From the NCBI GenBank assembly GCA_000247545.1, contig CP003316.1:1769233-1833232 (forward strand): a stretch of DNA of 64,000 nt. The letters are read 5' to 3'. Of the stretch, positions 1 through 64,000 are shown in pieces. The notes beneath the pieces were generated by a model, which saw only the letters and a list, made by a program, of their open reading frames with translations, was not told the origin of the DNA and made no database searches. Within the stretch, counting starts at the first letter, position 1, and each line of letters opens with the position of its first letter. The position numbers and the translations under genes were made by a program. This stretch comes from Pyrobaculum oguniense TE7 (GTDB lineage Archaea > Thermoproteota > Thermoprotei > Thermoproteales > Thermoproteaceae).

Positions 1-976
1 CATGTTTCAACACCCCCCTCACGCCTGGCGTCGCCTCCGCCACTATAGGCCTACCCGCTGACATATACCAGTAGGTCGTAGTCCTTTCAGCGAGGTAGAT
101 ACCAGGCACCTTAGAAGCCGTATTAACGAGGACAGAGCTAGCCCTTAGAAACGACAACCTCAATGGATCGTTGAAAACCGGGGCGGGCGGCAACACGGCG
201 ACTCTCTTGAGACCCAACCTCTTAATCAACATTAAAATCCTGTCGCTTCCTCCCCACGTCTGGACCACAAGAAAAACGTCTCTTCGCCGCCGCTCTAGAA
301 GAGAAAATGCATACATCAACGTGTCGATCCCATGGTAAGGCTCGCCCCCACCGCTATACCCAACTATCACGTAGCTAGACAACTCTGGAAATCTCTCAAA
401 AAAGATATTGCCAACTTTTAAAGGATCAGCTAACGCTAAGTTAACACCGAACGGCAAATACGCGACACACCTCCTCCCTAGATAGCGTCTCATAAACCCA
501 GCAATGGCCTTGGACCACGCAATAACGCACCTAGCCCTCCGAAGTATGTAGAAGTCCAGGGAATTGAAGACTACGTATGGCTTATTGCAGTGCCAGTAAT
601 CCATTAAGTCGACTACGACGCGTTTACCAGCCCTCAGAGCGCCGAGAGCCCCTGTCAGATTCTTGATAACCACATTTCTAGTATCCAACTTCCGGAAGAA
701 AATTGTATAATAGCTCTCCAAGAGAAGCGACAACCCGTCGTAGATTTCGCCTTGCCTAACACAGCTATCGATGTACTTTGTAAGATCTGTCCTTTTAGCT
801 AATTCGAACAACTTTATATCTAGCCGACGCCGATCACTAGCCAGAACCCAACCACTTTGTAGCGGTAACGGTCTGGTTCTCCCCAACATGTATATTTCCA
901 ATTCATTTACTGCCGTTTTCAAGAATAATGGACGCGGAAATATGTATGGATTAAACCTTGTAACATAGGCAATCAC
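1..976 (-). CDS. glycosyltransferase family 4 (GT-B), 3' end outside window
   Basis: An open frame of 325 codons runs from a GTG at 976 to the window edge with no stop. It is GT-B-like: a middle segment with the pattern VVDLMDYWHCNKPY, then FGVN before the C-domain, then VIVGYSGGGEPYHG, the usual opening of the donor-binding half of GT4 enzymes (sugar transfer from a nucleotide sugar to a lipid-linked or protein glycan at the cytoplasmic face). A TATA-like TTTTTAAAAAATTG lies about 22 bp before the GTG, supporting a leaderless start. It follows the UGM-like gene in the same direction with 32 bp between. Substrate cannot be read from sequence; the C-terminal E-x7-E motif would lie beyond the window. 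Confidence 0.75.
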   Translation of the reverse strand, partial: MIAYVTRFNPYIFPRPLFLKTAVNELEIYMLGRTRPLPLQSGWVLASDRRRLDIKLFELAKRTDLTKYIDSCVRQGEIYDGLSLLLESYYTIFFRKLDTRNVVIKNLTGALGALRAGKRVVVDLMDYWHCNKPYVVFNSLDFYILRRARCVIAWSKAIAGFMRRYLGRRCVAYLPFGVNLALADPLKVGNIFFERFPELSSYVIVGYSGGGEPYHGIDTLMYAFSLLERRRRDVFLVVQTWGGSDRILMLIKRLGLKRVAVLPPAPVFNDPLRLSFLRASSVLVNTASKVPGIYLAERTTTYWYMSAGRPIVAEATPGVRGVLKH

Positions 977-1008
977 AGCGTGCAAAAAACAATTTTTTAA
1001 AAATCGTC

Positions 1009-2295
1009 TTAAGATACTAAGTTACGAATTTCCATTGCTTTCTTGTATATGACATCGGTGTTCCAGTAGTGCCAGTTGCCCCATCTGCCGAAGGTGGCTA
1101 TGCCTATCTCGGCTAGGTACCTCTCCACGGCCTCTCGGTCCTGCCGGTGGGTCCTCGTGTATATGGGGTAGCCGTATTTGTGAAGCCAAACCTTGACGAC
1201 CTCCACGTCTTTCTCCCTCACAATGCCCAGTTCTGAAAGCCCCCTAACAGCCTCAGCCGCTAGAGCCTCCGTATCCACCTCGCGGCTTGGCGGTATTGTT
1301 ATCTCCGCGATAAGAGCCGACCTATCCTCTGGAGGCTCCGGGAGGTAGTTGGATATCCAGGCGTAGCGGTGGAAGACAACGCGCCTATCCGGCACGTATA
1401 TCCAGTGCTGCGGCGGGGCCCTGGCCCTAAGCCCCAGCCCCACCACCGCCACTGAGTTGTAGTCCAGTCTCCCGGCCGCTTTAAACACCTCCTCGGGAGG
1501 AGGCGGGTCCAGCATCGCCGGAAGATCGCGGAGCGGAAGCGTGGAGACGATATGATCCGCTCTGAGTCTTCCATTTATCAAAAAGCCGTCGGCCCTCTTT
1601 TTCACCTCCTTGACTTCCTCCTTGACGAGCAAAACGCCGGCCTCCTCGGCTTTTCTAAGCGCCGACCGGTACTGCGTTATGATGCCGCCCTCGGGGTAGC
1701 GGAAGACCGCCTGCTCCCTATAGCCCACTGTCTCCATCCCCGCCACGGCCTTCACTATGTCCTCTAGTGATGGTAGGGGGAGACGGCCCGGCGTGTATAC
1801 CCAGTCGGCCGAGAGCTCCTCCAACGGCCTCTTCCAGATCTTCTCGTTATAGGGGATTAGGTAGTCCTTGGCCACCTCCTCGCCAAAGGTGTTGAGTATC
1901 CACTCCTTGAAGCTCTCCGGTCTCCTATCGCCTTGCATAAGCGCCCTTATCAGCGAAAGCCCGTACCTAGCCCTCCTCTCAGGCGGCAAGACGTATATCC
2001 CGTTCTCGAAGGGGTATGGGATGAAGACGCCGTCTAACAACACAAAGGCTCTCCTCTCCTTAGCAACCCAACGGCCGCCCATAGCCGTTATGGCGTTTAC
2101 GACAGCCGGGTCCCGGCTGAAGAGCACGTGGGATCCGCCGACGTCTAATAGGTAGCCGCCGACGGCCTCAGTCCGCAGAAGTCCACCGTCAAAAGACTTG
2201 TCGAGACAGACGACGCCCGCCGAGGGATATTTGGACTTCAGCCTAAGCGCCGCCACGACGCCAGACCAGCCGCAACCTAATACTACTACTTTCAC
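1009..2295 (-). CDS. FAD-dependent amine-oxidoreductase / UDP-galactopyranose mutase-like protein
   Basis: 428 residues. Residues 1-16 form a Rossmann beta-alpha-beta with GCGWSG, followed by an acidic residue (LDKS) for FAD ribose binding. The C-terminal GRWGNWHYWNTD segment is the FAD-contacting motif of the protoporphyrinogen oxidase/UDP-galactopyranose mutase superfamily. The company of glycosyltransferases favours a sugar-nucleotide mutase or related glycan-pathway flavoenzyme over a heme enzyme. GTG start at 2295 with TTTAAG box about 22 bp upstream. Alternative: a NAD(P)-binding amine oxidase of unknown substrate. Confidence 0.8.
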   Translation of the reverse strand: MKVVVLGCGWSGVVAALRLKSKYPSAGVVCLDKSFDGGLLRTEAVGGYLLDVGGSHVLFSRDPAVVNAITAMGGRWVAKERRAFVLLDGVFIPYPFENGIYVLPPERRARYGLSLIRALMQGDRRPESFKEWILNTFGEEVAKDYLIPYNEKIWKRPLEELSADWVYTPGRLPLPSLEDIVKAVAGMETVGYREQAVFRYPEGGIITQYRSALRKAEEAGVLLVKEEVKEVKKRADGFLINGRLRADHIVSTLPLRDLPAMLDPPPPEEVFKAAGRLDYNSVAVVGLGLRARAPPQHWIYVPDRRVVFHRYAWISNYLPEPPEDRSALIAEITIPPSREVDTEALAAEAVRGLSELGIVREKDVEVVKVWLHKYGYPIYTRTHRQDREAVERYLAEIGIATFGRWGNWHYWNTDVIYKKAMEIRNLVS

Positions 2296-2717
2296 GGCAC
2301 TTTGAAATGACTCACTTAAAGAACTAATGATACATCTCCCCCAAGTTTTAGGCTACGAGACTTTTGGCCATCTGCCCAAATATAATAGTGTAGACGGGAA
2401 TACCAGATTGAGCGGCATGCCCACTGATGAGATACCCCTCGATATGCCCTACGACCAATCAGGGATACGCGACATCCCCTTCATCGTTACTATCAAACAC
2501 AAGAGGTCCCCCCGACCTCATGACGCCATGTTCAACATCACACACATGCTTTTTACCACTACAGAAGAAGCTGATATAAAGGATTGCTTCCTCTGAACTG
2601 TATCGAATAAGTAGAAAAGATTTCTGAAACGGGCCAATCTTTGTAATATGTGCCAGAAAGATCATGCAAACAACTTCCGATATTTCCATCGTGTCACTTA
2701 TATAACATATTCTGCGC
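2296..2717. other. intergenic, no convincing gene
   Basis: About 420 bp. Short frames on both strands have no recognisable motif or good start context. I see no RNA gene here. Confidence 0.5.
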
Positions 2718-2918
2718 ATGGACTTGCTGACGCGGAAGCCCAACTTCTGGTCCGAATACTGGATTCCCTACGACCGAGTGGCCAACTTCTGGAGGTTGAA
2801 AAAGCTGGGCGCCGACGTCTCGTACTTAGCGTACCTTGCGGCCCTAATAGTCGCTCTACGGCAGAAGCCGCTCCCCCGTCTACTCGCAACGCTATACGGC
2901 TTGATAACCAGGATATGA
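2718..2918 (+). pseudogene. possible C-terminal remnant of a membrane glycosyltransferase
   Basis: 66-residue frame: a basic and aromatic start (RKPNFWSEYW), then a hydrophobic stretch (YLAYLAALIVAL) and a basic end. The look is that of the C-terminal tail of a family-2 membrane glycosyltransferase with its catalytic part lost. A TATA-like CTTATATAACAT is only 15 bp before the ATG, too close for a leaderless start. It could be an unrelated small membrane protein. Confidence 0.3.
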
Positions 2919-3169
2919 GTTACGATAAGATATATTCCCGAAATTAGCTACAAATGGGCTTAAAGGCATCTCATAAATGCTCATGAACCTGATAGGCGGA
3001 CAGTTGATATGTGGCGTTCAACAGTTCCCTAAAAAGTCGCGTAAAATGCCGCAGATAACCGACGAAGTCCAACAACGCCCCTCCGCAGAGGGCTTGGCAA
3101 CGTTGGTTTCTCTAACGTGCTTATTGCGTAGGCCCTTCAGGTATTCCCACAAATTTCAATTACGCTCTT

Positions 3170-3238
3170 GTACGCCCTCCAGCGCCCTCCTCACGGCCTC
3201 CCGGTGAAGGGGCGTCTGCCAAGCCACGCGCCTCCTCC
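3170..3238 (-). pseudogene. C-terminal stub of the PaREP-associated ATPase
   Basis: On the minus strand one frame reads RRVAWQTPLHREAVRRALEG, identical in pattern to the last 20 residues of the ATPases at 7261-8265 and 34116-35120. Nothing else of the ATPase remains; the sequence to its left (minus-strand upstream) is a different gene. This marks a recombination junction. Confidence 0.75.
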
Positions 3239-3460
3239 CAGGAGTCTGCGGAGGGCCTCCGCGTCGAGGACCACATCCCTTTCGAGCTCCTCCGCCAGGC
3301 GCACGTACTCGTCCACGTCGGGAGCGCCACTATCCAGCTCGCTCTTGAAGTCCTCGTAGAGGCTCATCATCTCACGCGTATGCCTAGCGGCCGTCGCCAC
3401 GAGCCCCCTCAAGACCTCCTTAGCCTCCTCAACAACGCGAGAGACCTCGACAGCCGCCAC
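3191..3460 (-). CDS. small helical protein whose C-terminus runs out of frame into an ATPase stub
   Basis: 89 residues from GTG 3460, with a TATA-like GTTATAAG about 21 bp upstream, so the promoter and start look genuine. Residues 1-77 are helical and charged (VVEEAKEVLRGLV, LAEELERDVVLDAEALRRLL). The last dozen residues come from the ATPase stub read in another frame, so the native C-terminus has been replaced. Not recognised; could be an antitoxin-size regulator or the N-terminus of a larger lost protein. Confidence 0.45.
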   Translation of the reverse strand: MAAVEVSRVVEEAKEVLRGLVATAARHTREMMSLYEDFKSELDSGAPDVDEYVRLAEELERDVVLDAEALRRLLGGGAWLGRRPFTGRP

Positions 3461-3818
3461 GCGTCTAAATGCGCTTATAACAGTTTATAGCGTAGACTCC
3501 AATCGGCGAGATCATCTCATCAACTCCAACCGAATACAGAAACGGGCGAGGGCCGGGGGTCGAGCAGGCCCGAGGAGTGCTGGCGCCTTCTGCAAGGCGA
3601 GCCCCGGCATCGCCTAAGCCACTGAGGCCAATATCTGCAAGCGCTCCACGCCTCAACCCGCCGATCTTAGGCACGCCGCGCGGTCGTGGCGCCGGGATGC
3701 CGTTAGAGGGGCAGAAACGCCGGGACTGAAGGGACGGCGGAGGCCAGGCGCAAGCACGGTGAGATCGCCGCTGGGCGAATTGCCGAGCAGACCCGCCAGA
3801 CTCTACCTGCATCTGCTA
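3461..3818. other. GC-rich stretch without a supported gene
   Basis: Apart from the promoter of the small helical protein at its left edge, I see only shadow frames with proline/arginine-rich composition. Confidence 0.45.
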
Positions 3819-4045
3819 CTATATCTCCTTCAACTCCTGTTATATCTCCTCTACGGGCCTTGGGGGGGGGGTCGCCGTGGCGAGGGCGTGGCCGACCCAG
3901 CCGAAGATGCCGAAGGCCGCGGCGAAGGCCGCGAAGGCCGTGGCCTTTAGGACCAATTTGTCGTATCTAGTCAAGAACCGCGCATACGTTATTATGAGCT
4001 AGAATAGAAACCAGCATGAGAAGCGCTCCAACCGCCTCTAGGCAT
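3819..4045 (-). pseudogene. decayed copy of the two-TM small membrane protein (cf. 14147-14410)
   Basis: The minus strand starts ATGCCTAGAG (MPRx), as does the copy at 14147. After frameshifts it continues AFAAFAAAFGIFGWVGHALAT, then PPRPVEEI followed by a stop, QELKEI and a second stop. The 14147 copy has AWVGYALAT, PPKPIEEI and EKELK at the same places. There are at least one frameshift and two in-frame stops, so this is a relic. It sits just upstream of and divergent from the ATPase gene at 4348. Confidence 0.6.
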
Positions 4046-4347
4046 GCCGCCTATACGCGAGGCGCCCATCAGCTCCACCCAGCCCACGGCGCGCTCTCCA
4101 CGACGCTCCACCGAGCGCTACCTCGATCTCGGACCTTGCCTTAACTCCGTCCTTAGGCCAACATCGCCTCCTGCGGCTTGGCGCACGGCGATCTGGGCGC
4201 AGGAAACCCCCGTGCGGCATCGCCTTACAGCCATACGGCCCCATGCCGGCGATTGCAAATCGCCTTCCCCCAACTCAGCGGCTGCCTTCCGAGAGGCTCA
4301 CGGGAACTCGACGACACAGACTTTTAAAGTAGCGCCGAGGATACAGC
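4046..4347. other. upstream region of ATPase gene with TATA box
   Basis: GC-rich spacer with no convincing gene. CTTTTAAAG at about 4321-4329 is positioned to drive the GTG at 4348 as a leaderless transcript. Confidence 0.5.
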
Positions 4348-5356
4348 GTGGAGAGGATAAGGCTGCCGCTGGCCCCTAGCCTAGAAGTGAAGTTTGCGGA
4401 CAGGGAGATGGCCCTCAAACGTATGGAGGAGTGGGCGGAGAGGGGCATGGCGAGGGTCGAGGTTGTGTTCGGGCCGGAGGGCTGTGGGAAGACGGCTTGG
4501 CTCCGGCAGTCGGCCGTGTTGCTTAGGGAGCTTGGGTATCACGTGATATATGTCGACCCTCTGCGTAAATACTTCGAGGCGTATACCGACGTGAAGGAAG
4601 TGGCGAGGAGGCTGGCCGAGGCCGCGGCTGGGGCGCTTGTGGAGGCGAGGATTTGGCTGGCGACGTTAGCCATCGACTTGACCAACCTACTCATCAAGAG
4701 GATGAAGAAGAAGGTGGCGGTTCTAGCAGACGACGTATTTCAAGCAATAGGGCTGGGGGAGGCCGCTAAGTACGTCAAGGCGTTGCTTGGAGTAATCGAG
4801 TACCCGCCTGCTAGCTACGAGAGGGTAATCGCAGTAGTGGCCACAAGCGAAGGCGTCACCAGGCGGGAGATAGGGAGACATAGGTGGGCATACCTCACAC
4901 CCATGTGGAGCATGCCTAGGGAGGGGTTCCGCCAGCTCTACGACCAGATACCCGGCGATAAGCCTCCCTTCGAGGAGGTCTGGAAGATCACCGGCGGCAA
5001 CCCCAAGCTACTGGGCGAGCTGTATAAGGCCAGGTGGGACGTGGAGGAGGTCTTGGCTAGGCTTGTGGACGAGAAGAAAATCGACGTGTTCGTAGGCGGG
5101 CTTGGGGAGAGGGAGAAAGAGCTACTGAGGCAAGCCGTAGAAGACCCAGACTCGCTGATTACGAGGGGGGATCCCCCTAATGGAGAAGCTGGTAGATCAA
5201 AACCTAATAGTGGACACGATCCCCCGGCGGGACCCCCGCTTCTGGGCCGGGGAGATGCCGCCCGAGAAGGACTTAGAGCTTGGGATCGGGAGGCGCGTGG
5301 CTTGGCAGACGCCGCTCCACAGAGAGGCGGTAAGGAGGGCTCTTGAGGGGGCGTAG
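4348..5356 (+). pseudogene. AAA-type archaeal ATPase, single frameshift in a G6 run
   Basis: Paralogue of the intact ATPases at 7261 and 34116: Walker A GPEGCGKT near residue 42, Walker B VAVLADD near 125, TGGNP near 217. The frame is intact to about residue 271, then slips at GAGGGGGGAT (5164-5171). Removing one G gives the normal tail (LVDQNLIV, RRDPRFWAGE, GIGRRVAWQTPLHREAVRRA) ending TAG 5354-5356. Without correction the protein would be 332 residues with a scrambled tail. PaREP1 follows after 42 bp with its own TATA box. It may be a real mutation, a slippage site or a sequencing error in the homopolymer. Confidence 0.8.
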
Positions 5357-5398
5357 GCTTCGGCGCATCAGCTTTTAAACGAGTTGACCTACGTGGCC

Positions 5399-5947
5399 GT
5401 GGAGGCTCTCGAAAAGCCGCTGCCGAAGCCCACCGCTGAGGACTACGCCGCGGCACGGCTTCTGGAGGCCCTCGTGGAGGCCAGGCTTGCTCTTGAATTT
5501 CTGCAGAGGGGCCTCGTGAGGAACGCCGCGGGGAAGGCCTTCCAGTCCTGGAGGGCTTACCTCGCCGCACTGCTGAGGCTTGAGCTGGATAAGCTGTTGC
5601 AGACGGCAAAGACGGAAGAGGAGAGGAGGTGGCTTATGGAGAGGGCCGTCCCCAGGGTTCCCACGACGAGGATGGTGAGGCTGTCGCAGATGCTGGAGGA
5701 GGTGGGCCATCAGGGAATACAGTCTGTTACTAGCATGGCGCTTGATTTACACGACTATCAATACAATAGGCCGGATCCGGACATGGCCCTTTCGAAATTC
5801 CGCACTAGGGAGGAGGCCGCGGCGGCCGTGGTGGGACTGGTGAGGGAGGTTGCGAGACGCGCCGACTCGCTCAGACAAAGGGTCAAGTGGACCACGGAGC
5901 TAGAAGAGGCGCTGGACGTCTTGAAGGAGGGGCTGAAAGGCGTGTGA
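5399..5947 (+). CDS. PaREP1 family protein
   Basis: 182 residues, mostly helical: KPLPKPTAEDYAAARLLEAL near the N-terminus, AGKAFQSWRAYLAALLRLELDKLL in the middle, the family hallmark LHDYQYN near residue 120, and a WTTELEEAL tail. A longer frame opens at TTG 5384, but I prefer GTG 5399: the TTTTAAAC box at 5373-5380 is about 23 bp upstream, and the paralogue at 38786 starts at the equivalent ATG. PaREP1 (Pfam PF05942, from memory) has no assigned activity; its helical fold and H-x-Y motif resemble HEPN proteins, which is inference. It lies just downstream of an ATPase gene, as in two other loci here. Confidence 0.85.
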   Translation: MEALEKPLPKPTAEDYAAARLLEALVEARLALEFLQRGLVRNAAGKAFQSWRAYLAALLRLELDKLLQTAKTEEERRWLMERAVPRVPTTRMVRLSQMLEEVGHQGIQSVTSMALDLHDYQYNRPDPDMALSKFRTREEAAAAVVGLVREVARRADSLRQRVKWTTELEEALDVLKEGLKGV

Positions 5948-5956
5948 GCACACGCC
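5939..5956 (+). terminator. inverted repeat overlapping the PaREP1 stop
   Basis: GGCGTGT-GAGC-ACACGCC is a perfect 7-bp stem with a 4-nt loop, and the TGA stop lies in it. There is no T-tract after it, so terminator function is uncertain; a half-copy of the same sequence flanks the PaREP1 gene at 29403. Confidence 0.35.
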
Positions 5957-6437
5957 GCTTCGTCATAGGGCGCCGGGAGAACTAAGCGGCGGTGTCGTAG
6001 CGGCCCCGCTGGGGGTGCGGCAGCGACCCGCGCCGCCTCCGTCTCGACACGCAGGCGCGCCCCACGGCGCTAGCCCCAGCCGGCAACACCCCGCCGACAC
6101 GGCGAGAAACGCCGCCCAGCTCGTAAGCCGAGCTAGGCTGGAAGGCCGCATCGCGTAGATAAGCAGTAGAACCCATGCACAAAATCCGCGAAGACATCCC
6201 TGCATGTAATGCGGAGACACGGCTACGACACACGGAAAACACGGATACTAACACTTGAAGAATTAATAAAGAATTATTATCGACACGATAAATAACCCAA
6301 GCGAAGTCTACCGACGTGCACAATCCCGATGTTAGGTTTAAAGAGACTAGGCGATCTACGGCTAAACGTAGTCGTACGGGGTAATGAAGACAAAACTGCC
6401 TAATAGGAGCCAAAAGCAAAAAATTCAAAACTAGAAG
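5957..6437. other. intergenic, AT-rich right half
   Basis: No supported gene. The first 250 bp are GC-rich shadows; from about 6240 the sequence becomes AT-rich, probably the upstream region of the ORF at 6438. Confidence 0.45.
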
Positions 6438-6818
6438 ATGGACGTGGTAAAATCCCTGCTGGACGTAGATCTGAAGTCCATACTTGAGGCGGTTCGGAGA
6501 AAGAGCGGCGTCGAGTTGCCGGATAAGGTAATCGAGGCCTCGCTCGTCAGAGGGGTGCTCCACATGAGGTTCGACTACCCAAAAGGCCCGGAAACCGACG
6601 TGGAGCCGCTGCCCTTCAAGACGTCGGTGTTCCTATTCAGAGACGAAAAGACCGACAAGATAACAGCGCTGGAGATAGTAGGCGTAGAGGAGCTGCTGGA
6701 AGAAATAGGCAACCGAGCAACATCTCCCCCTAAGCCAAGCCCACACGAGGAGCTCCAACGCGCTGAGCTGGGCCGTTGCGCGCTCCGTCTTCCACGCCGT
6801 CGCGCCAAAGGTGTCTGA
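6438..6818 (+). CDS. hypothetical protein with DUF2283-like pattern, C-terminus probably altered
   Basis: 126 residues. Residues 1-93 look like a real compact protein (ESGVELPDK-like helix, then SLVRGVLHMRFDYPKG, then TSVFLFRDEKTDKITALEIVGVEELLEEIG), resembling small DUF2283-type beta proteins. After residue 93 composition turns to low-complexity Arg/Pro, suggesting loss of the natural stop. Upstream is AT-rich with no clean TATA box. Function unknown; PaREP-associated by neighbourhood only. Confidence 0.5.
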   Translation: MDVVKSLLDVDLKSILEAVRRKSGVELPDKVIEASLVRGVLHMRFDYPKGPETDVEPLPFKTSVFLFRDEKTDKITALEIVGVEELLEEIGNRATSPPKPSPHEELQRAELGRCALRLPRRRAKGV

Positions 6819-6913
6819 AGGGGCCCAAGCCGCCGGCGAAAATCAAACCCAGCGACGGAGTAGCAGTTGATAGAGAGATCATACGTGAGGCGCTAGACGC
6901 CGCGCGCTGCCGC
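6752..6913 (+). pseudogene. short relic of an unrecognised helical protein
   Basis: One frame reads ALSWAVARSVFHAVAPKVSE, AQAAGE, and a neighbouring frame continues KIKPSDGVAVDREIIREALD to a TGA. Both look protein-like and join across the GGCGAAAATC segment by a one-base shift. No start or promoter is evident; the N-terminus may be missing. Confidence 0.3.
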
Positions 6914-7260
6914 TGAGCCAGGAAGTGTGAGCCGCGGCGGTGCCACGCCGACGGCGCCGGCGCAGTCCACGGCGGTTTTCGAACACCGCAGACGCCCACA
7001 GCAGAGCGCCTAGAGTGGTCAGTCCGACACGGCGTTAGCCCCAAGCGCCGTCGAGAAGTACGCCGGGATCCCCTACGCCTTGGGACATGGACAAGCTCCT
7101 CAAGTTGCAACCAGCTCCTCGGCCCCAGGCCCGACAGGAGCGGGGAAATAATCGTGGGGCTCAAATACGCCGAACCGCCAAGTGGAATCCGCGGCAGGTC
7201 CATACGTGCCGCCCCGCTGTGAGCGGGGTAGCACATAAAAACAAATGCGCAGAACACTAC
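6914..7260. other. GC-rich spacer and promoter of the ATPase gene
   Basis: No gene seen. CATAAAAACAAA at about 7233-7244 is a plausible TATA box for GTG 7261. Confidence 0.45.
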
Positions 7261-8265
7261 GTGAAGAGAATCAAGCTACCGCTCGCGTCTAATCTCGACG
7301 TTGAGTTCGCTGACAGAGACCTCGCCCTCAAAAAAGTGGAGGAGTGGGCCGAGAGGGGCATTGTGAAGGTCCAAGTCGTGTTCGGACCGGAGGGCTGTGG
7401 GAAGACGGCGTGGCTACGCCAAAGCGCAGTGCTTCTTAAGGAGCTTGGCTTCCACGTGATATATGTCGACCCTCTGCGTAAATACTTCGAGGCGTATACA
7501 GACGTGAAGGAGGTGGCGAGGAGGCTGGCAGAAGCCGCCGCCGAGACGCTGGGTGTCGCTGAGGTGAAGCTGGCGTCCCTTGTCATCGACCTCGCAGTGG
7601 AGTTGTTGAAAAAGAAGAGGAGAAAGGTAGCCATATTAGCCGACGACGTATTTCAAGCAATAGGGCTGGGGGAGGCGGCGAAGTACGTCAAAGCCCTCCT
7701 TGGCATAATTGAATACCCTCCCGCCAGCTACGAGCGGGTAATAGCAGTAGTGGCCACAAGCGAGGGAATTACAAGAAGAGAAATTGGGCGGCACAGATGG
7801 GCAGATCTAACGCCGATGTGGAACATGCCAAAAGACGGCTTTAAACTGCTGTACGACCAGATACCCGGCGAGAAGCCTCCCTTTGAGGAGGCGTGGCGGG
7901 TCACGGGGGGCAATCCCAAATTGTTGGGGGAGCTCTACGAGGCGAGGTGGGATGTCGAAAGCGTAGTTGAGAGATTGGTGGAGAAGAAGGAGCTGGCGCC
8001 CAGCTTCACGGCGAGGTGGCGCGGCTGGCTTGAAAAGGCGGTGGAAGACCCAGATGCGCTCTGGAGCCCAGACGCGCCGAGAGAGCTTATAGACGAACTC
8101 GTCGCGAAAAACCTCATCGCGTACTTCCTCTCCAGAAGAGACCCCCGCTTCTGGGCGGGAGAACCCCCGCCGGAGAGGGATTCAGAGCTTGGAATCGGGA
8201 GGCGCGTCGCATGGCAGACGCCCCTCCACAGGGAGGCCGTGAGAAGAGCTCTTGAGGAGACATAG
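7261..8265 (+). CDS. AAA-type archaeal ATPase (PaREP-associated)
   Basis: 334 residues. Walker A GPEGCGKT (42-49), Walker B AILADD (125-129), sensor-like VVATSEG (163-169), and the archaeal-ATPase TGGNP motif (215-219) before a C-terminal helical domain ending AWQTPLHREAVRRALE. A longer frame opens at 7087, but its extra N-terminus is low-complexity; GTG 7261 matches the paralogues and has a TATA box 22-27 bp upstream. A predicted cytoplasmic P-loop NTPase of the STAND/archaeal ATPase type; partner and substrate unknown. Unlike the copies at 4348 and 34116, no PaREP1 gene follows: a flippase gene does. Confidence 0.85.
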   Translation: MKRIKLPLASNLDVEFADRDLALKKVEEWAERGIVKVQVVFGPEGCGKTAWLRQSAVLLKELGFHVIYVDPLRKYFEAYTDVKEVARRLAEAAAETLGVAEVKLASLVIDLAVELLKKKRRKVAILADDVFQAIGLGEAAKYVKALLGIIEYPPASYERVIAVVATSEGITRREIGRHRWADLTPMWNMPKDGFKLLYDQIPGEKPPFEEAWRVTGGNPKLLGELYEARWDVESVVERLVEKKELAPSFTARWRGWLEKAVEDPDALWSPDAPRELIDELVAKNLIAYFLSRRDPRFWAGEPPPERDSELGIGRRVAWQTPLHREAVRRALEET

Positions 8266-8397
8266 GCCGAAGCTCGGCGGCCCGCCGACAGCCGGCGGCC
8301 GCCACGCGGCGGGGCACAGCTCAGAGCTATAGACGCGGTGAGCCGCCGGAGGCGCCGCATGGTGTTGTCATTTATAAATTGGGCGTTAAAGGGCCGT

Positions 8398-9744
8398 GTG
8401 TCGTTGTACAGAGCTGGTCTTTGGCTGTATCTGTCAAGTGTTGTGGGCCAGCTGGGCGGCTACCTATTCTGGCTCGCGGCGGCGGCGCTGGCCAGCGCAT
8501 CGGCGCTGGGCGAGGTGGCGTATCTAGTATCGCTCTCCGGCATCATCACCACGCTTCTATCGCTAGGGCTGCCTTCTGCAGTCATGCATCTCTACCCGGC
8601 GACGGGAGATAAGCGATACGCAGAGGGGGCGCTGGCCTACACGCTGGCCCTCTCCCTAGCGGCGGCCGCCGCCCTAGCCTGGAGGCCCGTCTTGTCGTTG
8701 CTCGTGGCCACGGGGTCACTCTCGGCGCTCTACTCAGCTTATTTACAAGCAAGGCTGGACACCAAGCTCATCTTCGCCGCTACCGCGGCTGGACAAGCCG
8801 TTAGAGTCGCCCTAGTGCCCATCCTCATCCCCCTAGGCGCAGACGCGCTGGCCGCCTCCTACGCAGTCCCCGGCCTCCTCCTCATCGCGGCCACCGCTGG
8901 GAAGGGGCTGAGGCCGCGCCTCTGGGGGCTCAGAGAGCTGGCGCCGGCGGGGGTCTCGGTCTGGGCCCCCGGCGTGGTCTCAGTGCTGGGAACAAACCTA
9001 GGCGTGGTGGCGGCCTACCACCTGGCCGAGGCCGAGGCGGCGGGGCTTGTGTACATCGCTCGAGTCTTGGCAGACGCCGCCGTGGCGCCAGTCACCATCG
9101 TCACGGGCGCCCTACTGCCGTACTTATCCTCGGCGACGGACAAAACGCCGAGAGCCGTAAAAGCCGCTAGACTCGCCCTAGCCATCTCAGCGCCGCTAGC
9201 CGCCGTGGTGATAGCAGGCGGCGGACACGTCTTGGCCCTACTAGGGAAGCAGTACGTCCAGGCACACCCCGCACTTGCAGTCTTCACCGTGGGCAACATG
9301 ATATCAATAATATCCGGCGTCTTGTCCACCCTAGCCTATGCAGAAGGGAGGTACTCGGCGACGTTAGCCGGCGGCGTGTTGGCAAACGCAACGCGCGCAC
9401 TGCTCTACTTCGCCCTGGGAACGGCGCCGCTGGGAGTTGCGGCGTCCTTCCTCATCGGCTCAGCCGCCCACCTAGCCTTCTTCTCAATCCTAAAACGCCA
9501 CGTCGCCGCGTCCCTAGCCGGCTTTGCGCCGCGCCTGCTCGCCTCCTCCCTACCTGCCCTAGCCCTATCCCCACTCGGCCTAATTTCAGCGGCAGGCGGA
9601 GCTGTGCTGAGCTACTTACTGGCAGTGCGGCTCGGCTTAGTGTCCAGGGGAGAGCTCGCCGACGTGGCGAGACAAGTCCTCCCAGACTCCGTCTACGCAA
9701 AAGTGGCCCCCCTCGCCGCGCGGGTACTAGACCTAGTGACGTGA
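8398..9744 (+). CDS. oligosaccharide flippase-like membrane protein (MOP/Wzx superfamily)
   Basis: 448 residues with about 12-14 hydrophobic segments; the first begins right after the chosen start (LYRAGLWLYLSSVVGQLGGY), and charged loops such as ATGDKRYAEG and SATDKTPRAVKAAR separate later ones. Length and layout match polysaccharide flippases of the MATE-like MOP exporter superfamily, which move lipid-linked glycans across the membrane. The frame opens at 8338, but TTTATAAATT at 8370-8379 sits inside that extension, about 23 bp before GTG 8398. Neighbouring GT2, epimerase and DUF1616 genes support a glycan-export role. Confidence 0.75.
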   Translation: MSLYRAGLWLYLSSVVGQLGGYLFWLAAAALASASALGEVAYLVSLSGIITTLLSLGLPSAVMHLYPATGDKRYAEGALAYTLALSLAAAAALAWRPVLSLLVATGSLSALYSAYLQARLDTKLIFAATAAGQAVRVALVPILIPLGADALAASYAVPGLLLIAATAGKGLRPRLWGLRELAPAGVSVWAPGVVSVLGTNLGVVAAYHLAEAEAAGLVYIARVLADAAVAPVTIVTGALLPYLSSATDKTPRAVKAARLALAISAPLAAVVIAGGGHVLALLGKQYVQAHPALAVFTVGNMISIISGVLSTLAYAEGRYSATLAGGVLANATRALLYFALGTAPLGVAASFLIGSAAHLAFFSILKRHVAASLAGFAPRLLASSLPALALSPLGLISAAGGAVLSYLLAVRLGLVSRGELADVARQVLPDSVYAKVAPLAARVLDLVT

Positions 9745-9800
9745 CCACCCGCCGCATGCGCCGGGCGGGTTAGCCGTTAGAAGCGCCACGTCTCAGCGCC

Positions 9801-10334
9801 CTAGGCACAAGCCGCGGCCAACCTCTCCGACCTGTACTTCCTATAGGCGGCGAAGGCCGCCGCGGCCGCCGTGAGGGCCGCCAAGCTCGCCACCACGGGC
9901 CCCAGCCTTATCCCAAATGGTGTGTAGTTAAGGAGGAGGCCAACCAGAGGGACCACAGCCAAGCTGAGGCCAATAGAAAGGGCAAGCCTCTCAAGCGGCT
10001 TCAGCTCGCTTGGCTTGGGGTACAACGCCTCCACTATCACGTACCCCGGAAGGAACAAGACGAAAAAAGCCCCCACCACATACCTAAGGTAGAGCAGGGG
10101 CGGAGCCTCGGCGTACAGCGCCAAGACGGCGGCCGCGGCGGTCAGCGCCGCAACCGACCACAGCCAAGCCCCACCAGGGCCCAGGACGTAGGCGAGGAAC
10201 GAGTCGGCGCCCGTCTCCAAGGCGTACTCCCCACGCTTAACCCCCAGCATAAGCTCGTAAGCCGCCTCGTACAGGGGCTTCCCCGTCTCCCTGCTCAACC
10301 TCTCTGCGGCCTGCCTCACCGTGACGCACTCCAC
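9801..10334 (-). CDS. DUF1616-type membrane protein
   Basis: About 177 residues. An N-terminal soluble helical part (VRQAAERLSRETGKPLYEAA) is followed by four hydrophobic segments, with FLPGYVIVEALYPK, LERLALSIGLSLAVVPL and LLNYTPFGIRL typical of DUF1616 proteins, which occur in archaeal surface-glycan clusters. A frame opens at GTG 10346, but the TTTATAAAG box at 10353-10361 fits GTG 10334 better as a leaderless start. Divergent from the gene at 10413; the two look like the membrane part and the exposed part of one DUF1616 architecture. Confidence 0.7.
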   Translation of the reverse strand: MECVTVRQAAERLSRETGKPLYEAAYELMLGVKRGEYALETGADSFLAYVLGPGGAWLWSVAALTAAAAVLALYAEAPPLLYLRYVVGAFFVLFLPGYVIVEALYPKPSELKPLERLALSIGLSLAVVPLVGLLLNYTPFGIRLGPVVASLAALTAAAAAFAAYRKYRSERLAAACA

Positions 10335-10412
10335 AACGCGGCCCACCAGCCGCTTTATAAAGATTACAGCCCCCGCGGCGGTGGGTTTTTTAACACGGGT
10401 GAATCACAGGAC

Positions 10413-11189
10413 GTGGATCTGTTCGAGGCGTACCGGCTGTTGGTAGAAGCGGCCTCTGCAGGCGCCGACGTCCGCCCCCTAGCAGAGGCCTTCAACAAAG
10501 CACTGGCCGGAGAGCCGCTCAGCCCCGACTTCGCCCAAGCCGCGAGGCAACTCGCAGACGAGGCAAGGCGAGCCGCGCTTCTCGGCTACATCGCCGCGGC
10601 CGCGGCGTTGCTGGCAGTGGGGGCCGCCGCCTACTTCCTATACCGCTACCGGAGGATAATCCTAGGCTGGCTCTGGCTCAAGATATGGGGTTCCGGCTAC
10701 TTGAAAAAGGGTAACGGCACCCCCAACACGTTGCTCTTCGACGAGGAGGTCTCCGCAGTGGCGGCCGCAGTCGCCGTTGTCGCCGTAGCCCTCGCAGTTG
10801 CCGTCGCGCTCAGCCCCGGCGCCGCAGAGCCCTTCTCCGCGCTGGGCCTCCTCGGCCCCGGAGGAAAAATCGGAGGATACCCAGACGTCGTGCAACGGGG
10901 ACAGCCCATCACCCTCCACGCCTACGTATACAACCACATGGGGACACCGATGTGGTACGTGGTCTACGTAAAGGTAGACAACTCCACGGCAGAGCCGCCG
11001 CTCCCCACGCCGCCCCTCCTCACCATGCAGAGGCTCCTACTCCACAACGAAAGCTGGGTCCAGCCCTTCACCATCTCCCTCAACACCACCGGGCGGCAGA
11101 GACTCGTCCTAGAGCTATGGGCCTACTACCCAAACGGCACCCTCGCATACACCGGCAGGTGGAACCAGCTCTGGATAAGGGCAAAGTAG
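10413..11189 (+). CDS. membrane protein with exposed DUF1616-like C-terminal domain
   Basis: 258 residues. N-terminal helical domain (1-50), TM segment near 55-75 (LLGYIAAAAALLAVGAAAYFL), a second TM near 113-135 (AAVAVVAVALAVAVAL), then a beta-rich exposed domain with GPGGKIGGYPDVV, PITLHAYVYNHMG and three N-x-S/T sites. The second half resembles the extracytoplasmic half of DUF1616 proteins. GTG 10413 follows a TTTTTTAAC box by about 22 bp. Predicted role is in surface-glycan assembly, by context only. Confidence 0.65.
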   Translation: MDLFEAYRLLVEAASAGADVRPLAEAFNKALAGEPLSPDFAQAARQLADEARRAALLGYIAAAAALLAVGAAAYFLYRYRRIILGWLWLKIWGSGYLKKGNGTPNTLLFDEEVSAVAAAVAVVAVALAVAVALSPGAAEPFSALGLLGPGGKIGGYPDVVQRGQPITLHAYVYNHMGTPMWYVVYVKVDNSTAEPPLPTPPLLTMQRLLLHNESWVQPFTISLNTTGRQRLVLELWAYYPNGTLAYTGRWNQLWIRAK

Positions 11190-11231
11190 CCCACGGGTTA
11201 TGTTGATATATACTTGTATAAAACCCAAGGC

Positions 11232-12131
11232 GTGAAAATCGTCGTCACCGGCGGCGCGGGGTTCATCGGAAGCCACGTGGCGGCGCATCTCAAGTCACGG
11301 GGATTCGACGTAGTGGTAGTGGACAGCTTGGAGAGGGCCTCCGGCGCGAGGAGGCTTAAGGAGGCCGGGGTGCCTCTTGTGGAGGGCGATCTGCGTTTTG
11401 TAGAGATTCCTAAATGCGACGCCGTTGTCCACGCCGCGGCGTATATCAGCGTCGAGGAGAGCTGGGAGAAGCCCTACGAGTACATGTGGAACAACGCCGC
11501 GGTGACGGCGAAGGTAGGCAAAGAGGCGTTGAGGATGGGGGCTTTCCTGGTCTACCTCAGCTCGGCCGCCGTCTACGGCAACCCCATTTACACCCCTATC
11601 GACGAGGAGCACCCGACCCGCCCCACCTCGCCCTACGGCCTCTCGAAACTGGCAGGGGAGGAGGCCCTCGCCATGCTCCGCAACGCCGGCCTTAAATACG
11701 CAGTTGCGCGTCTCTTCAACGTCTACGGCCCTGGACAGACGGGGCCATACGCCGGCGTTATCACGAAGTTTATTGAAAGAGCACGAGCCGGCCTTCCGCC
11801 GGTGATATTCGGCTCGGGGGAGCAGACCCGCGACTTCGTCCACGTGCTAGACGTGGCGCGGTTCGTCGAGACCCTAGTGGAGAAAGGCGCCCAGGGCGTC
11901 TTCAACGTGGGGACTGGGCGGGCTGTGTCCATCAAGGAACTGGCCCGTGTGGTTATGAAGCTCGCCGGCATAGGCGGCGAGCCGATATACGCGAGCCCGA
12001 GGCCAGGAGACATAGCGCACAGCGTGGCAAACATCAAGAAGGCCAGGGGCCTCGGCTGGGAGCCCAAGATTACGCTTGAGGAGGGACTAGCACAGCTGTG
12101 GGACAGCGTCCATCTTGTAGATAGTAATTAA
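11232..12131 (+). CDS. galE: NAD-dependent epimerase/dehydratase (UDP-glucose 4-epimerase type)
   Basis: About 299 residues. Rossmann TGGAGFIGSHVA (residues 6-17), D at the end of beta-2 (VVVDSLE), catalytic S-S-A and YGLSK (YxxxK), RLFNVYGPGQ and the RDFVHVLDVA substrate segment of extended SDRs. Interconverts UDP-sugars (glucose/galactose type) for glycan synthesis; exact substrate not readable. The frame opens at TTG 11214, but GTG 11232 begins directly at MKIVVTGG and lies about 23 bp after the TATATACTTG box. Followed after 20 bp by a GT2 gene. Confidence 0.85.
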   Translation: MKIVVTGGAGFIGSHVAAHLKSRGFDVVVVDSLERASGARRLKEAGVPLVEGDLRFVEIPKCDAVVHAAAYISVEESWEKPYEYMWNNAAVTAKVGKEALRMGAFLVYLSSAAVYGNPIYTPIDEEHPTRPTSPYGLSKLAGEEALAMLRNAGLKYAVARLFNVYGPGQTGPYAGVITKFIERARAGLPPVIFGSGEQTRDFVHVLDVARFVETLVEKGAQGVFNVGTGRAVSIKELARVVMKLAGIGGEPIYASPRPGDIAHSVANIKKARGLGWEPKITLEEGLAQLWDSVHLVDSN

Positions 12132-12151
12132 ATAACGTTCTCTAAAGAGTC

Positions 12152-13060
12152 GTGGCTCCCGATTTTGTTGTGGTGCTTCCAACTCTAAACGAGCGGGAGG
12201 GGCTTGCCAAGACGTTGGACGAGTTGATCTCGGCGGGGGTGCCCCCCGGGCGTATCCTCGTAGTCGACGGCGGCTCTACAGACGGCACATGCCAAGAGGC
12301 GGAGAAGAGAGGCGTCCGCTGCATATTACAAGAGGGCAGAGGAAAGGCAGATGCGGTGCGCACAGCGCTGAAAGTCGTAGACGCCCCCGCCGTGGTGATT
12401 ATGGACGCCGACTTCACATACCCCGCCGCCAGGATCTGGGACCTGGTATCGTTGCTGGACAAATGCGACGAGGTAATTGGAGCGCGGCTGAGGCCGGAGC
12501 CGGGGGCGCAACGCCGCATATTCAAGCTGGGCAACTGGTTGCTTACTAAGTTCTTCAACCTAATATTCGACACGAGGCTCAGCGACGTGCTCAGCGGAAT
12601 GTACGCCGTAAAGACAGAGGCTCTCGAGGGGCTAGAAAAGGCGTCCCGGGGATTCGGAATCGAGTCAGAAATCGCGGCCCACGTGGCGTCGACAGGAGGC
12701 GAAATATGCGAAGTCCCCATAGAATACAGACGGCGCGTGGGGCAGAAGAAGCTCGGAATAAAACACGGAATTCTAATCGCCCTAGACATGCTGAGGCTAG
12801 GGCTCAGGTACAACCCAACCTTCTTCATATTCCTCGCCGCCTCCCTCCTAGCCATCCCCGGCTTCGCCATAGCCGGCTGGGTAGCCTACCGCTGGGTCGT
12901 CATAGGAGTCAAACACTACGTCTGGGGCATCATCGGAACCACCCTAGCCTCCGTAGGCACACTCTCCGCAGTCATGGCACTCCTCGCTCTCTACCTAAAA
13001 AGAATGGAAATACGAATCCTAAAACAAATACGCCGCGCCCACAAAAGCCGCACCCCCTAA
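12152..13060 (+). CDS. glycosyltransferase family 2, dolichol-phosphate sugar synthase-like
   Basis: 302 residues. GT-A domain with VVLPTLNEREGL, VVDGGSTDGT, DADFTYP (DxD) and the LSGMYAVKTEAL plus ESEIAAH segments of polyprenyl-phosphate hexosyltransferases, then two TM helices near 222-245 and 255-285. Transfers a hexose to dolichol phosphate at the cytoplasmic membrane face. GTG start with AATTAAATAACG upstream. Its C-terminal codons are strongly C/A-biased like the downstream non-coding sequence. Confidence 0.85.
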   Translation: MAPDFVVVLPTLNEREGLAKTLDELISAGVPPGRILVVDGGSTDGTCQEAEKRGVRCILQEGRGKADAVRTALKVVDAPAVVIMDADFTYPAARIWDLVSLLDKCDEVIGARLRPEPGAQRRIFKLGNWLLTKFFNLIFDTRLSDVLSGMYAVKTEALEGLEKASRGFGIESEIAAHVASTGGEICEVPIEYRRRVGQKKLGIKHGILIALDMLRLGLRYNPTFFIFLAASLLAIPGFAIAGWVAYRWVVIGVKHYVWGIIGTTLASVGTLSAVMALLALYLKRMEIRILKQIRRAHKSRTP

Positions 13061-13245
13061 GCCACACACAAAGCCGGCACCAGATAAAACCCAACACGCC
13101 CACGCCACGAAAACCCCTCCAACTAACGGATAGTACAGAAAACAAGCAACACCTCGCAAGCCAAGCGCCACCTCGCCCCCCACAAGATCCGCCGCCGCAT
13201 TCCCCAACAACCGGAGCGACGTAAGCTCCAGTAACGAGCGCCGCG

Positions 13246-13737
13246 GTGCTTGAGAACCTTTCCCCAAGCCCACGGCAGAGAGATGCGCCGCTGCTAGGCT
13301 CCTCGAAGCCTTAGCCGAGGTCAGCTTAGCCCTTAGGTTTCTGGAAGAGAGCCTCGTCAGAAACGCGGCTGGGAAGGCTTTCCAAGCGTGGAGGGCCTAT
13401 CTCGCCGTATTGCTGAGGCTGGAGCTGGACAAGCTATTGCAGAAAGCCAAGACAGAAGAGATGGCTTATGGAGAAGGCAGTGCCGAGGGTATCCACCACG
13501 AAGGTGGTTAAGCTTTCGCAGATGTTAGAGGATGTGGGCTATGCCGGGCTTTGGCAATCCACCGTTCTTGCCCTAGAACTACACGACTACCACCACCACG
13601 GCCTTGACCCATACATAGCGCTGTCCAAGTTCCGGGATACGGACGAGGTCGCCATAGCGGTGGTGGGGCTAGTAAGAGAAATTGCTAAGAGCAACGCACC
13701 CGTTTGTCAGACCAGCTGGGCCACAGCGGCCTAGCCT
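13246..13737 (+). pseudogene. PaREP1 relic with several frameshifts
   Basis: PaREP1 signatures are spread over three frames: VLEN at the start, KPTAE.CAAARLLEALAEV, AGKAFQAWRAYLAVLLRLELDKLL, then after a ~7-bp deletion at KTEE the frame changes to WLMEKAVPRVSTTKVVKL and LELHDYHHHGLDP. The WTTELEEAL tail is lost. No adjacent ATPase gene. Confidence 0.8.
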
Positions 13738-14146
13738 CAAGGCGAAACCGATATGCAGAATAGGGATCGCCATCTGCTAAGATGAAGCTCACAAACACCG
13801 CCAGAAGGTCGAACCCCAGCAAGTCCCCGGCACCCACCGCCTTTTTAAAGGCCTACCCACCGCCGCTGGTCCTTGCCACAACTCGTAGAACGACACGCCT
13901 CTCTCCGACCTGCTACCGACACCTTATAGAACCTCCTCAACTTCGCGAAGAGTTGCACACCCCTACTCAGCCTTGGAGCCCTCAACTCTCACAGTGCGCC
14001 GCTCAGGGCTACACAAGATAGACCCGCCATGCAACATGCTCGCAAAGCTGAAGACGACCCATCAGAAAAGATGATAACACGCCCACCACCATTGAACTCC
14101 ACAAACGCGGCCTACCAAGCTTTAAAGCTAGGCAAAACAAAGCGAT
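13738..14146. other. intergenic; promoter of the 14147 gene
   Basis: No gene I can support. A TTTAAAG box at 14121-14127 precedes ATG 14147 by about 22 bp. Confidence 0.5.
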
Positions 14147-14410
14147 ATGCCTAGAGAAAAGGTGGTCGGGCTGGGTCTCATGGCCGCAGGCGTTGTCGTC
14201 GTTTTGCTCTATGGCTGGCTGGTATTCCTCTCCCCCTGGCCGATGTTCATACTGTAGTTCACAGCCTTCGCCGCTGTAGCCGCCGTGCTGGGCATTTTGG
14301 CGTGGGTAGGCTACGCCCTAGCAACGACGCCCCCCAAGCCTATAGAGGAAATAGAAAAAGAGCTAAAAAGCTGGGAAAAAGTACAGGGATCAATAGGATC
14401 TCCTCAATAG
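14147..14410 (+). pseudogene. two-TM small membrane protein interrupted by an in-frame TAG
   Basis: An 87-codon reading frame from ATG with a single internal TAG at 14255-14257 (codon 37). TM1 (VVGLGLMAAGVVVVLLYGWLV) precedes the TAG and TM2 (FTAFAAVAAVLGILAWVGYAL) follows, then PPKPIEEIEKELKSWEK. Everything else, including the leaderless promoter, is intact, so this is either a very recent nonsense mutation or two 36- and 50-residue products. A decayed copy lies at 3819-4045. Function unknown. Confidence 0.65.
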
Positions 14411-15010
14411 CCGGCCCAGCAGTAGCCTCGGCGTCCTGCTGTTTGCAACCAGCCAAAGCAAATTGAGGATTGTCCTCCTGAATTGTGCATACCAGATGAA
14501 CATCTCGGCGAGGATCCGAGCCGCGAGACCAAAGGGGAATTTATAGGGAGTCTCTAGGGCTCCCACGTCGATGGCTTCGTTAAGAGCCACGGTGAAGCCC
14601 AAGGCGAAGCCGACTACCAGCTCCTCACCCAGCGACACCCCTCCTGCCAAGCCAGTGCCTCACGACGAATTGATCCAAAAGCAGGTAGACGTGTTCCTTA
14701 TACACGGCGTGCACCACCGCCGCGACGACCTCCGCTAGCAACGAGAGGGGGCGGCCCCACACCCCCAGACCTCGCCCTACTCAACCTCGTTGAGAAGGCG
14801 CTCTCCGTCCAAGTAGATCATCCAGGGAAAGGAGAGGTGGGAGTAGAGGTCAACGACAAAGCCGCGCCGTCTAAGCGTCACGGTGTAGGGCTCCGCCGCC
14901 ACCACCTTGAAGCCCCTTCTTAAGAGGCGCCGGGCGCCCTCGGCGACGTGCCCCTCTTAATCAGCACGTCGAGATCCCAGAGACGTGGTTTAGCGGCCTC
15001 TGAAGCTTGA
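14390..15010 (-). pseudogene. decayed nucleotidyltransferase-like gene
   Basis: Minus-strand pieces in order: PRLWDLDVLIKRG, then in another frame RGFKVVAAEPYTVTLRRRGFVVDLYSHLSFPWMIYLDG, then AAVVHAVYKEHVYLLLDQFVVRHWL, then the 86-residue frame 14650-14390 (EELVVGFALG, VALNEAIDVGALETPYKFPFG). The DLDVLIKRG and VVDLYSH parts resemble the metal-binding strand and later strand of nucleotidyltransferases. At least three frame changes. The family call is tentative. Confidence 0.4.
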
Positions 15011-15438
15011 AAAAGCATAGCCAAGCCACTTCATAAAGCATGCGTAGCGCTACCGCCCCATTTCTACCTGGGAACCTCCAACACCTTTATGGCCAGATAG
15101 AGCTTATCCAGACGTGTGGTCTGGGTTGTGTTTAACATCGCCTTGTGACACCACGCTACCAACGACAAAACATTGGACAAGGTACCAGAAGCCACTGCAA
15201 ACAACTTGGCGACCGAATCTAAAAATTGTACTACGACGTGGTAGAATCAAATCGTTCCGCATAGTAGTAACTGTGGCCAATAAGGCAGGAGAGATGAGAA
15301 GTAGTATAGGGTAACGTTGGATATCTGGCAAGTGATGAGATGCAATACGGGCTTCACACGCCACACCTCGCGCTTCGGGTCGCAAACCCGTTTATGCCCA
15401 ACGCCGATCTCCGCTTTTTCCATATGCTTCTCTAACAC
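15011..15438. other. no supported gene
   Basis: Overlapping short frames on both strands without motifs; the minus-strand frame 15247-15438 continues the relic at 15439-15552. Confidence 0.4.
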
Positions 15439-15552
15439 TTGTCGGTAGTCTTTCTAGGTGGCTTTGCAGGTCTCGTTGACTCGGCGTGCGATGGCCACTA
15501 CGTCCACTCCCTCGGTGCGGGTTAGCACTCCCAATAATAAGGGCAATCGCAT
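15439..15552 (-). pseudogene. N-terminal relic of an unrecognised protein with intact promoter
   Basis: ATG 15552 opens MRLPLLLGVLTRTEGVDVVA, then ARRVNETCKAT and a TAG, after which KDYRQVLEKHMEKAEIG continues in the same frame. A TATTTAATAA box is about 25 bp upstream of the ATG. Looks like a gene silenced by a stop and later decay. Confidence 0.35.
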
Positions 15553-15845
15553 ATTTCGCGATCCCCGCTGTTATTAAATATGCAGAGTCTCGTGTCGACC
15601 CCCTATAAGTAAATGTTGTTACATGTTAAGCATGTAGAAATCCAATTTAGCGAAAAAGGGTCAAGGTTTACAATTACTCCTGCTAACCGCACGCATCTGG
15701 CTCACATAAAGTACCTGTACGCCTTCCATCCCACCGAAAGTCAACTACTCTAGATCCAATTCTGAATCCCGCAGTTTGTACGCCCGGGCGTGTATTTATA
15801 CAGTCTAGAAGCCCCACGGCCAGTGGCCGCGTAAAGTTCTCCGTT
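15553..15845. other. no supported gene
   Basis: AT/GC-mixed spacer; no motif-bearing frame on either strand. Confidence 0.4.
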
Positions 15846-16166
15846 TTACACAATAAGCCTTATTACAGCACCATCTAGGCCATCGCCTACAAGAGTCCAC
15901 CTCCCATTGCCCTCATACCTATAAACCCTCCCCACCCCCCGGTATCCACTAGGTTCCGTAGTAACTGCGGCATACAGATGCCCACCATACTCCACCAAAT
16001 CCAACACGACATATCCCAGCACAGGAGAGATGGGCTCCCAAACCCCGTTGCCAAGATAGCGATACACGACACCCGGATTAGTACTAACTGCGTACAACAA
16101 AGGCGGCGACGGCATCGCAGAATCATACGCATAGACCACCACCGCTAACAAAAATACAAATACCAC
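15846..16166 (-). CDS. secreted or anchored protein with beta-propeller-like repeats, probably truncated
   Basis: 106 residues. Hydrophobic N-terminus (VFVFLLAVVVYAY) then two similar units: LLYAVST..GVVYRYLGNGVWEPIS and LYAAVTTE..GRVYRYEGNGRWTLVG. The YRYxGNGxW pattern is that of Kelch/propeller blades, which need five or more units, so two suggests truncation. GTG 16166 follows an ATAAATA box by about 22 bp. Role unknown; exported to the cell surface by signal sequence. Confidence 0.5.
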   Translation of the reverse strand: MVFVFLLAVVVYAYDSAMPSPPLLYAVSTNPGVVYRYLGNGVWEPISPVLGYVVLDLVEYGGHLYAAVTTEPSGYRGVGRVYRYEGNGRWTLVGDGLDGAVIRLIV

Positions 16167-16625
16167 CAGCGCAGTAGACCTGCTATTTATCCCTACTTTA
16201 TGTACAGTGTGTGTTTATATTTAAGCTCTTTATATACTTTTCGCATCACAAATATAGCCACCCTTACATGACATAGAATCCGCAACGCCACTATTAACTC
16301 CCCAAACCAAACCCGCCCCAAACCCCGCACGGGTGCAATGCCAACCCCCCAAAGCTACATTTACACAAGCGACACATCTATTGACCAACTCAACAGTTCA
16401 CTACATGAGATTATCTACCACCGACGTCCACCTACTGAAATAGACACATTCACAGAAGAGGGCACAAAAAACCCTTTTTAAACTAGCTCAACACGGATAT
16501 CGCAAATCCCGGATCCCTCACAACTATCACCCTACCAGTTCCCCACTTCCACGGTTGCACAATCTCCGGTACCAGAGTACACCATCTGACTCAGATAAGA
16601 TCCGAATTAGAGATCCGCCTTGTAG
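16167..16625. other. no supported gene
   Basis: AT-rich promoter region of the propeller-like gene at the left, otherwise featureless. Confidence 0.4.
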
Positions 16626-17276
16626 CTACGGACTAGAAGACGCGGTGCTCTCAGGCTGAGTCACGTAGATCTCAAAGGCTTTAAGGCCGATTTTCCTCAT
16701 TACCCTCTTTACTATTTCTACCGTCCCATTGTCTGTGCCTTTGCCGTTGCTCTCAATCCCCACGGCTATTTTATTGACATGTACCGCCATTGAGACGAAG
16801 CCCCCTACATTTTTAACTTCTCCCAAGCCTTCTCCGATACCAGTCTCAGTTCTCCAAAGCTCATATTGTAAACCGGGGACTGTGCAATAATCAACTACTC
16901 TCTGCCATTAGTCAAATTCCACGCCCAGCCGCTGGAAACTTTACCCACTTCCATTTGGCCTCGGTAAAGTTGAAAGTCAGAACAGAAATAGAAACGAGGT
17001 TGAGGGGACTAGCCCTGGCGTTGACGCCAATTAGTTTCAACACGCCTAAGATCGGGCAGATATCAGTCTTAAATAGCAAACAAGTCGCGTTAACACCGCC
17101 AAGGTTGCAGATAAGACCCTCACTCGTCTTAAGAAGGCCGTAGCTCGAAAGAGCTACTATTTTTCCGTACAACGTGACACGCCCCTTCGCGAAATTCAAC
17201 ACATCAGGCGACTTAGGCGCCACAGACTCGCCACAGCAGAAATCAGTATAACAACTATCAGCAGTCTGGCAAGCAT
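16626..17276 (-). pseudogene. secreted protein gene with two or more frameshifts
   Basis: ATG 17276 starts a clean signal peptide (MLARLLIVVILISAVAS); the frame then shifts by a small indel near 17223 into VAPKSPDVLNFAKGRVTLYG, continuing with GLLKTSEGLICNLGG and VLKLIGVNARA, an OB-fold-like pattern. After a stop at about 16912, ELRLVSEKAWEKL and then another frame give VGGFVSMAVHVNKIAVGIES and LKAFEIYVTQPE to the end. A CTTAAAAAGT box is 26 bp before the ATG. Sits immediately downstream-antiparallel-neighbour of the protease; function unknown. Confidence 0.6.
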
Positions 17277-17353
17277 ATAATCATAGTGTAAATACTTTTT
17301 AAGTTTTGCTACAAAAGCTGTGGGGAATTAAAAAAGGGAAACGAGTTTTTAAA

Positions 17354-20300
17354 CTATCTTAGTAGCCTTATCCAGTCCTCAAACAAGTACCAATCTGTCT
17401 CCCTATAGTAGCTGTTGTACCACCTATACACCACCGGTAGCGAGGGCATCCTAACCTCGAACAGCGCACTTATATCTACCCTCTGCCCAGAGACGCCGCT
17501 GAGGTACGCGCTGAGCTGAAATGTGAAGGGAGTGCCAGACGGGTAAGTGCCACTGATGTAAGACGGTGACATGTAGTAAGACGCGCCGGCATAATTCTGG
17601 TCAATATCTAGCCGTGGCGTGAAAGGACGAGTCGCAAAAGCGTAGATCGGGCCAGCAATGTACGGCAACGAGAACCTAATGGCAAAAGACCCTCCGCTGA
17701 CGGCGGTAGCCGGCAATTTGCTGGTAGCCGGAATAAGCCTCAGAGTGGCGTTAAACGGCTCAAAGGCTCCGCCCCGCCCGTCGAACTCGCCCGTCCTAAC
17801 CACGAACGTAAACACGCCAGTCTCAGGCTTAGAGTGTGGATAGAGCCCATCTCTGTACTCTACAGCCGGGAATATCACAACGCGCTTAGCGTTCTGTATC
17901 GACCCAGCGCCCGTATTAACCCAGACAAATACACCAGATCCAAGGTAGTCGTGCCACGAAGCGCCTTGGCCATAATAGGATCCAGCAAACTGCCCGTCGG
18001 GGCCAATAGCATATGCAATTAGAGAGGTGTCGGGGTTGATCCACCTCGCCTCAAACAAGAACGCCAGACCATTATCGCTGACCGGCTTGGCGAAGAACCA
18101 CCGCCAGTCCCCAGCCTCGTATCTCCAGGCCCAGTCGTTAGCAGAGCCAAGCTGGTTGGCGAAAGGCCACCTGTTACCTGATCCTAGGCTTACCAGTTTT
18201 TCAGTTGTCCCAACCGTAGTATATACATTAAACGTGTACGGAATACTCATTATTGAGGTAACATTATTAACAATTATGACTTCTCCAATATATGTCGTAG
18301 GTATAGCCGTGCTCGGAGGCGCAACTCTAAGCGTGAAAGTTGCCGATCCACCTGGAGATATCCTAGCAGTACTCGGCGATGCAGATACCCACGGATCACT
18401 CGCGGTGTCAATGTAAACCACAGTAATCTTCACTGGAACAAGAGGCACCGCTTGGCTGGAGGGGGTATCAGGTCCTCTAACCAAATCAACAGATACTACA
18501 ATACCCCGGTTACCAGCGAGCCTAGCAGTAGGATTTGCAATAGTGGCAAGGTTCCAGCCATAGTAGTTATATCCATAGTTAACCAACACCATTTCATCGG
18601 GGTCTGGCCTACCGTTACTATTCGTATCAGCTCTCCAAAGGTGAATCCACACCCTCGTCCTCAAATTCAGACGATAGTTATTATCGGGATCTACGCTACT
18701 ATATGGTATACTAACAATAAAGGCGACGTACCTGTACGTAGCCGTTAGGTTAGAAGACGTGAACAATATGTATGTCCTATTGGATGAAACGTTAGGCGCT
18801 AACGACAGCCTACGTTCAAACACCTGTGTTCTCGAAACTATAAACTGTCTTGGACTCAACTGCACTTCTACTGTCCTATTCGTTGGGTTGGTAATTGTAA
18901 ATGAAATGCTTCGGCTCCCGCCTTGAGGCACATCTCCAAAGAACAGGGACACGTCAATCCTAGTGGTTGCACTGCTCGGCGCTCTGCAGTCTGTCACAGT
19001 AAGCTCGGTGCCGACACTCCACAGCATGTAAGACGGGATATTATCACACCACTGCCAATACCAAATATTCGAAGCCTTAGACATGTAATTTGACCACAGC
19101 GAGTTGCTTGAAACCAGCAACTCGTACTTCCCAGCATTTTGTCCTGTCAAAAGCCTTGCAAGTGAAACAGCCCTATACGCATTAACCCTGCCAGAACCTG
19201 AAGATGCTACGTCGTACCTAAGCCAGTCGGCCGTTGAAACAATTACCGCCTTAACACGGCTGGGATCCGCATTGGGACCTAGAACTTGGTACACTAGCGC
19301 GGCTACGCCAGCGGTAAGCGGCGTGGCATAGCTGGTTCCTCCGAAAATCGTATAGTTGAAAGGCACGACATCCGCGGTGAAGCCAAATGCGCCGACGTTA
19401 ACAACGTCGGGCTTGTTGTAGCCCACCACGGTGGGGCCCCTCAGCGCCCAACTTATTATCTCGTCAGAAGACCAACCAGCTCCAGACATATACAATCCGG
19501 CAAGGCTCGGGCTCATTTTAGAATACGCATATGCAAAATGAGTCGAGGTAGAGGCCCCCACAGTCAACACCCCAACCGACGCCCCAGGCGATGTTATTGT
19601 GCCGTAGCCAGGTCCGCCGTTTCCGCCAGCATGTACAATCAGTATTCCAGGGTACCTGGGGTCAAGGAAACCCGGCAACGCAAGACCGGCCACAAAAATC
19701 GACTCAAAGTCGTAGCCAAACGCGCCGAAGTCGTATATAAACGTCGATATTCCCCAGCTGTTGCTTATAATGTGAGCCCTCTTGCTACCAGTGTAGTAAA
19801 TCCTACCAGTGTAGGGGTCAACATCAAAACCAGCCGCCCACAGCATGCCAACCTCAACATTACCCATCCAGAGACCCTTGACGCCGATAATACCCGCCTC
19901 AGGCGCCATCCCCCTCAGCCTGACCACGCCTAGTCCGGAAATATTATACATCACAACGCCGCGGCCAGCAGCTGCGGAGGCCGCAGCGGTGCCATGGCCG
20001 TCGAAGTCGTAGAATATGCTCAGCCACCTCCCCTGCCTATCCCAGCCCGGGTGTATCTCACCCGGGTAGCTAAACCACCACCCAAAGTCGTAGAAGAACC
20101 CACCTGCCACCCCAAGCGAGTCGTCTGGGTATCCATTCCTGTTATAGTCAGGTGCTATGACCCTGTTGGAGAGATACCTAAGTAGGCCGCCCCGACCATA
20201 GGGGTTGGTGTACGGCGGCGCCGTCGCGATTTCATCCGAGAAATCGCAGTTCCTATTAACATCAACAAGTACATGCGTATAATAATCAGCTCCCCTTTGT

Positions 20301-21217
20301 CGCATCATAAGCACGCCGACAATCTTAATGCCATCGTATCGGTACATATACGTCACGCCAAATTTCGATCCATTAGCGAACTGATTTGCAAACGACGTGG
20401 GCAGTGTATAATAGTCACAAGGCGGATACACAGACACAGACCACGGCACCAATACGGTGTAATACCTGCCCCCAACGTATATAAAGGTTGTTGACCCATT
20501 AGTGACTGAGATGACATCCTGCAACAGCAAGACCTGTTGCTGATCTGCATCTAGAACTAGGGGCTCTCTAATGGTGTCGCCCTTATAGGCACCCTGCCAG
20601 AACACAAGGCCCGGAGTGAGGTCTGGGTGGCCGTAGTCAACACCGGTATCAACTACCGCTATGTTAATCCCCCTACCGGTCACACCGTAGCGCGATTCAA
20701 CCTGCGACACGCCTATAAGGTCGCGTATAATAGCATTCGTAGGCGCAATCGCCTTATCGCCAGGCAACAAATCGGGCAGTTTCTCAAGCGTATTGGGTAT
20801 AGGCTTAAACGCAATTCTCTCAACATAGTCTCTAAACGGGGCAATAGCTCTCTCAACATTCACGAGCCTATCAAAAACCTTAAACACATATCTGCCCTCC
20901 CTATCTTTCACAAGATTAGACACCCTCACCTCTCTAACAGCTATTGACTTCCCCCGAACGTTTAGCGCGAACTCCCTTGTATACATCTGAGACACAGCAC
21001 TGTATATCCTCTCGGCAACATCGGAGGGAACCCCCTTCTTAAGAACCACAACCGTAATAAAACGCTCATCAGCACCAGTCAAATTACCCACGAATTTAAC
21101 CAACGTAGGCGGAGAGTCGGGATTTCTCATTACACCAACAGCCTGCGCCGAGACTATCGTGGCAACAATCAACACAAACAGCAGAACCGTTTTCAGACTT
21201 GGTTTTATGTAATGCAT
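17354..21217 (-). CDS. secreted subtilisin-like serine protease (S8), pyrolysin-like size
   Basis: 1287 residues. Signal peptide 1-24 (LLFVLIVATIVSAQA), propeptide to about 165, then S8 catalytic domain: Asp190 in VVDTGVDYGHPDL, His408 in DFDGHGTAAAS, oxyanion Asn533 in GGNGGPG, Ser629 in GGTSYATP. The Asp-His spacing (218 residues) is far above the ~35 of typical subtilisins; the insert contains Ca-binding-like DVNRNCDFSDE and DYNRNGYPDD. The ~600-residue C-terminal part is beta-rich with many N-x-S/T sites. ATG 21217 has ATTTAAAAAT about 26 bp upstream. Extracellular thermostable protease, likely nutritional. Confidence 0.92.
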   Translation of the reverse strand: MHYIKPSLKTVLLFVLIVATIVSAQAVGVMRNPDSPPTLVKFVGNLTGADERFITVVVLKKGVPSDVAERIYSAVSQMYTREFALNVRGKSIAVREVRVSNLVKDREGRYVFKVFDRLVNVERAIAPFRDYVERIAFKPIPNTLEKLPDLLPGDKAIAPTNAIIRDLIGVSQVESRYGVTGRGINIAVVDTGVDYGHPDLTPGLVFWQGAYKGDTIREPLVLDADQQQVLLLQDVISVTNGSTTFIYVGGRYYTVLVPWSVSVYPPCDYYTLPTSFANQFANGSKFGVTYMYRYDGIKIVGVLMMRQRGADYYTHVLVDVNRNCDFSDEIATAPPYTNPYGRGGLLRYLSNRVIAPDYNRNGYPDDSLGVAGGFFYDFGWWFSYPGEIHPGWDRQGRWLSIFYDFDGHGTAAASAAAGRGVVMYNISGLGVVRLRGMAPEAGIIGVKGLWMGNVEVGMLWAAGFDVDPYTGRIYYTGSKRAHIISNSWGISTFIYDFGAFGYDFESIFVAGLALPGFLDPRYPGILIVHAGGNGGPGYGTITSPGASVGVLTVGASTSTHFAYAYSKMSPSLAGLYMSGAGWSSDEIISWALRGPTVVGYNKPDVVNVGAFGFTADVVPFNYTIFGGTSYATPLTAGVAALVYQVLGPNADPSRVKAVIVSTADWLRYDVASSGSGRVNAYRAVSLARLLTGQNAGKYELLVSSNSLWSNYMSKASNIWYWQWCDNIPSYMLWSVGTELTVTDCRAPSSATTRIDVSLFFGDVPQGGSRSISFTITNPTNRTVEVQLSPRQFIVSRTQVFERRLSLAPNVSSNRTYILFTSSNLTATYRYVAFIVSIPYSSVDPDNNYRLNLRTRVWIHLWRADTNSNGRPDPDEMVLVNYGYNYYGWNLATIANPTARLAGNRGIVVSVDLVRGPDTPSSQAVPLVPVKITVVYIDTASDPWVSASPSTARISPGGSATFTLRVAPPSTAIPTTYIGEVIIVNNVTSIMSIPYTFNVYTTVGTTEKLVSLGSGNRWPFANQLGSANDWAWRYEAGDWRWFFAKPVSDNGLAFLFEARWINPDTSLIAYAIGPDGQFAGSYYGQGASWHDYLGSGVFVWVNTGAGSIQNAKRVVIFPAVEYRDGLYPHSKPETGVFTFVVRTGEFDGRGGAFEPFNATLRLIPATSKLPATAVSGGSFAIRFSLPYIAGPIYAFATRPFTPRLDIDQNYAGASYYMSPSYISGTYPSGTPFTFQLSAYLSGVSGQRVDISALFEVRMPSLPVVYRWYNSYYRETDWYLFEDWIRLLR

Positions 21218-21558
21218 GTATCATGGTTAAAAGATATTTTTAAATGTTAATGCCAAGTACATGGCGAGTCAAAAGCACAATACCATTAATAAATATAAGT
21301 AGTAGCCAACGACATGAATTATCGATACAAATCACAATAGACCAAATGCGAAAAACTTAAGAACCACGAAAAAGTAAAAATACACTACCTATTAAGTAAA
21401 TAATTCTATAAGACAGGCCAAAATCAACAACGTTTAAACAAAGAACTATTCAATAACCTCTAGAAATATACCACGTATCACCAGAAAGTCTACCATGACG
21501 CTACAGAAGCGACAACCCTACAGACAAAAATAATTACCCTAAATATACATCATGCTAG
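21218..21558. other. AT-rich intergenic
   Basis: Holds the divergent promoters of the protease and of the pyruvyl-transferase gene (CTAAATATAC about 15-20 bp before ATG 21559). No gene seen. Confidence 0.5.
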
Positions 21559-22567
21559 ATGGTAAAGTACGGCCTGTTAATTGCAAAGACAAACAACCTA
21601 GGTGATGACATCCAGAGTCTAGCAGCAAAACAATTTTTACCAAGAGTAGACTACTACATAGATAGAGATAATCCAAAAATTTGTTGTACAGACGAAAGAG
21701 TCAAAGTCATAATGAACGGATGGTTCACACATAAGCCAGATACCTGGATGCCCTCACCCCAGATAGAGCCCCTCTTAATATCATTTCATGTCTCACCCGA
21801 CATAGCATGGAGATTCTTGAGAAAGCCCATCATCGAATACCTAAAGAACCACGAACCGATAGGCACTCGCGACACATGGACAGAAAAGCTACTCAACAAA
21901 TACGGTATAAAGTCCTACTTCTCGGGTTGCTTAACTCTTACGCTAAGCTACAAATACGGACCAGTAAAAAAGAAAGATAAAGTTTTATTAATAGATATTA
22001 GTGAAAGTATAGAAAAGGATATCATTAATATTTTTTCAAGGAAAGGTTTCGAAATTAAAAGCTACACACACTTCTTTGTTGTGCCGGTAATTACTATATT
22101 GAAGAAAATAAAAATGCGCCTAGTTTTTGAAAACAGTACAGATTACTTCGTAAATACCACTATGAAAAAAAAAGAAGTTAATTGATTTTATATTCAATCA
22201 TTTCTATAATTTTATTGGTTACTCAATTGACTCTAAAAGGATCAATCTCACATATGTGCAAAGGTTGCTACTGGCTGAGGCAGTAATTAAAGAAATAGCA
22301 TCGGCAAAATTGGTAGTAACATCTAGGCTTCATGCCGCCCTACCTGCAGTAGGACTTGATACAGATGTCATCTTTATACCACCTAAGTTAGATTATAGAC
22401 AGATAGATTATATTCACTTTTTCAATGTAATATGTTATGCTTCAAATTTTAATAAATGTATTTCAAAAATACAAAACCTAGGTACTTTATCTCATAAAAA
22501 AATCAAGGAAATAGAAGAAGTTAAGGAAAATCTTATGAGAGTAGTAAAAGCGTTTATCAATACATAA
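21559..22567 (+). pseudogene. polysaccharide pyruvyl transferase family protein, frameshift at an A9 run
   Basis: N-terminal frame (21559-22185, 208 residues) has NLGDDIQSLAAKQFL and EPIGTRDTWTEKLL, the C-terminal frame (from 22168 on) has YVQRLLLAEAVIKEIASAKLVVTSRLHAALPAV, hallmarks of the WcaK/pyruvyl-transferase family. They join exactly at ATGAAAAAAAAAG (22162-22174): one A fewer gives KKLIDFIFNHFYNFIGYSID then the second half. Restored length is about 335 residues, normal for the family, which adds pyruvyl ketals to polysaccharides. Pseudogene, transcriptional slippage at A9, or sequencing error cannot be separated here. Confidence 0.75.
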
Positions 22568-23037
22568 ATGTGGTACTCAACGCTAACGGCAAAATACATC
22601 TGGCAGGAAAGATAACATGAGTCTCCAATCGCGCTGTAGTCAAATAATTCTCGTTAACATCCTAATTATTAGCTAAGACCGTTGTGCAATTTATTAGACA
22701 AAAGTACCTGAGGGTTTTACGCCATATTTTGTGAACTACACTGATAAAAGGGCATATTGTAAATCGCTTGCAACACCTTTCTCAAGATTTTCTATTATTT
22801 ATTCAATCATTGTCAACCAGTGTGCACGAAATAGGCACTTTGATCAACTCAATCTACACATATTAATTGTACTTAGATACTAAATTTTCGATTACTTTCA
22901 CACTATAATTTAAAAATTTTATTAAAATACAAATATATATCAAAATATTTTTATTATATTAGGTCTATCTTGTTAACAAGATTTCTTATTGAAGCTACAT
23001 ACTGTCATACGAGTACACAGTTATTTGCCGTGTTCAT
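22568..23037. other. AT-rich intergenic between convergent genes
   Basis: No gene or RNA recognised; long A/T runs toward 22900-22960 could serve as terminators. Confidence 0.5.
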
Positions 23038-24887
23038 TTAACTTTCAATATAGTTACTTGTTACCACCATCTTTTCTCCATTATATATTATATTGGTATT
23101 ATGAATCAAATTCTTTAATTTAATTTTCAAATCTCTGGTAAAAGATTCGATCATATCTAACCCCTTATCTCGTAATATTAATACATAACCTCTTTTGAGC
23201 ATTGTAACAAGTCTTTCCTCGCTCACTATAAATCCGTAGGCGCCAGCGTTTGCAATTGTTAAGTTCTCTGTTTCAACGCCATAAGACATTCTTTTGAGGT
23301 CTAACGCGTTAAGATAGCCTAAGAATAATCCAGTTCGCCAGTCTGTCACGATTTGGATCTTACCAGTAAGTAGTTGATTAATCATCTTTATCTGTACGTT
23401 CTCGTCATATGCTATGAGCCCGTAAACACCAAAAGACGGTACGCCAGTGAGCGGGTTACCTGGTGTAAGGGAGCCACTGAACACGAAGGCCAAAATTACT
23501 ACGATGATGAGCACCGTCGTGCAGATGGAGCCAAGACGCCCCCTCTTCGATAGCTTATGAAGGCCCAATGGGAGTGTAATTGAGAGTATTACCGCGGCGG
23601 GGTAGCCAATGTATCGGACAGCGGTTATACCTGGAAGCGCTTGTTCTGCAAAAAAAGCCATGCCAACGGAAACCAGGGTAATTGCAGTTAGAGTCCGCAA
23701 CCAACTCGGTATTGTCGAAATGAACAACGACACGAAAGAAGTTGCCACAATAACCGATATCGGAATATAAGATAACACCGTAGATATAGGCTGAAACGAC
23801 TGTTCCTCACTTGCCGTGCGTGCATTTGCTTCAATAATAAGAGATGTAATACCTCGCCACAACATTTCCACGCTTTTTTTCAGATACGTCATTTCAACAA
23901 AAAGTACTACAATAATAATAATAAAGAAAAATATATATAAAATAATAAATTTTTTATTTAACTTATTTATCAATAATTTGCTGTTTAAAATCATTAATAG
24001 CCCAACTAAAAAACCAAAAATAATGGCCACGGCAAGATGTCCGAAGATTAACGCCAACAACGCCACAGGTATTAAGGTGATTCTGCGCTTGTCGTCTCTC
24101 ATCAGGAGTAAGTATAATATCATCATTACCATCAACACCGCGTACGCCTGCGGTATGAACCATACTGACCATACAAGTACGAGGGGCGTAGCCAGCGCCA
24201 ACACACCAGAATAGTGTGAGATCTCGTGACCGCCAACCAGCCGCGTTGATAATAGATAAAAAGCGGTAACAATACAAGATACGCAAAACCTGATATAGAG
24301 TTTGACCAAACAGGACTGAACCCTAGAGAGAGTGACATAACGGTGTATAATAACGGCACTAAGGGTATAGGATATGCTGGATGCCTTATGCTCACAGATT
24401 CAAAACTCCCCGTGATGATTATCTGCTTGCTTATAGAGACATCTCTCCACGTGTCAGCTCCAAAAGTCGGCACATAGAAGCCGTAGAGGGCAGATATTAG
24501 ACCGCCCACAATAGCTATAGCCAACGCTATTTTAGCAACGTGCTTGCCTCTACCGAACAACGCTATGAAGAGGGCGACGAATAAGAAAGATAAAGTGAGA
24601 AAATATGTATATCCTAAGATTATCATTTCAGTATATGCTATAATAAAAATAATGATTCCAAATAAAATAATCACAATTTTAGTTATCGAAAAGTTTAGAA
24701 AGAAAGTTGTTATTTCCTTTTCATCTCTAAACGTCACAATTAACAAAGGAGTTAGAATAAGTAAAGTTATCTCTATTAATACAAGTCCATTAAAACTTAG
24801 AGTGAAAATATTTTTTAAATAAACTATAGGTAATATTAGTATACCGACTATAATAATAAGAAAGTTAATGATTAACAGCTTCTTCAT
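23038..24887 (-). pseudogene. GT-C-like polytopic membrane glycosyltransferase, frameshifted at a T5 run
   Basis: Two minus-strand frames overlap at 24132-24309 and together give ~615 residues with a dozen or so TM segments. The first has a loop YVPTFGADTWRDVSISK, like the acidic first loop of GT-C (PMT/OST-type) enzymes, and RHPAYPIPLVPLL. At CCGCTTTTTATC (about 24249-24260) one extra T carries LPLF into YLLSTRLVGGHEISH and the second frame, ending in a soluble tail with NAGAYGFIVSEERL. Likely transfers sugar from a lipid carrier on the outer face. Currently split unless slippage occurs. Confidence 0.6.
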
Positions 24888-24989
24888 TTTTAGAGCTTTT
24901 GCTTTTATTTATTTTCTAACAATATAATTATTATATTTATTAATATCGTATTTCATCTATTTACTTAGTAGGTTTTTATTAAATAAATT

Positions 24990-25348
24990 TTACGTACATT
25001 TCTTGTTGACTTGAGATACAACTACGTCGACGTTATTAAGGAGCCGTCTCACGGTACGGAAGAGGTCCGCGTCGGCTATCACCACCTCACCAGCGGTGAG
25101 TTGTAGCGCGTCGTTCAGTGACTTGTCTTTCTCATACTTCATCTCTTCCCTCAACACCGCCACTTCGTGGCCCAGATGCCTTGTCGCCAACCTCGCTGCA
25201 ATCTCGGATGTCCCGTCGGTCAACGCGCCGTCCGACGCGACCACCTCCACCCTGTCCCGTGGGTGGTAATATTAGTAGATTTTTCGAGTCTGCGGGCTAG
25301 GTTCTCGGCCTCGTTGTACGTGGGTATAACCACGGTGATTGTTGGCAA
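24990..25348 (-). pseudogene. glycosyltransferase family 2 relic, N-terminal part only
   Basis: LPTITVVIPTYNEAENLARRLEKS is in one frame, then YHPRDRVEVVASDGALTDGT and AGEVVIADADLF (DxD-like) in another. The protein stops soon after the DxD region. Lies at the 3' end of the GT4-epimerase-GT4 run and on the same strand; probably its decayed last member. Confidence 0.7.
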
Positions 25349-25455
25349 ATAACCACCTTAGATGACGACACGGCAAGCGGAGTAGCATTTGCTTCAACAA
25401 ATATAAAGTATACAAATATAAAGTATAATGATGTTATAATAATGATAACACATTT

Positions 25456-26628
25456 TCATTTTAGACTTAATCTATTAATTATTTCTATATATTTTTGAAA
25501 GGTATTTTTCTTATCGTATTTTTTTATTAGATGTATTGGTATTTTTCTTGAAATCTCAATTGAATCTATTGCTCTTTCGGCTAACATTTGAATGTCCCCA
25601 AAAAAAGCGCGATATCCGTTTATTCCATTTTCAATAAATTCCTTGCTCCAATTTAGATCCCATGCGACCACTGGTATACCGAGGGCATTTGCCTCAAGTA
25701 AGGCATAAGGGCAGCCTTCGTATAAACTCGGAAATATTAATACGCTAACGTACTTAGACATTAGATTAATTAAAAATTCTCTAGACACATAACCGAAAAG
25801 TTTAGTTTTTAAACTGTTTTTCCTAGAAAATTTCTCTATCCAATATTTTAAGGGGCCATCACCAAAGATCCACATCTCAGCAGAATCACCTAACTCTCTC
25901 TGTATCAACTTAAATGACTCCAGCGCATATGTGATGCCTTTTGTAAAGTATAACCTCCCAACATAAGCAAAAATGAATCTATAATATTTGAGATCATGTT
26001 TTGATAATTTAAAAAATCGATCAACATCAATTCCATTGTATATAATCACACTATTATCCTTTATGGTTTTACCCAATTCAGGGTATTGATTTTGTAACTC
26101 GTCAATTACGTGCCTTGCAACTGCAATGTGTAGGTCGGCATTTTGAGCATCTAGCTTGTATAGATATTTATAGAAAGGTAACATATTATAAAAGATAAAT
26201 TGCATAGGATCTAGATATTTTAGTAAATTTTTTACTGATATATATCGATAAAATGATAGCATCGATTCGATAGTACCATGATATATAGCAATAAATTTTT
26301 TATTTTTTTTAATATAAGGTGCAAGAAAGCTTGCAGAACCTGCATTTGCTATAACCAAATCGGCTTTCTCTAGCAAATTAAGTATTAACGTTTTTGAAAG
26401 GAATGAATACCATACGCTTCTTATCGGAAGATCTGGAAATGCTGTTCTAATAATAATTAGATTGTTACTTTTTTCTATAGTAGTTCTTTTTATTGATCTC
26501 CCAGTTACTACGTAAACATTATAATTTTGTTGAGCTAGGTAATGAGCAATTTCTTCAGTAAATGTCGCGACACCGCCAAACGCATATGGAGGATACTCAT
26601 GCGATAATATAAGTATTGATTTAACCAT
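25456..26628 (-). CDS. glycosyltransferase family 4
   Basis: 390 residues, GT-B. N-domain starts ILILSHEYPPYAFGGVATFTEEIA, with the glycine-rich loop of GT4 acceptors; C-domain has IYNGIDVDRF, FAYVGRLYFTKGI, IFGDGPL, and the E-x7-E motif within FPSLYEGCPYALLEANALGIP. Uses a nucleotide sugar to extend a glycan at the inner membrane face. ATG start 9 bp after the stop of the epimerase gene, so co-transcribed. AT-rich codon use, like the rest of this island. Confidence 0.88.
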   Translation of the reverse strand: MVKSILILSHEYPPYAFGGVATFTEEIAHYLAQQNYNVYVVTGRSIKRTTIEKSNNLIIIRTAFPDLPIRSVWYSFLSKTLILNLLEKADLVIANAGSASFLAPYIKKNKKFIAIYHGTIESMLSFYRYISVKNLLKYLDPMQFIFYNMLPFYKYLYKLDAQNADLHIAVARHVIDELQNQYPELGKTIKDNSVIIYNGIDVDRFFKLSKHDLKYYRFIFAYVGRLYFTKGITYALESFKLIQRELGDSAEMWIFGDGPLKYWIEKFSRKNSLKTKLFGYVSREFLINLMSKYVSVLIFPSLYEGCPYALLEANALGIPVVAWDLNWSKEFIENGINGYRAFFGDIQMLAERAIDSIEISRKIPIHLIKKYDKKNTFQKYIEIINRLSLK

Positions 26629-26637
26629 TATAAATGA

Positions 26638-27906
26638 TTATTTGGAGCAATTTAAAATATTTCTATAACAAACATTATCAATATCATACCAATTGATCAA
26701 AATATCATTGAGATTTAATCTATTAATTTCTTTATTAGAAAACTGATAGATATTCAAACAGTTATAAAAATTGTATTGAAATTTATTTTTATATAAATAG
26801 ATCAATAATTTTGTTATTCTGAGTGATGCTTGGCCGTCCCCGAGTGGCGAAAGATAAAGGGGTACTTCGTGTGTCTTATCACCTATTCTCTCACGTATTA
26901 TTTTCAAGATTATTTCGGGATTATTTTCTAGTTGTACCAATGTGTTATAATTCATTATAACGGTTTCATACCATTCTGTGGTCGATCTCATCGTTATAAC
27001 TTTTTTACCTAGAGTATAAGCCTCCACTTGCACTCCTCCGCTGTCGGTAATGACTATATCTGACTTATTCATGAGCGCTAAGAACTCAAGATACCCTAAA
27101 GGCTTCGTGAGTATTACGTTACTTAGTTTTATAAGTTTCTCGTATAGATTATATTTTATCATTATATTTTTTGTATGCGGATGTATTGGAAAGACGTAAG
27201 TAATTTCTGGCATCTTGTATTGTGATATATAGAACAATTTTATTAAATTTAACAACTTTTCCTGTGCAAGATTTTCTCTTCTATGCAATGTTACTGTTAT
27301 AATAGTCCTTGATTCAGGTAGATAAATCTCTTGCAAGAGACGTCTCTCTCCAGCTGATATTAGCCCGTTTTGTTTTATAGAAAGTACGGCGTCTACTGCT
27401 GTGCTACCTGTTAGAAAGATGTTGCTGGTGATGCCCTCCCGTATCAGGTTTGCTACTGCTATTTTTGTGGGCGCGAAGTATACGGTGGATACTCTGTCCG
27501 CTATTATCCGGTTGATTTCTTCTAGCATTGTCCTGTCGTTTGATCGCATGCCAGCTTCGTCGTGTATAAATGGTATGTTGTTGTACGCAGCCACGATAGC
27601 TGCGGCTAGCGTAGTCGTCGTGTCTCCCAGCGCGTATATTGCGTTGGGCCTCTCGTTTTTTATGACGTTATTTAGGGATGCAATAATCTGCCCAAGCTTC
27701 TCCGTTATGTCTTTTTCTGGATCAATGTTTAAATAGATGTCAGGCTCTGGTATTTGGAGTTCTTCGAAAAAGATTCGGCTCATTTCGTAGTCGTAGTGTT
27801 GCCCCGACCAAATCAGCTTATATGGAATGCCCTCTTTCTCCACTAGCATTATAGTGGGATAAAGTTTTATTATTTCAGGTCTTGTACCTATTACAAAATA
27901 TATCAT
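26638..27906 (-). CDS. wecB: UDP-N-acetylglucosamine 2-epimerase (non-hydrolysing)
   Basis: 422 residues. GTRPEIIKLYP at the N-terminus, WSGQHYDYEM, HDEAGMRSND, TLHRRENL, FPIHPHT, TDSGGVQVEA and MRSTTEWYET are all hallmarks of WecB enzymes, which interconvert UDP-GlcNAc and UDP-ManNAc. The tail beyond about residue 360 (YNFYNCLNIYQFSNKE and on) is some 55 residues longer than usual and of unknown role. It overlaps the upstream GT4 by 4 bp and is followed 9 bp later by another GT4: one operon making a ManNAc-containing glycan. Confidence 0.92.
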   Translation of the reverse strand: MIYFVIGTRPEIIKLYPTIMLVEKEGIPYKLIWSGQHYDYEMSRIFFEELQIPEPDIYLNIDPEKDITEKLGQIIASLNNVIKNERPNAIYALGDTTTTLAAAIVAAYNNIPFIHDEAGMRSNDRTMLEEINRIIADRVSTVYFAPTKIAVANLIREGITSNIFLTGSTAVDAVLSIKQNGLISAGERRLLQEIYLPESRTIITVTLHRRENLAQEKLLNLIKLFYISQYKMPEITYVFPIHPHTKNIMIKYNLYEKLIKLSNVILTKPLGYLEFLALMNKSDIVITDSGGVQVEAYTLGKKVITMRSTTEWYETVIMNYNTLVQLENNPEIILKIIRERIGDKTHEVPLYLSPLGDGQASLRITKLLIYLYKNKFQYNFYNCLNIYQFSNKEINRLNLNDILINWYDIDNVCYRNILNCSK

Positions 27907-29066
27907 ATGACAGTGTTAAGTATATTAATATATTTATTTGCTAAGGTATCCCAGCTATGTGTTTTCCTTATTATTGCTGAGTTTTCTGATAAAATCTTCT
28001 CGATATCTTCCCAATTCTGTATTAGATATTTTACATTGTTCATAAAGCTCTTTATGTCATTGTATATAAAGAGACCTTTTCTAAACCATATTTTGAATTC
28101 TGTTATGTCCGTCGTTAAGACAGGCCTTCCGCATGCCAGTGCTTCTATTATTTTGAGGGGAGTTGCATAACTTATTAGCCCCTTCTTAAAGGGTGCTACA
28201 AGGGCGTTTGTAGCTGAGATGAAAAAAGGCATCTTTTCGTAGGGCTGTGGCGGGTATGTATGTATACGTGCCTGGAGTTGTAGCGCCTTTATCATGCCCA
28301 TTAGTTTTTGGTAGTAGTACTTGCCATGGGAATATCCTACAATTACTATATCTACTTTTATGTTTTTCTCATTGAGCTTCTTCACTGCGTATATCACTGG
28401 CTCGATTTCTTGCCATACGTCTATTGACCCTTGGAGCAATAGCGTAAAGTTCTCCGTGTCGAGTCCTATTGCCTTCCTCGCCTGCGCCATGTCCATGGGG
28501 CGGAACTTTTCGGCGTCCACGCCGTTGGGAATTACGGAAATCGGCTTGTCTATTATGGACTTGAGGAAGTGCCTTAGCCCGTACGAAGGCACTACTATGT
28601 GCGTTGAGTCTTTCAGCGCCGGGTAGACTATGCGGAATGTCCCTTCTCTGACCACGAATTTTGCAATATCTGACTTGTAATATGCCGCTGCGGATTCGGG
28701 GTAGTGGTCTACGTAATCGTATATGGCGGGCTTCTTGTACCGTTTGGCCAACTTTGTCGCGATAAGACTTGGCAGAATGTTTGCATGTATTACCGTGTCG
28801 GCTTGTGGCACCGCTTTTTTCAAAGCGGCGTAGATGCTTGGAGCATTAACGACGTAGTATATGCCTAGGTTTTTTACGCCTAACCCCCTGTAGGTTACCG
28901 GGATGTGTGGAAAGTCGCGGAGTTTATCTTTAGCATGCGGGTGCTTAGGGTAGTACAGCAACATCACCTCGTATTTTCGGGATAGGCGACTGGCTATGTG
29001 GTAAATTCTGTTAGGAATGGGATGGCGCAGTATATCGTTGGGAGGTATCACTAAAACCCTATTCAT
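27903..29066 (-). CDS. glycosyltransferase family 4
   Basis: 387 residues. Opens VLVIPPNDILRHPIPNRIYH; the C-domain has VIPNGVDAEKF, LLLQGSIDVWQE, VIVGYSHGKYY, and FKKGLISYATPLKIIEALACGRPV, the donor-binding E-containing helix. First gene of the wecB operon. Base composition is more GC-rich at its 5' end than in the rest of the island, so the compositional boundary falls inside or beside it. Confidence 0.88.
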   Translation of the reverse strand: MNRVLVIPPNDILRHPIPNRIYHIASRLSRKYEVMLLYYPKHPHAKDKLRDFPHIPVTYRGLGVKNLGIYYVVNAPSIYAALKKAVPQADTVIHANILPSLIATKLAKRYKKPAIYDYVDHYPESAAAYYKSDIAKFVVREGTFRIVYPALKDSTHIVVPSYGLRHFLKSIIDKPISVIPNGVDAEKFRPMDMAQARKAIGLDTENFTLLLQGSIDVWQEIEPVIYAVKKLNEKNIKVDIVIVGYSHGKYYYQKLMGMIKALQLQARIHTYPPQPYEKMPFFISATNALVAPFKKGLISYATPLKIIEALACGRPVLTTDITEFKIWFRKGLFIYNDIKSFMNNVKYLIQNWEDIEKILSENSAIIRKTHSWDTLANKYINILNTVI

Positions 29067-29076
29067 TTCAAGCGAA

Positions 29077-29256
29077 TTAAACCGGTAGAGCCCATAGCTT
29101 GTAGTGCACGGGTATTATCACGGTGGACCTCGGCAGATGCCCGCCGTCCTCCCTTATGCCCCAGCCCCTCCTCAGCCAACCCCTCGCCTTCCAGTAATAC
29201 GCCAAGGGGACGCCGAAGTGGAGCGCCGCTAGGGCTAGGCCCAGCTCGAAGAGCAT
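29077..29256 (-). pseudogene. N-terminal fragment of a membrane-anchored GT2
   Basis: 59 residues from ATG 29256: TM helix (LFELGLALAALHFGVPLAYYW), basic linker (ARGWLRRGW), then STVIIPVHY where an intact GT2 has VIIPVYNE and the catalytic domain. Cut off at the first strand, just upstream of the wecB operon. Confidence 0.5.
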
Positions 29257-29402
29257 AGCCGTCGGCGTGTCCTAGGTCGGCGGCGCGGCGATGTGGAGGC
29301 GGCGCGGGCTACTGCCGCATCCCAAGCGGAGCCGCTACAACGCCGCCGCGTAGCCGGCGGCGGTTGGCTTCTCCAGGCGCTCTAGGCCAGGACGGCGTGT
29401 GC

Positions 29403-29951
29403 TCACCCGCCTTTCAACCCCTCCTTCAAGACGCCCAGCGCCTCCTCAAGCTCCGTGGTCCACTTGACCCTTTGTCTGAGCGAGTCGGCGCGTCTCGCGA
29501 CCTCCCTCACCAGTCCCACCACTGCCGCCGCGGCCTCCTCCCTCGTGCGGAATTTCGAGAGGGCCATGTCCGGATCAGGCCCATTGTATTGATAGTCGTG
29601 TAAATCAAGCGCCATGCTAGTAACAAACTGTATTCCCTGATGGCCCACCTCCTCCAGCATCTGCGACAGCCTCACCATCCTTGTCGTAGGCACCCTCGGC
29701 ACTGCCCTCTCGACGAGCCACTTCCTCTCCTCGTCTGTTTTGGCTATCTGGGTAAGTTTGTCTAGCTCTAGTCTAAGAAGGGAGGCTAACAATGCCCGCC
29801 AAGCCTGGAAGGCCTTCCCCGCGGCGTTTCTCACGAGGCCCCTCTGCAGAAATTCAAGAGCAAGCCTAGCCTCTACGAGGGCTTCCAACAGCCTAGCCGC
29901 GGCGTAGTCCTCAGAAGTAGGCTTGGGGAGGGGCTTTTCAAGAACTTCCAC
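29403..29951 (-). CDS. PaREP1 family protein
   Basis: 182 residues, nearly identical to the copy at 5399 (KPLPKPTSEDYAAARLL, LLASLLRLELDKL, LDLHDYQYNGPDP, WTTELEEALG). GTG 29951 chosen over TTG 29966 because TTTTAAAC lies 23-25 bp upstream. Its usual ATPase partner upstream is reduced to a 20-residue stub (29994-30059). Function as for the family: unknown, helical, HEPN-like by inference. Confidence 0.85.
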   Translation of the reverse strand: MEVLEKPLPKPTSEDYAAARLLEALVEARLALEFLQRGLVRNAAGKAFQAWRALLASLLRLELDKLTQIAKTDEERKWLVERAVPRVPTTRMVRLSQMLEEVGHQGIQFVTSMALDLHDYQYNGPDPDMALSKFRTREEAAAAVVGLVREVARRADSLRQRVKWTTELEEALGVLKEGLKGG

Positions 29952-29993
29952 GTCCACGTATGTCAACTAGTTTAAAAGCTGATGCGCCGTAGC

Positions 29994-30059
29994 CTACGCC
30001 CCCTCCAGCGCCTTCCTCACGGCCTCTCTGTGCAACGGCGTCTGCCAAGCCGCTCGTCG
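29994..30059 (-). pseudogene. C-terminal stub of the PaREP-associated ATPase
   Basis: Minus strand reads AAWQTPLHREAVRKALEGA and TAG, the exact tail of the ATPase family. The rest of the ATPase is gone, replaced by the gene at 30111. The spacer to PaREP1 is the same as at 5357-5398. Confidence 0.8.
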
Positions 30060-30110
30060 GCCGGTCCTCGGCCTCCTTGAATGGCCCTAAGCCCCTCACA
30101 GCGCCGGCCG

Positions 30111-31136
30111 TCAGCTCCTCCTGGTTAGCTCTTGTTTTAACGCGTCGCCTAGCGCGTCGACGTAGTCAGCCCATATCAAGTATCCTTTACTCTCCAGCGC
30201 CTTCCGCACGGCCTCCCCTGAGGCGTATCTGAAGGCGCGGCCTAGGGCCTCCCTCAGCGCCTCTACGGCCGCCTCGTGGGCTTTAGCCGGCGGCGAGGCC
30301 CTTCTGGGGTAGAGCAGCATCAGCTCCCCCATGCGGCTTCGCCTCACATCCACCTCGTAGCTCTTCTTGAGGTATTCCTTAACGGCGGCGCGCGCTTCCT
30401 TGAGTGCTCTCCTCAAGCCCGGGGCCCCGGCCAGCCTCCTGTACTCCTCGGGGGCTAGGGCGTATAGGTCCTTCGCGATTTGCCGGGGCCACGGGTTGTA
30501 CCACAAGGGTATCGCGTTGGGGAGGTCCAGGGCGTAGTTGCGCGAGGCCTTTACCCAAGCCACGAGGTCGCTCAGCGCGTATTGCCTCACCCCCGCGTAG
30601 GTGGCCGCCTTGAGGTGGGTGGCCGCGGCTTGTCTGTACAGCTCTCTTGCCAGCTGGCGGAGGCAGTCGGCGGCCTCCTCCGACGCGGCTAGCTGGTAGA
30701 AGCTGTCCACCGGCTCCTCGCCTATGTAGCCCCTGGGCTCCGCGATGACTGCGGCCGGCTCGGCGGTTATGCCCAAGGCCCTGGGCACCTCCTCGTCCGA
30801 GTATATGTCTACGTCCACGCCTAGCTCGGCTGGTCCCAGCGCGGCCTCAATGCTGAGGGTCACGCCGCGGGGCAAATTGGGGGCCTCCTTGTCTAGCTCC
30901 TCGGCGAGGGCCTTCACGGCGCCTTCCGCCTCGTCGAGCGCGTTGGGTATATCCACCTTGACCTCTCTGCACTTCCCCACGGCCGGGTGCCTGCGCCAGA
31001 GGCAAGCCTTTTGGCTCTTCACCTCTCCAACCTTGTCAATCGCTATGACTGTGCCTATCCCCAAGTAGAGAGCCGCCTTCCTGGCGCTTCTCGGCTTGAG
31101 GCCTGCCCGCGGCCTGAAGAGCTTGATTATCAACAT
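30111..31136 (-). CDS. uncharacterised protein
   Basis: 341 residues, Ala/Leu/Glu-rich, no signal peptide or TM. Two parts: an N-terminal mixed region with CLWRRHPAVGKCREVKVDIP and VTLSIEAALGPAELGVDVDIYSD, and a helical C-terminal region from about 160 (ASEEAADCLRQLARELYRQAAAT). A TATATTAATT-type box about 25-30 bp before ATG 31136 supports the start, although it overlaps the nuclease-like ORF by 100 bp. Later starts (e.g. at KSQKACLW) are possible. I do not recognise the family. Confidence 0.55.
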   Translation of the reverse strand: MLIIKLFRPRAGLKPRSARKAALYLGIGTVIAIDKVGEVKSQKACLWRRHPAVGKCREVKVDIPNALDEAEGAVKALAEELDKEAPNLPRGVTLSIEAALGPAELGVDVDIYSDEEVPRALGITAEPAAVIAEPRGYIGEEPVDSFYQLAASEEAADCLRQLARELYRQAAATHLKAATYAGVRQYALSDLVAWVKASRNYALDLPNAIPLWYNPWPRQIAKDLYALAPEEYRRLAGAPGLRRALKEARAAVKEYLKKSYEVDVRRSRMGELMLLYPRRASPPAKAHEAAVEALREALGRAFRYASGEAVRKALESKGYLIWADYVDALGDALKQELTRRS

Positions 31137-31701
31137 ATCCCTTGTAGATCTGATCGGCGCAATTAATATCTATACTGTCACGGTGCGTCCCCCCGCGTCT
31201 AGTCTCAGAGACGTGTTGAGGGATATGTGAGGTATCTCCATCGATTGTCATAACCCATTTCAACTCCCTTGGTGAAGCTACTTCGCGAAGAACGGCGTTG
31301 ACCTCATTTAATATGCCCCTGCGTATCTTCTCCAGCGCTGTTGGGACGGCCTCTCGTGGAATTATCACGAAAACGTAAAAGTCGTCTGGAGCTTCTGGTC
31401 TGGTTTGGAGAATTTTCGCTATAGTAGAAACAATTTTTTGAATTAAAGATCGGCCCACTGTGGCGCCGGAGCTCACACAAAGCTTCGCCTCGATAAGCAC
31501 GTGGCGTTTCTCCGTGCGTATATAGAGGTCGGTCCAGGGCTTTAAGCCGGCGAATTTCTTCTCCTCAGTGCATATAAAGTCTGAAACTGCACCTAGTTTT
31601 TCAATGAATGTCTTAATTCTATCGCGATTTTTCTCGTAAAACTCTTTGTGATTTTTATCGAATTGAGCCAAGCAGTTCACAGCTTGGTCTACTACGGACA
31701 T
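31036..31701 (-). CDS. PD-(D/E)xK nuclease-like protein, C-terminus uncertain
   Basis: 221 residues. Residues 55-75 (WTDLYIRTEKRHVLIEAKL) fit the nuclease core: Asp58, Glu71, Lys73 with a strand between. Flanking helices (KEFYEKNRDRIKTFIEKLG; LIQKIVSTIAKILQ) fit the fold. After residue ~165 the composition changes and the last 33 residues overlap the next gene in another frame, so the true C-terminus may be lost. Possibly a restriction- or repair-type nuclease. Confidence 0.55.
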   Translation of the reverse strand: MSVVDQAVNCLAQFDKNHKEFYEKNRDRIKTFIEKLGAVSDFICTEEKKFAGLKPWTDLYIRTEKRHVLIEAKLCVSSGATVGRSLIQKIVSTIAKILQTRPEAPDDFYVFVIIPREAVPTALEKIRRGILNEVNAVLREVASPRELKWVMTIDGDTSHIPQHVSETRRGGTHRDSIDINCADQIYKGYVDNQALQAAGRPQAEKRQEGGSLLGDRHSHSD

Positions 31702-31927
31702 ATATCGCCTTGCGAACCCGGCGTCATGGCCTCGCCCTTGTGCGCTTCAAGCGCCTCCACGCGCTCATTGAGCTCGATTTTCCCTATCTCTTTTCGTTTC
31801 ATGGGCAATTGCGTATGGTGCGCCAAGGTTGACCTCTGGCCTCCGCTAACGGCCACAGCGATTGTGCAAGGCGCTTGAACCACCTCGGCTGTCGTTGAGT
31901 ACTTGAAACACGATGGCAAATCCACGT

Positions 31928-32287
31928 TTACGGCTCAACTAATTTTAATTTGTATCTCCTGGGGGTGTTTATCCACTGTAGGCCGAGCGCCACCGCCTTT
32001 TCTTCATCTATTTCAACTCCCTTGGCGCGGGCTATGGCCATGCCTATTGCCTTTGCTAAGAGGCGGAGGGGCGTGGTGAGGGCGAGGATTTTCTCGGCAA
32101 CTGTCTTTAGGGCTTGGGCGAGGGCTTGCGACTTTATCCTCCCGCCCCTCCTTAGGTATAGGATGGAGGCGTCTACCAGTGCTCTGGCGGCGGGGTCCAG
32201 TCTATGCCAAACCCCTCTGCGCAACGCGCGGCTTTTAAGCGCCTTAAGCGTCAAAAGCGTAGGCACAAACCCCGCCGCCAAGAGCAT
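31928..32287 (-). CDS. uncharacterised small protein
   Basis: 119 residues from ATG 32287, chosen because a TTTAAAAATTTTT box lies about 24 bp upstream; the frame itself opens further back at 32437 with an unlikely N-terminus. LLAAGFVPTLLTLKALKSRAL is mildly hydrophobic, then SILYLRRGGRIKSQALAQALKTVAEKIL and a basic tail ending YKLKLVEP. Not recognised. Confidence 0.5.
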   Translation of the reverse strand: MLLAAGFVPTLLTLKALKSRALRRGVWHRLDPAARALVDASILYLRRGGRIKSQALAQALKTVAEKILALTTPLRLLAKAIGMAIARAKGVEIDEEKAVALGLQWINTPRRYKLKLVEP

Positions 32288-33527
32288 GTCTAGAAAAAGC
32301 GAGGCGTTTAAAAATTTTTGCAGCGTCTTTGCTGGCTGTCTGGCGTACAGCCCCTCCCGCCGGCGGCCACCTTCAGCTCTCAGCAACTCGGCGTTCTGCT
32401 TCTGCCCAGGGGCCTCGATGATCTGTGTTGTGGCCACGTCTCGACGGCGTCGGTGGCTGTCTTGCGTCGACCCAAAAGAATCCGTCGTCGCGTCCTCTGG
32501 CAGTCGCCGATGTGCTATGCGTGGAGGAGTTCGGCGCAGTTGAGGTGCTGGACGGCACTGCGCTGGGGGATGCTGGACCTCGGCGCCGGCCCGCGGCGGG
32601 GGGCTTTGTTTTTAGACGGCCCAATATGGGGGCCTTTTTTGGCGCTTCGCACTGCGGTCTCTGCTGAGTCTTATTCGGCGTGGGTCAGCGCTGTGGTCTT
32701 GGGCGGCTTCCGGTGGTTGCGCCGCGGCGGTGGGCGGGGCTTCTCGTGGGCTGCGGGGGCTGTGCATGCCTGTCTGCGGCGCGGTGGGCTTGGTGTGGGT
32801 TGGTTGGCTGAGGCTTTGGCTGTTTTTGCTGGTGGTGGAGGTGCGTGGGGGTGCTGTGAGGATGCCTTGATCCGTAGCTGGGCCCTCGGCAGGTCTGGGG
32901 CTTTTGTTGGTGGCAGCGGCGTCGTGCTTGGGCTTGTTCCTGAAGCCGTGGTGTTTTTTGTGAGGGGTTTGCTGAGATCGCCTTGGAGGGGTCTGCGTGC
33001 TGCGGGGTGTGGGTAAGCGCCGTCGTAGGTACATCGTTTTGCTGCCTTGGGGTTGGGGCTACGGTTTGTGTGGATGGAGGGTTGGTGTCTAGTGCCCTTC
33101 TTGGGGTTGTGTGGAAAGTGCTTGGGGTGATCGGCGGAGATGGGGTGGTGGGGGCTAGGCGTGGGTTGTGGGTGGTTGGGGCGGGCTGTGGCGTATGGTG
33201 CCGGCTCCTGGGGCGGCGGTGGTGGAGAGATTCATTAGGGGCGTTTACGCCGGACGCTCTGCGCAAGGCGGCGAGCGCTTTGGGAGAGCTGTTCTTGACA
33301 GGTTAGATTTTTGACGGCTCCGGGTGGGGAGAGTGGTTGGCAGTTTTGCAGTGTCCCTCGGCGGCGTGGTCTAAGGGGGTCTCGGGTATGTTTCTTTATG
33401 GGTGGTTGCTTAGCGGTTTGACGGCTGTTTGTGGGTCGTGTGCTGGGGCGTAGATGCCGAGGGGTTCCGCTGTCGTTTGCGCCGTCCTTGTGGGCGTCGT
33501 CGCTGAGCTGGTTTTGGTGCCTGCTCT
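32288..33527. other. G+T-rich (top strand) tract without a credible gene
   Basis: From about 32640 to 33480 the top strand is dominated by G and T (GTGGGTTGGTTGGCTGAGG-type runs). Long frames exist on both strands, but they encode low-complexity Gly/Val/Trp/Arg or Pro/Thr/His/Gln sequence, as expected of skewed non-coding DNA. No start/promoter pair or domain recognised. Confidence 0.5.
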
Positions 33528-34070
33528 TTACTTTAGCTGCTCTTTCAGAGCTCTCAGCGCCTCCTCCAGCTCTGTGGTCCATTTTACCCTAGCCTTCAGC
33601 GCCTCGGCCCGCCTCGTCAGCTCTGCGACTAGCAGGACTACGTCTTTCGCCGCCTCTGCCCTAGTGCGGTACATGCTGACGGCGAGGTCTGGGTCGGGGC
33701 CGTTGTACTGGTACTCGTGTAGATTAAGTGCCTTATCAGTCCACGGCGATATACCGGTGTGCCCAATCTCCTCCAGCAGTTGGGAAAGGGTCTTCATCCT
33801 CGTGGTCGGGATCCTGGGGACGGCCCTCTCCATAAGCCACCTCTTCTCCTCTTCTGTCTTTGCCGCTTGTAACAACTTGTCCAGCTCAAGCCTCAGCAGT
33901 GCGGCTAACAACGCCTTCCACGCCTGGAAAGCCTTACCCGCGGCGTTTCTCACGAGGCCCCTCTCCAGAAATTCAAGAGCGAGCCTAGCCTCGACGAGGG
34001 CCTCAAGGAGCCTAGCCGCGGCGTAGTCCTCGGCGGTGGGCTTAGGGAGGGGCTTTTCGAGGATCTCCAC
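33528..34070 (-). CDS. PaREP1 family protein (paired with intact ATPase)
   Basis: 180 residues: KPLPKPTAEDYAAARLL, AWKALLAALLRLELDKLLQ, ALNLHEYQYNGPDPD and WTTELEEALRALKEQ. GTG 34070 preferred over TTG 34085 for the same TATA spacing as in the other copies. Downstream of the ATPase 34116-35120 on the same strand with 45 bp between; this is the one module in the window with both genes open. Two-component ATPase plus HEPN-like helical protein, role unknown. Confidence 0.85.
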   Translation of the reverse strand: MEILEKPLPKPTAEDYAAARLLEALVEARLALEFLERGLVRNAAGKAFQAWKALLAALLRLELDKLLQAAKTEEEKRWLMERAVPRIPTTRMKTLSQLLEEIGHTGISPWTDKALNLHEYQYNGPDPDLAVSMYRTRAEAAKDVVLLVAELTRRAEALKARVKWTTELEEALRALKEQLK

Positions 34071-34115
34071 GTCCACGTATGTCAACTAGTTTAAAAGCTA
34101 CTACGTTGAAACCCG

Positions 34116-35120
34116 CTAGGCGCCCTCTAGGGCCTTTCTTACCGCCTCCCGGTGGAGGGGGGTCTGCCAGGCGATATCTTTACCTATGCCGAGCTCGGGA
34201 TCCCTCTCTGGCGGTTCTTCGCCTATCCAAAAGCGGGGGTCTCTCTCGTATATGTTGTATACGACGAGGTTTCTCGCGATCAACTCGTCTATTAGCTCCC
34301 TCGGCGCGTCTGGGCTCCAGAGGGCGTCGGGGTCCTCCACCGCCTTCTCAAGCCAGTGACGCCATCTGGCAACGAAGTCCGGCGTTAGCTCTTTACGCCG
34401 CATAAGCCTCCTCAGCACCTCCTCCACATCCCACTTCGCCTCGTAGAGCTCGCTCAGCAGGTGGGGATTGCCCCCCGTCACGCGCCATACCTCCTCGAAG
34501 GGGGGCTTATCGCCGGGTATCTGGTCGTAGAGTTTCTTAAACCCCTCTTTCGGCAGATTCCACATGGGGAGAAGATCCGCCCACCGATGCCTCCCGATCT
34601 CCCGCCTGGTGACGCCTTCGCTCGTCGCCACGACGGCGACTATGGCGTCTACGCTTCTTGGCGGGTATTCAATGAGGCCGAGGAGGGCTTTGACGTACTT
34701 CGCCGCCTCCCCCAGCCCTATTGCTTGGAACACGTCGTCGGCGAGGACGGCCACCCTCCTCTTCATCCTCTCGATGAGGAGCTTTGTGAGGTCGATGGCG
34801 AGGGTGGCGAGCCACGCCTCCGCATCTCCCAGAACGCCCGCCGCGGCCTCCGCCAGCCTCCTCGCCACCTCCTTCACGTCGGTATACGCCTCGAAGTACC
34901 TGTGCAGAGGGTCGACGTATATTACGTGAAACCCCAGCTCCCTAAGCAACACGGCAGACTGCCTAAGCCACGCCGTCTTGCCGCAACCCTCCGGCCCGAA
35001 CACGACTTTGGGAAGTCTTGTGCTCCTCTCCGCCCACTCCTCCATCTTCTTAAGCGCCAATTCCCTGTCTACGAACTCCACCTCTAGGCCGGGGGTTAGT
35101 GATAGCTTGATCCTCTTCAC
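34116..35120 (-). CDS. AAA-type archaeal ATPase (PaREP-associated)
   Basis: 334 residues. Walker A GPEGCGKT (42-49), Walker B VAVLADD (123-129), VVATSEG, RHRW, TGGNP (215-219), tail AWQTPLHREAVRKALE. GTG 35120 with GTATTTAAAG about 24 bp upstream. Co-directional with the PaREP1 gene that follows. The pairing repeats at 4348-5947 and, with the ATPase deleted, at 29403-30059, which argues that the two proteins work together. Target unknown. Confidence 0.87.
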   Translation of the reverse strand: MKRIKLSLTPGLEVEFVDRELALKKMEEWAERSTRLPKVVFGPEGCGKTAWLRQSAVLLRELGFHVIYVDPLHRYFEAYTDVKEVARRLAEAAAGVLGDAEAWLATLAIDLTKLLIERMKRRVAVLADDVFQAIGLGEAAKYVKALLGLIEYPPRSVDAIVAVVATSEGVTRREIGRHRWADLLPMWNLPKEGFKKLYDQIPGDKPPFEEVWRVTGGNPHLLSELYEAKWDVEEVLRRLMRRKELTPDFVARWRHWLEKAVEDPDALWSPDAPRELIDELIARNLVVYNIYERDPRFWIGEEPPERDPELGIGKDIAWQTPLHREAVRKALEGA

Positions 35121-35360
35121 GAGGTACTTTGGCTTATCGCTTTAAATACTCATACAACGGCGATCTCGCGTGGTCCAACTCCTATCTCAACGTGCCCAGC
35201 GCCTTCCCAATTCTGCTTAGCCCCCTTTTGCGGATTGTCGCGCCTTGTCGCCACCTTTGCCGGCGCAGGCTACGGCCTCTGTGCAGAGCATTGAGGGGGT
35301 ATCCCATCGTTAGGGGTGTGCTGGCGCCGTAGTGACCTGCACCCGGAATCTGCCGAATCT

Positions 35361-35686
35361 TTAAGCGCGCGTCCTCGGCGCTGCTTTTAACGCGTCTGAT
35401 GGCTTGAGGTTGTGGTTTAGCAAGTACTTCGCCGCTTGTTTGTACTCCTCCTCGCCCAGCTCAATTATGGAGATATACGGCACTATGGCTGTGTCTATGA
35501 GGTCGTTGTTTTATACGGGATTCCGTATTTCTTCTTTGAGGCGTACAACAATTCGTCGAGGACAAGTACGTCGGTGTATGGCTTGTATCTGTCAGATATG
35601 TAGAAGTTCTCGTACATGGTCCTAGTGTTGGGGTCCGCCACCGTGTTGAGGTGTATGAGGAGCGGCGAGTCTGTGAAGACTTTCAC
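35361..35686 (-). pseudogene. vapC: VapC-type PIN toxin, frameshifted and truncated
   Basis: First frame: MKVFTDSPLLIHLNTVAD (PIN N-terminal Asp strand), DVLVLDELLYASKKKYGI. At about 35510 the frame shifts and continues NDLIDTAIVPYISIIELGEEEY, AAKYLLNHNLKPSDAL, then diverges and stops before the final PIN Asp motif. So at least one frameshift plus loss of the C-terminus; ribonuclease activity is unlikely. Start overlaps the vapB stop by 4 bp. Confidence 0.75.
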
Positions 35687-35952
35687 TCGAACTCCTCTTC
35701 GATGGAGGTTTTGGCTAGGTCGCCGGGTCTGGGCTCCTTCCTTGTTGGGATGCCGGCAAGCTCCTCGGCGTGAGCTCTCAGAATCTCCCTAAGCTTGTCC
35801 GCGTCTACACTCCTCTTGGCGGGTCTGATCACTATGACGTCGCTGACCTCGGCTATCACCTCGTCGCCCTCGTCGATGCCCAATGCCTCGCGGATCTGCT
35901 TTGGCAAGACAATACGGCCTCTTTCCCCAACCCTCAACCTCAACGTGCCCAT
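35683..35952 (-). CDS. vapB: VapB-type AbrB/MazE antitoxin
   Basis: 89 residues. Swapped-hairpin AbrB domain: LRLRVGERGRIVLPKQIREALGI, GDEVIAEVSDVIVIRP; C-terminal charged tail for toxin binding. ATG 35952 with GTTTAAATACC about 24 bp upstream. Intact, while the overlapping VapC is broken. Would bind its own promoter in intact systems. Confidence 0.85.
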   Translation of the reverse strand: MGTLRLRVGERGRIVLPKQIREALGIDEGDEVIAEVSDVIVIRPAKRSVDADKLREILRAHAEELAGIPTRKEPRPGDLAKTSIEEEFE

Positions 35953-35986
35953 GACGAGCCCAGTTTTTCGGTATTTAAACCTTGGT

Positions 35987-36505
35987 GCGAGCTGTCATAA
36001 GCGCCTGACTTGCGCTCGCCCTAACCGGTTCTATACGCCGTGCTGTCGCCGCCGATGTGCCTATAGTGATTGTTGCGAGGCGGTGCCTCGCATCGGTGGA
36101 TCTCCCGCTTTTGGCTTGTTTCTCCGCTCCAGTGGGTGCGGAGGACCCTATCGGCTTGGTGTGGCGTCGTATGCGGATCTACGCCGACGATCTTTGATGG
36201 GATTCCTCGGGCTCTGCCTGGACTGGACGGCCGTTTTAGACCGCGTGTATCTGCCAAGACCGTTGGCGGTCGATGGGTGCGGCGTCGAGGTAGCAAGAGA
36301 TGAGGTACCGCTTATCTGGGCAACGAAGGGGTTTTCCGAGTTCATCCCCTCTTTCTCCTCTTTAGTAGTCGTCTTAACGGACGCGTGTTTCTAAAGCTTG
36401 AACTCCTTCAGGACCATCCACTACGCCGATGATACACGGCGTAGTTCCAACTTTGAACAACTAACCCCCATAGTTAATCAATGTTAAATATTTGATCAAA
36501 GAAGA
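35987..36505. other. no supported gene; promoter at right end
   Basis: Shadow frames only. TTAAATATTTG at about 36484-36494 is a TATA-like box placed to start transcription near 36511, at the edge of a GC-rich structured segment. Confidence 0.5.
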
Positions 36506-36511
36506 TACATA

Positions 36512-36730
36512 GAGTTCTCTCGTGTCCCCCCACCCCGCCTCGGGCAGGGCGGGGAGGCCCAACAGCACGGGCCTTAGGCCGGGGAAGCCGCCGTCGGCGG
36601 GAGTATCCGGCCGAGGGGGTTAGCGCCGCTCCTGGCGCGGCTCTGCTCCGGGAGCCGAAAGGCGACCCGGAGCCCCGTGCCCCCCGGGGCGCCCGGAGAG
36701 CAGAAAGGGCGCATATAGCCGGCTAGAGCC
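36512..36730 (+). ncRNA. candidate structured RNA, possibly minimal (type T) RNase P RNA
   Basis: About 215 bp of very high GC downstream of a TATA box, non-coding, with successive self-complementary blocks: CCCCGCC..GGCGGGG, GGCCC..GGGCC, CCGCC-GTC-GGCGG, GCGCCGC..GCGGC-type, CTCCGGGAGCCG..CCCGGAG. GGGGAAGCC followed by the CCGCC/GGCGG stem resembles the RNase P CR-I/P4-P5 region, and AGCAGAAAGGGC near the 3' end resembles CR-V (ACAGAA). Pyrobaculum is known to carry a shortened RNase P RNA of about this size. SRP RNA or another structured RNA is possible; strand and ends are inferred. Confidence 0.4.
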
Positions 36731-36734
36731 GCGC

Positions 36735-37066
36735 TCCAGCTCGGGGCCTTGCAACGTTCCTTAGGCTCCGCGCATCGCGCTTTATGGCGGCGTCCCGCGG
36801 CTGGGTGAGGGCGGCTGTTGTGGGCTTAGATGGCGCCATTGAGTTATGTCTTGCGTGAACAGCGGGCGGGACCACGCTGCCGAGAATTCGATGGTCGACC
36901 GGGTAGGCGCGCGTTCTGGGGGCTCGTAGGGAAATCGCCGAGCGTCTAGGCGCTGATGGCGGGCGCTGGGGGTTTGAGGGGGCGCTGATGTCGGCGTCTG
37001 GTGGGATCATCGGGGCTGGGCCGCCGAGGCCCCAGCTGGAGGAAACGCTCCTAGGCCGCCGGACCG
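36735..37066. other. no supported gene
   Basis: GC-rich spacer; only shadow frames. Confidence 0.45.
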
Positions 37067-37474
37067 TTAGGGATCGGGGAGGTGCGCATTGATCTTTTCC
37101 GCCAACTCTAGGATCCTTCTGTAAAGCCTCTTCCTGAGGACCTCCTCGACCTTTGCCGTGTCCAGCGAGACGTAGCCGTGGACCACGACGTTTCTGAAGC
37201 CCACCACGGAGCGGTAGAGCGTGAGGTCTTGGGGGTCCAGCACCCCGTGCCTTCGTAGCGCCTCGCCTGCCTCCATATATGTCTGCGCCGGCTCCCCCAG
37301 CAGGGAGGCCGCCCTCTGCGCCATATCGATTAGGGCCTGTGCTTGTAGTTGCAGCGCGTGGAGTATTCTCATCAAGTCGTCTCAGTTGGACAAGTCGTAG
37401 CCCCTCTCAACTACTCCGTCTAGATACGCGGACAGCTTGGCGATAAACTCGAGGAGGGCCCTCACCTTCGCCAT
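37067..37474 (-). pseudogene. hepT: HepT-like HEPN toxin with an in-frame TGA
   Basis: 136-codon frame from ATG 37474: VRALLEFIAKLSAYLDGVVE, YDLSN, then TGA at 37384-37382 (codon 31), then DDLMRILHALQLQAQALIDMA and GFRNVVVHGYVSLD, which carries the RNxxxH-x-Y RNase motif. Otherwise intact. An internal ATG would give a 102-residue protein lacking the first helix. Overlaps the mntA end by 13 bp, the usual MNT-HEPN arrangement. Confidence 0.75.
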
Positions 37475-37866
37475 ATCGCGTCGAGCGCTGTTTCTAACAG
37501 CTTGAGCTTCCTTGAGTCGATCTGCTGGTCTTGACACACGTTGAAATACCTATAGACCTCGTCCCAGTCCGCGACGTAGAGCGGCACGCCCTTCAGTGCC
37601 TCGAGGACCAAGGGGCAAGGCGTCCTCTCGGTCACAACAACCAAGTCTATGTAGTCCTCCGGCAACGATAGGCGTTTGACCAACTCGGCCAACAGCTCCC
37701 CCAGAGCCTCGAGGCCTATCTCAGAGATCGCTATGTCTAAGTCGTTTCCGAAACCCCTCGACGCTGTTGAGCCGAAGAGGAAGGCGAATTTGACGTACTT
37801 CCCCCAGGGGAACGACTTGAGCGCGTCTAGCGACACCTTGAAGCTCCGCCCCACCACTACTTCCAC
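37462..37866 (-). CDS. mntA: MntA-type minimal nucleotidyltransferase antitoxin
   Basis: 134 residues. Nucleotidyltransferase core FGSTASRGFGNDLDIAI (Gly32-Ser33 and Asp42/Asp44, GSx(8)DxD), then DYIDLVVVTE and PCPLVLEALKGVPLYVADWDEVYRY. MntA proteins neutralise HepT by AMP transfer. GTG 37866 with CTTTAATATCG about 20-25 bp upstream. Catalytic residues are kept although the partner HepT has a stop. Confidence 0.85.
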   Translation of the reverse strand: MEVVVGRSFKVSLDALKSFPWGKYVKFAFLFGSTASRGFGNDLDIAISEIGLEALGELLAELVKRLSLPEDYIDLVVVTERTPCPLVLEALKGVPLYVADWDEVYRYFNVCQDQQIDSRKLKLLETALDAIWRR

Positions 37867-38237
37867 GACCGGACAACGGGCTCGATATTAAAGGTAATCG
37901 CCGCCTCGCCTGCCCCATTGGCCCCAACCCCGCCCCTCCCTCAGCACGTCTACGGAGCCCCTCGTGGCCAGGGACACGCCCATCTTCGCCAAAGCCCCCG
38001 GCGTAGGCCCCCGCCTCCTCCGGCTACATCTCGCCGCCGTTGCTGTGAACTCGGGCGTCTCTACCTGGAAATGCGTGGGCGTCTTGGTAGGGTACACCGC
38101 GGACCTGCGGTGGGGCGCCAGCCTTTGTGCGCACGCCGGCTTCAAGTAGTCGCCTTTAGCCGCCGCGCGGTTGTCCCCACTGGGCGCCAGTGGTCGATCA
38201 CTTCACCGTAGCCTGACGCGCCTGGAGTGGCAAGAGA
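37867..38237. other. no supported gene
   Basis: Promoter of mntA at the left. A plus-strand frame 37964-38149 (RLLRLHLAAVAVNSGVSTW) is mildly protein-like but has no promoter or family resemblance I can name. Confidence 0.4.
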
Positions 38238-38786
38238 TCACCGGCCTCTGAGCCCCTCCTTCAAGACGCCCAGCGCCTCCTCCAGCTCTGTGGTCCACTT
38301 GACCCTTTGGCTGAGCGCCTCGGCCCGCTTGGCAATCTCGGCGACTAGAAGTATGACGTCTTTCGCCGCTTCGTCTCTCGTCTGGTACTTCGAGAGGGCC
38401 ATGTCGGGGTCGGGGCCGTGGTATTGATAGTCGTGTAGATCAAGCGCCGTGCTAGTAACAAACGCTATTCCTTGATGGCCCACCTCCTCCAGCATCTGCG
38501 ACAGCCTTACCATCCTTGTCGTAGGCACCCTCGGCACTGCCCTCTCGACGAGCCACCTCCTCTCCTCTTCCGTCTTTGCCCTGTGTAACAGCTTATCCAG
38601 CTCAAGCCTCAGCAGTGCGGCGAGGTAAGCCCTCCAGGACTGGAAGGCCTTCCCCGCGGCGTTCCTCACGAGGCCCCTCTGCAGAAATTCAAGAGCGAGC
38701 CTGGCCTCCACGAGGGCCTCCAGAAGCCTAGCCGCGGCGTACTCCTCCGCCGTGGGCTTGGGGAGGGGCTTTTGTAGCGCCTCCAT
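38238..38786 (-). CDS. PaREP1 family protein (solo)
   Basis: 182 residues from a true ATG at 38786, with TTTTTAAAAAG about 25 bp upstream; this copy fixes the start of the other PaREP1 genes. KPLPKPTAEEYAAARLL, YLAALLRLELDKLL, LDLHDYQYHGPDPD, WTTELEEALGVL. No ATPase gene or stub adjoins it. Confidence 0.88.
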   Translation of the reverse strand: MEALQKPLPKPTAEEYAAARLLEALVEARLALEFLQRGLVRNAAGKAFQSWRAYLAALLRLELDKLLHRAKTEEERRWLVERAVPRVPTTRMVRLSQMLEEVGHQGIAFVTSTALDLHDYQYHGPDPDMALSKYQTRDEAAKDVILLVAEIAKRAEALSQRVKWTTELEEALGVLKEGLRGR

Positions 38787-38964
38787 GCTAATATGTACTA
38801 CGCCTTTTTAAAAACAAGTACGCCGCGTCGACGCGACGTTTAGGGCTGAGTTTCGTGTGGTGGGGTCTCTCTGGGCTTTGTTGTGTTTCGACGCTTGAGT
38901 CTTGCGGCGCCTGGTGGGTGCTTGAGGCTTGGCCATGTGGGCCCCGTGTCCGGCTTCGCGGCGT

Positions 38965-39657
38965 TTATGGGGGTTCTCCCGGTGTTATGATCTTGATGCC
39001 TATTCTCTCGGCCATGGCCTTGACGTAGGCTGGGTTTCTGTCGTTTATGTACGGCGTTATTACCAGAGTGGCACTTATGGGCTTGCCGGTGGTCTTGGCG
39101 TAGAGCTCGGCCTTGCGCTTGACAGTGATCAAGTCGCCTCTTTTTAAGCCCGACGTTATCTCCACGGCTATCGTGACGCCATCTCTGACCACAACGTCTA
39201 GCTCCACTTCGCTGGGGTAGCCGTAGACGTAGCCATCCCCGTCGTAGTAGAGCCACTTCTCCACGGCGTAGCCAGCCTCCCGCAGAAGCTCCCTAACCCC
39301 CTCTCTAAAAGCATCCTCGCTTAACACCCCCCACCTTGCCCCAAGCGCGTCGAGCTTGGTGGAGATTTGCCTGATCTCCCTCCTTAGCTCCTCTTGTGCT
39401 CTCTTTACCTCTTCTATATCCTGTCTCAATGCTCTGGTGGTCTCTTCTATATCTTGTTTCAAGGCCCTTTTTGCTTCTTCTATGTCTTGTTTCAGGGCTT
39501 TTCTCGTCTCTTCGACGTCTTGTTTCGTGGCTAGGTTTTGCCAGGGCAGTGTCCTGGCCAGCGCCTCGTAGATTATCTCGGGTTTGGAGACTATGACCTC
39601 TACTAGTATGTCCGGGTTCTCCAGCAGGACCCTCTTTATCTCCTCGGCTAGGGACAC
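38965..39657 (-). CDS. DUF3782-type coiled-coil protein with endonuclease-like C-domain
   Basis: 230 residues. Residues 45-88 are four tandem 11-residue repeats of the form KQDIEExxRAL, continuing into a coiled coil to about 105. The C-terminal domain (110-225) has SEVELDVVVRDGVTIAVEITS with Asp154 and Glu166, and KRKAELYAKTTGK, a restriction-endonuclease-like pattern in which the ExK lysine is not obvious. GTG 39657 with GGTTTATAACC about 25 bp upstream. Family proteins are common in thermophilic archaea with no proven role; probable DNA-binding or nuclease-fold protein. Confidence 0.8.
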   Translation of the reverse strand: MSLAEEIKRVLLENPDILVEVIVSKPEIIYEALARTLPWQNLATKQDVEETRKALKQDIEEAKRALKQDIEETTRALRQDIEEVKRAQEELRREIRQISTKLDALGARWGVLSEDAFREGVRELLREAGYAVEKWLYYDGDGYVYGYPSEVELDVVVRDGVTIAVEITSGLKRGDLITVKRKAELYAKTTGKPISATLVITPYINDRNPAYVKAMAERIGIKIITPGEPP

Positions 39658-39851
39658 TGCACTGCCGGCGTGCGTGGTTATAAACCTTGTCTCGCTGTCC
39701 CTATACGCTTCTGCACCTGATAGGCGTCTTCCTCGTCTTGAAGCCAGGCGTCTCGCGCCGAGGCTTTAGGCGCTTGTCTATGAGCCGGAAATCAGCCAGA
39801 ACCGTGCGTCATAGTAGAAAAACTTAAGGCAAAAAAGAGTGGATGTACGCC

Positions 39852-40076
39852 ATGGAGGTGAAAGTTACTAGGAATTACCAAGTGACCATCCCCGCCGAGT
39901 ATAGGAGGAGGCTTGGAATAAAGGTAGGCGACGTCGTGACAATGTTGCTGGAGGGCGATAGGATAGTGATAGTCCCAGCCAAGAAGCGGAGGGTGATATT
40001 TAGGGCGGGCCGCCCCGTGGCTGTGGAGGAGCTTGAGAAGGCCGTCGAGTCGGCCCTCGATAAGAGTCTTAGTTGA
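39852..40076 (+). CDS. vapB: VapB-type AbrB/MazE antitoxin
   Basis: 74 residues from ATG 39852; ATG 39843 in the same frame is possible, but MEVKVTRNYQVTIPAEYRRRLGI is the normal family start and the ACTTAAGG box fits better. AbrB hairpins: VTRNYQVTIPAEYRRRLGIKVGD, VTMLLEGDRIVIVPA. Overlaps vapC. Intact. Confidence 0.82.
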   Translation: MEVKVTRNYQVTIPAEYRRRLGIKVGDVVTMLLEGDRIVIVPAKKRRVIFRAGRPVAVEELEKAVESALDKSLS

Positions 40077-40473
40077 TACCAACATCTTGGTGTACGAGGC
40101 GTTCAAGGACTCCGAGATGCACGCGGAGGCCACCGACATAGTCTACTCCAACGAGGTCTACATACCCACCGTCGTGTTGCAGGAGTACATCTGGCTCCTC
40201 TGCGCCACTTCTCCATCGGCTACGCCCAGGTGGCGGAGGAGCTGGAGCAACTGCTCTCCGAGAGGAATATCCACATCGTCTGCGAAAGCCCCGGCGATCT
40301 GGTCGCCGCGATCAGGATGGCCGCTGAAGATGGCGCGAGGCCCGGCGACGGCAACGACTACATAATCATTGGCCTCCGCGCTCAACAGAGGACTGGCGCT
40401 AGCCGCCTACGACAAGGCGCTGAGGAGGGCTGCCGCCAAGAGGGGGCTCGCCGCGATCCCCGAGGCATTATAA
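40033..40473 (+). pseudogene. vapC: VapC-type PIN toxin with two frameshifts
   Basis: Three frames needed: IRVLVDTNILVYEAFKDSEM and PTVVLQEYIWLL; then RHFSIGYAQVAEELEQLLSE, AIRMAAEDGARPGDGNDYIIIGLA; then LNRGLALAAYDKALRRAAAKRGL to TAA 40473. Acidic residues of the PIN site (D of VDTN, E of LQEY, D of GDGND, D of AAYD) are all still present across frames, so inactivation is recent. Start lies inside vapB. Confidence 0.78.
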
Positions 40474-40565
40474 GCTCTAGGCCTCGACCGGCCTCGCGAA
40501 ACCCCTCGACGCGCGGAGCGTTTCCGCCGTGGTCTTTCACCTACCATTCGTCTCTCCGCGGCTCA

Positions 40566-41015
40566 TTAGCCGCCCTCCCCAACGGGAGCACAACGGAGGG
40601 TTGGTAGCCTACACAGGCTGTTGCGGAGCCCGCCGTCGCATAGGCGCGCCGGCCTTTTGGAGGCCGCTACTGCAACTGCCTCCTCATTCCTCCAGCCCCT
40701 CAGCAACCGCTCTATGTCCTCCTTCGTGGCCTCGTCGTCGGGGTACCGGCTGAAGATGCCCTCTTTATCTGGGCCGTTGTACTGGCATTCGTGGAGGTTC
40801 AGGGCTGTGTCGGTGTACATCAACACGGCGTCCCCGTATTTCCTCGCCAGTATCTGGGCCGCTTGCCTCACGCGGGTAGACGGCATGAAGGCCACCACCC
40901 AGTCAGCCTCGCTCAGCCTCTTGCCGCCGCGTAGCTTCCTCACGCCGACAAACGCCGTCCTTAATGTCTCCTTCTCCTTCAGCGCGAGGGCGGCTAAAAG
41001 GGCTTCCACGCCCAT
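40566..41015 (-). CDS. PaREP1/PaREP8-type protein, divergent and possibly truncated
   Basis: 149 residues. Aligns with the middle of PaREP1: VEALLAALALKEKETL, WVVAFMPSTRVRQAAQILARKYG, TALNLHECQYNGPDKEG, RYPDDEATKEDIERLL. The N-terminal helices of PaREP1 are absent and the tail after RGWRNEEAV looks foreign. The hallmark reads H-E-C rather than H-x-Y. Role unknown. Confidence 0.6.
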   Translation of the reverse strand: MGVEALLAALALKEKETLRTAFVGVRKLRGGKRLSEADWVVAFMPSTRVRQAAQILARKYGDAVLMYTDTALNLHECQYNGPDKEGIFSRYPDDEATKEDIERLLRGWRNEEAVAVAASKRPARLCDGGLRNSLCRLPTLRCAPVGEGG

Positions 41016-41477
41016 ATATGTTTACCAAAAAGCTGGAGCGTCGTAACCCGCGTACCCGCGTGTATCGAGCTTGAGAGTGTTGGTAGCGGGGCTCAAACCT
41101 TTTAGACCCGTGACGGCTGGGCATGAACTTTCAAGTTTTAAGATCTGGGGGGCGGAAGGGTTGTCCATATCACTTGGGGTAAACGCGCCGACTGGTACTT
41201 GGCCTCTAACCCTGCCCCCTTGCCTTTTTGACAACATTGTGCATGAGCTCGGTATCCGCCCTATACGCCTCCTTGTGCTGGGGCTGAGAACTCAAACAGC
41301 TCCTCGCGGGGCATATAGATGCGGTTAGTCATGGCCCCGGCACTGTGCTTCAGGGTAGCGGAAGGCAGCTAGCACGGAGTAAGTAGATTCTTGATTCCTG
41401 CCTAATTGCGAAGTTCTTTGCATATCTCGTGAACGTCATGGGTAAGCTTGTAGCTACGCATTTGACAAGTGGAGGGG
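41016..41477. other. no supported gene
   Basis: Frames on both strands (e.g. 41071-41328 plus) carry no motif I recognise. Confidence 0.4.
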
Positions 41478-41777
41478 CGGCGCGTTGCTTACCTGCGTGG
41501 CGACCTGAGGGCTGAGAAGCAGCCGACTAGCGTAGCCTGGTCTGCTGAGGTTCGCAGGGCGCCTGATGCAACGTCGACTGATACGAGCAGCTCTATCGCC
41601 GTGATGAATTGCGGCACCTTGACCCTTCTCAGTAGTTGTATCCTCTAGGGGTAGCCCCGGGAGCTTCTGGGCTAGCCTCAAGTCTCCAGTTTCTATGTAT
41701 AGTCTTTCAGTTGCTTTTAGTTTGGGCGGTGGCTTCTCTATCTCCTCCCCGTCAGCTTCCACAGCTCTTATCTCCAC
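41478..41777 (-). pseudogene. small protein gene with a frameshift, family not recognised
   Basis: GTG 41777 lies about 25 bp after TTATTAATAAACG. The frame reads MEIRAVEADGEEIEKPPPKL, TERLYIETGDLRLAQKLPGLPLE, then loses sense; one base over, RRVKVPQFITAIELLVSVDV, SGALRTSADQAT continues to a stop. Promoter, start and both halves look genuine, so I read it as one frameshifted gene. Confidence 0.35.
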
Positions 41778-42014
41778 GCCGCCCAAGTATTAAGCGTTTA
41801 TTAATAAGTAGCCACAGGTTCTATTGCCCACTACGCCTGGGGTGGTGCTTCGCAACGGTCATTTAGCGCCGCCATTGGGGTGTAGCTTGGGAGTGGGGCT
41901 GAATCCCAACAGCGCTGGATTCTGGCAGGTGGGAGTGGCTTAGGGCGGTGTCACTCGCCTGGCGGCCTCTCCGCTGGCACCGATCTCCGGATCTCTGCCG
42001 CTCTTTCGCCGGGG

Positions 42015-42419
42015 CTATTCTTGCGTGTATCCGTGGTGGGCAAGGCCGAGACGCTCGTCGATTACGTTGGCCCACAGCGCGGCGTAGGCTACTTCGTCTT
42101 TTACAACAAGGGGCTTGCCCCTGAGGGCTCTGTGTTTGAGCCAGCCGGGGCCGAAGTTTATCACCGCCACGTCTACGGGGATCCCAACGGCTTTTGTAAG
42201 CCTGGCGGCGAGCTTCTCGGCGTAAAGCGCCGCATCTACGGGGTCGCCCTCCTCCGCCAGCCAGATGGCGACGTCGATATACCTGAAGGGCCCTCCTCCT
42301 AGGAAGCTTCCGAATATGAAGGCGAGCGCCACCTTTTCCTCGCTTGTGAGCAACTGCGCTAAGATCCTCTCAACTCTCTCCCTCTCTGCTGGTTCGAGGT
42401 TAAACCACCTTATCGACAT
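42015..42419 (-). CDS. mntA: MntA-type minimal nucleotidyltransferase with altered DxD
   Basis: 134 residues from ATG 42419, overlapping the hepT end by 20 bp (the longer frame to 42494 is an artefact). FIFGSFLGGGPFRYIDVAIWL: Gly37-Ser38 are kept but the first Asp of DxD is Tyr (Y-I-D), so catalysis may be impaired. Then YAEKLAARLTKAVGIPVDVAVINFG. Otherwise complete. Confidence 0.8.
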   Translation of the reverse strand: MSIRWFNLEPAERERVERILAQLLTSEEKVALAFIFGSFLGGGPFRYIDVAIWLAEEGDPVDAALYAEKLAARLTKAVGIPVDVAVINFGPGWLKHRALRGKPLVVKDEVAYAALWANVIDERLGLAHHGYTQE

Positions 42420-42818
42420 ACTCGCCCACCTCTTCCGCGTACCGTTTAAAAAAAAATAGGCCGCCTTCCTTGAGCTCTCTATACAGCCAGGCATCGTCCA
42501 CCTCCCAATATCTGTGCACTAGGAGGTTTCTCAAGCCGGCGAAGCGGCGCATGTACTGAGCCGTCTCCCTTGTTAATATGCCGAGCTGGCCCATGGCTTC
42601 AAACACCTCCCCATAGCTCTCCGGCAAAGGGCCTCGGCCTCTCACTAGGGCTAGTCCTATTTGAGCCGCCGCTTCTACAACCTGAATAACGGCGTATCTT
42701 ATCGCATAAACGGCCTCGTCATCTTTGAGCAACGCCTCCAGCGGCTTCTCTAAGATCCTATTAGGACGATGCCTCTCGAGACCTCTGCCAGTAGTTTAAA
42801 CAGCCTGATCTTGTCCAC
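42400..42818 (-). pseudogene. hepT: HepT-like HEPN toxin with an N-terminal frameshift
   Basis: Promoter (TTTTTAATTC) and GTG 42818 begin MDKIRLFKLLAEVSRGIVL, which stops; one frame over, NRILEKPLEALLKDDEAVYAI continues through GLRNLLVHRYWEVDD, with the Rx4H-x-Y RNase motif. A 110-residue ORF can start at TTG 42732 but would lack the first helix. So the toxin is damaged while the antitoxin gene is open. Confidence 0.7.
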
Positions 42819-43047
42819 AGACACATCAAGTCTCGAATTAAAAACTTGGACGTGTTTCTAAATGGATGTCTTAGTAGCGCTCTTGAATTTGTGTAGGATG
42901 CCGACGGCGCCCTATTGAGGTTCGCGCAGTGGGCCTCAAATAGCGTCGGCTCCTGGGGCTAACAACTGCGGCGGGAGATCCGCCTTTCAGGTAGTCTGGC
43001 GAAGTTAGCAGTGGAAAAGGCCATATTAGGGCCATACATCGATTTGA

Positions 43048-43588
43048 AGATGAGGTGGAGGGGTGGAGCTTTAGGGTGCCGCTGGTTGCACTCAGCTCTT
43101 TTATGGGAAAGTATGTCATGTTCGCCTATCACTCAGCCGGCGCGTGGCGTTTGGAAAGGATGGCTGTTCGCAACATCATCTGAGACTCTTAGAGTGCTTA
43201 GCAGACTTAACAAAAGTCCCTCATTGCCCGAGTAACGCATCAGCATGTGGGGAAGTGTTGCCCTTTGGTCCTTGAGACGTTGAAGGACATATCGCTCTAC
43301 GTTGGCGATTAGGAGGGGATCTACTCTTAAACATGTGCCGAGATCAGCAAATCGATTCTGGGCGCCTAGAGTGCTCGAAACCGAGCTTTAGGCAATGTGA
43401 CAAAGGTGGGAAACCCCCGCCTCGGACTTACGGCCAAGCTCTCGGCCTAACTAGTATAATGGAAAGAGACTTCCGCTTGGCCGGCCGGAACAACTTGGCG
43501 AAGGTTCTATACGCGCTTAAGCTACAAGCCCAGGCCCTTATCTACGCAGAGAGCGGCTTCTCCGCCGGCCGAGCCGGCACAGTAGTAT
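43048..43588 (+). pseudogene. relic of a complete mntA-hepT pair
   Basis: Fragments match the 37067-37866 pair in order: WSFRVPLVALSSF.MGKYVMFAYHSA (catalytic GS/DxD lost), CPLVLETLKDISLYVGD, MCRDQQIDSGRLE, then NNLAKVLYALKLQAQALIYAE of HepT. Many indels and stops. Opposite strand to the intact copies. Confidence 0.7.
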
Positions 43589-43869
43589 AGCCGGTGAGGC
43601 GCCTCTGAGGCGCGGCGTGTTCTGCGCATAGAATCTCTCTTTTTGCCGCTCCGTGGTTGGCTTTAAAGACGTCGAATTCCACGGCTATGTCTATTAAAGT
43701 AGCGAGACTTGTCGCGATCCTCAAGAGGAGGTTTTGTGGAGCCATGGCAGTGGCAGAAGACATCAACGGCTACTTTCCAGAGGATTGTTAGGAGATGTAG
43801 AAAGAGCGAGAGGTGTGATCTAAGTGGCACAGGTGCGCCTCAGCTGTTTAAATTTGTGTGTATAGAGGC

Positions 43870-44121
43870 GTGAGGACGAAGTATTCACAGATATCGGCGT
43901 TGGTTTACTATTTATACACAAAGAGGAGAGAGAAGGGGAGGGTGGTGGCGGTGAGGGTAGTGGATCTGTGCGGTATTGACAGGAAGTGCGGCGCCGAGGT
44001 GTCTAAACTGCTAGGTGAACTCGTGAAGGTGGGGGTTGCCACTAAGCACAAGAAAGGGGTGTACCTCCTCGAGAAGCACGACTTGGCGAAGGCTCTGGCG
44101 ATTCTTAGAAATTTGGTCTAG
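43870..44121 (+). CDS. small winged-helix protein
   Basis: 83 residues from GTG 43870 (GTG 43858 also in frame): KYSQISALVYYLYTKRREKGRVVAVRVVDL, GAEVSKLLGELVKVGVATKHKKGVYLLEK. The helix-turn-wing pattern with a GVYLL wing suggests a DNA-binding regulator. TTTAAATTT lies 20-25 bp upstream. First gene before the intact core region. Confidence 0.6.
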   Translation: MRTKYSQISALVYYLYTKRREKGRVVAVRVVDLCGIDRKCGAEVSKLLGELVKVGVATKHKKGVYLLEKHDLAKALAILRNLV

Positions 44122-44193
44122 TTTTGCTACCCCCTTGGGTGGGGCGCCGTGGTATGCGAGGTTTAGTTTTTAAGTGCATGACTGCGCTCCCAC

Positions 44194-44811
44194 GTGTACC
44201 GAGTAGATCATGAAATATACCGCTGGGAGAGGAGGCAGGAGGTTTTTGACATGGCTGTCTCGCTGGTTGTGCTTTCCCTAGGCTTCTCGATTGTGCTTGC
44301 ACGCAAGGGACCTTTAGGCGGCGCTAGCTGGTGGGACGTCCTCCACCTTTTCCCCTTTGTGGCCTTCGTCTTATTATTTGCCTTTCTGGGCCACGAGTTG
44401 GCTCATAGACAGGTGGCCAGGAGGCTCGGCTACTATGCATACTACCAGGCTGACTACTACTTGTTGCCTCTCGCGGTGATTCTCCCGCTCTTCTTCGGCT
44501 TTGTCTTCGCAGCGCCTGGCGCCGTGGTGATTTCGCCTTACCGCCTATACGGCAGCGGAGATCCGAAGCGGGATGAGTTTTTTATAGCCGCCAGCGGCCC
44601 CGTTGCCAACATTGCCTTTGCGCTGGTGGGATTGCTCCTCTGGGAGACCTCTCCCTTCTGGCAATTCTTCGCTTATATAAACGCCTGGCTCGCCTTCTTC
44701 AACCTTCTGCCAATACCTCCGCTTGACGGTAGCAAGATGGTGAAAACAAAGCCGGCCCTATGGCTCCCCACGATAGTGGCGGCGGGGTTGTTGGTGTGGA
44801 GGCTTTGGTGA
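44194..44811 (+). CDS. site-2 protease-like membrane metallopeptidase (M50)
   Basis: 205 residues, about five TM segments. Zinc motif HELAH in FLGHELAHRQVARR (about residue 69) and the third ligand in NLLPIPPLDGSK near 175. Intramembrane protease of the S2P/M50 family; substrate unknown. GTG 44194 with GTTTTTAAG about 23 bp upstream. Overlaps galK by 4 bp (GTGA), so it leads the gal operon. Confidence 0.88.
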   Translation: MYRVDHEIYRWERRQEVFDMAVSLVVLSLGFSIVLARKGPLGGASWWDVLHLFPFVAFVLLFAFLGHELAHRQVARRLGYYAYYQADYYLLPLAVILPLFFGFVFAAPGAVVISPYRLYGSGDPKRDEFFIAASGPVANIAFALVGLLLWETSPFWQFFAYINAWLAFFNLLPIPPLDGSKMVKTKPALWLPTIVAAGLLVWRLW

Positions 44812-45875
44812 AGGCCTCGGCTCCGGGTAGGCTAGACTTCCTCAACACACACCAGGACTACAAAGGCCTCCCAGTAGTCTCAGTGGCGGTGGATTTGCGG
44901 ACAACGGTGACCCTGCGGAGGGGGGAGGAGTTTGAAATAACGTCTCTTAACACGGGGGAGAGGTGCCATTTCAGCAAGCCCCTTATAGGGGGGAGGTCTT
45001 TCTGCGATTATGTTAAGGCGGCGGTGATCTCCGTCGAGAGGGAGGGGGTCGTGCTGAGGGGCTTCTCGGGCGAGCTTTACTCCGATATTCCGATAGGCGC
45101 GGGTATGGCTAGCAGCGCGGCGATGCTCGTGGCGCTAGTGGGGGCCATGTTGAGGCTCGCCGGGAGAGGCGCCGATTTATACACCGTCGCAGAGCTGGCG
45201 TACAGGGCTGAGAGGGAGGTTTTGGGAGTGCCCTGCGGCAGGTTGGACCAATACGGCTCGGCCTTCGGGAAGGTGGCGGTGATTTACCCCAAGCCGCCGG
45301 TGAGGGTAGAGAGGCTTGAGATGCGGGGCGGCGTCTTCGTGGTGCTAGACAGCGGTATTAGGCACAGCACTGCTGAGATTCACCCAAAGCGCCAGGCGGA
45401 GCTCCAGAAAGCCGTGGAGATCCTAAGAGAGGCACTAGGCGTAGAGAGCGAGGGCTACTGGGACTTCCCGTGGGAGGTGCTAGAAGCCAGGAGGGATGTC
45501 GTTGAGACGCTTCCGCAGCCGCTTAGGGATAGGGTCCTCTTTACCTTGGAAATGCAGAAGTCGACCGAGCGGGCGCTGGCCTACCTGAGAGGGGCAGACG
45601 TGGATAAGGCGCTGAGGGAGGTGGGGCGCGAGATGCTTTACCAACACCACCTCCTTTCCCGGCTTTACGAGGTGTCTCTGCCTAAGCTAGACCGGCTGGT
45701 GGAGGAGGCCGTCGCGGCCGGGGCCTACGGGGCTAAGCTCTCGGGCGCAGGCCTGGGCGGGGTTGTAATTGCCCTCGCCCCAAATAGAGAAGTCGCAGAG
45801 AGGGTAGGACAACTCTCAAGCGCGGAGAGGTGGTGGGTAGTGGAGATAGACGAGGGGCTGAGGTATGGAGATTAG
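44808..45875 (+). CDS. galK: galactokinase (GHMP kinase)
   Basis: 355 residues. GRLDFLNTHQDYKGLP is the galactose-binding motif, IPIGAGMASSAAM the GHMP ATP loop, GAKLSGAGLGG the third motif. Phosphorylates galactose to galactose-1-phosphate, first step of the Leloir pathway. GTG 44808 chosen because it overlaps the preceding stop as GTGA and gives the usual KASAPGR start; the frame opens earlier at 44760. galT follows with 11 bp overlap. Confidence 0.92.
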   Translation: MKASAPGRLDFLNTHQDYKGLPVVSVAVDLRTTVTLRRGEEFEITSLNTGERCHFSKPLIGGRSFCDYVKAAVISVEREGVVLRGFSGELYSDIPIGAGMASSAAMLVALVGAMLRLAGRGADLYTVAELAYRAEREVLGVPCGRLDQYGSAFGKVAVIYPKPPVRVERLEMRGGVFVVLDSGIRHSTAEIHPKRQAELQKAVEILREALGVESEGYWDFPWEVLEARRDVVETLPQPLRDRVLFTLEMQKSTERALAYLRGADVDKALREVGREMLYQHHLLSRLYEVSLPKLDRLVEEAVAAGAYGAKLSGAGLGGVVIALAPNREVAERVGQLSSAERWWVVEIDEGLRYGD

Positions 45876-46806
45876 GAAGAACCCCTTCACCGAGGAGTAC
45901 ACCCTAGTCGCTCCACACCGCCTCCGCCGCCCTTGGCAACCCCAGGACTTCTGCCCCTTCTGCCCAGGAGGCCCCGAGACAGGCCACGGCTGGGACGTAT
46001 TAATAATTCCCAACAAATACCCCCTTCTTGTGGAAAATCCGCCTGAGCCAATCAGCCACGAGCTATTTCCCACATTCCCCGCCAGGGGGTCAACGCTGGT
46101 GGTAGTCGAGACGCCTCAACACGACGTCGACGACATAAGTGACCTGCCGCGTGACCACGTGGCGAAGGTTCTCGCCGCAGTTGTGGAGGCGCAGAGAAAA
46201 ACAGAGAGTGACCCACACGCCGTCTACTTCCTGTTTTTTAGAAATAAGGGAAAAGAAATTGGCGTGTCGCTTACCCACCCACACTCACAGATATACGTAC
46301 TCCCCGTAGTCCCCCCCAGGGTGGAGCTGGAGATGAGGAACTCCGAGAAGTGGTACAAAACACACGGGCAGTGCCTCCACTGCAGAGTGGTTTCAGAGGA
46401 GGGGAGGGTGGTGTACCAAAACGCGTCGTGGCGGGCCTTTGTCCCCTTCTACGCCAGGTGGCCCCACGAGGTGCACCTGTACCCCAGAAGGCACGTCAGT
46501 AGGCTCACCGAACTGGCCCCAGAAGAGGTGTCGGAGCTAGCTGACGCGTTGAAGAAAACCCTCTGCGCCTTGAAAAAGGCCACAGAGAAGCCCATGCCCT
46601 ACATCCTCGTGCTTCACCAAGCCCCCCTCCGCCAGTCACTGCCCTACTACCACCTCCACTTCGAGATATACGGAATGTACAGGCCAGACGGGAAACTGAA
46701 ACACGCCGCGGGTGCAGAGCTAGGAGCCTCGCTCTATACGCTTGAAACTACGCCAGAAGAGGCGGCGGAGAGGCTGAGAAAAGCCGCTACAACATGCGGC
46801 GGATGA
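45865..46806 (+). CDS. galT: galactose-1-phosphate uridylyltransferase
   Basis: 313 residues. CPFCPGG zinc-type motif, [20 protein letters not shown] with the active-site [12 protein letters not shown] second Cys pair, and HLHFEIY near the C-terminus. Exchanges UDP between UDP-glucose and galactose-1-phosphate. Translationally overlapped with galK. Its last 20 bp overlap the convergent uL30 gene. Confidence 0.92.
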
Positions 46807-47317
46807 GGTCGTTTATGAGCGGCCCCCGGTAGCCCAGGTCGCCGCCTGCTGCGAAGTGTAGCTTTACGCTATTCAGCCCTCCGCGCGGCGGGTGGAGTCT
46901 GAAAAACGGCTTAAGGTACGGGATGCAGGGAGGTCTCTGACCCTCCCTCGCATAATACCTGCCGCACGATAGCCTCTCAATCTCCCCAGCGACGTAGGCC
47001 AACGCCACCTCCTCAAAGGATTGCCAACCCCATTTCTTTAGATACTCAAGCGTCAAGGGCTTATCGCCCACAATCCTCCCCCTCTTCTTCAACACCTCCG
47101 CCAAGGTGTCGGCTTCTATCTCGCCCCAGGTAACCCAATCGTTTACCTCCTGTATCATCCCCATAATACTTGGGCTACCCGGCACCACAACCATGGTGAA
47201 CTTCCGGCGAAGCCTCAGGAGGTCCAGCGTGCGGGCTATGTACCTCGGAGTCGTAGGGATGCCTCGGAGCCTCACCACGGCGTACCTGGGATAGATCAGC
47301 TTCGTCTCCGCCATCAT
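46787..47317 (-). CDS. rpl30p: large-subunit ribosomal protein uL30
   Basis: 176 residues. [34 protein letters not shown] is the archaeal/eukaryotic L7/L30 start, [15 protein letters not shown] the conserved core, and [17 protein letters not shown] the typical end. Overlaps the uS5 stop by 4 bp, the conserved S5-L30 order of the spc operon. Confidence 0.95.
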
Positions 47318-47922
47318 ATCTTAAAGTAATAGGTGTTCCTTAACGCGTTATACACTGCAAGTGCGAAATTTAGCGTTGTCCTCGTATCTCCGCGTGTATG
47401 GGTCCATACATCCTTCACGCCTGCGAGCCTAAGCACAGCCTTAGCCACATCTCCTGCCACTAGCCCCACCCCTTTCGGCGCTGGTATGAGCGTAACTTCA
47501 ACACTCCCAGACTTACCCTTCACCACGAAGGGCACGCTATGCGGCTCGTCGCAACTACATTTCCACGACCCGCAACCGCGCCTCACGGGTATTAGGTTCA
47601 GCTTCGCCTCCCTGACCGCCTTCTCGATGGCTTGCCTTACCTGCCGCGCTTTGCCAATCCCAACTCCCACGTAGCCGTCCTCGTTGCCCACCGCGACAAC
47701 TGCTTGGAAGAGGCTCCTCTCCCCTGCATGTGTCTGCCTCTGGACAATATTAACGTTGAGCAATTCCTGCTTCAGCCCCGGCACAAGTATATCCACAATC
47801 TCCGGCTCTTTGATGATGTAGTTGTTGGCGAAGACCTCGTCTATTGTCCTTATCTTTCCCTCTTTAACCATCCTTCCCAGCTCAGTTCTAGGCTCCCACA
47901 AACTCATATCGACGACGCTCAC
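47314..47922 (-). CDS. rps5p: small-subunit ribosomal protein uS5
   Basis: 202 residues. Archaeal S5 with [40 protein letters not shown], the Cys cluster CGSWKCSC, and [24 protein letters not shown] start, 18 bp after rnhB. Confidence 0.96.
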
Positions 47923-47940
47923 AAAAGGGCGTGACAGAGC

Positions 47941-48537
47941 CTATTTAAATAATTTACCAACAGTCTCCCAGCTCCACCTTACGCATTCGTGTGGGATCCG
48001 CCCAGCCCGTAGCCACTCCCGCGTTTTGCGGTCTGATGGATACCCACTGCCGAAATCGCCTACCTCCTTCCTTAACATCTCCACGAGTCTATCACGCACC
48101 ACCTTTGCCACTATACTCGCCGCCGCTACCTGGGGGACGGCCTCGCCCTTGTGTAGCGACACGACTCTTCTGCCTGTTAGGAAGGAGAGGCCATCGCCGA
48201 AACGGGCTGCTTTGACATCAGGCGAGTCGACATAATATAAGTCGGCGGGGCATAGCTCCATCAGCTTCGCCGCGTACTTCATCTCAAGCGCGTTGAGCAT
48301 ACCCCTGGAGACATGTAGATCTATTTCATAAGGCTCCACAACTGCGTAGTTAACGCACACCGCCATTTCTAAGATCTTACCATAAAGCACCTCTCTGGCC
48401 CGGGGAGAGAGCGACTTACTATCCCGCACGCCGATTTTGCTCAGAGCTTCGGAGTCGCCGACAACTATTGCTAATACCAGCGGGCCTACCACGGGCCCCC
48501 GCCCCGCCTCGTCGATGCCGCCAACCGAAAGAGTCAT
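47941..48537 (-). CDS. rnhB: ribonuclease HII
   Basis: 198 residues. GGIDEAGRGPVVGPLV holds the first catalytic Asp-Glu, VRDSKSL follows, YVDSPD gives the third, HKGEAVPQVAAASIVAKVVRD the fourth. Cleaves RNA in RNA-DNA hybrids and at ribonucleotides in DNA. Same strand and close to uS5. Confidence 0.94.
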   Translation of the reverse strand: MTLSVGGIDEAGRGPVVGPLVLAIVVGDSEALSKIGVRDSKSLSPRAREVLYGKILEMAVCVNYAVVEPYEIDLHVSRGMLNALEMKYAAKLMELCPADLYYVDSPDVKAARFGDGLSFLTGRRVVSLHKGEAVPQVAAASIVAKVVRDRLVEMLRKEVGDFGSGYPSDRKTREWLRAGRIPHECVRWSWETVGKLFK

Positions 48538-48560
48538 AAATTCTGGCAGAATGACGACTT

Positions 48561-48752
48561 ATGGAAATACCGCCAGACCTCGCCACGTATCTCCACGTCG
48601 AGGTAGATCAGTGGGATGTCGCCCATATCGTGTGTAGAAAATGCGGCAAAAAGTTTTTCACAGTCAAGGACGCCGCCCTCCACCTCTACCACGTCCACGA
48701 TGTTAAACTAGCTCAGAAGTTCGCAGAGCCTACCCGCCCTGAGCCTTCTTAA
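48561..48752 (+). CDS. small C2H2-type zinc-finger protein
   Basis: 63 residues with CRKCGKKFFTVKDAALHLYHVH: Cys25, Cys28, His41 and His44/His46, a single classical-type finger. Divergent from rnhB by 23 bp and its 3' end overlaps the convergent padR gene by 23 bp. Possibly a nucleic-acid-binding protein. Confidence 0.75.
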   Translation: MEIPPDLATYLHVEVDQWDVAHIVCRKCGKKFFTVKDAALHLYHVHDVKLAQKFAEPTRPEPS

Positions 48753-49209
48753 GCCGGGCCTCTACCTTCTCCTCGAGACGCCTAAGCAAATCCAACATTT
48801 CTCTTAGAACTTCGACATCGCCATTTTCTACTTCGTCGAAGACCTCGTCGATGTACGCCAGCTCGTCCCTTATAGCCGTCATTAAATCCCCGCCGGCTCG
48901 GCCGCTTTCCAAGGTTTTTAAAAGTTCTATAAACTCCTCATCTTCCATAAGCCTTGCTAGGTACTCCTCCCCCTGAGGAGTGAGCGCGTAGATTTTTTTC
49001 CTTCGCCGCCCCACATAAGCCTCCCTAGACTCGATAAGCCCCTCAGCCTCTAGGTATGATAGAAGAGGGTAGAGGGTGCCAGGAGAGGGGGTATACCTCC
49101 CAGAACTCAGCCTATTTAGCTCTTTGAGAAGCTCGTAGCCGCTTAGAGGTCGCGACTTCAAAAAATACAACACAATGCCCTTGAATATCCCCCTCCTCCT
49201 TTTAGACAT
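48730..49209 (-). CDS. PadR-family transcriptional regulator
   Basis: 159 residues. Winged helix: GIVLYFLKSRPLSGYELLKEL, YTPSPGTLYPLLSYLEAEGLIES, RKKIYALTPQGEEYL, then a coiled-coil dimerisation region (EVLREMLDLLRRLEEKVEARL). Overlaps the end of nadE by 8 bp, so co-transcribed with it. Confidence 0.88.
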   Translation of the reverse strand: MSKRRRGIFKGIVLYFLKSRPLSGYELLKELNRLSSGRYTPSPGTLYPLLSYLEAEGLIESREAYVGRRRKKIYALTPQGEEYLARLMEDEEFIELLKTLESGRAGGDLMTAIRDELAYIDEVFDEVENGDVEVLREMLDLLRRLEEKVEARLKKAQGG

Positions 49210-50005
49210 GTCTCCTCGCCGCCGAGATATCGGGGCTGGGCGGTGGTAGCAACTTGTGGAGATTTGCCCTCACGCGCCTCATCACAAAGTCTGCGACTTC
49301 CCCGAAGAGTTCCCTCACTTCTGCCAATGGCTTCTTCAAGTCGAACAAGGCGTATAGCACTTGATCTATCACCTCGTACGAGGCGCCCAGCTCCCCCTCT
49401 GCCGTATGCCCGTGCCACAGCCTAGGGCTACTAGGCTTCTGGGCAATGTGAGGGAAGCCAAGCCTCCTTGCCATCTCCCTTACCTGAAGCTTGTACAACG
49501 GGGCGATGGGCAAAAAATCGGCACCGCCGTCGCCGTATTTCGTGAAGTATCCCAACAGCAGTTCGCTACGATCGCTAGTGCCCACAACCAGCCGGTTGTC
49601 CTTATTCGCATAGTAATAGAGAACAGCCATCCTAATCCTGGGCAGAAGATTACCCGACGCCAACCTATACTCCGGCGAGTAGTCGGGAATACTCCTAGCA
49701 AAGGCTTCAGAAATGGGAGTGATGTCGATAAGTCTCGTTTCTATCCCCAGCTGCCCCGCCACCTCTAGGGCGTCTTTCACGTCTTCCTGCGGCGTGAAGA
49801 TAGAGGGCATCACCAAACCCAGCACCCGTCGCGGCCCCAGAGCCTCCGTAGCCAGGGCAGCCGCAACTGTGGAATCCAGCCCCCCGCTGAGGCCCAAGAC
49901 TACGCCGCCGGCACCCACCCTCTCCACAATCTGACTGATAAAAGAAATTATTATTTCGCGGGACTTGGCGTAGTCCAAGGCGTTTACTACATCAAATATG
50001 AGCAC
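49202..50005 (-). CDS. nadE: NH3-dependent NAD+ synthetase
   Basis: 267 residues. PP-loop LSGGLDSTV, VGTSDRSELLLGYFTKYGDGGADFLPI, LYKLQVREMARRLG, KPSSPRLWHGHTAE. Amidates deamido-NAD with ammonia. GTG 50005 preferred to TTG 50011 because TTATATAGC lies about 23 bp upstream. Confidence 0.94.
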   Translation of the reverse strand: MLIFDVVNALDYAKSREIIISFISQIVERVGAGGVVLGLSGGLDSTVAAALATEALGPRRVLGLVMPSIFTPQEDVKDALEVAGQLGIETRLIDITPISEAFARSIPDYSPEYRLASGNLLPRIRMAVLYYYANKDNRLVVGTSDRSELLLGYFTKYGDGGADFLPIAPLYKLQVREMARRLGFPHIAQKPSSPRLWHGHTAEGELGASYEVIDQVLYALFDLKKPLAEVRELFGEVADFVMRRVRANLHKLLPPPSPDISAARRHV

Positions 50006-50024
50006 CAGCAACTAGACAGCCTAG

Positions 50025-51209
50025 CTATATAAGCTCTACCGCCAGCGCGGTGCCGCCCCCAGTACCGTGGCACAACGCGGCTATGCCGCGTCTTCCTCCC
50101 TTGACTTTGAGTACGGAGATGAGGGTTGTTATTATACGCGCACCTGATGCGCCGAGGGGGTGCCCTAAGGCGATGGCGCCGCCGAATGCGTTAAGCTTGT
50201 CGTAAGGCACCTGAAGCGCTTTGTGGAACAACACGTTGTTCACGGCGAAGGCCTCGTTATTTTCAAAGTAGTCGAACTGGCTCGCGTCCATACCCAGCTT
50301 CTTGAACAACTTCTGAACGGCGTATATAGGCGCCTCAATAAAACGCCAAGGCTCTACCATATGCCACGAGTATCCCAGCACCTTAGCCACGGGCTTAAGG
50401 CCAAGCTCCTTGGCCTTATCGGCTGAGGCCAATACCAACACGGCGGCGCCGTCAGATAGCTGGCTTGAATTACCCGCGGTCAAAACACCGTCGGGCTTAA
50501 ACGCGGGTTTAAGTTTAGCCAGCTTTTCAACAGTAGTATCAGGCCTAATCCCCTCGTCTCTATCAAGTTTCACCCTGACGCCGCCCAGGACATCATCTAT
50601 AGGTTCTAAATCTAAAAACCACTTATTCTCCGTCGCCCTCCACGCCCTCATGTGGCTCTCGTAGGCTACTAGGTCAAGCTCCTGCCTCGTCAACCCCCAC
50701 TCCTTAGCCACCATCTCAGCCTCCTCTCCCATCAACAACCCATTTACCGGGTCTGTCAAGCCGTCGTACACCATTAGGTCCAGAAGTTGCTGGCCTCTTC
50801 CTATTAGGTGCTTCACACCCCAACGGACCTCGGGGGCAAACGCAAGGGGCGCTGTTGACATAGACTCCGCGCCGCCGGCCACCACTATATCGGCATCTCC
50901 CAGAGCTATTTCTCTATAAGCCTCGATAACCGCCTGCATGCCCGAGGAGCAGACGCGGTTCACAGTATATGCGCTGGTAGTTACAGGAAGTCCTGCGTAG
51001 AGCGCCGCTTGTCTAGCCAGGCTTTGGCCCTGACCCCCTTGCAAAGTTGACCCAATAATGACCTCGTCGACAAATTTACCTTCAACACCGGCCCTATCCA
51101 ACGCTTTACGTATGGCGAAAGCAGCCAGATGGGCTGTCTTGACGTCTTTTAACCCGCCGCCGAACTTGCCAATAGGCGTTCTCGCGTAGCCTACAATTAC
51201 AACTTCCAC
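50025..51209 (-). CDS. acetyl-CoA C-acetyltransferase (thiolase)
   Basis: 394 residues. VCSSGMQAV (acylated Cys), AGGAESMS, GNSSQLSDGAA, NNEAFAV, GHPLGASGAR (catalytic His) and CHGTGGGTAL (second Cys). Condenses or splits acetoacetyl-CoA; with no HMG synthase nearby I cannot choose a pathway. The frame opens at 51248, but CTATTTAGC lies within that extension and GTG 51209 begins at MEVVIVGYARTPIG, the normal start. Confidence 0.93.
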   Translation of the reverse strand: MEVVIVGYARTPIGKFGGGLKDVKTAHLAAFAIRKALDRAGVEGKFVDEVIIGSTLQGGQGQSLARQAALYAGLPVTTSAYTVNRVCSSGMQAVIEAYREIALGDADIVVAGGAESMSTAPLAFAPEVRWGVKHLIGRGQQLLDLMVYDGLTDPVNGLLMGEEAEMVAKEWGLTRQELDLVAYESHMRAWRATENKWFLDLEPIDDVLGGVRVKLDRDEGIRPDTTVEKLAKLKPAFKPDGVLTAGNSSQLSDGAAVLVLASADKAKELGLKPVAKVLGYSWHMVEPWRFIEAPIYAVQKLFKKLGMDASQFDYFENNEAFAVNNVLFHKALQVPYDKLNAFGGAIALGHPLGASGARIITTLISVLKVKGGRRGIAALCHGTGGGTALAVELI

Positions 51210-51254
51210 AGACGGCAGATTAGAGGTAGCTAAATAGTTTGTGTTCATAAAATG

Positions 51255-52337
51255 CTAAATTTCTATATTGCTAATCCTTATACTGTCTTTAAATAATTTT
51301 ACATTATCTTTCCTTAGAAATACTTTGACAATACTACCTTCTTTAACCTTGTCATAGGCAATGGCCCTCATCTCGCTTTTCTCCCACTTAATAACTGCCA
51401 CCGGAGTGAAGCCCAGGTATTCGACCAGCACCACACGCGCTGGCTGTAGCTCCACGTCGCCGGGGGCCATGGGGCGTTCTGCAATATAAACGTCGGTGGG
51501 CCTAATCCCCACCTGGAGCCTCCCCGGCGGGGCCTTAACTGGTATTTTTAAATCGCCAAGGTCTACGTAATCGCCCCGGCCTTCTCCCTCCAAGATATTG
51601 ATAGGCGGGTCTCCAAAGAACTGCGCCACGAAGACGTTGGCGGGGTTGTTCAAGATCTCGTCTGCTGTGCCGATCTGTTGGACCACGCCGTTGTTTATAA
51701 TCATGAGCCTGTCCGCAAGGGCATATGCGTCATGCTGGTCGTGAGTCACAAGAATAGTGGTCACCTTCAGCTTCCTCTGCAGGCTTTTTACAAACTCCCG
51801 GGCGGAAATCCTGAGCCTTGCGTCGAGGTTAGAAAACGGCTCGTCCATTAGGAGAACTTGCGGCTCCTTAACCAACGCCCGGGCGATCGCCACTCTCTGT
51901 TGCTGGCCACCTGACAGTTGTCTAGGATAGCGGTCTAGCAACTCGGAGATCCCCAGCGCCTCGGCAACCTCCTTTACTCTCTTCTTGATCTCCTCTTTAG
52001 GAACCTTTTTTATCTTTAGGGGAAATGCTATGTTGTCAAACACCTTCATATGCGGATAGAGGGCCCAGTTCTGGAATACCATGCCCACATTCCTCTTGGC
52101 GGGCGGTACATTTACCCCCTTCTCCACGTCCACTATAGGGACGTCGCCGAATAGGATACGCCCCCTTGTCGGCGTTTCAAGCCCAGCTATGCATCTGATA
52201 AATGTCGTCTTGCCGGAGCCTGAGGGGCCCAGCACGACGAGGAACTCGCCGTCTTTGATGCTGACATTCACGTCTTTCAAAGCATACACATTTGGAGGAA
52301 AAACCTTCTCTAGTTTTTCCACTGTAACCGCTACCAC
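51255..52337 (-). CDS. sugar-type ABC transporter ATP-binding protein (MalK/UgpC-like)
   Basis: 360 residues. Walker A GPSGSGKTT, Q-loop FQNWALYPHM, LSGGQQQRVAIARALV signature, Walker B LLMDEPFSNLD, switch His THD, then a C-terminal TOBE/OB domain with VGIRPTDVYIAERP. Energises uptake of a carbohydrate; permease and binding-protein genes are not adjacent. GTG 52337 with TTTTTAAATTTG about 22 bp upstream. Confidence 0.93.
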   Translation of the reverse strand: MVAVTVEKLEKVFPPNVYALKDVNVSIKDGEFLVVLGPSGSGKTTFIRCIAGLETPTRGRILFGDVPIVDVEKGVNVPPAKRNVGMVFQNWALYPHMKVFDNIAFPLKIKKVPKEEIKKRVKEVAEALGISELLDRYPRQLSGGQQQRVAIARALVKEPQVLLMDEPFSNLDARLRISAREFVKSLQRKLKVTTILVTHDQHDAYALADRLMIINNGVVQQIGTADEILNNPANVFVAQFFGDPPINILEGEGRGDYVDLGDLKIPVKAPPGRLQVGIRPTDVYIAERPMAPGDVELQPARVVLVEYLGFTPVAVIKWEKSEMRAIAYDKVKEGSIVKVFLRKDNVKLFKDSIRISNIEI

Positions 52338-52388
52338 GTTTCAAACTTTTCACAAATTTAAAAATAAATAATGCGGCCCTACCCGTCT

Positions 52389-53516
52389 ATGTCTTGGCTA
52401 AAAGACGTCCTCAGGGCTGCGGAGGTTGTAAGGACTGGCAAATTTAAGGCAGTGACGCACGGCGGCGTGGCACACGTGGACGACACCCTAGCCGCCGCAT
52501 TGCTCCACAGAGCCGGCGCCGAGGACCTGTACCGCCTCAACACAGCCGAGGAGATAGCACGCCTAGACGGAGACGTGGTTGTTTTCGATATTGGAGACTA
52601 CTTCCAGCTACCAGAGCGGTTCGTCGTGTTGGACCACCACGGCGTGTCAGATCCTTCGGAGGAGCCCTCGTCGGTGATTCAAGTAGCATTGGCTGTGGGG
52701 GCGCGGCCGAGCCCCCTCGTCGCGACGCTGGTGCACTGGGTAGATCTATACGACCGGTACGGCTCAGAAGTGAAGAAGTGGGCTGGCCCCTACGGCAATT
52801 CAATAAACCACGGCGTTGTGAAGTACTTCGGCGACGCAACCCCGGCCGGCCTCGTCAAAGACACTAAGTTCTTAGAACTATTAGCCGAGGCCTTCTACTC
52901 CAGATCCGAGTTCGATTTAAGAGACTTCGCCGAGGCCTACAAAATCGCCGAGAAGCTGTCTTTCACAGACATGGCCGAGCGGTATCCCCGCACCTTCCAG
53001 ACCCTACGCCTCATGTTAGCAGCATCTAAAGACCCCATCGCCGCGGCGACGGGCAGAGAGGCCCAAGAGACGGGCTTTGGGCTGGACTTCGGCGCCTACG
53101 CCCTCTTGGCAGTGCCCGAGCTTGAGAGGTACGTCCTAGAGGGGCTGGAGAGGCACTTCGCCGAGGCCCGCCGCGCTGTCGAGGTAGTCTCCCAGGGCAG
53201 ATACTGGAAAGTGGTAAGCGACTGCCTTGTGGCATTCGCCGTGGAGGATTACGTGGCGCCAACCCCCTTGTGGAACGCCCTAATTGACCACGGAGTGCTG
53301 TCGCTGGAACAGAAGGCTGTGGTTGTGGTGAAGGACAGGCGGACCCCCGGCGCCTACACCGCCTGGAGGCCAGACCGATTTGCCAGCGTGATAGACTTTA
53401 GGAAACTAAGCGGCTCGAGAGTGGTGTTTAAGCACGTCACAGGCTTCGTGGCGGTGGTTAAGGGCGAAAGCGCAGAGGACGTAGCCACCTACGTCTTGCA
53501 AGAGCTGGAATGCTAG
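52389..53516 (+). CDS. MYG1-family (UPF0160) DHH-like phosphoesterase
   Basis: 375 residues. AVTHGGVAHVDDTLAAALL, VVVFDIGDY and FVVLDHHGVSD mark the metal centre of MYG1/DHH-type exonucleases. ATG 52389 preferred to ATG 52371 because the TTTAAAAATA box is only about 15 bp before the latter. Divergent from the ABC gene; overlaps the methyltransferase by 7 bp. Confidence 0.82.
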   Translation: MSWLKDVLRAAEVVRTGKFKAVTHGGVAHVDDTLAAALLHRAGAEDLYRLNTAEEIARLDGDVVVFDIGDYFQLPERFVVLDHHGVSDPSEEPSSVIQVALAVGARPSPLVATLVHWVDLYDRYGSEVKKWAGPYGNSINHGVVKYFGDATPAGLVKDTKFLELLAEAFYSRSEFDLRDFAEAYKIAEKLSFTDMAERYPRTFQTLRLMLAASKDPIAAATGREAQETGFGLDFGAYALLAVPELERYVLEGLERHFAEARRAVEVVSQGRYWKVVSDCLVAFAVEDYVAPTPLWNALIDHGVLSLEQKAVVVVKDRRTPGAYTAWRPDRFASVIDFRKLSGSRVVFKHVTGFVAVVKGESAEDVATYVLQELEC

Positions 53517-54007
53517 ACGAAGTATTCGCAGACCTCGACTCTCTAGACCTCGGCCAATCTGTGGTGGATATCGGCGCCGGCTTCGGGTACTCCACGCGGT
53601 ACCTCTTGTCCAGAGGGCTCAGGGTATGCGCCGTCGACGTAGACCCCGGTGTTTTATCCTCGCTGAGAGCGGCATTTGGCGAATTTGTAAAGGCTGGCCT
53701 ATTGAAGCTATACCTTGCCTCCGCTGAGCATCTGCCCCTTAGAGGCGGGGAGTGCGACTCCGCCGTTTCCATCATGGCGCTTCACCACTTTAAAAACGTG
53801 GAGGCGGCGCTGATGGAAATGCTCAGAGTGGCGAAGAGGCTCGTGGTAGTGTACGACTGGGCCCCCTCCACTGGCGGCGTCACAAACCCGCACAGCCCAG
53901 CGGAGCTCAAGGCTAAAATGGAGGAGGCGGTGAGTGTTGCGAAGAGGCTTGGCTTCGAGGTGGCCTACGCCGAGGCGTGGTATAAGCTGGCGAAACGTAA
54001 AGCTTAA
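53510..54007 (+). CDS. class I SAM-dependent methyltransferase
   Basis: 165 residues. VVDIGAGFGYSTRYL (motif I), VCAVDVDPGVL (motif II acid), LYLASAEHLPLRGGECDSAVSIMALHHF (post-I to IV), in the order of UbiE-like enzymes. Substrate unknown. Translationally coupled to the MYG1-like gene by overlap. Confidence 0.85.
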   Translation: MLDEVFADLDSLDLGQSVVDIGAGFGYSTRYLLSRGLRVCAVDVDPGVLSSLRAAFGEFVKAGLLKLYLASAEHLPLRGGECDSAVSIMALHHFKNVEAALMEMLRVAKRLVVVYDWAPSTGGVTNPHSPAELKAKMEEAVSVAKRLGFEVAYAEAWYKLAKRKA

Positions 54008-54029
54008 AGATATATTTATATTGACGCAT

Positions 54030-55091
54030 ATGCGACTACTTCCCCTTTTATTAGCCCTCGCCGTTGCGGGGCTACTCCTAGCCGCGTCGCCAATAAGGCT
54101 TGAGGTAGACGCGGTTCTCGTCTCGCCGATAAACACCACGAAAATAGTGGATTACGTCAAGGCGGCCAAGAAGGCTGTGTACGCCGAGGTCTACGTCTTT
54201 ACTTACAAGCCGCTGGCAGACGCGCTTGTAGACGCAGCGCGGCGCGGCGTGGATGTCTACGTCGTCTTGTCGGCGAGGGTATACGGCGGCGTCCCACAAC
54301 AAGCAAAGGAGCTAGCCGCGTATCTACAAGACAACGGAGTAAAGGTGAAGTGGAATAAAGACTTCCCCAACGTCCACACAAAGCTGTATGTCATTGACAA
54401 CGAGACGGTGATAATTGGGAATATAAACCCCACGGCGTCTGGCTTCACTAGGAACAAGGGCGTGATGCTGGTGATAAGAAACGCCACCCTAGCCCGACAA
54501 CTCGCCACGATAGTCCTCAACGACTACCGCGGCGTCTACCCCCGGTACAACTACCCCGGCGTCCTAGTCTCGCCGATAAACTCCCAGGTTGGGCTGGAGT
54601 GGATTTTGTCCCAGCCCGGCGACCTCTACGTGGCCATGGAGCAGATCTACATGGACTCCGGCTTTGTCCCCCTCATCCTACAGCGCCAGAGGTATTACGC
54701 AATGGTGGCTAGGACAGACGCCGACATAAACGCCGCCGTCGACGACAACTTAGTTGCGAAGATAATAGTAGTGGGTGACTATGTATATGTCGGCTCTATA
54801 AACCTGGGCTACTACTCCATACAGAGAAACAGGGAAGTCGGCCTATTGATATACAACCCGAACCTCGCCCAGCGGCTTAGGGGGCTGATACTGCAGTGGT
54901 ACACAGAAGCCGGAGGCCAGCCGCCGGCAACCGTGACGACGGCTCCCGAGACAGCCGCGCCCATGACGACAGATGGCGCCGCACCGGCGGCTACTCCGGC
55001 GACCGACTACAAGATACACATTGTCGTATGGCTAGTCATAATCATCGCTGCGTTGCTATTCGTCATCTGGATGAACAGAAAGAAACCATAA
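54030..55091 (+). CDS. membrane-anchored phospholipase D-like protein with one degenerate HKD site
   Basis: 353 residues. Signal peptide 1-20 (LLPLLLALAVAGLLLAAS), PLD repeat 1 with His116-x-Lys118 and Asp123 (HTKLYVID..GNIN), repeat 2 with VAKIIVVGDYVYVGSIN where the His is Val242, a Thr/Pro/Ala-rich stalk near 305-328 and a C-terminal TM (VVWLVIIIAALLFVIW). The start at ATG 54030 follows TATATTTATA; the longer frame to 53934 lies inside the methyltransferase. Exposed on the outer surface; endonuclease or lipase role open. Confidence 0.8.
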   Translation: MRLLPLLLALAVAGLLLAASPIRLEVDAVLVSPINTTKIVDYVKAAKKAVYAEVYVFTYKPLADALVDAARRGVDVYVVLSARVYGGVPQQAKELAAYLQDNGVKVKWNKDFPNVHTKLYVIDNETVIIGNINPTASGFTRNKGVMLVIRNATLARQLATIVLNDYRGVYPRYNYPGVLVSPINSQVGLEWILSQPGDLYVAMEQIYMDSGFVPLILQRQRYYAMVARTDADINAAVDDNLVAKIIVVGDYVYVGSINLGYYSIQRNREVGLLIYNPNLAQRLRGLILQWYTEAGGQPPATVTTAPETAAPMTTDGAAPAATPATDYKIHIVVWLVIIIAALLFVIWMNRKKP

Positions 55092-55108
55092 ACAACGGTA
55101 AAACCTCC

Positions 55109-55830
<722 letters not shown>

Positions 55831-56020
55831 TTAAGATTACCGAAGGGTTAAGGGGAATTGCGGCATTTAATAACGCGTGGGGTATCGCTTGATTCAACAT
55901 CGCACATACGGCGCTTGGAGGGACCGGCGGCTCTTGTCAAAGCCGCCGAATTTCTGTTTCCGGCGACTCAGAAAGGCGGGCGTTGGCTCATTCAAAAACG
56001 CGCGGCAGAGGCGTAGAGGC

Positions 56021-56317
56021 ATGAAGTCGTACATGTCGGCGTGTGGAGAAGTACGTGAAATACCGCTAGACGTGGCAAAGCGTATAATCACCGGCGATTT
56101 GGAGCCGGTCAGGGACATGGTAAGTTGTGTGTCCCCGGTAAAACTGAGAGAAGGGATCTTAGTAATGGATAAGCTAGGCGTTGTACAGCAAGTACTGATT
56201 CACGGAATCGACAAGACAATGAAAGAAGTCGTTGTGGAGGTGTGGGTAGCATTGTATTTTGATGGCGCCGAGAAATTAATAGAGCTGTGCAGATTGGCCC
56301 TCAGCAAGGCTCTCTGA
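56021..56317 (+). CDS. small uncharacterised protein of the right-hand element
   Basis: 98 residues from ATG 56021; the frame opens earlier but TTCAAAAACG is about 27 bp before this ATG. VREIPLDVAKRIITGDLEPVRDM, SPVKLREGILVMDKLGVVQQVLIHGID, EVVVEVWVALYFDGAEKLIEL. Mixed alpha/beta. The 15 bp before the ATG (GGCGTAGAGGC) recur before the gene at 57440. Not recognised. Confidence 0.6.
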   Translation: MKSYMSACGEVREIPLDVAKRIITGDLEPVRDMVSCVSPVKLREGILVMDKLGVVQQVLIHGIDKTMKEVVVEVWVALYFDGAEKLIELCRLALSKAL

Positions 56318-56328
56318 GCCTCAAGGTT

Positions 56329-56346
56329 AACCCCCTCTTTTTCCCC
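56329..56346 (+). terminator. T-rich terminator AACCCCCTCTTTTTCCCC
   Basis: Pyrimidine run just after the stop of the 56021 gene; the same CCCCTC-T5/6-CC pattern follows other genes of this element. Confidence 0.6.
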
Positions 56347-56527
56347 GGTTCAGCGTCGAAGAAATAGGGCACTTCTCAGACGCTGAATGAGGAGTCCGCC
56401 GCCGCGTCATGTTCGCGCCGCGTGGGCGCCGCCGGCTTTCAGAGAGCGCACAGCGCCGCCTGGCGAAGCCGCCTCCTCGCCCACGCCGCGGAGCTGAATC
56501 AAGCTTAAAAGACACCTACACGTTACC

Positions 56528-56800
56528 ATGAGGTGCGTAAGAATAGGGTACGAAATGTTGGAGGGGTCAAGCGAACAGTTAGTTCTTGACGTGGTAGTTG
56601 GGAGAGCAACAGTATTAGGAGCCGAGGTGAAGTGGAGAGACAGCGAGGGCGTCATTTTGGCATTTGATACAGATGATGCTGATGTGGCTAAGGAAATTAA
56701 ACGTTACATCAAGTATTTGGTCAAGTCGGTACGCGTTAAATTTGAAGACGGGTGGGTGCGTCCGCGTCCGCCCGACATCTTCGTTGTGGAGGATTGCTAA
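56528..56800 (+). CDS. small uncharacterised protein of the right-hand element
   Basis: 90 residues: MRCVRIGYEMLEGSSEQLVL, ATVLGAEVKWRDSEGVILAFDTD, EIKRYIKYLVKSVRVKFEDG, ending FVVEDC. Beta-alpha pattern, no motif known to me. GCTTAAAAGAC box about 23 bp before the ATG. Convergent with 56938-57315 across palindrome R1. Confidence 0.62.
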   Translation: MRCVRIGYEMLEGSSEQLVLDVVVGRATVLGAEVKWRDSEGVILAFDTDDADVAKEIKRYIKYLVKSVRVKFEDGWVRPRPPDIFVVEDC

Positions 56801-56815
56801 CCCCCTCTTTTTTCC
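56801..56815 (+). terminator. T-rich terminator CCCCCTCTTTTTTCC
   Basis: Abuts the TAA of the 56528 gene; same motif as at 56329 and 58828. Confidence 0.6.
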
Positions 56816-56825
56816 CTATCCAGCA

Positions 56826-56955
56826 CGCCGACCTGACATGTCCGCCTGACAGTTTTTCACGTCACTCAGGCTGTCGGTCAGGATCCTGGGTTCAGCATCC
56901 TGACTCACAGCCTGACTGATGGAAAAAAGGAGTCAGGTTAGTCGGTCAGGCCGGC
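56826..56955. repeat. nested palindrome R1 (CCTGAC/GTCAGG element)
   Basis: About 130 bp. Left arm carries GACCTGACATG, CGCCTGACAG, GTCACTCAGGC; right arm carries AGCCTGACTGA, AGTCAGGTTAG, GGTCAGGCC, so outer units pair with outer, inner with inner. The core 56877-56904 is GTCAGGATCCTGGG then TTCAGCATCCTGAC, an imperfect version of the perfect core in R2 and R3. It lies between convergent genes and encodes the last residues of the minus-strand one. Confidence 0.9.
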
Positions 56956-57315
56956 GGTGGCGTTGGAGGCGCGCCGCCTCGGCTCGTATGTGGCTTTGAA
57001 ACACTCTGTCGCCACGTTAAGTGTGGAGCCCCATCTGACGTAGAACGTCTTGACGTTTTCTCCCTTTTTCAGCTCCAGCGCCGTGTCTCCTATAAACACA
57101 AACATATCGCTTGGCGCCGTGATCCTAACCGCCACCGCACAGCCGCCTTCATCGCATTGCTCCTCCGCAAACGCGACTTGGGGACATCCGGGCGGAGGAG
57201 CCGCATAGATAGATGCCAGGATGAGAAGCCAAATGGCAGCGCCGCTCAATGCGGCGATTACAAAAGGGATGGAGACCTCGCTGTCCCGCTTTATCTTCAC
57301 TTTCACCACTTTCAT
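56938..57315 (-). CDS. small secreted/anchored protein, single TM plus exposed Cys domain
   Basis: 125 residues from ATG 57315 (TTTAATTG about 25 bp upstream). Basic start MKVVKVKIKR, TM near 14-36 (IPFVIAALSGAAIWLLILASIYA), then exposed beta domain with Cys pairs (GCPQ, EEQCDEGGC, ATECF), ITAPSDMFVFIGDTALELKKG and VRWGSTLNV. A decayed paralogue lies at 58390-58660. Its stop is inside R1. Confidence 0.65.
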   Translation of the reverse strand: MKVVKVKIKRDSEVSIPFVIAALSGAAIWLLILASIYAAPPPGCPQVAFAEEQCDEGGCAVAVRITAPSDMFVFIGDTALELKKGENVKTFYVRWGSTLNVATECFKATYEPRRRASNATAGLTD

Positions 57316-57439
57316 AGGCAACGCCAGCGCGGACACAATTAAAGCTTAGTGAAATTCGGCGCCGCTCAGCGCCCCGAGGAGCCGGTGGCTTCAGCCGCTT
57401 CCGACGTTATTCATTATCACGCGGTATAGGCGTAGAGGC

Positions 57440-57718
57440 ATGAAGGAAGGAAACTTATGTGAAAAACTGAAAGAGGCACGTCAGATACTAAGTAATTTGT
57501 CGAATGACCCAGTGAAGTTGGAACGACAATTGATTAGGCTACGCGAGTTGTTTTTCGCCTTATGGGTTCAGCACCAGACAGAAGAGCTTGGCAAATTGCA
57601 CGACTTAGCGGCTACGGCGTTGTCGCTGACAGGTTCGCGGCGAGGATGGCACCTCCTACAGGGGTACGTCTCTAACATGCACGTTATCCTCAGCACGCTA
57701 ATGGCCCAATGCCAATAA
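57440..57718 (+). CDS. small helical protein (family A of the element)
   Basis: 92 residues, all-helical: NLCEKLKEARQILSNLSNDP, LIRLRELFFALWVQHQTEELGKLHDLAATAL, then WHLLQGYVSNMHVILSTLMAQC. The last part and the C-terminal Cys resemble the proteins at 59088 and 61795. Preceded by GGCGTAGAGGC, as is the gene at 56021. Confidence 0.6.
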   Translation: MKEGNLCEKLKEARQILSNLSNDPVKLERQLIRLRELFFALWVQHQTEELGKLHDLAATALSLTGSRRGWHLLQGYVSNMHVILSTLMAQCQ

Positions 57719-57739
57719 TCCCGCTTTTTCCCTTTTTCC
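57719..57739 (+). terminator. T-rich terminator after the 57440 gene
   Basis: TCCCGCTTTTTCCCTTTTTCC starts at the stop codon; two T5 runs. Confidence 0.5.
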
Positions 57740-57862
57740 ATTGCCGCCGGGGGCTCCGCCCGTGGGGCGTGCTCCGCGTGTTCTTAAGCCTCCGGTTTAC
57801 AAGACGGCTCGCTGCTCAAAACTCAACAATCAGTTTTTATACTCCGTTTCATTCAACACTAC

Positions 57863-58120
57863 GTGAAGCTGAGGGGCCTCGCCTTTGAGGTCTACGCCCT
57901 CGCCTTCGTCCGGCCCATTACAATCCACTATGCGGCGAGGAGGCTGGGGAGGTCTAAGGCGGGGGTGTGGAAGGCCGTGCACAAGCTGGAGCAAATGGGC
58001 CTCCTCAAGCGCGTCCGGATAGGCAACGGCGTGTACTGGGTCGCCCACGAAATTGCGCTTAACTACCGGTGCAGGAGGCCGGGCGTAGACGCCCCGGCGT
58101 CGCTCTGCACGCCGGCCTGA
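57863..58120 (+). CDS. winged-helix DNA-binding protein of the element
   Basis: 85 residues: LAFEVYALAFVRPITIHYAARRLGRSKAGVWKAVHKLEQMGLLKRV then wing VRIGNGVYWVAHE. GTG 57863 with AGTTTTTATACTCC about 25 bp upstream. Its last codons and TGA lie in the left edge of palindrome R2. It is the only clear DNA-binding protein of the element and so a candidate for binding the palindromes or the twin operators; this is inference. Confidence 0.78.
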   Translation: MKLRGLAFEVYALAFVRPITIHYAARRLGRSKAGVWKAVHKLEQMGLLKRVRIGNGVYWVAHEIALNYRCRRPGVDAPASLCTPA

Positions 58121-58236
58121 CAGATTAGCCTGACAGCTCTTTCTCGTCAGTCAGGCTGTGAGTCAGGATCCTGGGCCCAGGATCCTGAAAATCCGCCTGA
58201 CCGGTGAAAAAATCCGTCAGGCGGACGTGTCAGGTA
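58108..58236. repeat. nested palindrome R2 (CCTGAC/GTCAGG element)
   Basis: About 129 bp. Units in order: GCCTGACA, GCCTGACA, CGTCAGTCAGGC, a perfect 26-bp core at 58163-58188 (TCAGGATCCTGGG plus its reverse complement), CGCCTGACC, CGTCAGGCGG, GTGTCAGG. Same layout as R1 and R3 with different spacer bases between units, so pairing, not spacer sequence, is conserved. Confidence 0.92.
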
Positions 58237-58389
58237 AGTAGCCGATTGACGTACCTCTCGCAGGAGCCCCGGCCTGGAGGTCAGCCTGCCGGAAAGAGCA
58301 GCGAAGAGTGCCATTGCACAATGCCCCTGCACGACAGCAAAGATAGCCAGCTAAGTAATTGAGCAAACTCCTGTCTTGAAAAAGGTGTA

Positions 58390-58660
58390 TTAGGTGCATG
58401 GCTCTGGCCTATACGTGACGTTGTAGCACTCTGGCAAAACGGCCAGCGTGGAGTTCCACCCGACGTAGGCGCCCCCTTCCCGCTTTAAGCACCCAACCTC
58501 ATTCCCTACAATCACCGTCATGTCAGCGGCGGCCTCGACAGATACCCAGCTGTAGCACTACCTCTCAGAAATCAGCGTGTGGCAGGTAGGCACTACGGCG
58601 TATTTGCCAGTGACGAGACGTCGTGTATGGATATGGCAATGGCTAAAACGCCGCCTTGCT
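58390..58660 (-). pseudogene. decayed paralogue of the 56938-57315 exposed Cys protein
   Basis: Minus strand reads ISER-stop-CYSWVSVEAAADMTVIVGNEVGCLKREGG, AYVGWNSTLAVLPECYNVTYRPEPC. The aligned gene has VRITAPSDMFVFIGDTALEL, VRWGSTLNVATECFKATYEP. In-frame TAG and upstream frame changes; TM segment unclear. Confidence 0.6.
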
Positions 58661-58710
58661 CAGCGGCGCGGCCACCGAATTCATAGCCAAATCGCACAGA
58701 AAAGCACTCC

Positions 58711-58827
58711 ATGAAGGAGGAAAAACAGCAAACAAAAGAGATAGAAATTATACCATTGAAAGGCAAATGTTGGGAAATTATCGTCAAGCGACCATATGGT
58801 TACCTCATATTCGATACTTGCGATTAA
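58711..58827 (+). CDS. 38-residue ORF of the element
   Basis: ATG GAG-type coding: MKEEKQQTKEIEIIPLKGKC, then WEIIVKRPYGYLIFDTCD and TAA. The stop is followed directly by CCCCTCTTTTTTCC, the element's usual 3' end, and the tail (beta pattern ending DTCD) resembles the VVEDC end of the 56528 protein. No good TATA box. Small but likely real. Confidence 0.45.
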   Translation: MKEEKQQTKEIEIIPLKGKCWEIIVKRPYGYLIFDTCD

Positions 58828-58841
58828 CCCCTCTTTTTTCC
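58828..58841 (+). terminator. T-rich terminator CCCCTCTTTTTTCC
   Basis: Directly after the TAA of the 38-residue ORF; same motif as 56801-56815. Confidence 0.6.
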
Positions 58842-59087
58842 AAAAAGAGGAATGTTATCCTTCTCCTCATTCTTTTTGATGCCTGTTTCAAACATCTTGC
58901 GGCTGAACTCTTCCGGTTAGTGCCTTTCGATTTTTCGGGGAAGGACTGAGAGAAATTCTCTGTATTGAACCCGGGCACCGCTTGGCGAGGCGGCTGGGCT
59001 CAAAAACGCATAGGCATTAGAAGACCATGCACAGGAAGGCCCTCCGGAAGCCGGGGATTCAACGGCTTGGACAACAACGTTAGTCCG

Positions 59088-59273
59088 GTGAGGTGCGAAA
59101 AGTTGCAAAAAGTCTACGAGCTTGTCTTGTCCGTTGCCTCAAGAACCGCCCCGCTCGGAAGCGAGCTCACCAGGCTCGGCGACCCGGCCCTAAGCTCCGC
59201 CTACGGGGAGCTGGAATACGCCCTCCTCGGCATGAAGCTGAGGCTGAGCCAGCTGCTGGAGAAATGCCGCTGA
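59088..59273 (+). CDS. small helical protein (family A of the element)
   Basis: 61 residues from GTG 59088: MRCEKLQKVYELVLSVASRT, LGSELTRLGDPALSSAYGELEYALLGMKLRLSQLLEKCR. Clear paralogue of 61795-61983 (RLSEVNDPVISALAEELTYI, LRLRHRLEQIEQEC), including the MRC start. No TATA box at the usual place. Function unknown; perhaps an oligomeric structural or regulatory protein. Confidence 0.6.
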   Translation: MRCEKLQKVYELVLSVASRTAPLGSELTRLGDPALSSAYGELEYALLGMKLRLSQLLEKCR

Positions 59274-59275
59274 TT

Positions 59276-59524
59276 TCAGAATTGAAGAGGTGCGAAACGC
59301 CTAATCAATCTGGCCGCTACTAAGGCGCTGGCTACGAGTAAACACATGGTTGAAATCGTATTGGCTCCCCGTCCAAAATCTCCTTGCATCTGCTGGCTCC
59401 CAAAAGATTGCAAAAAGCTGTTAACGAAATTAAAAACAGGTGGAATTGCAAAAATACAAATGAGGAAAGCTACAATAGCGGCGCCAAGTATTATTCCAGC
59501 GTCGCTTTCAGCATCCCATGACAT
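59276..59524 (-). CDS. small membrane protein, two TM segments
   Basis: 82 residues. TM1 near 10-32 (IILGAAIVAFLICIFAIPPVF), soluble loop with SFGSQQMQGDFGRG, TM2 near 57-72 (TMCLLVASALVAARLI). ATG 59524 with TTAAATTTT about 25 bp upstream. Size and topology recall small viral membrane proteins; no family recognised. Confidence 0.6.
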   Translation of the reverse strand: MSWDAESDAGIILGAAIVAFLICIFAIPPVFNFVNSFLQSFGSQQMQGDFGRGANTISTMCLLVASALVAARLIRRFAPLQF

Positions 59525-59612
59525 CAGTGTTAAGTTTCAAGTGAAAATTTAAGCTAGATAAGGCGGGTCTCCGTCGGCCGGAGGCGGAAATCTCTGCTAG
59601 AAGCGCTGTGCG

Positions 59613-59852
59613 TCAGTGGTGCCAGAAAATCATCTTGAAATACATCCACATGAAAAGTGTAATCAACGTGATTATTAAACCAAGCTCAAATCCCATAACA
59701 ACGAACTCAATAGGCGATTTCTTCCACTTTTCGATCATTGTGGGGTGCGCTATGCCGAGCGTTACAAAGAGCCAGTGCCCGGCGACAATGATTGCAGATA
59801 CTACAACAATGTAGAAGGGTATCCTAATGGCCCACCACTTCCATTCGCCCAT
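59613..59852 (-). CDS. small membrane protein (family B of the element)
   Basis: 79 residues. TM1 10-30 (IPFYIVVVSAIIVAGHWLFV), loop PTMIEKWKKSP, TM2 48-72 (FVVMGFELGLIITLITLFMWMYF). Same layout as the 50-residue ORF at 59910-60062 next to it. Confidence 0.6.
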   Translation of the reverse strand: MGEWKWWAIRIPFYIVVVSAIIVAGHWLFVTLGIAHPTMIEKWKKSPIEFVVMGFELGLIITLITLFMWMYFKMIFWHH

Positions 59853-59909
59853 GGTTCCACCTGCGTCTCGGCGGTTTTGATTAATACCGGCCTTGGAACC
59901 GGTTCAAAA

Positions 59910-60062
59910 CTACAAAAAAAAAAGGCCGATGGCCGACGCCCATGCCACAATGTTGAGCGGCGTCCACCTCTCAAACACGTCGCTGTCCGCTTTGCCGAGA
60001 AGAAACAATATGAGGTCGTGGACAGCAGACACAACAAGCATTGTAATTACCGTGGCATACAT
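59910..60062 (-). CDS. 50-residue membrane ORF (family B of the element)
   Basis: ATG 60062: MYATVITMLVVSAVHDLILF, LLGKADSDVFERWTPLN, IVAWASAIGLFFL, TAG. Matches 59613-59852 (VVVSAIIVAGHW, LGIAHPTMIEKWKKSP, GFELGL). It ends at an A10 run (59913-59922, top strand), so the natural C-terminus may have been longer. Confidence 0.45.
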   Translation of the reverse strand: MYATVITMLVVSAVHDLILFLLGKADSDVFERWTPLNIVAWASAIGLFFL

Positions 60063-60410
60063 GACCCTACTGGGCTAGCCCGGGGCGGCGCCCCACTCTG
60101 CCCTCCAGGTGCCCCGGAGGCTACTTCGCATAGCAATTTTTTGAGACCTTGCCGGGGGTTTTACACTCTATACGTTACAAGCAACACTCTCCGAGCCTCA
60201 CAGACAATGCCCATAGCGCAACTCAGGTGGGAAAAAAGGGGGATTATTTGCAAAACGCCACCGTTTCATCCTCCCCCCTCGCGGGGGGAGGAGGGGAACA
60301 AGGCGGCGTAGAGAGATACATAGGCTCATATTCTTCCAGCTCCACTTTCTTCGCCTTCATAACCCTCTCTAAGTTGTTGTTGGTTTTGATTAAGGATTGG
60401 TGAGAAGAGG
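60063..60410. other. intergenic with a strong hairpin
   Basis: No gene supported. Contains the GC hairpin at 60269-60292. Confidence 0.5.
60269..60292. terminator. GC-rich hairpin
   Basis: TCCTCCCCCC-TCGC-GGGGGGAGGA: perfect 10-bp stem with a 4-nt loop, in the spacer between minus-strand genes. Could terminate the 60411-60851 transcript or stabilise RNA. Confidence 0.5.
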
Positions 60411-60851
60411 TTAAGGCTTAACAACTTCTGAACTTCGGTTTGCCCTCCTCTGCTCTACGTCGCTTTTCAGTTTTTCGAATGCGTCGCCGCACAGCTCGGA
60501 CATGGTGGACAACATCTTCCGGTAGGTGACCTTCTCGTCGAAGGTAACCCCGGTGTAGGCCAGCAATTCCCACAAACATTCGTTCCAGGGGCGGCTGGGC
60601 TTCTTCAGGCACTTGTAGACGGCCCTGGCCATGTTGGCTCGGAATATGTCTATAGTGTCTCTGTAGCCGCGCCACCACAGCTCGTTGTAGCATGAGAAGA
60701 AGCGCTTCTCCACCAACTCGATCGCTTCGTGGTAGAGGGGGTCTCTGAGCAGGAGCCACACGCGGACGTAGGGGTACACCAGCAGGAAGAGCGGCGGCGC
60801 AAGAGCTGCAAATAACAGAAGTTCTGATACCGTACCGGCTTCGAGCTCCAT
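60411..60851 (-). CDS. membrane-anchored helical protein of the element
   Basis: 146 residues. N-terminal TM (SELLLFAALAPPLFLLVYPYVRVWLLL), then a Cys-containing helical domain: LVEKRFFSCYNELWWRGYRDTIDIFRANMARAVYKCLKK, WNECLWELLAYTG, MLSTMSELCGDAFEKL. Five Cys spaced for possible metal or disulfide binding. Divergent from the gene at 60962. Not recognised. Confidence 0.6.
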   Translation of the reverse strand: MELEAGTVSELLLFAALAPPLFLLVYPYVRVWLLLRDPLYHEAIELVEKRFFSCYNELWWRGYRDTIDIFRANMARAVYKCLKKPSRPWNECLWELLAYTGVTFDEKVTYRKMLSTMSELCGDAFEKLKSDVEQRRANRSSEVVKP

Positions 60852-60930
60852 GGCCTTGCGCTGAGGCCGTAGCTTATTGATTTAGTTTTCTGAACCCCGG
60901 CATCTGAAGGCGGCGTCCCCCAAAAGTTAA

Positions 60931-60964
60931 GATACATAAAACACATGTTTTTCATGTAAACATG
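60931..60964 (+). promoter_or_regulatory. promoter with operator-like element, copy 1
   Basis: TACATAAA TATA box (60933-60940), then ACACATGTTTTTCATGTAAA up to the ATG at 60962. CATGTTT and AAACATG form an inverted repeat across the transcription start. A near-copy precedes the gene at 61231. Confidence 0.7.
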
Positions 60965-61144
60965 GAAAAAGTCGTCGGACACATACTGAAAGTCCGCAAC
61001 GAGCTGTACATATACGTGCCCAAAGGCACGAGGTTGTACGACGTCATCATGGAGGCGGTGAAAAACAACGGAGGCTCCGCGCGCGGCCTCCGCGTCGAGA
61101 TTGAAGTTGTGTCCGCCGCCGTGCGCCGCGTCAAGCTAGAGTAG
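60962..61144 (+). CDS. 60-residue protein of the element
   Basis: MEKVVGHILKVRNELYIYVP, KGTRLYDVIMEAVKNNGGSA, RGLRVEIEVVSAAVRRVKLE: beta-alpha-beta-like and basic. ATG 60962 is 26 bp after the TATA box. Shares its operator with the 61231 gene and probably its regulation. Could be a small DNA-binding protein; not recognised. Confidence 0.6.
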   Translation: MEKVVGHILKVRNELYIYVPKGTRLYDVIMEAVKNNGGSARGLRVEIEVVSAAVRRVKLE

Positions 61145-61200
61145 CCGCCAAAGCCCACAGCCTTTTTTCTCCTCGCCGCGAGGATTTCCAATAAGCGAAA

Positions 61201-61233
61201 GATTTATAAACACATGTTTTCAATGTACACATG
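61201..61233 (+). promoter_or_regulatory. promoter with operator-like element, copy 2
   Basis: GATTTATAAA TATA box (61201-61210) followed by CACATGTTTTCAATGTACAC and ATG 61231. Matches copy 1 nearly base for base, with identical spacing from TATA box to start codon. Confidence 0.7.
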
Positions 61234-61656
61234 TCTCAGAACCAAACCCTGCTGAAAATCGAGGGGCTATGCTACAACGTGGATCCCTCGGGCTACTACT
61301 TCGGACACCGGTTGTGTGAGTTCAGCGAGTTGCCGAGGAAGACAATAATACTGCTGGATAGCATCATGCCCGGCTGTAAACACATAGTGGCGTACACTAA
61401 GAGAATAAGCGCGGAGGCGGCAAAGGCGTTGCTGCAGCGCGCCGGCGAGGTCATATCGTACATCGGCTTCAACTCGTTCACCAAAGCGCTGGAGGAGCTC
61501 GCAGGCAAGAAGTTCATTTATGCCAGCGGCACGTATTGCCCCAACGACGGAGACGTGGCGATCGCGGCATTGATGAAGCCGTGGCAGACAATGCAGCAGC
61601 AAGTGAGCATAGACGAGGTGGAATTTTACCTCATACACTACGTTGCGCCAGTTTAA
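61231..61656 (+). CDS. uncharacterised protein of the element
   Basis: 141 residues: LLKIEGLCYNVDPSGYYFGH, ELPRKTIILLDSIMPGCKHIVAYTK, AKALLQRAGEVISYIGFNSF, YASGTYCPNDGDVAIAALMKP, IDEVEFYLIHYVAPV. Soluble alpha/beta with four Cys. Co-regulated with the 60962 gene by the shared operator. Followed by CTTCTTTTTTTC. Function unknown. Confidence 0.65.
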   Translation: MSQNQTLLKIEGLCYNVDPSGYYFGHRLCEFSELPRKTIILLDSIMPGCKHIVAYTKRISAEAAKALLQRAGEVISYIGFNSFTKALEELAGKKFIYASGTYCPNDGDVAIAALMKPWQTMQQQVSIDEVEFYLIHYVAPV

Positions 61657-61794
61657 CATCTTCCAACCGCTTCTTTTTTTCAGAAAATAACCCCCAGAAG
61701 CGGAAATTAGAACGTTGCTGGCACCCCCTTCCACTCCGAGCGCAATACAAAACCTAAACCGACTTTTCAACGTTGCCCATACAGCGTATCTCCT

Positions 61795-61983
61795 ATGAGG
61801 TGCCAAACAGAGGAGATACGCGAGCTGATCCGCGCTCTCGGCTACTTCGCGACACGGCTTTCTGAGGTAAATGACCCAGTAATATCGGCACTGGCCGAGG
61901 AGCTGACATACATTGTTCTTAGATTGCGCCACCGGTTGGAACAAATTGAGCAGGAATGCCAAGCAATTCGCCCAATGCCCTAG
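61795..61983 (+). CDS. small helical protein (family A of the element)
   Basis: 62 residues: MRCQTEEIRELIRALGYFAT, RLSEVNDPVISALAEELTYI, LRLRHRLEQIEQECQAIRP. Paralogue of 59088-59273. The TAG is followed at once by CCCCTTTTTTCC. Confidence 0.62.
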   Translation: MRCQTEEIRELIRALGYFATRLSEVNDPVISALAEELTYIVLRLRHRLEQIEQECQAIRPMP

Positions 61984-61996
61984 CCCCTTTTTTCCG
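61984..61996 (+). terminator. T-rich terminator CCCCTTTTTTCCG
   Basis: Abuts the stop of the 61795 gene; same class as 56801-56815. Confidence 0.55.
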
Positions 61997-62370
61997 GTTT
62001 TGAACAAAAACTTGAGGGGCAATGTTTCAAGCTCGGAAAGCCGCCGAAGAGATGCGGCGAAACTCCAACTTTGAATCAATGCGCCGTGGCGGCTCCAGTT
62101 TTGAACGGCGTGCTTGGGGAGGCGCCGTTCTTCGCTATGCGATCCGCTCGCGGCTCTAAGTACTCGTCGAGAGTGGAACCGACCCTCTCTTCGCTCCCTG
62201 GGCTTCCCATGGGGCATTGCATCCATGCGGACGCTACGGCACGCATAGGCAGAACCGCGCCCAGAGGGTCGGACAAGGTTCGATGGAACCTCCCCCGGGG
62301 CGCAGGGGGACTTCACGTGTTTGGCCAGCGGGGACCGTTCACTTTTTAAACTTTGAATCAGTAATTTGGC
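61997..62370. other. intergenic; promoter at right end
   Basis: GC-rich, no supported gene. CTTTTTAAACTTTG at 62339-62352 is placed about 25 bp before ATG 62371. Confidence 0.5.
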
Positions 62371-62937
62371 ATGATCGAGTTCGTCCTGCTGGCTGGGATG
62401 GGGGCTATGCTCTACATGAACTACCGCCTGTACAAGGAGCTGAAGTCGGTGGAGGCGAAGTCCGAGGAAAAGCTGGGCGCGAGGGAGCAGAGGATCCTCA
62501 AGGCGGTGAGGGAGCTGCACGAAGAGGCGCTGGGGAAGATGATGAAGGCGTTTAAGTCGGAGAGGCGGGTGTGGCAGGAGATGTTGGCGTATTGGAAGCG
62601 GGAGCTCGCCGACGCCATCGCCGACTCCATAACAGCCGCTCTGAGCAAAGCGGCGCCAGCCTCCAGCGGAGGCGGTAGCAAGGCCTCTGCCGGCAGTAGC
62701 GGCGAGAAGATGTTAGTGGAAAAGTTGCCCAACGCCATTAGGCTCCCGCCTATTGAGTACGTGAGGGGCGAGCTGGAGTTCGGCGCCAGGCCGCCCTTCA
62801 AGCTGCGGGGCATCGCCGGGAGCCTCTACGTCGTTTATGAAGACGGCAACAAGCAGAAGCGCGTAGCCGTCGTGGAGGTGCTCAGCGTCAGCACAGACGG
62901 CAATCGGGTAGTCATTGCTCCAACGAAGACCCAGTGA
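62371..62937 (+). CDS. membrane-anchored coiled-coil protein of the element
   Basis: 188 residues. Short TM (MIEFVLLAGMGAMLYMNY), a long coiled coil 22-90 (LYKELKSVEAKSEEKLG, ILKAVRELHEEALGKMMKAF), a Ser/Gly/Ala linker near 92-112, and a C-terminal small beta domain (YVRGELEFG, KLRGIAGSLYVVYEDGNKQKRVAVVEVLSV). Could be a spike, scaffold or partition-type protein; not recognised. Confidence 0.65.
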   Translation: MIEFVLLAGMGAMLYMNYRLYKELKSVEAKSEEKLGAREQRILKAVRELHEEALGKMMKAFKSERRVWQEMLAYWKRELADAIADSITAALSKAAPASSGGGSKASAGSSGEKMLVEKLPNAIRLPPIEYVRGELEFGARPPFKLRGIAGSLYVVYEDGNKQKRVAVVEVLSVSTDGNRVVIAPTKTQ

Positions 62938-62950
62938 GGAAAAAAACGGG

Positions 62951-63181
62951 TTAACGTGGAACGCAGCCAGCGGAAACAGTAAACATGACAACGATGACAG
63001 CAAGGGCTAATATGGCTATACTGACAAAGAGAGATATGGTCGACTCTATTTTTATCCTCCTTATTATTTTTTTCAGCTCTTCGTTCTCAATGGAGTCACA
63101 ATTTTCTCCGCTTATAAAACACGTCAATATTTTTTCTGACTGTCCACAGTTTTCGCTTTCTCCACTCATAAAATACATCAA
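62951..63181 (-). CDS. small tail-anchored protein of the element
   Basis: 76 residues. N-terminal acidic Cys-containing part (SGESENCGQSEKILTCFISGENCDSIENEE), basic KKIIRRIKIE, then TM near 49-70 (ISLFVSIAILALAVIVVMFTV). Divergent from the PaRep2b-like gene across R3. AT-rich, no family known. Confidence 0.5.
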   Translation of the reverse strand: MMYFMSGESENCGQSEKILTCFISGENCDSIENEELKKIIRRIKIESTISLFVSIAILALAVIVVMFTVSAGCVPR

Positions 63182-63220
63182 TAGTTAAATTGGATAAAGC
63201 TTAAACAGCGATGCAAAAAC

Positions 63221-63351
63221 CCGCCGACCTGACACGTCCGCCTGACGGTTAAAAACGTCAGTCAGGCAGATTCTCAGGATCCTGGGCCCAGGATCCTGAC
63301 AGACAATAAGACTGACGAAATTTAGTTGTCAGGCTAGTCGGTCAGGTCGAC
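63221..63351. repeat. nested palindrome R3 (CCTGAC/GTCAGG element)
   Basis: About 131 bp. GACCTGACACG, CGCCTGACGG, ACGTCAGTCAGGC, perfect 26-bp core at 63274-63299 identical to that of R2, then GACTGACG, TTGTCAGGC, GGTCAGGTCGACG. Unlike R1 and R2 it sits between divergent genes, just before the PaRep2b-like ORF. Confidence 0.92.
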
Positions 63352-63365
63352 GCTCTAAAGCAGAA

Positions 63366-64000
63366 ATGACGGCGAGCTCTGTATGGGCGGCGCTGAAATC
63401 CACAAAAATTTGCAGAGGCGGCGGCCTCATGGTGATTGGGATCTGCTACGTGTTGCGGGGGGAGAAGCTCACGGTGTATTTCAAAGACGGGGAGGGGAAC
63501 GAGTTGGGCCGCATCAACATGGGGTGGGACGGCGAAAGTTTGCGGGCAGTTTTCGGCGGTGCCAGGGAGAAGGCCGAACGCCTCGCCTCAATACTGAATG
63601 CGTTAGGCGCAAAGGTCAAGGCGAGACAATATGGCAACAAGTGGCGTGTGGAGTTGTCCACTGACTCCATTACAGCTATACGCCGTCCGGAGTGGCTGGA
63701 GGCGGTTAAGGCCCTTGTGGAGGAGCTCTACAGGTGCAGTGTGATAGATAGCAGGAAGAGGGATTATTTGCTGAGAAAGCTGGCGTTTGGTCCCAACGTC
63801 ATTGAGATAGCCGGAGTGGAGATGAGCGTGGAGTGGGAAGAGAGGGCTGGCTCTGAGGGGCTGAAAATCATATGCCAGCCGGGGTCGGCTGAGGCCTTCG
63901 AAGCTGTCGTGAAGGCGCTTAAAGAGGCGGGGTTCGAGGAAGGAGTGCAGTTTACGGCCAAGGCGCCAAAAAAGAGCAAGTACGGAGTTGCAAAATCTGG
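63366..64000 (+). CDS. PaRep2b-like protein, 5' part only
   Basis: Open from ATG 63366 to the window end (211 codons, no stop). MTASSVWAALKSTKI, then ATG 63429 MVIGICYVLRGEKLTVYFKD, EGNELGRINMGWDGESLRAVFGG, LNALGAKVKARQYGNKWRVEL, RRPEWLEAVKALVEELY, SRKRDYLLRKLAFGPNVIEIAGVEMSVEWEE. I match this from memory to the PaRep2b family of long Pyrobaculum repeat proteins of unknown function, often broken by frameshifts. Start could be 63366 or 63429. Confidence 0.7.
   Translation, partial: MTASSVWAALKSTKICRGGGLMVIGICYVLRGEKLTVYFKDGEGNELGRINMGWDGESLRAVFGGAREKAERLASILNALGAKVKARQYGNKWRVELSTDSITAIRRPEWLEAVKALVEELYRCSVIDSRKRDYLLRKLAFGPNVIEIAGVEMSVEWEERAGSEGLKIICQPGSAEAFEAVVKALKEAGFEEGVQFTAKAPKKSKYGVAKS

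Follow-up and report, generated by a model that had tools for sequence, protein, structure and literature searches.

Linked genes for a STAND-like ATPase and the HEPN-fold protein PaREP1 in Pyrobaculum oguniense and related archaea

ATPase and PaREP1 genes in the window

The window, by which we mean the whole stretch of 64,000 nucleotides of Pyrobaculum oguniense TE7 that was analyzed, carries members of two gene families, a PF01637 ATPase and PaREP1 (PF05942), as neighbors, as solitary genes and as relics. The features discussed here are as follows.

34116..35120, minus strand: intact ATPase, 334 amino acids, GTG start, PF01637 (ATPase_2) at 254 bits
33528..34085, minus strand: intact PaREP1, partner of the ATPase at 34116..35120, PF05942 at 109 bits, predicted HEPN fold
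34086..34115, minus strand: spacer of the intact pair, carrying the TATA-like CTTTTAAA
4348..5353, plus strand: frameshifted ATPase, a single frameshift lying between 5166 and 5177
5384..5947, plus strand: PaREP1 after the frameshifted ATPase, PF05942
29994..30050, minus strand: ATPase C-terminal stub, the last 18 ATPase codons AWQTPLHREAVRKALEGA and the stop
29403..29966, minus strand: intact PaREP1 beside the ATPase stub, PF05942, dN/dS about 0.1 against 5384-5947
7261..8265, plus strand: ATPase without a directly adjoining PaREP1, its start at 7261 lying inside ORF 7087-8265
38238..38786, minus strand: PaREP1 lacking an ATPase neighbor, with a PDDEXK_10 gene 178 bp upstream
38965..39657, minus strand: PDDEXK_10 (formerly DUF1626)/DUF3782 gene, 178 bp upstream of the solo PaREP1 at 38238-38786
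3175..3235, minus strand: relic, ATPase C-terminal fragment only, sequence match
13254..13656, plus strand: relic, PaREP1 split over two frames, sequence match
about 40713..41018, minus strand: diverged PaREP1 match, 37 bits, absent from the list in an earlier note on this DNA

The earlier note had described an intact, a frameshifted and a stub pair, a solo ATPase at 7261, a solo PaREP1 at 38238 and relics, and all of these lie at or very near the places it gave. The family assignments are secure, with PF05942 scores of 96 to 109 bits for four PaREP1 copies against a curated cutoff of 24.4, and PF01637 scores of 254 to 256 bits for the ATPases. The intact PaREP1 starts at a TTG at 34085 or, more likely, at a GTG at 34070, and the TATA-like CTTTTAAA stands about 23 nucleotides ahead of that GTG. 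The nearest PaREP1 to the ATPase at 7261 lies about 1.3 kb upstream. In the frameshifted ATPase, the frame 4348-5346 is broken between 5166 and 5177 and homology picks up in the next frame, continuing to 5353. The break adjoins a G6/C5 run, and the genome contigs derive from pyrosequencing (PMC3558965), so the decay of this copy is not certain, a homopolymer sequencing error being possible. The whole genome holds 43 PF05942 and 17 PF01637 matches; seven ATPase genes are near the window type, and one more of them is broken besides the frameshifted copy in the window.

Several other genes lie among these copies. The PaREP1-DUF1626 neighborhood seen at 38238-39657 has already been listed (PMC3710099). 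MNT (Polbeta) and HepT-like toxin-antitoxin genes lie at 37067-37866, where the HepT appears frameshifted, its N terminus seemingly in another frame (ORF 37382-37537). Small AbrB-like genes were assigned by eye at 35495-35952 and 39843-40076, and the first is followed by a short ORF that, also by eye, resembles a truncated PIN protein; together these genes suggest a stretch rich in toxin-antitoxin systems. Positions 31928-32437 encode a 169-amino-acid protein without a Pfam match, and proteins like it, with which the window protein was grouped by eye, lie near the ATPase in nine loci, in different orders and mostly upstream on the same strand. ATPase genes of the AAA_15/AAA_21 type, one of them Pfam scanned, recur no more than 1.2 kb away from the PF01637 ATPase, at nine loci (L084, L121, L125, L127, L129, L196, L199, L215 and L234).

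Predicted structures of the two proteins

The AlphaFold2 model of PaREP1 is all-helical (pLDDT 93), and its top PDB match in Foldseek is 2q00 (probability 1.00, TM by target 0.66), followed by convincing matches to the HEPN domain of sacsin, AF0298, TT1696 and AbiV, with weak E values of 0.02 and above. A sequence-only search for a solved relative gave nothing significant, and 2q00 surfaced through fold comparison only. Among 75 aligned PaREP1 proteins (66 of class A, defined as the window type at 55% identity or more, and 9 of class B), the histidine of the LHxYQYN motif is invariant, whereas the arginine that the HEPN Rx4-6H motif places 4 to 6 residues ahead of it has no conserved counterpart. 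By its predicted structure, PaREP1 is a HEPN-fold protein, as the earlier note had surmised from its helices and LHxYQYN motif, so the fold does not refute the note's reading. That part is not new, since PaREP1/8 was assigned to HEPN in 2009 (PMC2701414) and again in 2013 with PDB 2q00 cited (PMC3710099), where the missing arginine of Rx4-6H and the conserved histidine are also described.

In the ATPase model (pLDDT 92), a P-loop NTPase core is followed by helices, and the chain finishes in a short part that resembles a winged helix. Its PDB matches mix AAA+ and STAND proteins; the best TM scores among the matches listed belong to NLRs and Avs3 (0.44 to 0.47), those of DnaA/ORC being lower, and the sequence profile weakly touches an NB-ARC protein. 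The intact ATPase carries a Walker A motif GPEGCGKT, a Walker B motif VAVLADD, GGNP and the C-terminal AWQTPLHREAV. Across the alignment GPEGCGK is invariant and the VAVLADD-type strand is conserved, giving the Walker A and Walker B (hhhhDD/DE) signature of STAND NTPases. GGNP, which may correspond to the GxP motif of STAND NTPases, is also conserved; helices and then short strands are predicted past the NTPase core, and the C-terminal motif AWQTPLHREAVRRAL is nearly invariant. No Pfam repeat domain that could serve as C-terminal sensor repeats was found in the ATPase, which stops about 50 residues past the helical region. Judged from its model, the PF01637 ATPase best resembles STAND/NLR NTPases.

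Solitary fragments bearing AWQTPLHREAV recur, at 3175-3235 and 29994-30050 in the window and elsewhere at L250:2357-2388 and L251:2225-2256. Solo matches to the C-terminal motif outnumber solo P-loop matches by 3 to 0 in this genome and by about 6 to 1 in 19 genomes, counts too small to make the C-terminal stubs an element of a special kind.

Linkage across genomes, gene order and selection

In P. oguniense by itself the evidence for linkage is weak: of 12 PF01637 genes, 3 have a PF05942 match no more than 700 bp away, against 0.5 expected (p=0.015). Across genomes it is strong. Nineteen Thermoproteaceae genomes were compared; in the assembled ones used, 20 of 73 class A PaREP1 genes have the ATPase no more than 600 bp away, and random placement gave a mean of 0.31 and a maximum of 4 in 2000 trials. 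In the sister family, represented by genomes assigned from named records to Vulcanisaeta and Caldivirga, 16 of 38 are linked. The co-occurrence that the earlier note had read from one genome therefore extends to other genera, far above chance (20/73, 16/38 and the PIN control below), and physical linkage spans Pyrobaculum, Thermoproteus, Vulcanisaeta and Caldivirga. Of the PaREP1 neighbors that could be assigned to a family, the ATPase occurs most often. At the level of whole genomes in the order, 24 have both families, 4 PaREP1 only, 8 the ATPase only and 9 neither, a distribution (p=0.008) that ignores phylogeny and completeness. Scans of genome contigs also found the two genes adjacent in Pyrolobus, 117 bp apart, and about 20 bp apart on a short Calditenuaceae contig, where a binning error is possible. 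Class B PaREP1, RHH-fused PaREP1 and HEPN PF05168 genes likewise occur beside the PF01637 ATPase; given the abundance of HEPN genes, the looser distances of these other HEPN types are weaker evidence. Both families also have many solitary members, and ATPase arrays without PaREP1 occur in the g3 genomes. The open-access literature, an incomplete sample, yielded no paper that connects PaREP1 with the ATPase; the linkage test across genomes is what is new here.

The variable islands in which the two families expand are the same, and some of the linkage could thus stem from common hotspots. In its full form this is the main rival to a joint function: two lineage-expanded families would pile up in recombination-prone islands, their adjacency arising from shared hotspots and tandem duplication. 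That both families are multicopy and patchy fits such hitchhiking. Island residence was controlled for with the PIN toxin genes of five genomes, a single control family and not a full background. In these genomes class A PaREP1 lies within 150 bp of 14 of 40 ATPases, while the PIN genes, often island residents too, are beside the ATPase in 0 of 60 cases and beside PaREP1 in 1 to 2 of 60; even the larger count (2/60) leaves them hardly linked to PaREP1. The standing of the ATPase as commonest identifiable neighbor also speaks against hitchhiking, as do the short codirectional gaps found repeatedly across two families and in several orders. Many gaps measure 5 to 120 bp, mostly between codirectional genes, and alternating tandem PaREP1/ATPase arrays occur in four genomes (G006, G014, G069 and G073).

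The earlier note had also proposed a constant gene order and a TATA-bearing spacer. Both are local or generic features and do not mark the module. In Thermoproteaceae, PaREP1 precedes the ATPase in 10 cases, follows it in 9 and is opposite in 2, and both orders also occur in the sister family, which rules out a fixed operon order. A TATA-like box lies about 25 nucleotides ahead of nearly every class A PaREP1, solo or paired, so the motif in the spacer is no mark of the pair and was rejected as a module signature. The mixture of both orders with convergent and divergent pairs is what hitchhiking would give, and so is the history of adjacency on the PaREP1 tree, where it was gained and lost repeatedly, requiring 13 changes, at least 5 of them forced by well-supported branches. 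The same recurrence also counts in favor of the partnership.

The PaREP1 genes are maintained. The copy beside the stub differs from that at 5384-5947 with dN 0.046 and dS 0.485 (dN/dS about 0.1), and the solo PaREP1 gives a dN/dS of about 0.19 against the same reference; both are under purifying selection, which is strong on the stub-side copy and rules out ongoing decay there. Constraint on PaREP1 without an intact neighboring ATPase implies either that an ATPase copy acts in trans or that PaREP1 has an ATPase-independent function. Partner-specific codivergence within genomes was not found (p=0.32). Free permutation had given r=0.80, a value that none of the permutations reached, and this is a species effect, so cognate coevolution was rejected. 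The retention of PaREP1 and the missing codivergence both suit hitchhiking, which, with the control set against it, we regard as a serious but rather unlikely account.

The same results bear on a toxin-antitoxin pair, in which PaREP1 would be the toxin, a HEPN RNase, and the ATPase would be its cognate antitoxin, taking the place that MNT has beside other HEPN proteins. There is precedent in HEPN toxins encoded next to small partners (PMC2701414), the two genes are adjacent and often codirectional, and the window also includes an MNT/HepT pair. An obligate pair is nevertheless hard to reconcile with an ATPase that erodes while PaREP1, beside truncated, frameshifted or absent ATPases, stays intact and constrained. 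Most PaREP1 genes have no ATPase next to them, and a TATA-like box of their own precedes nearly all of these; in the tree 45 of 65 stand alone, which is not the obligate adjacency of a type II toxin-antitoxin system, and cognate codivergence is absent. We consider this explanation improbable.

Most doubtful of all is a mobile element, in which the ATPase would drive its own copying in a Tns-like manner with PaREP1 as cargo or accessory. The copies are dispersed, the name and history are those of repetitive families, and paREP elements have been linked with regions of gain and loss (PMC3558965). Against this, the DNA similarity of the 74% copies ends at the coding ends and that of the 85% copy begins within the ATPase 3' end; these limits differ, so no fixed element boundary is seen. 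The copies revealed neither a transposase or integrase nor, in a nonsystematic search, any terminal repeats. Such an element is very unlikely.

A possible regulator and effector

The reading that we tentatively prefer, with a confidence just short of even, is a loose, recurrent partnership of interchangeable members, in which a STAND ATPase would act as regulator or sensor and the HEPN-fold PaREP1 as an RNA-acting effector. The small PF01637 ATPase, without sensor repeats or a fused effector, would perceive or regulate, and PaREP1 may bind or cleave RNA under its control, the two amounting in effect to a split STAND-HEPN protein. The partners are probably interchangeable and able to act in trans, so that loss of a neighboring ATPase leaves PaREP1 under selection. 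The pair would serve in conflict with invaders or in a stress response; from family membership and context only, a part in conflict is a plausible inference. A bolder form, which we think unlikely, makes the pair an immune module of hyperthermophilic archaea, a split STAND-HEPN system whose interchangeable pool of sensor ATPases would control a pool of PaREP1 HEPN effectors and which repeated duplication and re-pairing in islands would diversify. In PADLOC, PaREP1 had no match and the ATPase had weak P-loop matches and no strong one; no relatives of either protein were confirmed in viral contigs. These negative results weigh against the preferred reading, as do the missing HEPN arginine, the many solitary members of both families and the lack of codivergence within genomes.

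Known systems share parts of this arrangement. HEPN-T (PaREP1/8; PMC3710099, PMC2701414; PDB 2q00) has the same Pfam family, fold, conserved histidine, nonconserved arginine and lineage-specific expansion in Thermoproteales, and the neighbors named for it in the relevant passages of PMC3710099 are PaREP tandem arrays, MNT and a DUF1626 REase, the PF01637 ATPase not being among them. The fused bacterial HEPN-STAND proteins listed there likewise combine HEPN with a STAND NTPase, whereas here the genes are separate, may come in either order, and encode an ATPase that lacks TPR or sensor repeats. Avs/NLR-type STAND immune ATPases (PDB 8dgc and 7jlv) have a similar predicted NTPase fold (the TM scores of 0.44 to 0.47 being by query length); unlike them, our ATPase has 334 amino acids and no sensor repeats, fused effector or recognized ligand. 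MNT-HEPN (HepT) pairs also join a small HEPN protein to a nucleotide-binding neighbor, but the partner here is a P-loop ATPase and not a nucleotidyltransferase, the order is variable and the HEPN gene is kept without its partner.

Few families of the Thermoproteales are as expanded as PaREP1, and a recurrent, specific ATPase partner offers a handle on the possible control of PaREP1-type HEPN proteins. The partnership would tie PaREP1 to STAND immune proteins and would turn the old puzzle of a "repetitive family" into a testable two-protein hypothesis.

What the first reader, a model, noticed from the sequence alone, without database searches (positions are those of the whole stretch)
60931..61233. 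Twin promoters with the same operator-like sequence
Upstream of the 60962 and 61231 genes a TATA box is followed by ACACATGTTTTTCATGTAAACATG-like sequence (copy 2 CACATGTTTTCAATGTACACATG-like), at matched distance to the start codon. The CATGTTT...AAACATG dyad overlaps the predicted transcription start, where an archaeal repressor would act. Two adjacent genes therefore share a private regulator.
Basis: seen in the sequence. Interest (0 to 1): 0.68.

Follow-up and report, generated by a model that had tools for sequence, protein, structure and literature searches.

The report
Twin start-site operators in Pyrobaculum
Two unrelated neighbouring genes in a strain-specific island of a hot-spring archaeon begin with nearly the same 26-base promoter-to-start-codon sequence, found nowhere else in its genome; one gene is a divergent relative of a viral anti-CRISPR enzyme that lacks the catalytic histidine, so the pair is probably switched together, but the switch protein is unknown.

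Summary
Two 26-bp copies (60939-60964 and 61208-61233) match at 23 of 26 positions. Both run from the TATA box into the ATG, so both promoters look leaderless. Of all start-proximal pairs compared in a 105-kb surrounding stretch, this is the most similar one upstream of non-homologous genes. It is private to these two sites: within 3 mismatches there is no other copy in the genome, none in ten other Pyrobaculum genomes, and no exact copy in the viral or prokaryote collections. The dyad is real but weak (7/10 and 8/10 pairs), and copy 1 has a competing axis. A shared repressor is therefore plausible but unproven.

The window is the Pyrobaculum oguniense TE7 chromosome, inside a 1,825-1,870 kb island reported as absent from P. 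arsenaticum. The downstream gene encodes a divergent DUF1874 (AcrIII-1/Crn2) protein: hhalign score 41 against at most 19 in 300 shuffles. It has Phe at the catalytic His position. The upstream gene encodes a 60-aa ORFan. The arrangement resembles the shared regulatory sequences that mark anti-defence genes in archaeal viruses. A second start-region pair (56021/57440) leaves promoter copying by recombination as a serious rival.

The parts
60933..60940 (+). TATA-like box of gene A (TACATAAA, starts at -29 from ATG)
   Evidence: sequence
60939..60964 (+). Copy 1 of the shared block, ending in the ATG of gene A; arms CATGTTT (60944-60950) and AAACATG (60958-60964)
60962..61144 (+). Gene A, 60-aa ORFan; predicted beta-beta-alpha-beta-beta (pLDDT 72.5); no homologue in 60 related genomes
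   Evidence: (coding score 0.48 bit/codon, best of six frames)
61203..61210 (+). TATA box of gene B (TTTATAAA, starts at -28)
61208..61233 (+). Copy 2 of the shared block, ending in the ATG of gene B
61231..61656 (+). Gene B, 141 aa; residues about 39-138 are a divergent DUF1874 / STIV_B116-like (AcrIII-1/Crn2) domain with Phe80 in place of the catalytic His
57863..58120 (+).

Best explanation
The two copies are one cis-regulatory element repeated at two leaderless promoters. It lies between the TATA box and the first transcribed base/start codon, so a DNA-binding protein (most likely a small dimeric RHH or wHTH repressor from the host or from a lost or trans-acting element) bound there would stop RNA polymerase loading at both promoters at once. 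Gene A (60-aa ORFan) and gene B (His-less DUF1874 protein) would then be co-regulated as a small unit, in the manner of anti-defence genes of archaeal viruses, each of which carries its own copy of an element-specific regulatory sequence. Gene B most likely binds, rather than cleaves, a cyclic oligoadenylate made by the host's type III CRISPR, or has lost that role. Shown: the twin block, its privacy, its position, and the homology of gene B. Inferred: the TSS, the repressor, co-regulation, and the role of gene B.
For: 17/20 same-register identity, P about 5e-6, ending exactly at both start codons; the most similar start-proximal pair of non-homologous genes in the systematic comparison of 105 kb; no other copy in own genome or ten congeners, none in viral contigs or genome contigs by exact pattern. 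TATA boxes at -29/-28 fit the commonest box position in this stretch, -27. Similarity stops near the TATA box on one side and at the ATG on the other. Gene B: hhalign 91% and score 41.5 against a six-member DUF1874 profile, versus at most 18.8 for 300 shuffles and 16.3 for 12 other proteins of the region. The host has a type III-B Cas10 with an intact GGDD motif. Precedents: small archaeal virus genes incl. acrs share one virus-specific promoter sequence (PMC11065993); the archaeal virus repressor F55 binds sites overlapping the TSS (PMC5569661).
Against: Only two copies and no orthologues, so no conservation test is possible. The dyad axis is ambiguous. No regulator gene is preceded by the motif. 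acrIII-1 genes rarely carry such motifs in viruses (prevalence 0.13, PMC11065993). Another pair (56021/57440) shows start-region sharing without this operator. The island is not shown to be viral.
Confidence: 0.5

Rival explanations
1. Promoter capture: a short recombination or gene-conversion event copied one gene's TATA-to-ATG stretch in front of the other. The sequence is shared by descent and needs no dedicated regulator.
For: Two tandem copies 269 bp apart; a second pair of non-homologous ORFs in the island shares a different start-proximal block with 18 consecutive identical bases through ATGAAG (56021/57440); the island is rich in repeats and repeated families.
Against: The block boundaries coincide with functional landmarks (TATA box, ATG). 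The few differences spare the outer CATGTTT and ACATG, though copy 2 does change one base of the right arm.
Confidence: 0.3
2. Both copies are simply a strong leaderless core promoter (TATA box plus an A/T-rich initially melted region), convergent or selected for strength, without a repressor.
For: A/T-rich sequence between TATA and start suits melting; strong promoters mark archaeal viral early genes (PMC11065993).
Against: No other promoter of the 105-kb stretch resembles it and the genome has no third copy; a generic strong promoter should recur.
Confidence: 0.14
3. Chance similarity of two A/T-rich upstream regions.
For: A genome with about 2,800 genes has millions of promoter pairs.
Against: P about 5e-6 for this adjacent pair in the same register; only non-homologous pair above 16/23 in the systematic comparison of 103 putative genes.
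Confidence: 0.03

Closest known systems
Shared early-gene regulatory sequences of archaeal viral anti-defence genes (Bhoobalan-Chitty et al. 2024, PMC11065993)
   Same: Single small genes, mostly without homologues, each preceded by an element-specific near-identical sequence around a strong TATA promoter; some such sequences contain inverted repeats; one gene here is an Acr-family relative.
   Different: Only two copies here; sequence identity lies downstream of TATA to the ATG rather than over BRE/TATA; chromosomal PaREP2 island, not a recognised virus; no Aca gene with the motif found; DUF1874 genes rarely have such motifs.
SSV1 F55 and SIRV1 SvtR operators (RHH repressors; PMC5569661)
   Same: Repressor sites at several target promoters of one element; F55 sites overlap the TSS and BRE.
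   Different: Published consensus sequences (ATAGATAGAGT tandem repeats; ATnnTTCAAnAnnnnnAAAATG) do not match by eye; no cognate RHH protein identified here.
AcrIII-1 / Crn2 ring nucleases (DUF1874, Pfam STIV_B116-like)
   Same: Gene B aligns over the domain core, with SYIGF..FTKAL matching S.IGH..TA..L.
   Different: Below Pfam cut-off; catalytic His replaced by Phe80; the conserved Asn-Arg pair of the family is missing; 38-residue N-terminal extension.

Membership tests
Archaeal-virus type shared regulatory sequence (ADG motif) | Single genes in one element share a regulatory sequence around a promoter | tested here: met
   Two genes, 23/26 identity; private to the locus
Archaeal-virus type shared regulatory sequence (ADG motif) | Conserved BRE+TATA strong promoter as part of the shared block | tested here: inconclusive
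   Both have TATA-like boxes, but copy 1 TATA is degenerate (TACATAAA) and similarity upstream of it is low
Archaeal-virus type shared regulatory sequence (ADG motif) | Lies in a viral or plasmid genome | tested here: inconclusive
   Strain-specific PaREP2 island (PMC3558965 Table 5); no viral hallmark among the proteins searched
Archaeal-virus type shared regulatory sequence (ADG motif) | Aca-like regulator preceded by the same sequence | tested here: not met
   No third copy within 7 mismatches of 26 in 105 kb, none within 9 on the extrachromosomal element
DUF1874 ring nuclease (AcrIII-1/Crn2) | Homologous domain | tested here: met
   hhalign 91%, score 41.5 vs decoys at most 18.8; Pfam E 0.0026 and 0.0011 for the domain, below gathering score
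DUF1874 ring nuclease (AcrIII-1/Crn2) | Active-site histidine (His47 of SIRV1 gp29) needed for cA4 cleavage | tested here: not met
   Phe80 at that column; the H47A mutant of SIRV1 gp29 is inactive but binds cA4 (PMC7213978)
Repressor operator | Bound by a protein that lowers transcription | not testable with these tools
   Needs gel shift or footprinting
Leaderless promoter | Transcription starts at or within a few bases of the ATG | tested here: inconclusive
   Consistent TATA spacing only; no 5'-end data

The most novel reading that the evidence does not exclude
A catalytically dead DUF1874 protein and a companion ORFan form a co-repressed pair that sequesters the type III CRISPR messenger cA4 instead of degrading it, switched on together through a private start-site operator in a chromosomal island of Pyrobaculum.
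Probability: 0.1. Interest if true: 0.7.

Novelty: new member of a known kind. Interest (0 to 1): 0.4.

Why it matters
Shared promoter sequence has been used, with experimental validation, to find anti-defence genes in archaeal viruses. Here the same logic, in a host island of the poorly explored Thermoproteales, links a DUF1874 protein without its catalytic histidine to an unknown 60-aa protein. If they are co-regulated, both become concrete candidates for CRISPR-related function, and the existence of a messenger-binding, non-cleaving DUF1874 protein becomes testable.

Tried and rejected
Sequence homologues of gene A or B in 60 related genomes, viral contigs and genome contigs (B only) and phages: none significant. 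AlphaFold2 of gene B alone gave pLDDT 44.7, so it was not used for fold searches. Gene A fold search: no PDB or BFVD match below E 0.06; the best viral match is a Pyrobaculum spherical virus protein (Q6ZYG1, TM 0.58), a lead only. An alignment of DUF1874 proteins was too diverse for the search for related loci. Structured-RNA explanation: no Rfam family in 55-64 kb. The idea that the nearby winged-helix (57863) or RHH (L009:13198) gene carries the same site was rejected: no copy. The first promoter-pair comparison missed this pair, probably because spurious long antisense ORFs were preferred; it was redone with codon scores, which in turn does not consider the internal start 56021, so the second pair is cited.

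Full report
WHERE IT IS. The window is chromosome 1,769,233-1,833,232 of a 2,436,033 + 16,887 bp genome, the sizes published for Pyrobaculum oguniense TE7 (PMC3558965). The site falls inside the 1,825-1,870 kb region that the paper lists as present in P. oguniense, absent in P. arsenaticum and associated with paREP2.

THE OBSERVATION. Two 26-bp blocks, 60939-60964 and 61208-61233, match at 23 of 26 positions and each ends with the start codon of an ORF. TATA-like boxes begin at -29 and -28; in surrounding genes the commonest best TATA position is -27 (6 of 44), as expected if many Pyrobaculum transcripts are leaderless (general knowledge, not tested by transcript data). Outside the block the flanks and the gene bodies are not similar (protein Smith-Waterman score 25, noise level).

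IS IT MORE THAN CHANCE? In-register identity of 17/20 was reached once in 200,000 dinucleotide shuffles. Among 103 putative genes in 105 kb, all other pairs with at least 17/23 matches belong to paralogues; the best other non-homologous pair has 16/23. With up to 3 mismatches the pattern hits only these two places in the genome and none in ten other Pyrobaculum genomes; exact patterns gave nothing in viral contigs and genome contigs. The dyad is weaker evidence: 7/10 and 8/10 pairs on the CATGTTT/AAACATG axis, with a competing, better axis in copy 1 that runs into the TATA box.

WHAT THE GENES ARE. Gene A (60 aa) looks coding by codon usage (0.48 bit per codon in frame), has no relatives found, and is predicted as beta-beta-alpha-beta-beta at pLDDT 72.5. 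Gene B (141 aa) matches Pfam STIV_B116-like below the cut-off (E 0.0026; 0.0011 for the domain alone). A six-member profile of DUF1874 proteins taken from related archaea matches it at 91% probability and score 41.5, while 300 shuffles reach at most 18.8, the reversed sequence 14.0 and 12 other proteins of the region at most 16.3. I take gene B as a divergent member of the DUF1874 family. Its residue at the catalytic histidine is Phe80, and the conserved Asn-Arg of the family is absent. The H47A mutant of SIRV1 gp29 is inactive yet binds cA4 with a KD of about 25 nM (PMC7213978), so a binding role is conceivable but not shown. Another His-less group (Arg in that area) exists in a different family of the order (L018-L021). 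The host has a type III-B Cas10 (Cmr2) at 991.8 kb with GGDD.

HOW IT PROBABLY WORKS. A protein bound across the block would cover the promoter-melting region, the start site and the first codon of both genes and so block initiation. The archaeal viral repressor F55 binds sites overlapping the TSS and BRE (PMC5569661). The nearest conceptual match is the finding that single small genes of archaeal viruses, including acrs and aca8, share one virus-specific regulatory sequence, used to predict 354 anti-defence genes (PMC11065993). Differences: two copies only, a chromosomal island without viral hallmarks among the proteins searched, and no regulator gene carrying the sequence. In that study acrIII-1 genes rarely had such motifs (0.13). 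I put the shared-operator explanation at 0.5.

RIVALS. Promoter capture by recombination is favoured by a second start-region pair in the island: 56021 and 57440 share 18 consecutive bases through ATGAAG in front of unrelated proteins. A strong leaderless core promoter without repressor is possible but should recur elsewhere. Chance is unlikely.

LIMITS. TSSs are inferred. The structure of gene B could not be modelled with confidence.

Noticed in passing
window 56831-56956, 58110-58235, 63227-63352: About 126-nt imperfect palindromic repeats (core CAGGATCCTGGGCCCAGGATCCTG, ends CGCCGACCTGAC..GTCAGGTCG-like); nine of ten genome copies lie at 1,826,063-1,868,872, i.e. span the strain-specific island, in both orientations; none in ten other Pyrobaculum genomes. 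Could be a MITE or a site-specific recombination or maintenance site of the island.
   Followed up: partly
window 55990-56026 and 57409-57445: Second pair of shared start-proximal sequences (84% over 37 nt, 18 identical bases through ATGAAG) before non-homologous ORFs at 56021 and 57440.
   Followed up: partly
window 59016-59273 and 61795-61983: Two small predicted helical proteins of the island look paralogous (Smith-Waterman score 71).
   Followed up: no
L018-L021 (four genomes of the same order): A clade of chromosomal DUF1874 proteins with SYVERQDTAQAL where the family has S.IGH..TA, i.e. also without the catalytic His.
   Followed up: no
L010:6272-14464: Tandem series of ankyrin-repeat-like genes next to the island's RadB-like gene (named by eye, not by a family search).
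   Followed up: no
window 55450-55788 (-): PIN-domain protein (VapC-like, Pfam E 2.5e-6) at the island edge.
   Followed up: no
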